From: Chloroflexota bacterium
GTDB lineage: Bacteria; Chloroflexota; Limnocylindria; Limnocylindrales; CSP1-4
Direction of reading: 5' to 3'
DNA length: 33,307 nucleotides
Assembly: GCA_015478725.1 (NCBI GenBank)
Contig: JADMIG010000026.1
Coordinates: forward strand, 1-33,307
Made by a program: the position numbers and the translations under genes. The notes beneath the pieces are model-generated. The model worked only from the letters and a program-made list of their open reading frames with translations, ran no database searches and was not told where the DNA came from. Positions 1-33,307 of the stretch are shown piece by piece. Every line of letters begins with the position of its first letter. The stretch's first letter is position 1.

Positions 1-311
1 GGGCGGGCGGAATCCGTCAGATGCTCACCAGGAGGGCACTGGTCCGGGCTGGCCCTCGTCCGGCAGCCCTCGGCGAGCCATCCCGAGCGTGAGAGCGGCC
101 GACCCTCACGACTCGACCCTGCCATCTGACCATCAGGCGATCATGTGACCGTTGATCGGCGACCAACGCCCGCCTGGTGGTCATTTGTCCGCGGCGGCTC
201 CCGCGGGCGACCGGCGGCTCCGCGGGCGACCATCGGCACCTCCGCGGGCGACCACCGGCACCTCCGCGAGCGACCGACCATCGGCGTGTCCACAGTCGAC
301 CACTCCGCGTG
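1..311. other. Non-coding left edge with short tandem repeats
   Basis: I see no convincing gene here. The open frames crossing this stretch are low-complexity Arg/Pro/Ser shadows of the neighbouring gene. Between about 195 and 285 there is an imperfect tandem repeat of roughly 22 bp, four units, with the core CTCCGCGGGCGACCA and drift between units. A 15-bp stretch at 163-177 reappears in inverted orientation at 17926-17940 in another intergenic region. The stretch lies downstream of the minus-strand gene ending at 312. Confidence 0.6.
195..285. repeat. Imperfect ~22-bp tandem repeat
   Basis: Four adjacent degenerate copies share the core CCGCGGGCGACC, with variable GGCACCT or GGCGGCT linkers. 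The array is intergenic and too short and irregular for a CRISPR. No function is evident. Confidence 0.6.
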
Positions 312-1400
312 TCATCGGCCATGCTCCGTCGCCGCGGCGAGGATCCGGTCGATGTCGAGGTGCTCCGCGACGAGGGCCTTGATGAGCTCGATCTTTTCCC
401 GATCCGCCGGATGCGTCTTGACGAGGAGGTCGTGGACCTCGGAGGCGACCGGATAGGTGTCCTCGGCGACGAGCGTCGCGAACAGGTCCGCCCGGCGGAT
501 CGCGTCGATGACGGCGGGTCGCGGTCGATAGCCACCGGTGAGGACGAGGCCGAGCGCGGCGGCTCCTGGACCGTTCACCTCGATGACGGTCCGGATGACA
601 TCCTCCCGGTCGCCGGGCACGATGACGAGTGTCCGCGGGCCGATCCGCTCGAGCATGTGGCCGGGCTCCATCGCTCCGATTGCCACGCCGCCGATGACCG
701 CGTCGAGGTCCGGACCCGGGTGGATCGTCTCGCCGTGGACACCCTCGAGGACCATGCCGAGCGTCGGGTTCGACAGGATCGGCCGATACGGGAGGATGCC
801 GAGGAGAGGGATGCCGTGCAGCGCGAGGCCACGCTCGAGGGTCCGGGCGATCCCCGGCTGGGCATCGAGCTCGACCTTGTTGACGATCGCCCCGGCGACG
901 AGGACGCCATGGGCTCGGAAGAGCGACGCGTTGAGGACGATCTCGTCGATCGGCCGGCCGACGCCTCCTTCCGAGACGATGACGGTGGGCGTTCCGAGGA
1001 GCGCGGCGACGACCGCGTTCGAGAGCCCGACCACCGCCCCGACGCCGGCGTGGCCGGTGCCCTCGACGAGGAGCACGTCACGCTCGGCGAACGTCGCGTG
1101 CGCGTCGCGGATCCGGGCCGGCAGGTCCTCGACGACCTCACCGGCGATATACGCCTTCGTGAAGCCGCGGGGGATGTGGACGGGGCTCATCGCCGGGAGC
1201 GCGTCGCGGAGACCGAACACCGCCCGCATGAGGACCGCGTCCTCGTCCGCCGGGACACCGTCCTGGATGACCGTCCGCTGGCCCACCGGCTTCATGAAGC
1301 CGGTGGCCAGTCCCTCCCGGATGAAGCCGTCCACGAAGCCGAGCGCGGCGGTCGTCTTGCCGCGGTTCTGGCCGGTGGCGGCGAGGTACAGGTGGCGCAT
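312..1400 (-). CDS. P-loop ATPase of BioD/CobB type with DRTGG-like C-terminal domain (phosphotransacetylase N-terminal-like)
   Basis: The protein has 362 residues. A P-loop lies at the very N-terminus (residues 6-16, TGQNRGKTTAA, a deviant Walker A as in dethiobiotin synthetase and CobB/CobQ). Further motifs of that fold follow, including EGTGHAGVGAVVGLSNA around residue 115 and the conserved IVNKVE near 168. The C-terminal third (about 215-330) resembles the DRTGG domain found in the N-terminal half of long Pta proteins; no phosphotransacetylase catalytic domain is present. In related stand-alone proteins the substrate is unknown, so I do not assign one. The ATG at 1400 is directly followed by the P-loop strand. 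The gene lies 29 nt after the upstream minus-strand gene, so the two are probably co-transcribed. Confidence 0.8.
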   Translation of the reverse strand: MRHLYLAATGQNRGKTTAALGFVDGFIREGLATGFMKPVGQRTVIQDGVPADEDAVLMRAVFGLRDALPAMSPVHIPRGFTKAYIAGEVVEDLPARIRDAHATFAERDVLLVEGTGHAGVGAVVGLSNAVVAALLGTPTVIVSEGGVGRPIDEIVLNASLFRAHGVLVAGAIVNKVELDAQPGIARTLERGLALHGIPLLGILPYRPILSNPTLGMVLEGVHGETIHPGPDLDAVIGGVAIGAMEPGHMLERIGPRTLVIVPGDREDVIRTVIEVNGPGAAALGLVLTGGYRPRPAVIDAIRRADLFATLVAEDTYPVASEVHDLLVKTHPADREKIELIKALVAEHLDIDRILAAATEHGR

Positions 1401-1429
1401 CCGGCGGCGCTCGGGGCCGATCCGGACCG

Positions 1430-2035
1430 TCAGCCGTGCGTCGTCGTCTTGCGCTCGACGAGGGCGACCGCGTCGCGGAGCCGACCGAGCATGTCAGCGT
1501 CGAAGCTGTCCGCCTCGAGATACGGCCCCAGCCGTTCGAGGATATCCACGATGAGACCGGCAAAGACGCTCGCGTCGGCGACGAAGAACTGCGGTTCGTT
1601 GTTGTAGCGGACGAGCGTGAGGCGGCCCTGCAGGACGCGCCGCTCCTCGACGTGGGCGATCTGGGTCGCGAAGTTGTGACCCTGGATGCCGTCGGGGTTG
1701 TTGAGGTAGTTCAGGGCGTTGTCGATGGCGAGCCCGAACCTCGCGCGCCAGGCGACGAGCCGTTCGTGAACCTCGGATGGGATCCGGACCTCGGCCACCT
1801 CGTCGAAGACCTCCGGGGCCACGGTGAGCAGGCCGACGAGCGTCGTTCCCGCTCGCGAGCCGAGCATGACCTGGAGGCTCCGCTCGAGGGTGAAGACCTC
1901 CGAATCGAACCGCGGGCTCGTGATGACGTCCGTCAGGAGGTCCTCCACGTTGTCGAGGACCCCGGGCTCCGCGACGGCATTGGCGAGGTGGAGGATCTCC
2001 TCCTTGAACAGGAATTTCTCTTCGTGATCGAGCAT
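1430..2035 (-). CDS. Unrecognised soluble protein
   Basis: The protein has 201 residues when started at the ATG at 2035 (MLDHEEKFLF). I do not recognise the family. It looks soluble and mostly helical, with many charged residues, no membrane segment and no cysteine cluster. A longer start at 2077 would overlap the upstream gene by 17 bp. The inner ATG is preferred because a TACCAT box (2048-2043) sits 7 nt upstream of it, the same spacing seen at other genes in this window. Co-directional placement before the BioD-like ATPase suggests a shared operon (inference). The codon pattern and absence of stops support real coding. Confidence 0.75.
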   Translation of the reverse strand: MLDHEEKFLFKEEILHLANAVAEPGVLDNVEDLLTDVITSPRFDSEVFTLERSLQVMLGSRAGTTLVGLLTVAPEVFDEVAEVRIPSEVHERLVAWRARFGLAIDNALNYLNNPDGIQGHNFATQIAHVEERRVLQGRLTLVRYNNEPQFFVADASVFAGLIVDILERLGPYLEADSFDADMLGRLRDAVALVERKTTTHG

Positions 2036-2042
2036 GCCGGCG

Positions 2043-2048
2043 ATGGTA
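2043..2048 (-). promoter_or_regulatory. Putative -10 box TACCAT
   Basis: TACCAT on the minus strand ends 7 nt before the ATG at 2035. No good -35 is visible. If it is used, the transcript would be leaderless or nearly so. Confidence 0.4.
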
Positions 2049-2060
2049 CAACGCGCCCGC

Positions 2061-3713
2061 TCAGCCCGGTCCGTCACCGAGCCGTTCGAAGAGATTGTTG
2101 GTCATGATTCCGACCCGCCGATCGAACGGCGTCCGGACGCCGGCGTAGCTCCGGTCGCCGTACGCGTCGAGGGCCCAGCTCCACTGGAACGTACCGGCGG
2201 CGAAGACCGTCGCCCCGGAATCGGCCGTGTACATCGTCGCCGTGTGGATCGCCGGACTCGGATAGATCTCCGTGCCGTGGATGACCGCGTCGATCGGACC
2301 CTGCGCGAGCAGGACCGTGCCGGGGTGGGCGAACCGCGGGAAGAACGTGTCGTATTCCTGGCCGATGAGGTTGGCGATCCGGTCGCCGTCGCGCAACCCG
2401 GTGCCCTGGTACAGCCAGTGCCCGCTGGAACGCACGACCCAGTCTCCCGGACGGCGGACGATGTGGCCGTACATCTGGCCGATGACCGAGGCCTCCGGAT
2501 CGCTGACCGGAGGTTGCCGCCAGCGGGTCGTCGTGAGCGCCGGGTTCGTCGTCGCGAGCGGATCGAGCGCAGCGCTCTTGTAGCAGGTCACCTGCCGACC
2601 CGGGCCAAGCCGCGACGGCCCGAGTCGGACCTGCCAGAAGATCTCGTTCGCCGACAGGAATGCGACATTGATGCCGGCCGCGATGGCACCCTCGATCGAC
2701 GTCCGCATCGGCCGCGACCAGTACTCGTGGTGACCGGCGAAGACGATGAGGCGGCGCCCCTTCAGCAGCTCGGGGTGCAGCTCGAGATCGACGTCCATCA
2801 TGTACTCGACGTCGCGCTCCTCCCGCTCCTGCCAGCGCACGAACTGCAGCTCCCAGCGGCGCTGGTACCCCGAACCGTAGTCGAGGGTGTACGGGCGGTC
2901 GAAGCCCACCACGACGGCCCGGCGGCCGGCCGCGGCGTCCGGTGCGTCTTCCGCGGACGCCCCGTACAGGTCCGCCCCGCCCCATGGGTTGTACGCCTGC
3001 CAGGTGATCCCGGCACTCACGAAGAGGACCGGCGCCGGGGTCACGCCGGCGCCGACGGCCGGACGGACGATGAACGGCGCCGTGGCCACCACCGCGCCCG
3101 CCTCCGTGCCGCGGGGGATCCGGCCGGTGGGGCCCGGTCGCCCACCGCGGATGACGACGCTGTACATGCCGCTCGTCCAGTCGGCGGGCACCTGGATCTC
3201 GAGGGCCGCGGGCCAGGGAGCCTCCACGAGACCCGTCTCCGGGTCGGGAACGAGCGGGCCGCCGGCCTGGGGCCGAAGGCCGCGATCCGTCCGGACCAGG
3301 CGCCCCCCGTCGCCGTGATACCAGCCGAGGCGATACCAGTCCACGTCGAACGGCACGTCCGAGTTCACGAACAGCGTCAACCGCTCGCCGGGCGCCGCCG
3401 ATGCCGGAGCGACGAAGCAGGACAGCGGGTAGTGGGCACCGCCGAGGATCCAGTCGAGCGTGCCGTGCCTGGCGTTCTCCCGGGCGATCGCGTTATCGCG
3501 CGGTCGCGGCGTGCCAGGTGCCGCTGACGGGGGGGTCGATGCCGACGGGGCGCCGTTCGCTGCCGACGGGGACGACCCGGGGCCGACCGCGGAGGGTGAC
3601 GGCGCAGCGGATGGCGAGGCGGCGGGCGCGGGGGAGCAACGGGCGAGCGCGAGGGCGCCGAGCCCGGCGGCGGTGACCCGCCCGCTGGCGAGGAGGAAGT
3701 GTCGGCGGTCTAC
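2061..3713 (-). CDS. Exported N,N-dimethylformamidase large-subunit-like protein, Tat-type signal, no canonical start codon
   Basis: From the TTG at 3380 the frame gives 439 residues. The same frame stays open to 3713 and adds convincing family sequence. It first encodes a Tat-type motif VDRRHFLLASG, then a hydrophobic stretch ending LALARC. A Ser/Pro/Ala linker follows, then an Ig-like strand region (ARENARHGTLDW) that runs into WYRLGWYHGDGGR, typical of the dimethylformamidase beta-subunit fold. The catalytic-like core contains FAGHHEYWSRPMR. The full form would be about 550 residues, probably exported. No ATG, GTG or TTG occurs in frame between 3380 and the upstream TGA inside the preceding gene; the codon before the Asp-Arg-Arg is GTA (3713-3711), overlapping the TAG stop of gdhA. 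A sequencing error, a non-standard start or a decayed start are all possible. The substrate is unknown. Confidence 0.75.
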   Translation of the reverse strand, partial: VDRRHFLLASGRVTAAGLGALALARCSPAPAASPSAAPSPSAVGPGSSPSAANGAPSASTPPSAAPGTPRPRDNAIARENARHGTLDWILGGAHYPLSCFVAPASAAPGERLTLFVNSDVPFDVDWYRLGWYHGDGGRLVRTDRGLRPQAGGPLVPDPETGLVEAPWPAALEIQVPADWTSGMYSVVIRGGRPGPTGRIPRGTEAGAVVATAPFIVRPAVGAGVTPAPVLFVSAGITWQAYNPWGGADLYGASAEDAPDAAAGRRAVVVGFDRPYTLDYGSGYQRRWELQFVRWQEREERDVEYMMDVDLELHPELLKGRRLIVFAGHHEYWSRPMRTSIEGAIAAGINVAFLSANEIFWQVRLGPSRLGPGRQVTCYKSAALDPLATTNPALTTTRWRQPPVSDPEASVIGQMYGHIVRRPGDWVVRSSGHWLYQGTGLRDGDRIANLIGQEYDTFFPRFAHPGTVLLAQGPIDAVIHGTEIYPSPAIHTATMYTADSGATVFAAGTFQWSWALDAYGDRSYAGVRTPFDRRVGIMTNNLFERLGDGPG

Positions 3714-4975
3714 GGGTAGAGGCCGCGCATCGCCGTGGCGTCCGCGACCCGCTGAACGGCGAGCAGGTACGCGGCGGTCCGCATGTTCACCTGTTCCAGC
3801 TCGGCGATGCGATGCGTCTCACCGAACGCCCGGATCATGATCTCCTTGAGCTTCGCGTTGACGATCGGCTCGCTCCAGTGGTCGCGGTTGAGGTCCTGGA
3901 CCCACTCGAAGTAGCTCACCGTCACGCCGCCCGCGTTGCAGAGGATGTCCGGGATGAGGAAGACCCCGCGGTCGAAGAGAATCTCGTCGGCATCGGGCGT
4001 CGTCGGGCCGTTCGCCGCCTCGGCGATGAGTCGAGCCTGGATGTTCTTCGCGTTGCGCGAGGTGATCTGATTCTCGAGTGCGGCCGGGATGAGGATGTCG
4101 CACTCCACCTCGAGGACATCCGCATTCGTCACGTCCGTCGCGCCCGGGAAGCCCTGGACCGTGCCGTGCTCCCGCTTCCAGGCGATGACCCGCTCGATGT
4201 CGAGCCCTGCCGGATTGTGGATTCCGCCGGTCGAGTCGCTCACGGCGACGACGGTCGACCCCTCGTCGACGATGAGGCGGGCGGCGATCGAGCCAGCATT
4301 GCCGAAGCCCTGGACGGCGACCTTCGCCGCTCGAAGGTCCATCCCGAGATGGGCGGCCGCCTCGACGATGCAGTAGACGGCGCCCCGGCCGGTCGCCTCG
4401 TTCCGGCCTTCCGACCCGCCGAGGGCGATCGGCTTGCCGGTGACGACGCCCGGGACCGTATACCCGACGTGCATCGAGTACGTGTCCATGATCCAGGCCA
4501 TCGTCTGGGCGTTCGTGTTCACGTCCGGGGCGGGGATGTCGCGCTCCGGGCCGATGAGGACGCTGATCTCCGTCGCGAAGCGACGGGTGAGACCCTCGAG
4601 CTCCTTCTGGCTGAGCTTCTTCGGGTCGACGATGACGCCGCCCTTGCCGCCGCCGTACGGGATGCCGACGACCGCGCACTTCCACGTCATCCACATCGCG
4701 AGCGCCTTGACTTCGTCGAGGCTGACGTCCTGGTGGTACCGCAGGCCGCCCTTCGCGGGTCCGCGGCCGAGGTTGTGCTGGACGCGGTATCCGGTGAAGA
4801 CCTGGACGCTTCCATCGTCCATGTGGACCGGGAAATGGACCGTGAGCTCGCGTCGTGGCTCGCGGAGCACGCGGCGGAGGCCCGGGTCGAGGTTGAGGTG
4901 GTCGGCCGCGAGGTCGAACTGCCGCTGCGCGATCTCCCATGCGTTGATGCGCACCGCGGTCTGCTCGGTGGTCAT
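3710..4975 (-). CDS. gdhA: Glu/Leu/Phe/Val dehydrogenase family, probable glutamate dehydrogenase
   Basis: The enzyme has 421 residues, the usual length for hexameric NAD(P)-dependent GDH. It catalyses reversible oxidative deamination of glutamate to 2-oxoglutarate and ammonium in the cytoplasm. Substrate-site motifs are intact: GPAKGGLRYH near residue 75, the PYGGGKGG segment with the family lysine near 110, and DVNT near 155. The Rossmann dinucleotide fingerprint GFGNAGS lies near 225. An Asp after the second strand (VAVSDSTGGI) would be compatible with NAD preference, which is only an inference. GGAGG at 4991-4987 lies 11 nt before the ATG and is partly inside a small hairpin. A TATACT box at 5134-5129 implies a leader of about 150 nt with strong hairpins. 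The stop TAG overlaps the frame of the next gene. Confidence 0.93.
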   Translation of the reverse strand: MTTEQTAVRINAWEIAQRQFDLAADHLNLDPGLRRVLREPRRELTVHFPVHMDDGSVQVFTGYRVQHNLGRGPAKGGLRYHQDVSLDEVKALAMWMTWKCAVVGIPYGGGKGGVIVDPKKLSQKELEGLTRRFATEISVLIGPERDIPAPDVNTNAQTMAWIMDTYSMHVGYTVPGVVTGKPIALGGSEGRNEATGRGAVYCIVEAAAHLGMDLRAAKVAVQGFGNAGSIAARLIVDEGSTVVAVSDSTGGIHNPAGLDIERVIAWKREHGTVQGFPGATDVTNADVLEVECDILIPAALENQITSRNAKNIQARLIAEAANGPTTPDADEILFDRGVFLIPDILCNAGGVTVSYFEWVQDLNRDHWSEPIVNAKLKEIMIRAFGETHRIAELEQVNMRTAAYLLAVQRVADATAMRGLYP

Positions 4976-5048
4976 GAGGAGCGGTTCCTCCGTGCCGTGA
5001 CGCCCGATGCGGGGCGCCCGGCGTGCTGGGTCTTCTCCCGGAAGACCC
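4976..5048 (-). promoter_or_regulatory. Structured 5' leader of gdhA
   Basis: Reading the minus strand toward gdhA there is a perfect 8-bp hairpin at 5048-5028 (GGGTCTTC, loop CGGGA, GAAGACCC). Next comes an imperfect GC-rich hairpin around 5022-4990 built on GCGCCC/GGGCGT. Last is a 5-bp hairpin GAGGA/TCCTC at 4990-4976 that would cover the ribosome binding site right at the ATG. The arrangement resembles a translationally gated leader, but no known riboswitch consensus is recognised. Confidence 0.4.
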
Positions 5049-5128
5049 CACGGTCCGCGGCGCTCGATCCCCGGTGTGGCCGGTGATCTGCAGGCGGGTG
5101 GCGCGCCGCGTCAGGTGATCCGGCGCCG

Positions 5129-5134
5129 AGTATA
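5129..5134 (-). promoter_or_regulatory. Putative gdhA -10 box TATACT
   Basis: TATACT on the minus strand lies between the degV terminator-like hairpin and gdhA. Transcription from here would give a leader of about 150 nt. No clear -35 is visible. Confidence 0.45.
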
Positions 5135-5165
5135 GCGGGTCCCTTCGTCGGGTCGCCACACCCGC

Positions 5166-5183
5166 AGCGGGTCGCCACCCGCT
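5166..5183 (-). terminator. Hairpin directly after degV-family stop
   Basis: A perfect 7-bp inverted repeat AGCGGGT/ACCCGCT with a 4-nt loop starts 1 nt after the stop codon. A second weaker CGGGT/ACCCG hairpin follows. There is no T-tract, so an intrinsic terminator of non-canonical type, or an RNA 3'-end stabiliser, is possible. Confidence 0.45.
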
Positions 5184-5184
5184 C

Positions 5185-6036
5185 TCAGCGAGCGTAGAGG
5201 ACGACCGCTCCGATCCCACCCGGTCCAAGGTGCGGCCCGATCGACGGTCCGACCGGCTGGATGGAGACGGCCGCCGGATCGATGCCGCCGGGCATCCGTC
5301 GGACCAGCTCGTCGCGGAAGCCTTGGACGTCCTCGGCCATCGTGTGGAGGATCGCGACCCGTTCGACCGGTCGGGTCGTCAGCAGCTCGAGGACCCGTTC
5401 GCGGGCCTTCGATCGGGTACGGACCTTGTCCGCGGTATCCACCGCTCCGGCCCGGATCGTGATGATCGGCTTGACGCTGAGAAGCGTCCCCACGGCCGCC
5501 TGCGTGCCGCTGATCCGCCCGCCGCGCTTGAGGTACTCGAGCGTGTCGAGGGCGACGTACAGGTCGAGGTCCGAGCGGCGGTCCTCGAGGGTCGCCGCGA
5601 TCTCCGCGGCCGTCGAGCCGCGAGCCGCCATCTCGACCGCCATGAGGGCGAGCAGCCCCTCGCCCATCGAGGCCGACCCGGAGTCCACGACGTGGATCTC
5701 GCGCTCGGGGAGGTTGTCCCGGGCGATCAGGGCTGCCTTGAGCGTCCCGGACAGGCTGCCGGCGACGACGATGCAGACGGCCGACTCGGCACCCTCCGCG
5801 AAACGGCGCTCGAGGATCGTGACGAAGTCGCCGGCGCTCGCCGCCGCGGTCTTCGGGAATGGCTGGTCGGGCGCCGCCATGCGCTCCCAGAACTGCTCGG
5901 TCGTGAGGTCCACGCCGGCCTTGAACCGTACGTCGCCGAAACTCACCTCGAGCGGGACGATGGCGATGCCGGCTGCGGCCGCGGTCGCGGGCATCAAGTC
6001 GGAGGCGGAGTCTGTGACGATGGCGACTCGGCTCAA
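5185..6036 (-). CDS. DegV family fatty-acid-binding protein
   Basis: The protein has 283 residues. The N-terminus SRVAIVTDSASDLMPATAAA is the DegV signature, and the two-domain DegV layout follows (GTLKAALIARDNL near 120, TLEYLKRGGRI near 175, then a C-terminal alpha/beta domain ending with the GPHLGPGGIGAVVLY-type motif). Family members bind long-chain fatty acids; in Firmicutes they act as FakB, presenting the acyl chain to FakA. No FakA homologue is visible in this window. The TTG start at 6036 is supported by GGGAGG a few nucleotides upstream. The gene lies 102 bp downstream of the MFS gene on the same strand. Confidence 0.92.
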   Translation of the reverse strand: MSRVAIVTDSASDLMPATAAAAGIAIVPLEVSFGDVRFKAGVDLTTEQFWERMAAPDQPFPKTAAASAGDFVTILERRFAEGAESAVCIVVAGSLSGTLKAALIARDNLPEREIHVVDSGSASMGEGLLALMAVEMAARGSTAAEIAATLEDRRSDLDLYVALDTLEYLKRGGRISGTQAAVGTLLSVKPIITIRAGAVDTADKVRTRSKARERVLELLTTRPVERVAILHTMAEDVQGFRDELVRRMPGGIDPAAVSIQPVGPSIGPHLGPGGIGAVVLYAR

Positions 6037-6138
6037 CGGGTCCTCCCGAGGTGGTGGGCGGCGGGCGGGGCGAACGGCCAGGCATCCGGCAGCCGGACGG
6101 GGCTCCGCCGGGCGAAGATCATTTCAGTGATGAACCAT

Positions 6139-7458
6139 TCATGGATGAAGGACTTCTGGCGGCGCGGGGCCGTCGGTCTGGCCTGGCGCCACGTCCGGCG
6201 AGGGCGTGAGGCGGTGCTCGAACGACCGGAGCCGGCTGAGGGGCAGGAGGGCGATCGCGAGGAGGACGATCGTCGCGATCAGCAGACCGTCGATGCCACG
6301 GGCCATCGCCGCCGCCCCGCCGAGGAGGTTGCCGGTGATCTGACCGAGGGCGAGGAACACGGAGTAGAGACCCATGATCGCGCCGCGATCGTTCGGGTAC
6401 GCCTCGGACACGTCGGCGAGGAGGCCGAGGGCGGCCGGGGTCGCCCCGGCGAGGACGAAGAGGCCGATGCCGATCGGGATCGTCTCGGCGAGACGGACGA
6501 TGAACGGCAGCCCCTCGCTGTGATTGACGAATCCGGCTGCGATGAGGACCGTCGCGCCGCCGCAGATCCCGTAGAAGATGATCGTCGTCCGTCGGATCCG
6601 CCGGAACCGCTCACCCCAGAACACGAGGCCGGCGAAGAAGACCACGAGGCCGACGGCAAGGCCGATGCTCACCTGGATCGGGTCGGCGAGGCCCATGAGG
6701 TACTGGTTGCGGAACTCCTCCGGGCGATGTCGGACGAGCTGGAACAGGGCCTGACTGGTCCACAGCCCGAGGGACGCATTCACCGCGATCCAGGTCGGGG
6801 CGAGCAGCCAGACGTGCGACCGGCCGAGGATCTCCGCGTACCGTCGGATCCCGGGGTGGGCGGCGGTCGACTCGGCCCGCTTCGCCGGGTCCTGTGGGTC
6901 GGCGACACCGAACCGGTAGATGAGGAACGAGCCGACATAGATCGCCGCGTTGAGGAGGAAGCCCGCCCGGCCGATCGCCTGCCAGAGCGGCCCGGCAACG
7001 ACGATGCCGACGCCGAGGCCGGCGAGCGTCGCGCCCTCGAACCGGGCGGCCGCCCGCCCGCGGAGGAGCTCGTCGCCGGCTGTCGCGAGAGCGATGAACC
7101 CCAGGATCGAGGGGACCGAGGCCGCCGTGGACGCGCCTTCGAGGATGCGGGTCGCACCGAGGAGCGAGACGTTCGTCGTGGCCCAGGTGAGCAGGACCGC
7201 GACCGCCCCGAACGCCGGCCCGTACTGCATGACCCGGTGATGGCCGAGTCGGTCCGCGAGCAGCCCGAACGGCGTCGAGAGGATGAGTTCGGAGGCGAAG
7301 AACAACGCGCCGAACAGGCCGAGGGTGATCGGCCCCACGCTGATTCCGCCGTGTCTCGGCAGCTCGGCGAGGTAATAGACGAGGAGGGCGCCGGTCAGGC
7401 CGGTCGAGAAGCGAAGGGTGAAGGTTCCGGCAAGGACCGCCGCGAGGGAACGCTGCAT
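6139..7458 (-). CDS. Major facilitator superfamily transporter
   Basis: The protein has 439 residues and about 12 hydrophobic segments, the normal size for an MFS permease. An MFS-like loop after the second helix reads GLLADRLGHHRVMQYG near residues 62-77. The central loop (about 195-215) is polar and the C-terminus is a short Pro-rich cytoplasmic tail. The substrate cannot be told from sequence; efflux or uptake of a small molecule is the family role. The ATG at 7458 is preceded at 8 nt by a TACCAT box, suggesting a leaderless mRNA. It is divergent from the gamma-glutamyltransferase gene, with 110 bp between the starts. Confidence 0.85.
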   Translation of the reverse strand: MQRSLAAVLAGTFTLRFSTGLTGALLVYYLAELPRHGGISVGPITLGLFGALFFASELILSTPFGLLADRLGHHRVMQYGPAFGAVAVLLTWATTNVSLLGATRILEGASTAASVPSILGFIALATAGDELLRGRAAARFEGATLAGLGVGIVVAGPLWQAIGRAGFLLNAAIYVGSFLIYRFGVADPQDPAKRAESTAAHPGIRRYAEILGRSHVWLLAPTWIAVNASLGLWTSQALFQLVRHRPEEFRNQYLMGLADPIQVSIGLAVGLVVFFAGLVFWGERFRRIRRTTIIFYGICGGATVLIAAGFVNHSEGLPFIVRLAETIPIGIGLFVLAGATPAALGLLADVSEAYPNDRGAIMGLYSVFLALGQITGNLLGGAAAMARGIDGLLIATIVLLAIALLPLSRLRSFEHRLTPSPDVAPGQTDGPAPPEVLHP

Positions 7459-7466
7459 CGCCCCGG

Positions 7467-7472
7467 ATGGTA
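7467..7472 (-). promoter_or_regulatory. Putative -10 box TACCAT for MFS gene
   Basis: TACCAT on the minus strand lies 8 nt before the ATG at 7458. No -35 is recognisable. It is one of the recurrent close-in boxes in this window. Confidence 0.4.
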
Positions 7473-7556
7473 CCGGTCGGCCCGGTCGCCGGTGCGGCCA
7501 GCGCGCCGGATGCGACTCCCAGGGCGCTGGGTGACCCCCGCAGGACGTCCCCTCGG

Positions 7557-7562
7557 TAGACT
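7557..7562 (+). promoter_or_regulatory. Putative -10 box TAGACT for gamma-glutamyltransferase gene
   Basis: TAGACT lies 6 nt before the GTG at 7569. Transcription would start at or next to the GTG. Confidence 0.4.
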
Positions 7563-7568
7563 CCGCAG

Positions 7569-9254
7569 GTGGCGGACGTGATGGCGACCGAACGGCCCCT
7601 CGTGCCGATGGCGCTCGCGCGCGGTCGGACCGCTGCGGTCGTTGCGCCGCACCATCTGGCGACCGCCGCCGGCCTGTCGATCCTCCGTGCCGGTGGAACC
7701 GCTGTCGACGCGGCGATCGCGACGAATGCCGTCCTCGCGGTGGTCATGCCCAACGGCTGTGGGATCGGCGGTGATGCGTTCTGGCTCATCTGGGAGGAGG
7801 CGTCCGCGACGATGTCGGCGCTCAACGGATCCGGCCGGGCGCCGGCCGCCGCCGATGCGGCAGCGTGGCGACGGGCCGGGGCGACGGCGCTCCCGATGCG
7901 CGGTCCACTCACGATCACGACGCCGGGAGCCGTCCGCTCCTGGGCCCGGGCCCAGGCGCGCCACGGCCGCCTCTCGCGGGCCACGATCCTCTCCCCCGCG
8001 ATCGACCTTGCGGCGCGTGGATTTCCCGCCTGGGATGGCTACATCGCGGCCGTCGAGCGGAGCGCCGAGATCTTCCGCACGTCCCCGGCCTTGCCTGATC
8101 ACGGTTCCGCATGGGCGTCCGTGCACCGACCGGCTGGTCGCCCGTGGCGGCCCGGCGAGCTCGTCCGCCAGCCCGCACTCGCTCGGACGCTCGAACGACT
8201 CGCCCTGGCGGGCTTCGACGACCTGTACGACGGCGATCTCGCCGGCCGGCAGGCGTCCGGTCTCGCGGCCGCCGGATCGCCGATCACGGCTGCCGACCTC
8301 GCTGCGCAGGACGCGACCTGGGAGGCGCCGATCTCGACGTCGTATCGCGGCGGGACGGTGACCACCCATCCCCCGAACTCGTCCGGCCTGGTCGCGCTCG
8401 AGATCCTCGCCATCCTCGACCGGTTCGACCCGCCGACCCGGTCCGCGTTCGGGCCCGCGGGTGTCACGGATGCGGCGTGGCTCCACACGGGCATCGAGGC
8501 GGCGAAGCTCGCGATGGCGGATCGCGACGCGTTCCTCGCCGACCCCGCGGTCGTCGACATTCCGGTCGAGCACCTCCTCGACCCTGGTCGGATCGCCGAG
8601 CTTGCCGGACGGATCGATCCGGGACACGCCGCCGCTCCGCGGCCATCTGTCCATCCCCGCGGCGGCGGGACCGTCTACCTCGCGACGGTGGACGCCGACG
8701 GAAGCGCGGTGAGCCTCATCGAATCGAACTATCGCGGCTTCGGCTCCGGCGTCCTCGACCCCGCGACCGGGATCCATTACCACGACCGCGGGTCGTACTT
8801 CACGCTCGCCGAGGGACACCCGAACGAGCTCGCTCCGGGCAAGCGACCCCTCCATACCCTCCTGCCGGCGATGCTCGTTCGCGCGGGACGGCCGTGGGTG
8901 GTCCTGGGCTCGATGGGCGGCGACACCCAGCCGCAGATCCTCGCCCAGGTGGTCTCCGCCCTCGTCGACGGCGGGGTCGACGTCGCCACCGCGATCGCCG
9001 CGCCGCGGGCGTTCGTGGAGGCGGCGGAGCACTTCGCCCCACCGATCGCCGTGCGGCTCGAGTCGCGCTTCGCGCCATCGATCGCCGCCGCGCTCACCGC
9101 CCGCGGCCACCCGGTGACGGAGGTCGCCGCCTTCGATGACCAGCTCGGCCATTGTCACGCCATCGAGCTCGTCGACGGCGGTCCGGCGACGGCCGATGGC
9201 TCCGTCGCCGCCGCGACCGACCCGCGGAGCGCCGGCGCACCTGCCGTCTGCTGA
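7569..9254 (+). CDS. Gamma-glutamyltransferase family protein (Ntn hydrolase)
   Basis: The protein has 561 residues, the usual length for the GGT proenzyme. The N-terminal part has the family pattern GGTAVDAAIATNAVLAVVMP and GCGIGGDAFW. The large/small subunit boundary is at GGGTVYLATVDADGSAVSLI, where Thr368 aligns with the autocatalytic N-terminal nucleophile (TTHxSVVD in classical GGT). The neighbouring Thr and His of the classical motif are replaced, so acceptor or substrate specificity may differ. The small-subunit motif GSMGGDTQPQ is present. No signal peptide is seen, unlike periplasmic GGTs, so a cytoplasmic role on gamma-glutamyl or similar amide substrates is likely. A link to cyanophycin dipeptide breakdown is only a contextual guess. 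The GTG start is fixed by TAGACT 6 nt upstream. Confidence 0.9.
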   Translation: MADVMATERPLVPMALARGRTAAVVAPHHLATAAGLSILRAGGTAVDAAIATNAVLAVVMPNGCGIGGDAFWLIWEEASATMSALNGSGRAPAAADAAAWRRAGATALPMRGPLTITTPGAVRSWARAQARHGRLSRATILSPAIDLAARGFPAWDGYIAAVERSAEIFRTSPALPDHGSAWASVHRPAGRPWRPGELVRQPALARTLERLALAGFDDLYDGDLAGRQASGLAAAGSPITAADLAAQDATWEAPISTSYRGGTVTTHPPNSSGLVALEILAILDRFDPPTRSAFGPAGVTDAAWLHTGIEAAKLAMADRDAFLADPAVVDIPVEHLLDPGRIAELAGRIDPGHAAAPRPSVHPRGGGTVYLATVDADGSAVSLIESNYRGFGSGVLDPATGIHYHDRGSYFTLAEGHPNELAPGKRPLHTLLPAMLVRAGRPWVVLGSMGGDTQPQILAQVVSALVDGGVDVATAIAAPRAFVEAAEHFAPPIAVRLESRFAPSIAAALTARGHPVTEVAAFDDQLGHCHAIELVDGGPATADGSVAAATDPRSAGAPAVC

Positions 9255-9345
9255 GACACCGAGGCTATACTCCCGCCTGCCGGTGGCGCGCTGCGCTCAC
9301 GACCACCGCCACCGGCGGACACCTCGCCGCCTCGCAGGAGGACGC
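9255..9345 (+). promoter_or_regulatory. Promoter and hairpin leader of small Cys-rich gene
   Basis: TATACT at 9266-9271 is a good -10. About where transcription would begin, a perfect 10-bp inverted repeat starts: GCCGGTGGCG at 9279-9288 pairs with CGCCACCGGC at 9307-9316, extendable by a wobble and one C-G pair. A strong AGGAGG at 9336-9341 precedes the GTG at 9346. Unlike most genes here, this one has a long structured leader and a full ribosome binding site. Confidence 0.5.
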
Positions 9346-9621
9346 GTGACCTCGAACGTGGGGCAGAACTACCCGTACACGAGCGAAACGGAAGCCGAGC
9401 GCGCGGCCGCGATCGCCCGCCTCGTCGCCGCCCGGGACGGCCTCGCCGCCACGCTCGCCGCGGAGACGTCGCCGCTCGACGACGACGACGACCAGCGCTG
9501 GGTCTGGAAGTGCCCGACGAAGGGCTGCCCCGGCCTCCTCCACACGGCCGGCTACGCGCTCGACCTGCATGCCGTGTACGTCGTGTGCGACGGGACCTGC
9601 GCCAAGACGTTCCTCCGCTGA
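9346..9621 (+). CDS. Small protein with possible zinc-ribbon-like C-terminus
   Basis: The protein has 91 residues and its family is not recognised. The N-terminal half is an Ala/Glu-rich helix (ETEAERAAAIARLVAARDGL), followed by an acidic run of five Asp. The C-terminal 40 residues contain four cysteines in two pairs, KCPTKGCPG and VCDGTCAK, an arrangement compatible with one tetrahedral zinc site. The GTG start is chosen because AGGAGG lies 4 nt upstream; the frame remains open upstream but without family-like sequence. Its stop overlaps the AzlC frame, so it is probably the first gene of a three-gene azl operon. A regulatory or metal-binding role is possible but not shown. Confidence 0.75.
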   Translation: MTSNVGQNYPYTSETEAERAAAIARLVAARDGLAATLAAETSPLDDDDDQRWVWKCPTKGCPGLLHTAGYALDLHAVYVVCDGTCAKTFLR

Positions 9622-10310
9622 CCGCCGTCGCCGCGATCGGGCTCGCGGAGGCTCGCCGCCGCCTCGTCCTCGACATGGCCGGCATCGTCGTGTCGTCCGC
9701 CGCCTTCGGGGTCGTGTTCGGGCTCGCCGCCGAGCGGGCCGGCTACTCGATCGCGGAGGCCGTCGCGATGAGCACGATCGTCTTCGCCGGCGCCTCGCAG
9801 TTCGCGGCGGTCGGGCTCGTCGCCGCGGCGACCCCGTGGCCGGCGATCGTCCTCCTGACGGCGTTCCTCAACGCTCGCCACCTGCTGTATTCGGCAGCCC
9901 TTGCACCGTGGCTCCGCGGCGTCTCGCGTCCGGAACGGGCCGCGATGGCCTACGTCCTCACCGATGAGGCGTTCGCGCTCTCGCTCGCCCATTTCAAACG
10001 GCTCGGCCGCCTCGACGTCGGCGGCTACTGGATCGCGGCGATCGGGTCCACGTTCATTCCGTGGAATGTCGCCACCGTCCTCGGATTCCTCGTCGGGGGC
10101 TCGGTCGCCGCGCCGGACCGATTCGGGCTCGACGTCGTCTTTCCGGCCGCGATGGCCGGCCTCGCCACGGGACTCGTCACCGGCCGGCGGGAGATCGTGG
10201 CGGTCGGGGCCGCGATCGTCGTGGCGGTGGTCGTCGCACTTGCCTGGGATCCCCACGTCGCGGTCGTCATCGGCGGCCTCGTCGGTCCCCTCATCGGACT
10301 CGCCCTGTGA
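9618..10310 (+). CDS. azlC: AzlC family branched-chain amino acid exporter, large subunit
   Basis: The protein has about 230 residues if started at the CTG at 9618, or 211 from the ATG at 9675. Family motifs are clear: FGVVFGLAAERAGYSIAEA, then STIVFAGASQFAAVGL, NARHLLYSAAL and DEAFAL. Hydrophobic segments give about six to seven membrane helices. AzlC with AzlD (YgaZH type) exports branched-chain amino acids. Residues upstream of the ATG (EARRRLVLD) align with the normal AzlC start, which favours an upstream start; CTG at 9618 overlaps the preceding TGA as CTGA and would be translationally coupled. The start is therefore uncertain, while the family call is firm. Confidence 0.88.
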   Translation: MTAVAAIGLAEARRRLVLDMAGIVVSSAAFGVVFGLAAERAGYSIAEAVAMSTIVFAGASQFAAVGLVAAATPWPAIVLLTAFLNARHLLYSAALAPWLRGVSRPERAAMAYVLTDEAFALSLAHFKRLGRLDVGGYWIAAIGSTFIPWNVATVLGFLVGGSVAAPDRFGLDVVFPAAMAGLATGLVTGRREIVAVGAAIVVAVVVALAWDPHVAVVIGGLVGPLIGLAL

Positions 10311-10639
10311 GCCTCGACCTCATCGGGCTCGCCCTCCTCATGGGCGCCGTGACCTATCCATCGCGGGCGCTGCCGATCCTCGCTCCCGGCATCGAGCGAT
10401 TGCCGCCGCCCGTGCTCGCCTACCTCCGGCTCGTCGGCCCGGCCGTCCTCGCCGCGCTCGCCGCGGTCAACACCGTGGTCGTGAACGACCCGAACGGCAG
10501 GGCGAGCTTCCACGTCGGGATCGAGCTGCCGGCCGTGGTCCTCTGCGTCGCCCTCGTCGCGTGGCGCCGGAACCTCTTCATCGGACTCCTCGCCGGGGTC
10601 GCGCTCGCCGCCGTCACCCGCGCGGCCGGCCTCGCCTGA
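10307..10639 (+). CDS. azlD: AzlD family branched-chain amino acid exporter, small subunit
   Basis: The protein has 110 residues with four hydrophobic segments. The motif ALLMGAVTYPSRALPIL is typical of the AzlD N-terminus, and LAYLRLVGPAVLAALAA follows. The GTG start at 10307 overlaps the AzlC stop as GTGA, indicating coupling and a stoichiometric complex with AzlC in the membrane. It ends 20 bp from the convergent M20 peptidase gene. That gap sits in a 20-bp near-perfect direct repeat (TGATCACG-CCGCCACGA at 10637 and 10657). Confidence 0.88.
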   Translation: MSLDLIGLALLMGAVTYPSRALPILAPGIERLPPPVLAYLRLVGPAVLAALAAVNTVVVNDPNGRASFHVGIELPAVVLCVALVAWRRNLFIGLLAGVALAAVTRAAGLA

Positions 10640-10659
10640 TCACGCCCGCCACGACCTGA

Positions 10660-11862
10660 TCACGTCCGCCACGAGCGGACTATGGGGTCGCGGCTGGCGG
10701 CGACGATGAGCCCCGCGAGGAGGGCGGTGCGGGGAACGATCGAGTCCACCTCGAGATATTCGGCCGGCGAGTGGTCGTTGCCGCCGATCGGCCCGAGGCC
10801 GTCGAGACTCGGCACGCCCATGCCCGCGGTCGTGTTCGCGTCCGAGGCGCCGCCGGTCGCCGCATCGCGGAGCGGAAAGCCGAGCCGGGCGGCGGTATCC
10901 ACGGCGAGCTCGACGAGCCGGCCGGACCGCTCGAGCTTCTCCATCGGCCACCAGCGGGCCATCGGCTCGAGCTCGACGGTCACATCGGGGACAGCTGGGG
11001 TCGCGATGAGCTCGCGGACGGCCGCCTCGGCCGCCTCGAGGTCCGCCCGGACGATCGCCCGGAGATCCACCTCGAGCGTCGCCTGCTCGGCGACCACGTT
11101 CGGCCGTGTCCCGCCGTGGAGGACGCCGACGTTGCATGTCACGCCCGGCCAGCGCCCGCTCAGGGCATGGAGCGCCGGCACGAGGTGGGCGGCGGCGAGG
11201 ATCGCGCTGCGGCCCTTCTCGGGCTCCACCCCGGCGTGCGCGGCGCGGCCGTGGATCGTGAGGCGAGCGTCGAGGATCCCCTTGCGCGAGCTCACGATGT
11301 CGCCATTCGCGCGGGCGCATTCGAGGACAAGGCAGAGGTCCGCCTCGGCGGCGGCCAGCCGGATGATCGGCGTCGATGTCGGGGAGCCGATCTCCTCGTC
11401 GGGATTGGCGATGAACGTCATGCGTTCGAACGGCAGCGGATCGTGGGTCCGGCGCAGTGCGGCGAGCGCATGGAGACCGGTCAGGAGGCCGCCCTTCATG
11501 TCCGTCACGCCCGGCCCGTAGGCGCGGCCGGCTTCGATCCGGAACGGGCGGTCCGCCACGGTCCCCGGATCGAAGACGGTGTCCATGTGGCCGACGAGCA
11601 GGAGACGCGGCCCGCCCGGTGTCCCGTCCACGGTCCCGACGACGGTGTCGCCGAGCGTGTCGTGCCGATGGACGGTCACGGTCGCCCCGAGTTCGCGGAG
11701 ATAGCCGCCGACCCAGCGGCCGACTTCGTCGACGCCGGCCTTCGTGTAGCTCCCGCAGTCGATGCCGACGAGGGTCGCGAGGTCGGCGAGGAACGCCGGC
11801 TCGTCGTCGGCGACGAGATCGTGGAGCGTGGCGAGCCCGGGGTCGGCGATGGGGTGGTCCAT
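10660..11862 (-). CDS. M20 family metallopeptidase (glutamate carboxypeptidase/ArgE/DapE-like)
   Basis: The protein has 400 residues. Zinc-site residues of the M20 family are present in order: His92 and Asp94 (VGHMDTVFD), Asp121 (GPGVTDMKGG), the catalytic/ligand pair Glu156-Glu157 (NPDEEIG), and a late His in GGNDHSPAEY. The dimerisation lid lies between about residues 185 and 300. The overall pattern is nearest to the carboxypeptidase G2/ArgE-like branch, so removal of a C-terminal Glu or deacylation of an amino acid is the family chemistry. No signal peptide is visible. It is divergent from the CphA-like ligase with a 120-bp shared region, so a role in dipeptide breakdown from cyanophycin is a reasonable but untested idea. 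The ATG is 10 nt after a TATGCT box. Confidence 0.88.
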   Translation of the reverse strand: MDHPIADPGLATLHDLVADDEPAFLADLATLVGIDCGSYTKAGVDEVGRWVGGYLRELGATVTVHRHDTLGDTVVGTVDGTPGGPRLLLVGHMDTVFDPGTVADRPFRIEAGRAYGPGVTDMKGGLLTGLHALAALRRTHDPLPFERMTFIANPDEEIGSPTSTPIIRLAAAEADLCLVLECARANGDIVSSRKGILDARLTIHGRAAHAGVEPEKGRSAILAAAHLVPALHALSGRWPGVTCNVGVLHGGTRPNVVAEQATLEVDLRAIVRADLEAAEAAVRELIATPAVPDVTVELEPMARWWPMEKLERSGRLVELAVDTAARLGFPLRDAATGGASDANTTAGMGVPSLDGLGPIGGNDHSPAEYLEVDSIVPRTALLAGLIVAASRDPIVRSWRT

Positions 11863-11982
11863 GGCGCAGCGAAGCATATCGGGCGGGCGGGAGCCCGGAG
11901 CCGATCGCGCGCAGATGACCCGCTCCTGTCGTGCGCCAGGAGCCGCCGCTCGTCCGGACCGCCGCGCTATCCTGCGCGGATC
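11863..11982. promoter_or_regulatory. Bidirectional promoter region between M20 peptidase and CphA-like ligase
   Basis: TATGCT at 11878-11873 on the minus strand lies 10 nt before the peptidase ATG. TATCCT at 11968-11973 on the plus strand lies 9 nt before the ligase GTG. Both are close enough to predict leaderless mRNAs. No clear -35 elements or operator palindromes are seen. Confidence 0.4.
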
Positions 11983-13752
11983 GTGCGTCTCATCGAGGTT
12001 CGCCTGCTCGAGGGTCCGAACGTCTACCGGCTCGAGCCGGTGGTGAAGCTCGAGCTCGCGGTCGGCCGCCGCAGGACGTGGTACGGGCAGCGCGAACCGG
12101 CCCGTCACGCGCTGGTCCGTCTCGGCGCGAACGTCCCGCCACGCGACTGGCCGGACCCGATCGCCGCCGTCGCGGGCTGGGTCCGGCGCCTGCGCGCGGA
12201 TCATGGCGAGGGCACGGCCGCCGTCGCCGTCCACCGATCGTCCGATCCGGGTCACTGGATCGTGACGTGGCCGTGGCTCGGAGCGGAGCGGGCGGTGGCG
12301 ATCGCCGATGCCGCGGTCGCGCTCGGCGAGCGCGACGTGTCGGCCGAACGTCGCGCTCGGCTGACCGGAGCCCAGACGCGACTCCTGGCTCGCCACGAGG
12401 CGACGATCGCGGCCGCCGGCACGTCGCCGCCGGCGTGGATCCGGGATCCGCAGCGCCGGATGCCCATCGTCTCGATCTCCGGCACGAACGGCAAGAGCAC
12501 CGTGACGCGCCTCATCACGCACATCCTCCTCGAGGCGGGGCGGCGCGTCGGGACCACCACGTCGGACGGGGTGCTCGTGGACGGCCGCCTCATCGAGCCC
12601 GGCGACTGGACCGGTCCCGGCGGTGCGGCCCGGGTCCTCGGCCGCCACGACGTCGACGTCGCCGTCCTCGAGACCGCCCGTGGCGGGATCGTCCTCCGCG
12701 GGGTCGGCTACGAGTCGAACGAGGCGAGCGTCCTGACGAACGTCTCGTCCGATCACCTCGACCTGCAGGGCATCCACACCCTGCCCGAGCTTGCCGAGGT
12801 GAAGTCGACGATCTGCCGGATCACCCGCGCGGACGGCTGGACGATCCTCAACGGCGACGACCCACTCGTCGCGAGCGTCGCCCGTCGGGTCCGGTCGCGG
12901 GTGGCGTTCTTCTCGATCGCGCCGGACCCTCCGGCGGTCGTCCGTCGCCATCTCGCCGCCGGCGGTCGGGCGTACCTCCTGCGCGGCGCAACGCTCCTCG
13001 AGGTCGAGGGTGCCGCCGACGCCGGCCGATCGATCGGGACCGTTCGCGAGGTGCCGATCGCCGTCGGCGGACTCGCCCGCCACAACGTGGCCAACGCGCT
13101 CGCCGCTGCCGGCGGCGCCCGCGCCCTCGGGGTGACCGTCGATGACGTCGCCCACGGGCTGCGCGACTTCCGCCCGTCGGCGGACCGCTCGCCCGGCCGG
13201 CTCAACCTGTTCCGCCTCGGGGCGCGGATCATCATCGTCGACTTCGCCCACAACGAGGCCGGCATCGAGGCGATCCTCGACGTCGCGGAGGGGATCGCTG
13301 GCGGCGCGGCGGGCCGCGCGGCGCCGATCACGGCGATCATCGGGACGGCGGGCGATCGGCCAGACGACACACTCCGCGGCATCGGCCGGATCGCGGCCAG
13401 GCGAGCCCAGCGAGTCGCGATCAAGGAGACGCTGAGCTATCTCCGCGGCCGGACCCGCGAGTCGATCGTCGGTGAGCTCGTGGCCGGTGCGGTCTCCGGC
13501 GGCCTGAGCGCGGGATCGATCCCCGTCTATCCGTCGGAGACGGCGGCGCTCCGGGCGGAGCTCAACGGCGCGGCGGCGCAGGCGGGGGCGTCCGGCGCTC
13601 GACCCGACGCCCCGCGCGTCGTCGTCCTCCTGTGCCACGAGGAGCGCGACGAGGTCTTCAGCCTCCTCGCCGAGCTCGGTGCCCGTGCGGTCGACGTCGC
13701 GGCGGAGCTCACCGAGCTCGTCCCCCGCCTCCAGGATCGCCTGCAGGGCTGA
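11983..13752 (+). CDS. CphA-like Mur ligase lacking the ATP-grasp domain
   Basis: The protein has 589 residues. The N-terminus (RLIEVRLLEGPNVYRLEP) resembles the first strands of the CphA N-domain, and GHWIVTWPWLGAERAVAIAD matches the later part of that domain, but the HxxEH helix of true CphA is absent. There is no ATP-grasp module. From residue 167 the Mur-ligase half is complete: P-loop GTNGKST (167-173), then TTTSDGVLVDGRLIEPGD, ETARGGIVLRGVGYE, LTNVSSDHL and HNVANALAAA, closely paralleling CphA. In CphA1 this half adds arginine to the aspartate side chain. A related amide ligation in the same pathway is likely, but substrate and partner are unknown. The GTG start is supported by TATCCT 9 nt upstream; the long open frame further upstream is shadow. 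Confidence 0.85.
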   Translation: MRLIEVRLLEGPNVYRLEPVVKLELAVGRRRTWYGQREPARHALVRLGANVPPRDWPDPIAAVAGWVRRLRADHGEGTAAVAVHRSSDPGHWIVTWPWLGAERAVAIADAAVALGERDVSAERRARLTGAQTRLLARHEATIAAAGTSPPAWIRDPQRRMPIVSISGTNGKSTVTRLITHILLEAGRRVGTTTSDGVLVDGRLIEPGDWTGPGGAARVLGRHDVDVAVLETARGGIVLRGVGYESNEASVLTNVSSDHLDLQGIHTLPELAEVKSTICRITRADGWTILNGDDPLVASVARRVRSRVAFFSIAPDPPAVVRRHLAAGGRAYLLRGATLLEVEGAADAGRSIGTVREVPIAVGGLARHNVANALAAAGGARALGVTVDDVAHGLRDFRPSADRSPGRLNLFRLGARIIIVDFAHNEAGIEAILDVAEGIAGGAAGRAAPITAIIGTAGDRPDDTLRGIGRIAARRAQRVAIKETLSYLRGRTRESIVGELVAGAVSGGLSAGSIPVYPSETAALRAELNGAAAQAGASGARPDAPRVVVLLCHEERDEVFSLLAELGARAVDVAAELTELVPRLQDRLQG

Positions 13753-13809
13753 TCCGGCGCCGCGGCCAGCGCCGCGAGGTGTCATCCGGCGCCTCGATCA
13801 GCGCCGCGA
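13752..13809. repeat. 26-bp direct repeat in convergent intergenic gap
   Basis: Two copies (13752-13777 and 13784-13809) share ATCCGGCGCC at one end and AGCGCCGCGA at the other. Each can fold into a GGCGC/GCGCC hairpin. The gap separates the convergent ligase and cphA genes, so a bidirectional transcription stop is plausible. No T-tract is present. Confidence 0.5.
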
Positions 13810-13817
13810 CGAGCCCA

Positions 13818-16718
13818 TCAGCCCTCCGGCGCCTCGAGCTCGCCCGGATCAGCGATCGCGGTCCCGCCCCGGGCCATGCCGCTCGCCGCCGTCGTCTCGC
13901 GGTAGACGCTCACGGCATCGTCGACACACATGACGACGAGATCTCCCGGCCGAGCGCGGGCGAGGCCCTCGCGGACCGCCGTGAGCTCATCGAGGATCGC
14001 CTCGGCACGCCCCACCCGGACCGACCCGCCGGCGCGCGCCTCCTCGATGCCGGCCAGGACGTTCGCGGCACTCGCCCCGGGCTCCCGTCCGCGGCGGTTC
14101 CTGTCCTCGCGGACGAGGATCTCGTCGAACGACCCGGCGGCGAGCGCGCCATACATCCGCTGGTCCTCGTCGCGCCGGTCGCCGGGGATGCCGATCACGC
14201 CGATCGCCCGCCCGCTCCGCCCCGCGCGCTCAGGACCGCCGGTCCGCGCCACCCTTCGCCCGGCCTGCCGGCGTTCCCGGCCCATCTCGGCCACGGAGAG
14301 GGAGTCCGCCATCATCCGGTCGACGAAATCCGCGAGCTGTCGCATCCCGTCGACGTTGTGGCAGTAGTCGATGACCGCCCGCACGCCGCCGCCCACCTCG
14401 AGGAGGTTGAGCCGACCGGGCGCCTGGAAGAACGACGTCGAGAAGGTTCGGAGGCCCTGCCGGATGTCGTGGAGATGCGCCCCGGCGGCCCACGCCCCGG
14501 CCGCCGCTGCGAGGGCGTTCGCGACGTTCATCCGCGCCCGCCCGCCGAACGTGGCCGGGATGAGGTGGGTGAACAGTACCGGCATGGTCCGTGAGCCGAG
14601 CCGGAGGACGATGAGCTCGCCGTCCGGTGCCTCCTGGAGGGCGAACGCCGCGCCACCCCGCCCGGCGTGGCCGTCCACACGGTCGTACCCTTCCTCGCCC
14701 TTCGCCGTCGACATGCTGAAGTAGACGATCCGGCCGGCGCAATGGCGGCTCATCCGGGCGACGTGCGGATCGTCGGCGTTGAGGACGGCCGTCCCGGACC
14801 GCGGCACGGCCTCCACGACGACCGCCTTGACGTTGGCGAGCTGGCCGACCGTCGTGATCCCGCCGAGGCCGAGGTGATCGCCGCTGACATTGGTGACGAC
14901 GGCGACGTCGTTGCGGTCGTAGCCGAGGCCTTCGCGGAGGATGCCGCCCCGGGCGACCTCGAAGACAGCGGTGTCCACCGTCGGGTTCTGAAGGACCATC
15001 TGGGCCGACCGCGGCCCGCTCATGTCGCCCTTTTTGATGAGCCGGCCGTCCACGACGATGCCGTCCGTGGAGGTCATCCCGACCCGGCGGCCCATGAGCT
15101 TGAGGATGTGGGAGATCATCCGCACGGTCGTGGTCTTGCCGTTGGTCCCGGTGACGGCGACGATCGGGATCCGCGCCGCCGAGCCCGGCGGGAACAGCGA
15201 GTCGACGACCGGCCGGGCCACGTACTGCGGCTCGCCCTCCGTGGGATGGGTGTGCATCCGGAAGCCGGGAGCGGCGTTCACCTCGACGATCGCTCCACCG
15301 GTCTCCCGGACCGGCGTCGCGATGTCCGGGCAGATGAAGTCGATGCCGGCGACGTCGAGGCCGATGACCCGGGCCGCTGTCTCGGCGATCTCCACGTTGT
15401 CCGGGTGGGCCTCCATCGTGCGGTCGATGGAGGTCCCGCCGGTCGACATGTTGCCGGTGAGGGCGAGCTTGATCCACGCCCCGGCCGGCGCCACCGCGTC
15501 GAGGTCGTGGCCCTGCGCGCGGACCAGGGCCGCCGCCCCCTCGTCCACCCGGATCCGGGTGAGGACCTTCTCGTGGCCGATGCCGCGGCGGGGGTCCGCA
15601 TTGGCGAGCTCGACGAGCTCGCGGACGGTGTGCTCGCCGTCGCCCGTGACGCTCGCCGGTACCCGTTCGGCGACCGCCGCCAGCCGGCCTCCGATGACGA
15701 GGACGCGGTAGTCATTGCCGGCGACGTACGTCTCGACGACGACGTCCCCGGCCCGGCTCTCGCGAAGGGCGCCGTCGAACGCAGCCCGGACGTCCTCCTC
15801 CGAGCGGAGATCGAGGTGGACACCACGGCCGTGGTTGCCATCGAGCGGCTTCACGACGCAGGGGAACCCGAGCCGTCGCGCCGCCGCCGCGGCAGCGTCC
15901 GCGGAATCGACGACCTCGGACCGCGGGACGGGCAGGCCGGCGGAGTCGAGGAGCCGGTTCGTCAGGCTCTTGTCCGAGGCGACATCGACCCCGATCGCCG
16001 ATGTCCGGGAGGTCATCGTCGCCCGGATGCGCTGCTGGTGGACGCCCTGGCCGAGCTGGACGAGCGAGTGGCGGTCGAGCCGCATGTACGGGATGTCGCG
16101 GCTCACCGCCTCGTCGATGAGGGCCTGGGTGGACGGCCCGAAGGCGAGGCGCTCGGCGAGCCGGATGAGCCGTTCGAGCTCGACGAGGAGATCGAACGTC
16201 GGCGAAGCGGCCGGATCCACGAGGTGGTTGACGAGGTCGACGGCGATCCGACCCGCCTCGACGCCGACCTGCTCCTCGCGGTACTCGTAGATGACGTTGT
16301 ACTGGCCGAGCGGTCCGGCCCCCCGCGTCTTGCCGTGGCGGACGCCCGTCCCGGCCAGGTTCTGGAGCTCGAGCGCGATGTGCTCGGCGATGTGGCCGCT
16401 CCATGTGCCCTCCCGGAGGCGGCTGATGAACCCGCCGCGGCGACCGAGCGAACAGGCGTGATCCTCGAGCGACGGCAGCAGCCCGACGAGCGCGTCGGTG
16501 AAGCCCGGCAGCAGCGTGGACGGGTACTGCTCGAGCACGCCGAGGTCGACGAGCATCCGGATGACGGGCTCGCGCGCCCAGTAATTCGCGCCCCGGAGGA
16601 CGCGGGTCTCGAGGATGCGGAGCGTCGCTGCCAGCGGCTCGGTGGGAACGGGGACGGTCGTCGCGGCGGCGGCCCGCCGGCGCTGGCCCGGAGCGGGAGC
16701 GGGAGCGGTGGAGGCCAC
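13818..16718 (-). CDS. cphA: Cyanophycin synthetase
   Basis: The protein has 966 residues, somewhat longer than the usual 870-900 because of an Ala/Pro-rich N-terminal tail of about 30 residues. It polymerises aspartate and arginine into multi-L-arginyl-poly-L-aspartate in the cytoplasm, using ATP at two sites. Domains in order: N-domain (about 33-200) with GHIAEHIALE at 108-117, an HxxEH motif of the primer-forming hydrolytic site; ATP-grasp (about 230-500) with PCVVKPLDGNHGRGV and DFICPDIATP; Mur-ligase half from VTGTNGKTTT (about 521) through STDGIVVDGRLIKKGDMSGP to the C-terminal domain. The tail after about residue 775 carries an Arg/Gly-rich insert near 790-815. The GTG start has AGGAGG 9 nt upstream. 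The gene lies 69 bp after cphB, presumably one operon. Confidence 0.95.
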   Translation of the reverse strand: MASTAPAPAPGQRRRAAAATTVPVPTEPLAATLRILETRVLRGANYWAREPVIRMLVDLGVLEQYPSTLLPGFTDALVGLLPSLEDHACSLGRRGGFISRLREGTWSGHIAEHIALELQNLAGTGVRHGKTRGAGPLGQYNVIYEYREEQVGVEAGRIAVDLVNHLVDPAASPTFDLLVELERLIRLAERLAFGPSTQALIDEAVSRDIPYMRLDRHSLVQLGQGVHQQRIRATMTSRTSAIGVDVASDKSLTNRLLDSAGLPVPRSEVVDSADAAAAAARRLGFPCVVKPLDGNHGRGVHLDLRSEEDVRAAFDGALRESRAGDVVVETYVAGNDYRVLVIGGRLAAVAERVPASVTGDGEHTVRELVELANADPRRGIGHEKVLTRIRVDEGAAALVRAQGHDLDAVAPAGAWIKLALTGNMSTGGTSIDRTMEAHPDNVEIAETAARVIGLDVAGIDFICPDIATPVRETGGAIVEVNAAPGFRMHTHPTEGEPQYVARPVVDSLFPPGSAARIPIVAVTGTNGKTTTVRMISHILKLMGRRVGMTSTDGIVVDGRLIKKGDMSGPRSAQMVLQNPTVDTAVFEVARGGILREGLGYDRNDVAVVTNVSGDHLGLGGITTVGQLANVKAVVVEAVPRSGTAVLNADDPHVARMSRHCAGRIVYFSMSTAKGEEGYDRVDGHAGRGGAAFALQEAPDGELIVLRLGSRTMPVLFTHLIPATFGGRARMNVANALAAAAGAWAAGAHLHDIRQGLRTFSTSFFQAPGRLNLLEVGGGVRAVIDYCHNVDGMRQLADFVDRMMADSLSVAEMGRERRQAGRRVARTGGPERAGRSGRAIGVIGIPGDRRDEDQRMYGALAAGSFDEILVREDRNRRGREPGASAANVLAGIEEARAGGSVRVGRAEAILDELTAVREGLARARPGDLVVMCVDDAVSVYRETTAASGMARGGTAIADPGELEAPEG

Positions 16719-16787
16719 GGGTTCCGTCCTCCTGCGACTGCGGAGCTGGCTCGGTGGTGACGGGGCGGGTCGGCGCGGAGTCGGCGG

Positions 16788-17624
16788 CTAGCTCGACGCG
16801 GCCTCGCCGGCCGCGACGGTGCGGAGGACCGGCACGTCCACCCGTCGCCGCGTCCGGAGGTCGAATCGGTAGCCGGCCGGGAGCGAATGAAGGATGACGT
16901 TGCCGACCATGATCGGCCGGTGGCCGCCGACCTCCCAGGCGTCCGTCTCCGAGCTCGAGCCATCGACCACGGTGATGCTGCCGCGCCCGACGACCTCCAT
17001 GACGTGGTCCGGGCCGACGATCCCGGCCGTGTCCTCGTCCACGCCGAGCCCGAGGAGGCCCGGATTCTGGGCGATGAGGCTGAGGAGGCGACCGAGCCGG
17101 TTCCGCTGCTGGAAGTGCTGGTCGACGATGACGCCCGGGAGGACGCCGAGGCCGGCCGCGATCTGGGCCATCCGCTGCTTGGGCGTCGCGCCGGAGGCCC
17201 CGAACGCGATCATGTGGCTGCTCGTCGCCGAGGCGCCGGCCGACGTGCCGGCGATCACCGCGCCGTCGTGGAACCGATCGAGGATCGCCTCGGCGAGCCG
17301 GGTCCCACCGAGGGTCGAGCTGAGCCGGAGCTGGTTGCCGCCGGTGAGGAAGATCCCGGTCGCGTCGCGGACCGCAGCGACGACCACCTCCTCGTTCGCC
17401 CCCTCACGCGTGACGGCGTGGATGGGCCGGACCGTCCGAACGCCGAGGTCGCCGAAGACCTGCCGATAGCGCTCGCCGGCCTCCGCCCCGAGCGAGGACG
17501 CGGTGCTGACGACGGCGACCGTCGCCGCGCGACCGCCCGCGAGGGCGACGAATCGGCTGAGGATGACCCGATCCCGGACCTTGTCCTCAGCGCCGCCGAT
17601 GATGATCACGGTTCCTGCGGGCAT
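16788..17624 (-). CDS. cphB: Cyanophycinase (S51 family serine peptidase)
   Basis: The enzyme has 278 residues, the normal length. Cyanophycinase is an exo-acting serine hydrolase that releases beta-Asp-Arg dipeptides from cyanophycin. The nucleophile Ser128 lies in the elbow AGTSAGAS, preceded by FLTGGNQLR at 92-100 and followed by DQHFQQRNRLGRL, all family features. The N-terminus GTVIIIGGAEDK is typical, which fixes the ATG at 17624 and excludes the long low-complexity frame extending upstream. The TATACT box at 17640-17635 lies 10 nt before the ATG. Co-transcription with cphA couples degradation to synthesis. A minisatellite lies directly upstream. Confidence 0.95.
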   Translation of the reverse strand: MPAGTVIIIGGAEDKVRDRVILSRFVALAGGRAATVAVVSTASSLGAEAGERYRQVFGDLGVRTVRPIHAVTREGANEEVVVAAVRDATGIFLTGGNQLRLSSTLGGTRLAEAILDRFHDGAVIAGTSAGASATSSHMIAFGASGATPKQRMAQIAAGLGVLPGVIVDQHFQQRNRLGRLLSLIAQNPGLLGLGVDEDTAGIVGPDHVMEVVGRGSITVVDGSSSETDAWEVGGHRPIMVGNVILHSLPAGYRFDLRTRRRVDVPVLRTVAAGEAASS

Positions 17625-17634
17625 CGTGGCGCGG

Positions 17635-17640
17635 AGTATA
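17635..17640 (-). promoter_or_regulatory. Putative cphB -10 box TATACT
   Basis: TATACT on the minus strand ends 10 nt before the cphB ATG. No -35 match is seen in the GC-rich sequence upstream. It is probably the promoter of the cphB-cphA operon. Confidence 0.45.
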
Positions 17641-17705
17641 GACGGCAGGCTCACCGCGCCGGACGGGCGGACCGGGCCGGGCCGGCCGGGGCGGGACGGT
17701 ACGGC

Positions 17706-17846
17706 GGGACGGGACGGGACGGGGCGCGGCCCAGCGGGACGGGGCGCGGCACAGCGGGACGGGGCGCGGCCCAGCGGGACGGGCCGGGGCGCGGCCCAGC
17801 GGGACGGGGCGCGGCACGGCGGGACGGGCCGGGGCGCGGCACAGCG
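17706..17846. repeat. GC-rich minisatellite, 20/25-bp units
   Basis: Six consecutive units end in GCGGCCCAGC, GCGGCACAGC or GCGGCACGGC. Basic units are 20 bp (GGGACGGGGCGCGGCCCAGC). Variant units of 25 bp contain an extra GGCCG-type insertion, and the first unit is lengthened by repeated GGGAC. The array lies 80-220 bp upstream of cphB. Both strands are open in several frames, giving only low-complexity Arg/Pro shadows. Confidence 0.85.
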
Positions 17847-18274
17847 GCTCCCGATCGGCGAGCATCCCTCCCCGACCGTTCGAGCGCCGAGCACGGTCGG
17901 TCCGTCAGAAGGTGCCAGATGGTCGCCAGGCGGGCGTTGGACGACCGTTGCATCGTCCGAGGGAGTCCACGCTTGTCGCGTCGTGCTTGATCCAGCTGAT
18001 CTTCGAGAGCGGCAAACCGGCACCTGCCACGTGGATGGGCAGATGGCAGGAACAGACGGACGAACGACCGCCTGGGGAGCAGATGGCGGAAACGAGCCGC
18101 ACTGTCGCGCCGCCGCACTGTCGAGCCGCCGGGCCGCCGCACCGCCGCCGCACCGCCGCACCGCCCCGCCGCCGAGCGGCCGGGCCGCCGGGCCGCCGCA
18201 CCGCCGAGCCGCCGAGCCGCCGCACCGCACCGCCGAGATGACACCGACCGGGGCGGTGCGAGAATGACCGAGCG
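17847..18274. other. Long intergenic region between cphB and glycosyltransferase
   Basis: No gene is supported here. From 17847 to about 18108 the sequence has ordinary complexity, with a 15-bp match (17926-17940) inverted relative to 163-177 and several CAGATGG words. From about 18109 to 18238 it is a degenerate GCCGCC-rich repeat with 9-bp variants GCCGCCGAG and GCCGCCGCA. GAGAAT at 18260-18265 is a possible -10 box 9 nt before the ATG at 18275. Confidence 0.6.
18109..18238. repeat. Degenerate GCC-rich microsatellite
   Basis: The stretch is composed almost entirely of GCCGCCGAG, GCCGCCGCA and GCCGGGCCGCC blocks in irregular order. It is non-coding and forms stop-free frames on both strands as an artefact. 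Confidence 0.75.
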
Positions 18275-19225
18275 ATGACCGCACGCCTCGATGCACCCAC
18301 CCGTCGCCGGGCCGGCGTCTTCCGCCGGGCGATCCGCCGCGAGGCGTCGCGACTCCACGATCGTCGACGGCTCCTCGCGATGGCGATCCTCATCCTCGTC
18401 GGCGGGACGATCGGGGCGGGGATCATCGCCCGCGGTGATCCGGCCGGCGCGGACGCCCGGGCGTACTGGGCGGCGGTCCGGATCTGGCTCAACGGCGGCG
18501 ACCCGTACCACCCGACGGGCCCGTTCCTGCCCTATGTGTATGCGCCGTGGATGCTCCCCCTGTTCACCCCGTGGGCCATCCTGCCGTGGGACGTCGCGTG
18601 GGTCGTCTGGCGCGGCAGCGCGATCCTCCTCCTCTTCTGGACGGTCGACTGGGCGTACCGGCGCCGGCCGCTCGCGACCGCGGCCGCCATCCTCGTCCTC
18701 GCCTTCCCCATCGGCGCCAACCTCGATACCGGCAACATCACCCTGTATCTCGCGTTCATGCTCTGGGGGGCCCAGTTCGCCGGGCCGCGCCTTGGCGGAC
18801 TCCTCTGGGGCCTCGCGACGTGGATGAAATGGGTCCCCGCCCCGTACTGGATCATCCTCGCCCCGCGGGCCAGGTCATGGGGCCTGATCTGGCTGGCGGC
18901 GGCCGGGGTCCTGAGCATCATCACCCTGCCCCTCACGATCCTCCAGCTCCAGGCGCTGTTCGGCTTCGGTGCCCGGCCGATCCGACTCGACTACCTCGTC
19001 CTGCTGTGGGCCGTCGTGCCGTGGTGGTGGCGTCATCCGGACCCGGCCTGGTTCCTCCGACCCGCGCGATGGCCGGCGCTCCTCGCGGCGTCGCGCGAGC
19101 ACCTCGGCGGGGTGGCCGCGCTCTGGCGGGCTGACCGGACCGCCGCCCTCGGGACGATCCATCGCGCTGGCCGGCTGCGGATCCGCGCGTACCTCGGGCT
19201 GGATCGACCGTCACGTCCGGCCTGA
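18275..19225 (+). CDS. Probable GT87-type (DUF2029) membrane glycosyltransferase, short form
   Basis: The protein has 316 residues with a basic N-terminus (about 1-32) followed by roughly seven membrane segments. The loop after the first helix contains GADARAYWAAVRIWLNGGDPYHP and then YVYAPWMLPLF, the Asp-containing acceptor/donor loop typical of polyprenyl-phosphate-dependent GT87 mannosyltransferases. Family proteins are usually 380-450 residues, so this is short at the C-terminal end; the tail after about 250 is polar and Arg-rich. It probably transfers a sugar from a lipid carrier at the membrane. The ATG at 18275 follows GAGAAT by 9 nt. Confidence 0.7.
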   Translation: MTARLDAPTRRRAGVFRRAIRREASRLHDRRRLLAMAILILVGGTIGAGIIARGDPAGADARAYWAAVRIWLNGGDPYHPTGPFLPYVYAPWMLPLFTPWAILPWDVAWVVWRGSAILLLFWTVDWAYRRRPLATAAAILVLAFPIGANLDTGNITLYLAFMLWGAQFAGPRLGGLLWGLATWMKWVPAPYWIILAPRARSWGLIWLAAAGVLSIITLPLTILQLQALFGFGARPIRLDYLVLLWAVVPWWWRHPDPAWFLRPARWPALLAASREHLGGVAALWRADRTAALGTIHRAGRLRIRAYLGLDRPSRPA

Positions 19226-19269
19226 CCGCTCCCCCGACGCCGTACCCGAAGACCGCTTGACGACGTCCG

Positions 19270-19959
19270 TCAAGCGAGGGCGACCGTCGTCCGGCGCGGG
19301 ACGAGCCGCCGTTCGGTCGCCGCCGGGGCGACGAATCGGAAGAGGGAGCGATCGAGGGAGTAGATCCCCGTGCTCGCGAGCCGGATCGCGCCGAGGCGGA
19401 ACGTGAAGACCGGGTTCTCCGGGTTGCCGGCGTAGTGATGGACGGTGCCGTCGGCGGTCAGGAGAGCGAAGTTCGCCGCCCCGCCGAACGCGTCGTGGAG
19501 CGCCGCGAGCAGGCGGGCCGGTGACTCGCCCGCCGTCCACGCGTCCTCGAGCCAGCGCTGCCCCACCTCGGAGTCCGCCCGGCCGTGGATCCGTCCCTCG
19601 GCTCGAAAGCGCGTCCGCCACGTCCGGTAGTCACCGAGGTCGCCGTTGTGGCTGAACGCGAACCGGCCCGCCGGATCGGGGAACGGTTGCGTGTCCGGGG
19701 CGCCGAGCGTCGAGAGCTTCGAGGGTCGGCGGAGGTGGACGAGGAGGCTCCGCGTCTCGATCGCAGCGAGGCGCTCGCGGGCCGGATCGTCACGAAAGGC
19801 CCGTACGTCCCGGTGCGTCTCGAGGCGCCCGTCAGCCGTCCGCCAGGCGGCACCCCAGCCGAACCCGGCGATGCCGAAGCGCTCGAGCCGCTCCGTGAAC
19901 GGCCACAGCGCGGCGAGCGGGAAGGGCTCGTCGGCCCGGGCCACGTAGTGCTCGCACAT
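19270..19959 (-). CDS. Class II glutamine amidotransferase
   Basis: The protein has 229 residues. The ATG at 19959 places Cys2 (MCEHYVARADEPF) at the N-terminus as the Ntn nucleophile, which fixes the start; a longer frame upstream is not used. The glutaminase fold motifs RSLLVHLRRPS, FSHNGDL (oxyanion Asn and the Gly of the family) and RADSEVG follow. The closest architecture is the stand-alone YafJ/EgtC-like group, which hydrolyses glutamine or gamma-glutamyl amides. The specific substrate is unknown. TATCAT at 19973-19968 lies 8 nt before the ATG. The gene is convergent with the glycosyltransferase and divergent from the polyprenyl glycosylphosphotransferase. Confidence 0.87.
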   Translation of the reverse strand: MCEHYVARADEPFPLAALWPFTERLERFGIAGFGWGAAWRTADGRLETHRDVRAFRDDPARERLAAIETRSLLVHLRRPSKLSTLGAPDTQPFPDPAGRFAFSHNGDLGDYRTWRTRFRAEGRIHGRADSEVGQRWLEDAWTAGESPARLLAALHDAFGGAANFALLTADGTVHHYAGNPENPVFTFRLGAIRLASTGIYSLDRSLFRFVAPAATERRLVPRRTTVALA

Positions 19960-20099
19960 CGCGGCCGATGATACGACCGCTCGCGAGCGTCCCCGTCCGG
20001 CGGGGGTCAAGTAGCAGTATCCTCCGAGCGTCCGGAGTCTCATCCACCTCTCAGGCGGATGGGCGGGGGAACGGGGCACGCAGGGGGAGAGATCAGCCG
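19960..20099. promoter_or_regulatory. Divergent promoter region
   Basis: The minus-strand TATCAT at 19973-19968 serves the amidotransferase. The plus-strand TATCCT at 20018-20023 would start a leader of about 70 nt for the sugar transferase. That leader includes a small CATCC/GGATG hairpin at about 20041-20061 and a purine-rich GGGGGAGAG ribosome binding site 9 nt before the GTG at 20100. Confidence 0.45.
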
Positions 20100-21509
20100 G
20101 TGATCCGAGGCCACCTGTTCGCGCTGCGCATGGGCCTCATGGCGTCCGACGCGGCGGCGGCGGCGATCCTCTTCGGTGTGATCAGCGTCATCCGCTTCAA
20201 CGACGCCCGCTGGACGACGATGTGGGACGCCCTCGGCGTTGACGGCCGGATCGGCGCGGCGCTCTACGCGGCGGCCTGGGTCACCATCCTCTGGTACCTC
20301 GGGCTCTACCGGCTCCGCGTCCGCTGGTCGAGCAGCGCGGAGATCGGCGACCTCGCGGTGGCTGCCTTCGGCCTGGCCGTCGCGACGATGGCGTTCCTCT
20401 ACCTCGTCAAGCTCCAGGGCGTCAGTCGGCTCTTCCTCGTCAGCCTCTTCCTCGTTCAGCCGGTACTCGCGTTCGCGGAGCGGGTGTTCTTCCGCTCCGT
20501 GTTCGGGCGGCTCCGGGCCCGTGGCTACAACCGCCGCTACATGCTCGTCGTGGGCGCCGGCGAGTTCGCCCAGGCGTTCGCGGACCGGGTGGAGGCTCAC
20601 CGCCACCTGGGCCTCGAGGTGATCGGCCACCTGCGCACGCTGGCTGAGGAGACGATGGCGGTCAGCCGACCCATCCTCGGGACGACGGAGGAGCTCGGCC
20701 GGGTCTTCCACGAGCGGGTCATCGACGAGGTGGCCATCTGCCTCCCGATGGGCTCGGATGGGCTCGCCGATCCGATCGTCCGGATCGCCACGGATGAGGG
20801 CAAGATCGTGCGGGTGCCGTTCCAGCCGGCGATGGTGCCCCTGCCCGACGCCCGGATGGAGGAGTTCGAGGACCTGCTCGTCCGCTCGTACGCCAACGGA
20901 CCGCAGCGCGTCGTGGGCCTCGCCGTGAAGCGGTTCGTGGACATCGGCGGCGCGGCGATCGGCCTCGTTCTCTTGAGCCCCGTCCTCCTCGTGGTGGCGG
21001 CTGCCATCCTCGTCCGGGAGGGCCGTCCCATCCTCTTCTCGCAGACCCGCGTCGGCCTCCACGGTCGGCCCTTCAGGATCTACAAGTTCCGGACGATGGT
21101 TCCGGACGCCGAAACGCGCTACTCAGAGGTTGCGGAGCTCTCTGACACGAAGGGGGCGGCGTTCAAGTTGAACGAGGACCCGAGAGTGACGAACCTCGGC
21201 GGAGCGCTCCGCAAGACGAGCCTGGACGAGCTTCCCCAGCTATGGAACGTCCTTCGCGGTGACATGAGCCTCGTGGGGCCTCGCCCGGCTCCTCCACGCG
21301 AGGTGGAGGCCTACGACATGTGGCACCGACGCCGACTGAGCGTAAAGCCCGGCATCACGGGGCTCTGGCAGGTAGAGGCGCGGTTCGACCGTCACTTCGA
21401 TGACCGCGCAAACTTGGACCTGCGCTACATCGACCAGTGGTCGCTTTGGCTCGATATCAAGATCCTTGTTCGGACGGTCCCGGCAGTGTTCGTCCGCACG
21501 GGCAGGTAG
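20100..21509 (+). CDS. Exopolysaccharide polyprenyl glycosylphosphotransferase
   Basis: The protein has 469 residues. Four N-terminal membrane segments (about 10-125) are followed by a Rossmann-like CoA-binding-type domain ([15 protein letters not shown] near 147). A further membrane hairpin ([23 protein letters not shown] near 285) leads to the catalytic bacterial sugar transferase domain, with [33 protein letters not shown] and [10 protein letters not shown]. It transfers a sugar-1-phosphate from a UDP-sugar to undecaprenyl phosphate, the first step of EPS or O-unit assembly. The GTG at 20100 is preferred on RBS grounds. The last 400 bp look somewhat less GC-biased at third positions than the rest, an unquantified impression. 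The usual polymerase and flippase genes are not in the window. Confidence 0.92.
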
Positions 21510-21513
21510 CCAG

Positions 21514-25260
<3,747 letters not shown>

Positions 25261-25262
25261 CG

Positions 25263-27194
25263 ATGGCTGCCCGCAGCCGCTTCCGCGATCGCCTCGCCGC
25301 CGGCCCGCTGCTGGCCGATGGCGCCATGGGCACGCTGCTGTTCAGCCGCGGCATCCCGCAGCGGGCCGTGCTCGACGAGCTCGTCGCGACCCGCCCCGAG
25401 CTGATCGGCGCGATCCACCGGGAGTACCTCGCGGCAGGCGCCGACATCATCGAGACCGCGACCTTCGGGGCGAACCGCGTTCGCCTCGGCCCGTACGGCC
25501 TCGCCGATCAGGCCGGCCGCTTCGCTCGCCGCGGCGCCCAGCTCGCCCGAGAAGCGCGCGACGTCGTCGGGCGCGACGTGCTCGTGGCAGGATCGATCGG
25601 ACCGCTCGGCGCGCCGACGCGGGAGATCCTCCATCTCGACGACCGCGCCATCCGGAGCGCCTTCCGCGAGACCATCGACGGCCTCCTGGAAGGCGGCGTG
25701 GACCTGTTCTGGTTCGAGACGTTCTCGCTCATCGACCACCTGGCGATCGCCATCGCCGAGGCTCGTTCGGCGGCCGCCGACCTGCCGATCGTGGCGCTCC
25801 TCACCTTCGGCGAGGACATCGCGCTCGCGGATGGGACGCCGCCGCGCGTGGCGGCGACCGCGCTGACGGACGCCGCCGACGTCGACGTCGTGGGCGTCAA
25901 CTGCGGCGCCGGCCCGGTCGCCTGCGTGGAGGCGCTGACGGCGATGGGCGGGGTCGGGATAGGCGGTGCCGGGATGGGCGGGGTCGGTCGCGCGATCCTC
26001 CCGAACGCCGGGCTCCCCCAGCGCATCGAAGGCCAGTTCGTCTACGCCGCGGATCCCGACTACTTCGCCCGCATGGTCGGCGACATGATCGACGCCGGTG
26101 CCGTCATCGTCGGCGGGTGCTGCGGCACGACGCCAGAGCACATCGTCGCGATGCGCGCCGCGATCGACCTGGGTGGCGCCGCGACGGCGACTTCGGAATC
26201 CCGCGTCCCGCGCCCGGCGACCTCCTCCATCCGCACCGAGGTCGCGCCGACGACGGACGACCCCCCGCCGCCGACCGGCCTCGCCCGGGCCCTCGCGGAC
26301 GGTCGATATGTGATCTCCGTCGAGATCGACCCACCGCGCTCCGTCCGCATCGAGCGCACCATCGAGGCCGCGCGGCTCCTCCAGGCCGCCGGCGTCGACC
26401 TGGTCAACGTCAGCGATTCGGCGATGGCCCGCGTCCGGATGGGCGCGCTCGCCGTGGCGTTCGGGATCCAGCACGACCTCGACCTCCAGTGCGTCGTGCA
26501 CCTCACGACGCGCGACCGGAACCTCATGGCGCTCGAGTCGGAGCTGCTCGGGGCGCACGCCCTGGGTGTCCGCTCCATCCTGGCCCTGACCGGGGACCCG
26601 CCCCGGATCGGCGACTACCCCACCGGCACGGGGGTCTGGGACGTCGACTCCATCGGGCTCATCGAGATCCTCGCTCGCCTCAACCGCGGTGAGGACGCGG
26701 CCGGCTCACCGATCGGCCAGCGCGCCGGGTTCACGATCGCCTGCGCCCTCGACCCGACGGCGGCCGACACGGCCACCGAGTGGGATCGACTCGAGCGCAA
26801 GATCGCGACCGGGGCCCAGCTCATCATGACCCAGCCGCTCTATTCGATCGAGCAGGTCGAGGCGATGTTCACAGAAGCACGGCGACGGTTCGGCGACGGC
26901 GGCTTCCCGATCCCGCTCCTGCTCGGCGTCCTGCCGCTGCAGTCGGCGCGCCACGCCGAGTTCCTCCACAACGAGGTCCCCGGCATCACGATCCCGGACG
27001 TCACGCGACACGCCCTCCACGAGGCGGGCGAGCACGGCGCGGAAGTGGGGCTGCAGATCACCCAGCAGCTGCTGGACACCGTCGGCGAACGCGTCGCGGG
27101 CACCTACATCATGCCCTCGTTCGGCCGTTACGAGCAGGCCGCCGAACTGGTCCGCCGGCTGCGCGTGCGCTACCCGCAGGGTCAGCCGCGGTGA
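25263..27194 (+). CDS. Bifunctional homocysteine S-methyltransferase / 5,10-methylenetetrahydrofolate reductase
   Basis: The protein has 643 residues, like B. subtilis YitJ. Residues about 5-310 form a homocysteine methyltransferase barrel with zinc ligands Cys214, Cys286 and Cys287 (GVNCG and GGCCGT). After a Pro/Thr linker near 325-335, residues about 338-640 form a MetF-type flavin domain (VISVEIDPPRS, LTGDPPRIGDYP, QLIMTQPLYS, PSFGRYEQA) that makes 5-methyl-THF. A Gly/Met-rich insertion (GGVGIGGAGMGGVG, about 229-242) sits inside the barrel. The ATG at 25263 has GGAGG 7 nt upstream, partly inside the metH stop region; the two genes are certainly co-expressed. The reductase half supplies the methyl donor for MetH; the acceptor barrel may use S-methylmethionine or SAM. 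Confidence 0.93.
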   Translation: MAARSRFRDRLAAGPLLADGAMGTLLFSRGIPQRAVLDELVATRPELIGAIHREYLAAGADIIETATFGANRVRLGPYGLADQAGRFARRGAQLAREARDVVGRDVLVAGSIGPLGAPTREILHLDDRAIRSAFRETIDGLLEGGVDLFWFETFSLIDHLAIAIAEARSAAADLPIVALLTFGEDIALADGTPPRVAATALTDAADVDVVGVNCGAGPVACVEALTAMGGVGIGGAGMGGVGRAILPNAGLPQRIEGQFVYAADPDYFARMVGDMIDAGAVIVGGCCGTTPEHIVAMRAAIDLGGAATATSESRVPRPATSSIRTEVAPTTDDPPPPTGLARALADGRYVISVEIDPPRSVRIERTIEAARLLQAAGVDLVNVSDSAMARVRMGALAVAFGIQHDLDLQCVVHLTTRDRNLMALESELLGAHALGVRSILALTGDPPRIGDYPTGTGVWDVDSIGLIEILARLNRGEDAAGSPIGQRAGFTIACALDPTAADTATEWDRLERKIATGAQLIMTQPLYSIEQVEAMFTEARRRFGDGGFPIPLLLGVLPLQSARHAEFLHNEVPGITIPDVTRHALHEAGEHGAEVGLQITQQLLDTVGERVAGTYIMPSFGRYEQAAELVRRLRVRYPQGQPR

Positions 27195-27219
27195 CGGTCG
27201 GGGCGAGCGGTTCGGCCCC

Positions 27220-27302
27220 GCCCCTCCCCCTCCGCTCCCTCCGCTCCCTCCGCCCCCTCCGCTCCCTCCGCTCCCTCCGACCCCGCCGCTCCCTCCGCTC
27301 CC
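27220..27302. repeat. C/T-rich 9-bp tandem repeat (CCGCTCCCT)n
   Basis: About nine copies of CCGCTCCCT with small variants (CCGCCCCCT, CCGACCCCG) lie 26 nt downstream of the metF-type gene. The strand asymmetry, pyrimidines on the plus strand, could allow triplex or polypurine structures. Confidence 0.8.
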
Positions 27303-27311
27303 AATGCCCCC

Positions 27312-27517
27312 AATGTGGCCACATGCACGTCCTGCGAGCGCAAAGCCCGGAGGTCGGCGTTCGGAGAGCGGAGGCACGGTTCGTGGATGCGGTCGCAGGG
27401 CGGATCCACGCACGAACTGGTTCGTACCGAGGCACTGCCGGCCGGCCGTGGTGGCTCCGATACCCAGCTGAACCGTCCGAGCGTTCGTGGCACGAGAATC
27501 TGGCCACTTGCGAGAGA
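27312..27517. repeat. 206-bp direct repeat, copy 1
   Basis: It begins AATGTGGCCA and ends TGGCCACTTGCGAGAGA, so the ends carry GTGGCCA/TGGCCAC inverted termini. Positions 27328-27417 are identical over 90 bp to 28342-28431. The remainder is diverged but without length change. An internal 39-bp hairpin at 27379-27417 pairs GTTCGT...GGAT with ATCC...ACGAAC. Confidence 0.9.
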
Positions 27518-27586
27518 TAGCGCGAGGGAGGCGGCCACTTGCGCGAGAGGGGGCGAGGGTCGGGCCGGCGGTTCCGGCACCGGCCG

Positions 27587-27898
27587 CTACGGGGCGCCGA
27601 AGATCGCGTGACCTCCGATGCGGCGCCAGCGGATCCCCGGCTCGCCCTCGATCTCGATCCACTCGAAGGTCGCCCGACCGTCTGGCCCGGCGAAGCTCCA
27701 GGTCATCTCCCACACTCCGGGCGCACCTTCGACATCCTTCACCCGAAGCGACGTCGGCCAGGGTGCCACCGGGTCCGCACGTCGTCGCTCGCAGGCCGGA
27801 TGGAAGCGCTCGTTGACAGCCTTCCTGAACGTCGTCCGCTCGCGCCTCGAGAGTCGTGCCCAGTCGCCCTCGAATGCCGGGGTGATCTCGAACTTCAA
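27587..27898 (-). CDS. RelE-like putative toxin
   Basis: The protein has 103 residues. Its size, basic N-terminal half (FEGDWARLSRRERTTFRKAV) and C-terminal strands (SLRVKDVEG, WEMTWSFAGPDGRATFEW, GIRWRRIGGHAIF) fit the RelE/HigB fold. Members of this group would cleave mRNA at the ribosome, but the active-site residues are not obvious enough to claim activity. It starts with TTG at 27898, 9 nt after the stop of the AbrB-type gene, so the pair is an antitoxin-first operon on the minus strand. The module is flanked by 206-bp direct repeats. Fold assignment is by pattern only. Confidence 0.7.
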   Translation of the reverse strand: MKFEITPAFEGDWARLSRRERTTFRKAVNERFHPACERRRADPVAPWPTSLRVKDVEGAPGVWEMTWSFAGPDGRATFEWIEIEGEPGIRWRRIGGHAIFGAP

Positions 27899-27907
27899 CG
27901 CGCCGAC

Positions 27908-28204
27908 TCAGGAAGTCAGCGAGTTGTCGAGGTGCTCGAAGAGTGCATCGGGGCCATCGACGACGGTCACCTGGCCGGCGGCCACATGCGCATCCACTTC
28001 GCGCTCCATCGCCTGCCACCGTTCCGTCCAGAACCAGCGCTGATCCGCCGGCACGGGCAGGACCGGGCGCAACTCGATCCTGCCGTCCTCCTGCTCGATG
28101 ATCTGGAGCTGGGCTCCGGGCTCGTCGAGATGGAGCCTCTGGCGAAGATCGACCGGGAGCGCGACGGTTCCACGCGACTGAAGCGTTACGAAGTGCGTCT
28201 TCAC
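27908..28204 (-). CDS. AbrB/MazE/SpoVT-type antitoxin
   Basis: The protein has 98 residues. The N-terminal swapped-hairpin domain is recognisable: VTLQSRGTVALPVDLRQRLHLDEPGAQLQIIEQEDGRIELRP (given as positions about 5-47). The C-terminal half (QRWFWTERWQAMEREVDAHVAAG) is an amphipathic toxin-binding-type tail. It would bind its own promoter as a dimer and neutralise the RelE-like partner. The GTG at 28204 is chosen over the ATG at 28216 because the ATG lies inside the -10 box TATGCT (28217-28212), while the GTG lies 7 nt after it. Confidence 0.82.
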   Translation of the reverse strand: MKTHFVTLQSRGTVALPVDLRQRLHLDEPGAQLQIIEQEDGRIELRPVLPVPADQRWFWTERWQAMEREVDAHVAAGQVTVVDGPDALFEHLDNSLTS

Positions 28205-28239
28205 GCAAAGCAGCATAGCTGCAATGCGGCTGTCGTCAA
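28205..28239 (-). promoter_or_regulatory. Promoter of AbrB/RelE module
   Basis: TTGACG at 28239-28234, a 16-nt spacer, and TATGCT at 28217-28212 form a good sigma-70-type promoter. It lies 7 nt before the GTG start, predicting a leaderless mRNA. Confidence 0.6.
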
Positions 28240-28325
28240 GTCGCGCGATCGCTCGTGTGGAGCGTATGTGTGCTCGACCACCTGCTCGGTACTTCCGCGG
28301 CCGCCTCAGGCTACGTCCGAACCCG

Positions 28326-28531
28326 AATGTGGCCAGACTCCCGTCCTGCGAGCGCAAAGCCCGGAGGTCGGCGTTCGGAGAGCGGAGGCACGGTTCGTGG
28401 ATGCGGTCGCAGGGCGGATCCACGCACGAACGGAGTCGCGCCGAGGCACTGCCGGCCGGTCACTGATGCTCCGACGCCCGGCTGAGCCGTCCGAGTGCTC
28501 GTGGCACGAGAATCTGGCCACTTGCGAGAGA
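28326..28531. repeat. 206-bp direct repeat, copy 2
   Basis: It has the same length and orientation as copy 1 (27312-27517), with the same GTGGCCA/TGGCCAC ends and identical central hairpin (28393-28431). Together with copy 1 it brackets the AbrB/RelE module. It occupies most of the 381-bp gap between that module and the RES gene; nothing else is recognised in that gap. Confidence 0.9.
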
Positions 28532-28585
28532 CGGGGCGAGACTCGCGCCCTTCAGGTCTCGGCGGAGCTCGAGGCATCGGAGCCC

Positions 28586-29242
28586 TCAAGATGCCCTGTC
28601 AGGCAGGACGATCGTGATCCGGGCGGCCTCGGCCAGGGTGCGCAGGAGTTCGAGGCCAGCGCCAATGCCCAGCGGCAAGGCCGGGCCCTCGCCAGGCAGG
28701 AGCATCTCTGGGTCGCCTCGGTCCTCTCGGTTGCCATAGAGCACGACCGACAGCGCTGTATCGCGCGCCCGAGACACCCAGACGAATCCGTCGGCGGTCG
28801 GAGCCGCCTTTCGCAGAAGCACCGCCTGCTCGATCGTCCACCGATACCGCTGCGAGGTCGATTCGATGAGGGCCGCTCGGGAAATCCCGATGCTGTGGAG
28901 GCCGTCGGTCGTCAGATCGACGAGGGTCAGCGAGCGAGCCGTGACAACCGGCGCGAGGATCCGGTCGATGTACTGGTTGGGCGCGATGCGGCGATCGCGG
29001 TGCGGCGGCCGCACGTCATGGAAGATCGACTCGAAGATTGCGCCTGCCTGGCTCGTGGCGCCGTACCAGGTGGGCACGACTGTGCCGTCGGACGAAACGA
29101 TCGGGGAGAACCGAAAGAGCCGACCCGTGCGCGTCGAGAATCGCGTCGCGGTCGCGTCCTTTGAGACCCGCCAGAGCGTCCGGCCAGCCGGCCACTCAAT
29201 CGTGCGGGGAGTGCCGTTGGGACGCCGCGGCACCCGGGGCAC
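28586..29242 (-). CDS. RES-domain NAD+ phosphorylase-type toxin
   Basis: The protein has 218 residues. It shows the RES pattern: an Arg in TLWRVSK near 23, FRFSPI near 43, then the conserved Tyr-Gly-Ala in WYGATSQAGAIFESIFHD with the active-site Glu near 71. The C-terminal part (YRWTIEQAVLLRKA, DGFVWVSR, ALSVVLYG) completes the fold. RES toxins deplete NAD+ by phosphorolysis in MbcT/ParT-type systems. The GTG start follows the antitoxin stop by 3 nt, so the pair is tightly coupled. The motif-level match is good, but activity and phosphorolysis versus hydrolysis cannot be told. Confidence 0.85.
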   Translation of the reverse strand: MPRVPRRPNGTPRTIEWPAGRTLWRVSKDATATRFSTRTGRLFRFSPIVSSDGTVVPTWYGATSQAGAIFESIFHDVRPPHRDRRIAPNQYIDRILAPVVTARSLTLVDLTTDGLHSIGISRAALIESTSQRYRWTIEQAVLLRKAAPTADGFVWVSRARDTALSVVLYGNREDRGDPEMLLPGEGPALPLGIGAGLELLRTLAEAARITIVLPDRAS

Positions 29243-29245
29243 TCG

Positions 29246-29902
29246 TCAGTCCTCGGACAGCGATGCCTGGTAGGCGGCAGCCGCCACGACATCGTCGGGC
29301 GCGCTGACGAGTCGGTCGACCGGTCGCGCGCCGTCAAGGTAGCCGCTCGACCCGGTGAACCAGAGCAGGATCTCCCAGCCGCGGAGCTGTCCGGCAAGAG
29401 CGGTAAGAATCGTTGCGATGACCGGGCGAGGCGCTCCCTGGGCGAACTGGAAGGCCGGAAAGAGACGCCCGGCCGGCGTGTCGACGGCGAACACGAGTCC
29501 GTCGCGCAGCCAGCGGCTCGTGGTCGTGTGCGGGTTCTTCGCGCGTGAACCACGTGCGCTCGCCAGCTCCGCGCTCGTGAAGGCCCCGAACTCGGCGAGT
29601 GCCACCTCGCGCGCGGCCGCATTGCGCCGGACCTGGAGGGTCGCGGCCTCTGACATCGTGGAGGGTGCCGGCATCAACAGATCGATGAGGCGGACCTCGC
29701 GTTCAAGATCCGACCCGCCCCGTCTGAAACGCTCCGTGATCGCCCTGGTCACCTCCTCGGCGCCGGGCGCTCCCGCCATAGCCTTGGCCAACTGCGCGAT
29801 GGCGTCCAACGTCGAGTGGTCACCATGGATCTTCAGCTCACCCTCCACCGACGCGCCACTCCGGCGCGGCGGCAGAGTAAGCGTCTGCGAATGAGCAGTC
29901 AT
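29246..29902 (-). CDS. MbcA/ParS/Xre-like antitoxin for RES toxin
   Basis: The protein has 218 residues. The C-terminal 60 residues show the toxin-binding pattern: LRGWEILLWFTGSSGYLDGARPVDRLVSAPDDVVAAAA (about 170-210), the family's partner-binding domain that plugs the RES active site. The middle (about 85-140) may be a helical DNA-binding segment (SMSEAATLQVRRNAAAREVALAEFGAFTSAEL region), with TTTSRWLRDGLVF following. The N-terminus resembles a short strand-rich leader. It is longer than typical MbcA/ParS (about 110-150). It is preceded by TTGACG/TAGAGT and a 7-bp palindrome that could be its operator. Confidence 0.8.
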   Translation of the reverse strand: MTAHSQTLTLPPRRSGASVEGELKIHGDHSTLDAIAQLAKAMAGAPGAEEVTRAITERFRRGGSDLEREVRLIDLLMPAPSTMSEAATLQVRRNAAAREVALAEFGAFTSAELASARGSRAKNPHTTTSRWLRDGLVFAVDTPAGRLFPAFQFAQGAPRPVIATILTALAGQLRGWEILLWFTGSSGYLDGARPVDRLVSAPDDVVAAAAYQASLSED

Positions 29903-30167
29903 CCGAGCACCTGCGTTATCAGAGCAAGTCGAGACCTAATGACTTGCACGACTAACTCTATCACGGGCCTGGGCACCGTCAAGCGAGGAGGGGAGGCCGG
30001 CCACGAACCCTCAATCCATCGCCGTCGAACGGAACGTTGATGTCCGTGTTGCGGAAGACGATCACCAGAACCAGCAAACTGGCACGAACAGCGCGAAACG
30101 GCCGCGTACTTGCTGGTATTTGCAGATACTTGACAGAACCACACCTTCGTGCGAGTCTCCGGCCACG
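29903..30167. promoter_or_regulatory. Divergent promoter/operator region between two toxin-antitoxin modules
   Basis: For the minus-strand RES module: TTGACG at 29982-29977, a 16-nt spacer, TAGAGT at 29960-29955, then a perfect inverted repeat GCAAGTC-10 nt-GACTTGC at 29947-29924 covering the expected start of transcription. For the plus-strand PIN module: TTGACA at 30130-30135, a 17-nt spacer, GAGTCT at 30153-30158, 9 nt before the ATG at 30168. ACCAGCAA at 30070-30077 and TTGCTGGT at 30110-30117 form a wider inverted repeat that could be the second operator. Confidence 0.5.
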
Positions 30168-30518
30168 ATGAGCACCTTGCTGACAGCCGAGGACCTCGCT
30201 GAGCGCTACGGACAGCTCGTGACGCTGGACCAGCTCACGCGCTGGTTCGGCCAGAGTGCGCGTGCCGTTCGGGCGAGGCTGCGCGCCAATGGAGTCCGAA
30301 CCATCGAGATCGGAGATCAGGAGTTTGTCCAGCTACCGGTGCTCGAGGCGTTGCTCGGGCTGGAGAACTCAACGGTCCTGGCTGGCCAGATCATGGCGCA
30401 GCGCCACCGCGCATGGCTGGTCACGCACCCAGACGGACGACGCAAGACGGTCGCGGAGCTCCAGGCTGACGTGGCGCGCGAGGCCGTGGCCCGCCGGGCG
30501 GCAATCGCTCGTTCGTGA
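30168..30518 (+). CDS. Putative HTH antitoxin of PIN module
   Basis: The protein has 116 residues. A helix-turn-helix-like segment spans about 16-48 (LVTLDQLTRWFGQSARAVRA then RLRANGVRTIEIGDQEF). The C-terminal tail (about 85-116) is a charged helix (TVAELQADVAREAVARRAAI), the usual place for toxin contact. It is not a classical ribbon-helix-helix or AbrB VapB. The ATG at 30168 is chosen because the near-consensus TTGACA and GAGTCT lie just upstream; the in-frame ATG at 30120 lies before that promoter. The stop overlaps the PIN gene as GTGA. Confidence 0.72.
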   Translation: MSTLLTAEDLAERYGQLVTLDQLTRWFGQSARAVRARLRANGVRTIEIGDQEFVQLPVLEALLGLENSTVLAGQIMAQRHRAWLVTHPDGRRKTVAELQADVAREAVARRAAIARS

Positions 30519-31000
30519 GCTCGTCTCGGCCGTGCCTGATCGACACGAACGTCTTTGTCTGGATTCGCGATCGCGAGCTCGATCCCTTCGAGTACGTCGG
30601 ATCCGCGGACCTCGCGATCTCTGACACGATCGCGACTGAGCTCCAGGGACCACTACCCGCCGACCACCCCACCGTGGTGGCCAACTGGACGCTGGCCCGT
30701 CGCATGGGCGGACAGGTCGTCGACGACACCGACATCGAGACTGGCCGCCTGGGCGAGGAGATCGAGGCAAGATACAAGCGCCACGACCCGCCCTCGGACG
30801 ACCCCGCCGACGCGCTGATCGCGGCGGCGGCCATCCGATCAAGTCGAGTGCTGATCACGAGGAACTGGAAACACTTCCACTACGTGGCCGGACTCGATCT
30901 CGTGGACGCCAGGGTTCCCGTCTCCGGGGACCTCCTGGCGAACGTCGGGATCCAGCGCGGCAACCTCGACGCACCGTGTTGCCGCAGGGTGCGGCCGTGA
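30515..31000 (+). CDS. PIN-domain ribonuclease, VapC-like toxin
   Basis: The protein has 161 residues. The N-terminus CLIDTNVFVW supplies the first catalytic Asp (about 10). The acidic cluster DDPADALIAAAAIRSSRVLITRN (about 94-116) supplies the later Asp residues and the strand before the last metal ligand. These are the hallmark positions of PIN nucleases that cut tRNA or rRNA. The GTG start overlaps the upstream stop (GTGA), indicating translational coupling to the HTH protein. It is slightly longer than average VapC (about 130-140), with a Cys-Cys-Arg-Arg-containing tail. Confidence 0.82.
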   Translation: MSSSRPCLIDTNVFVWIRDRELDPFEYVGSADLAISDTIATELQGPLPADHPTVVANWTLARRMGGQVVDDTDIETGRLGEEIEARYKRHDPPSDDPADALIAAAAIRSSRVLITRNWKHFHYVAGLDLVDARVPVSGDLLANVGIQRGNLDAPCCRRVRP

Positions 31001-31114
31001 GCGGGCGGGCAGCCTGAGCGGGTAGCCAGCAAAAGGCGTCGCCCACAACCAGCCGCACCATCGGCCATCTCGTGTACCGTGCGCTCGGACGGCAGGTGAA
31101 GGAGACCAAGGCGC
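31001..31114 (+). promoter_or_regulatory. Intergenic region before secreted protein
   Basis: The region holds a possible -10 TACCGT at 31075-31080 and AAGGAG at 31099-31104, 10 nt before the ATG at 31115. No gene or structure of note is seen otherwise. Confidence 0.35.
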
Positions 31115-33307
31115 ATGTTCAGGATCGCGGCCATCCTCGCATTCGTCCTGCTCCTCGCGGCGGCGATCCCGAGCGCGGTTGCTGCAGATGCGCCGGCGCT
31201 GACGGGTGCCACGGTGATCCAGTCGACGAAGAATGACGTCTCCTCACCGCTCGGGTCATTCAGTAACAAAGACCAGGGCAACGTCAGGAAGGAGCAAGAG
31301 CGGCAGCAGCGCAGCCTGCCGCAGATCGCGACCAGCGCTGCCGACACCGCGGTGCAGTCCAGCGCGCTGGGTGCCGCCGCGCCGGCGGCCTCCTCGTCAT
31401 TCGAGGGCATCGGCGGCGGGCTTCCCGGCTTCACGGTGCAGTACGCGCCGCCCGACACGAACGGCGCCGTCGGCCCCAACGACTTCGTGCAGACGGTGAA
31501 CGTCTCCTTCGCGGTCTTCAGCAAGACCGGCAGCGTGCGCTACGGTCCGGTCGCGATCAACACGCTCTTCACCGGCTTCGGTGGGCTCTGCGAGACGGAC
31601 AACGACGGTGACCCGACGGTGGTGTACGACCAGCTCGCCAATCGCTGGGTCATCACCCAGTTCGCCGTGAGCGGCGCGGACGGCACGTCCGTGCCGTACC
31701 TCGAGTGCGTCGCGATCTCGACGAGCGGCGACCCCACCGGCACGTACTATCGCTACTCGTTTCCCCTCAGCCGCTTCCCGGACTACCCGAAGCTCGGCGT
31801 GTGGCCGGACGCGTACTACATGTCGACGAATGACTTCAACGGGAACACGTTCGCCGGCGCGACGACCTGGGCCTTCGACCGGGCAAAGATGCTCGCCGGC
31901 CAGCCGGCGACTGCGCAGACCTTCCACCTCTCGACCGCATACGGTGGACTCCTGCCGTCGTCGCTCGACGGGAAGACCCAGCCACCGGCAGGCTCGCCGA
32001 ATTACTTCGTGTCGCTCGGCACATCCACGAGCCTCTACCTCTGGAAATTCCACGCCGACTTCGCGAACGCGGCAAACTCGACGCTTGTCGGCCCGAGCTC
32101 GATCGCGGTGGCCGGCTACACGGAGCTCTGCGGCGGGGTCCCCTGCATCCGGCAGGCCGGGACCGCCCAGAAGCTCGACTCGCTCGGGGACCGTCTCATG
32201 TACCGGCTCGCCTACCGCAACTTCGGCGACCACGAGTCACTCGTCGTGACCCACAGCGTGGCTCCAGGTGCCGGCGGTGGCGGCGTGCGCTGGTACGAGA
32301 TCCGCAACCCCGGCGGTACGCCGGTGGTCTACCAGCAGAGCACGTACGCACCCGACACGCAGTACCGCTGGATGGCCAGTGCGGCGATGGATCGCTCCGG
32401 CGACATCGGCATCGGCTACAGCCTGTCCAGCGCGTCCATCAACCCCGCGATCGCCTACAGCGGGCGTCTCGCCGGTGACCCGCTGAACACGCTCCAGGCG
32501 GAGACGATCCTGATCAGCGGGACGGGATCGCAAACTTCGACCCTGAACCGCTGGGGCGACTACAGCTCGATGGTCGTGGACCCGGTGGATGACTGCACCT
32601 TCTGGTTCACGACCGAGTACCTGACCACGAACGGCACGTTCAACTGGAACACGCGCATCGGCACGTTCAAGTTCCCGTCGTGCGTCCCGCTGGCAGCACC
32701 CGCCATCACGAGCGCGACCAGCGCGACCTTCACGGTTGGCAGTGCGGGCACGTTCACCGTCACCACGACCGGTGTCCCCACACCCACGATCACCGAGTCC
32801 GGCGCGCTGCCGAGCGGCGTGACGCTCACTGACAACGGGAACGGCACGGCCACCCTCGCGGGCACGCCTGGCCCGGCCACCGGTGGGACCTACCCGATCG
32901 CCATCAGCGCCGCCAACGGGGTCCTCCCGAACGCGTCTCAGAGCTTCACGCTGACGGTCACGACGCCCTCGTTCACCCTGTCGGGCACTGTCAGCACCAC
33001 GAGCGCCGCCCCGATCTCGGGTGCCACCGTGTCGGCCTGGAACGCGACGACCGGCGCCTGGACGAACGCCGGCGTGACGGACGCGAGCGGCCTGTACAGC
33101 TTCACCCTGCCGCAGGGCTCCTACAAGCTGTACATCGAGCCCGTGTCCGGACCCTACGCCGCCCAATGGTTCGGCGGCACGAGCCTGGCGACGGCAACGC
33201 CCGTCACCCTCGGTGCTGCCAACCTGACCCAGAACCTCACCGTGTACGGCAGGTTCACCCTGTCGGGCACTGTCAGCACCACGAGCGCCGCCCCGATCTC
33301 GGGTGCC
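31115..33307 (+). CDS. Secreted repeat protein with Ig-like domains (3' end outside window)
   Basis: At least 731 residues, open at the window edge. Residues 1-23 form a Sec signal peptide (MFRIAAILAFVLLLAAA, cleavage near AVA-ADA). The main N-terminal region (about 105-530) contains PPDTNGAVGPNDFVQTVN, GDPTVVYDQLANRW and YPKLGVWPDAYYMS, a pattern of extracellular proteins probably forming a beta-propeller; function is unknown. About 530-615 is a putative-Ig-like (He_PIG type) domain. From about 619 a carboxypeptidase-regulatory-like beta-sandwich begins (FTLSGTVSTTSAAPISGA), and a second copy begins at about 714, with 55 bp identical to the first where visible. No catalytic motif is seen. 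The start is fixed by AAGGAG and the signal peptide. Confidence 0.85.
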   Translation, partial: MFRIAAILAFVLLLAAAIPSAVAADAPALTGATVIQSTKNDVSSPLGSFSNKDQGNVRKEQERQQRSLPQIATSAADTAVQSSALGAAAPAASSSFEGIGGGLPGFTVQYAPPDTNGAVGPNDFVQTVNVSFAVFSKTGSVRYGPVAINTLFTGFGGLCETDNDGDPTVVYDQLANRWVITQFAVSGADGTSVPYLECVAISTSGDPTGTYYRYSFPLSRFPDYPKLGVWPDAYYMSTNDFNGNTFAGATTWAFDRAKMLAGQPATAQTFHLSTAYGGLLPSSLDGKTQPPAGSPNYFVSLGTSTSLYLWKFHADFANAANSTLVGPSSIAVAGYTELCGGVPCIRQAGTAQKLDSLGDRLMYRLAYRNFGDHESLVVTHSVAPGAGGGGVRWYEIRNPGGTPVVYQQSTYAPDTQYRWMASAAMDRSGDIGIGYSLSSASINPAIAYSGRLAGDPLNTLQAETILISGTGSQTSTLNRWGDYSSMVVDPVDDCTFWFTTEYLTTNGTFNWNTRIGTFKFPSCVPLAAPAITSATSATFTVGSAGTFTVTTTGVPTPTITESGALPSGVTLTDNGNGTATLAGTPGPATGGTYPIAISAANGVLPNASQSFTLTVTTPSFTLSGTVSTTSAAPISGATVSAWNATTGAWTNAGVTDASGLYSFTLPQGSYKLYIEPVSGPYAAQWFGGTSLATATPVTLGAANLTQNLTVYGRFTLSGTVSTTSAAPISGA
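32971..33307 (+). repeat. 282-bp in-frame repeat, second copy cut by window end
   Basis: 32971-33025 and 33253-33307 are identical over all 55 visible bases. The period of 282 bp corresponds to 94 residues, one regulatory-like beta-sandwich domain per unit. More units are likely beyond the window. Confidence 0.85.

Follow-up and report, generated by a model that had tools for sequence, protein, structure and literature searches.

Gene content of the locus

The window, meaning the whole stretch of DNA that was analysed, was a 33-kb contig (33,307 nucleotides) from a Chloroflexota genome assembly of 3.45 Mb (151 contigs, 96% complete). It carries the genes for synthesis and breakdown of cyanophycin (multi-Arg-poly-Asp), a nitrogen-storage polymer, together with a gene for a stand-alone ligase which was given the working label CphM. 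The features are as follows, with the basis of each assignment in brackets.

10660..11862, minus strand: M20 metallopeptidase gene, divergent from CphM; candidate beta-aspartyl dipeptidase (profile matches, neighbourhood)
11863..11982, no strand: divergent intergenic region of 120 bp between the M20 gene and CphM; putative shared regulatory region (sequence)
11983..13752, plus strand: CphM, stand-alone CphA-type Mur ligase of 589 aa with a GTG start (ORF, profile and structure searches)
11983..12342, plus strand: degenerate CphA-type N domain of CphM, aa 1-120, without the Cx19HxxEH primer-hydrolase motif (hhalign, model, sequence)
12451..13575, plus strand: M domain of CphM, aa 157-531, Mur ligase central and C-terminal (lid) domains (profile, PDB, Pfam, Foldseek)
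12481..12501, plus strand: P-loop GTNGKST, in which K171 corresponds to K499 of SuCphA1 (GTNGK invariant in a 38-member alignment; alignment to SuCphA1)
13423..13452, plus strand: amino-acid recognition loop KETLSYLRGR, aa 481-490, with the CphA Asp replaced, a one-residue Tyr insertion and RGR kept (alignments to CphA and MurE)
13818..16718, minus strand: cphA1, complete N-G-M cyanophycin synthetase including Cx19HxxEH (TIGR02068, 1103 bits; sequence)
16788..17624, minus strand: cphB, cyanophycinase, peptidase S51 (TIGR02069, 256 bits against a cut-off of 126.6)

Read from right to left, cphB (minus) is followed after 69 bp by cphA (minus), a 65-bp convergent gap, CphM (plus), the 120-bp divergent gap and the M20 gene (minus). 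CphM thus lies tail-to-tail with the cphA1-cphB pair and head-to-head with the peptidase gene. Beyond the M20 gene lie genes for an AzlC-type exporter and a gamma-glutamyltranspeptidase (7569-10639, plus strand), and most members of the window's family have such genes beside M20-CphM-cphA-cphB as well. G+C-rich short tandem repeats, with units of 45 and 65 bp and others, were located immediately upstream of cphB (17661-17847 and 18106-18228).

The scores of the two neighbours agree with the complete cphB-cphA pair described in the original prediction. The window CphA is a full CphA1, in which the Cx19HxxEH primer motif, the ATP-grasp domain and the M domain are all present. Because it is complete, CphM does not replace a broken part, and the idea that CphM compensates for a defective CphA was rejected on the full set of N, G and M motifs.

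Domain composition and fold of CphM

The original prediction had read the 589-residue product as a CphA-like ligase that lacks ATP-grasp and parallels the Mur-ligase half of CphA, and this reading was borne out. Pfam assigned only Mur_ligase_M and Mur_ligase_C to the protein, and the ATP-grasp domain looked for with Pfam was not found. The best curated family was the cyanophycin synthetase family TIGR02068 (356 bits), with the match confined to the M half of the 862-position profile (476-839); the best MurE model gave 107 bits. At 356 bits the protein falls below the TIGR02068 cut-off of 850, and it does not score as a CphA1. The motifs GRLI-GD, ETARGGI and LTNVS-DHL, named earlier as shared with CphA, are all present. 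The best PDB matches were CphA1 structures (aa 157-528, E 7.6e-71). With the AlphaFold2 model (pTM 0.86, mean pLDDT 84), all Foldseek ranks from 1 to 9 were CphA1 structures (7lgj, E 6.6e-37), and the first MurE appeared at E 2.3e-20.

The "degenerate N-domain" proposed earlier was also recovered. In a profile-profile comparison (hhalign), the first 120 residues of CphM matched the CphA N domain with a probability of 95% (E 6e-8), against 0.4% for the G (ATP-grasp) domain, and the N-terminal region of the predicted model is arranged as beta-beta-alpha-beta-beta-alpha. The Cx19HxxEH motif, which is present in the N domain of 83% of CphA1s (PMC9262961), is absent from the CphM sequence. It has been reported that a loop of the CphA N domain packs on the M domain (PMC9262961); the part of the N domain with this loop corresponds to the region retained in CphM, and the primer-hydrolase helix motif has been lost. 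In actinobacteria the CphMs are longer by about 170 residues at the C terminus, a TPR extension recognised by Pfam in L118:2447-4630 (TPR_5, E 4e-23) and, in L115, by its length and sequence likeness.

Conservation of the active site

The ATP- and Mg-binding and catalytic residues of CphA1 are K499, T500, T522, E558, D585/H586, R731 and H748 (PMC9427784, PMC9262961), and their counterparts in CphM are K171, S172, S194, E230, D257/H258, R406 and H423. The P-loop, the Mg site, the catalytic DH and the lid Arg and His of the CphA1 M domain are therefore all present. Conservation was followed in an alignment of 38 CphMs with 31-76% identity to the window protein. These counterparts were invariant, with Ser or Thr at the two positions of the Thr Mg ligands, and invariance was seen at G167-K171, T173, E230, D257-H258, N371, R406, H423, GDR457-459 and LRGR487-490. 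With its ATP, Mg and catalytic residues conserved, CphM is, judged by its sequence, very likely an active ATP-dependent ligase that activates a carboxylate.

Phylogeny and comparison with known ligases

All 27 CphM rows of the tree formed a single clade (bootstrap 91, SH-aLRT 98) within a CphA+CphM group, which was split from MurE with 100% support. The test against MurC, MurE or FPGS homology attached to the original prediction thus came out in favour of CphA, and membership of CphM in MurE, MurC, MurD, MurF or FolC (FPGS) was rejected by the scores, the fold search and the tree. MurE has the same fold and chemistry, and its DNPR loop is equivalent to the altered loop of CphM; however, CphM belongs to another sequence family and is without the UDP-MurNAc-binding N domain. 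The AU test (p 0.24) did not separate a CphM nested in CphA from a CphM sister to CphA, nor, by the same value, an origin by loss of the G domain from CphA from a pre-fusion N-M ancestor. In this analysis the CphM clade was defined by N-M architecture, no ATP-grasp, no loop Asp, a Y/F insertion before LRGR and placement in the single clade, and the window protein has all of these characters.

CphM resembles CphA1 (SuCphA1, 7LG5/7LGJ; TeCphA1, 7WAE) in its Mur-type M domain with equal P-loop, Mg, catalytic and lid residues, in the remnant of a CphA1-type N domain and in belonging to the same gene cluster. It differs in having neither the ATP-grasp (Asp-adding) domain nor the HxxEH primer hydrolase, in its altered amino-acid loop, and in being a separate gene beside an intact CphA1. 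Like CphM, CphA2 is a CphA relative cut down to one biosynthetic site. However, CphA2 has lost the P-loop and lid of the M domain and kept the ATP-grasp site (PMC9427784), whereas in CphM the ATP-grasp is absent and the P-loop and lid are present, the opposite loss that had been noted originally. The beta-proteobacterial cphA' (e.g. L128, about 750 aa) is also a second CphA-like gene adjoining cphA, but in it the N and ATP-grasp domains have been kept, and it is the M domain that is weak and partial. Identity of CphM with CphA2 or cphA' was ruled out by these architectures.

CphA relatives with N and M domains and a missing or degenerate ATP-grasp also occur on plasmids of Deinococcus and Legionella adelaidensis (L193, L194, L195). 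In contrast to CphM, they branch inside CphA, apart from the CphM clade, and keep the CphA-type loop. Their identity with CphM was excluded by tree and loop, and they are events separate from CphM. The Deinococcus proteins (L193:7026-9200, 724 aa; L195:6702-9218, 838 aa) have a missing or degenerate ATP-grasp part and fall inside CphA in the tree. On the Legionella adelaidensis plasmid (L194:7326-10970), a 622-aa "Mur ligase family protein" of N-M architecture with a CphA-type loop is followed by a cyanophycinase and an isoaspartyl peptidase, and there is no other CphA-type match on this plasmid. Duganella (L164:5143-7245) encodes, convergent with its cphA, a CphA-like protein of 701 aa whose middle part is degenerate and whose loop is altered to SRDRK; this protein lies outside the CphM clade.

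Distribution of CphM and its link to cphA

The neighbourhood link to cphA, on which the original prediction depended, holds in several phyla. CphM was found beside cphA in Chloroflexota, Actinomycetota, Myxococcota, Acidobacteriota and Lysobacteraceae (at least five phyla). In a wide scan of 85,000 genomes for CphM/cphA neighbourhoods, the two genes lay side by side in Actinomycetota, where they are convergent, in Myxococcota and Acidobacteriota, and in Lysobacteraceae, where CphM follows cphA on the same strand. Full-length orthologues with 54-76% identity were present in about 50 genomes of the window's family, which rules out a pseudogene or an oddity of one genome.

Co-occurrence was counted in four surveys. 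According to counts read by eye from tables of genomes that are not independent, cphA was also present in 152 of the 156 CphM genomes, and the four exceptions were short contigs or contig-edge matches.

Window's GTDB family (107 genomes): both genes 50, CphM only 1, cphA only 2, neither 54
Lysobacteraceae: both genes 52, CphM only 3, cphA only 4, neither 188
Myxococcota: both genes 31, CphM only 0, cphA only 17, neither 141 (distant cphA types may fall below the threshold)
One actinobacterial order: both genes 19, CphM only 0, cphA only 0, neither 278 (distant cphA types may fall below the threshold)

In the window's family, the single CphM-only case was a contig-end fragment, and the two cphA-only genomes were 60% and 64% complete.

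CphM was present in seven sampled Chloroflexota families. The convergent cphB-cphA/CphM arrangement was seen in four of them, and in another (f46) CphM-cphB-cphA lie all on one strand. In the remaining two (f25, f47) CphM is located away from cphA, which counts against the explanation preferred below. The start region of CphM in f25 (L067:6831-9694, minus strand) abuts a gene with a weak match to archaemetzincin metalloproteases. In Lysobacter the cluster is iadA-cphB-cphA-cphM; in Lysobacter sp. Root916, with IadA first, the CphM start comes directly after the cphA stop codon. One such Lysobacter cluster (L142:1010-9923) is placed between genes read as trpD and trpC, and in 14 of the 20 Lysobacteraceae loci CphM is followed closely by a trpC match. 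Since it repeatedly lies next to cphA/cphB and occurs together with them in different lineages, CphM is a member of the cyanophycin cluster. A search of plasmids for CphM found none.

Distances among CphMs followed those among the N+G parts of their partner CphAs (r 0.92 for 46 loci, 0.79 within the window's family and 0.73 for 12 lineages; permutation p 2e-4). On this sequence comparison CphM is co-inherited with CphA, and it diverges faster than CphA.

The amino-acid recognition loop

The lid loop follows the pattern E-D-x-x-(x)-RGR in CphA and E-x-x-x-Y-L-RGR in the CphMs of the window's family. In the alignment, 31 of 34 CphAs had the loop Asp, whereas all 27 CphMs lacked it, and the CphM loop is longer by one residue, which is Tyr or Phe in 25 of 27 members (usually Tyr). 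A second fixed change is found in GDxTGPxSA, where the Ser of 32 of 34 CphAs is Gly in 27 of 27 CphMs; this position is near the P-loop and may contact the acceptor. CphM and the CphA M site would accordingly be expected to use different substrates, as regards both the acceptor and the amino acid.

In MurE the counterpart of the lid loop, by alignment, is the DNPR motif, and the CphA loop Asp corresponds to the MurE Asp that binds Lys; in Staphylococcus aureus MurE, Asp-406 binds the epsilon-amino group of Lys (PMC3829189). By analogy, the loop Asp of CphA would take part in Arg binding. Since no member has the Asp expected to recognise a basic side chain, the amino acid added by CphM is probably not basic and not Arg. 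The proposal that CphM retains the Arg-adding half of CphA is therefore supported for the CphA-type M half, but not for Arg. However, S. aureus MurE takes Lys mainly through pool size and not through active-site selectivity (PMC3829189). The loop change therefore need not alter the substrate, which counts against the preferred explanation.

Proposed function and alternative explanations

On the features of its sequence, CphM is best explained as an accessory ligase whose acceptor is cyanophycin or a piece of it and which attaches an amino acid that is probably other than Arg, a reading to which we give an even chance. CphM would work in trans beside CphA1, as an ATP-dependent amide ligase dedicated to cyanophycin metabolism. 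Its acceptor, cyanophycin or a peptide derived from it, would be bound by the M domain together with the N-domain strands that have been retained, and a carboxylate of this acceptor would be phosphorylated. An amino acid, bound at its alpha-carboxylate by the conserved RGR, would then be joined through its amino group to the activated carboxylate, and the polymer would be decorated or capped with a second amino acid.

The fold and catalytic residues shared with the CphA M domain, the RGR kept in the loop and the strict co-inheritance with cphA would also suit a helper or repair ligase which adds Arg as the CphA M site does, filling bare Asp residues in the polymer. However, the loop Asp that nearly all CphAs possess is missing from every CphM, and the one-residue insertion is fixed, which makes this rather unlikely. 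CphM might instead act on small molecules; with free Asp or recycled beta-Asp-Arg as substrate, it could, for instance, make or extend beta-Asp dipeptides for primer supply or salvage. A stand-alone ligase adjoining cphB and a dipeptidase-type gene would fit this role, and short primers matter for CphA (PMC9262961); but the window CphA carries the primer-making Cx19HxxEH and should need no primers, and CphM has kept the N domain, which in CphA has a loop packed against the M domain. This alternative is considered less probable still.

A role without catalysis, as a regulator or scaffold of CphA, could account for the divergence faster than CphA and for the TPR extension of actinobacterial copies. 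However, a pseudoenzyme is expected to lose some of its ATP, Mg and catalytic residues, and these are invariant over five phyla, so that we see little chance for such a role. Least of all can CphM be regarded as an ordinary cell-wall or folate Mur-type ligase that lies beside cphA by chance. It shares the Mur ligase fold, but it scores far better against CphA than against MurE, MurC and FolC, it stands in the fully supported CphA+CphM group, and it is found only in cphA genomes, contig-edge cases apart.

Neither NCBIfam nor Pfam was found to have a model of its own for CphM, and a search of the open-access literature on cyanophycin gave no description of a CphM-like protein. CphM therefore appears to be new as a Mur ligase paralogue dedicated to cyanophycin, and a second-amino-acid ligase is its most likely nature. 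Because CphM relatives adjoin the synthetase in at least five phyla and almost never occur without it, many bacteria may contain a modified cyanophycin that has not been sought. It is conceivable, at somewhat less than even chance, that natural cyanophycin in several phyla is a two-amino-acid or capped polymer, made by CphM acting on some side chains or on the chain end, with a genetically set composition. A second ligase co-inherited with CphA in at least five phyla would make the known CphA/CphB pathway incomplete in these bacteria. Cyanophycin is of interest as a nitrogen store and bioplastic, and CphM would be a defined enzyme for cyanophycins with new side chains. Cultured hosts of CphM include Lysobacter, Terrabacter and Plesiocystis, which makes the proposal directly testable.

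Peptidases and polymer breakdown

The product of CphM would be broken down by CphB together with the M20 peptidase in the window, or together with IadA elsewhere. IadA and IaaA were sought in the window's genome and neither was found, and the M20 protein is therefore a candidate for the missing activity; it may be the beta-aspartyl dipeptidase of cyanophycin breakdown here. An M14 search of the same genome gave one AstE/AspA-type protein, which scored best as a DoeB-like deacetylase, below the cut-off. The original prediction had included the divergent M20 peptidase in a variant cyanophycin-like system. The peptidase is real, with metal-site residues conserved in 36 copies (one copy without the last column), and in two Chloroflexota families (f1 and f3) its gene adjoins CphM in those sampled loci that extend over this flank. 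Since it is linked only in these two families, it is not a core part of the system. IadA takes its place in the Lysobacter cluster and in one acidobacterial cluster, and another M20 gene lies beside cphB in Actinomadura (L166).
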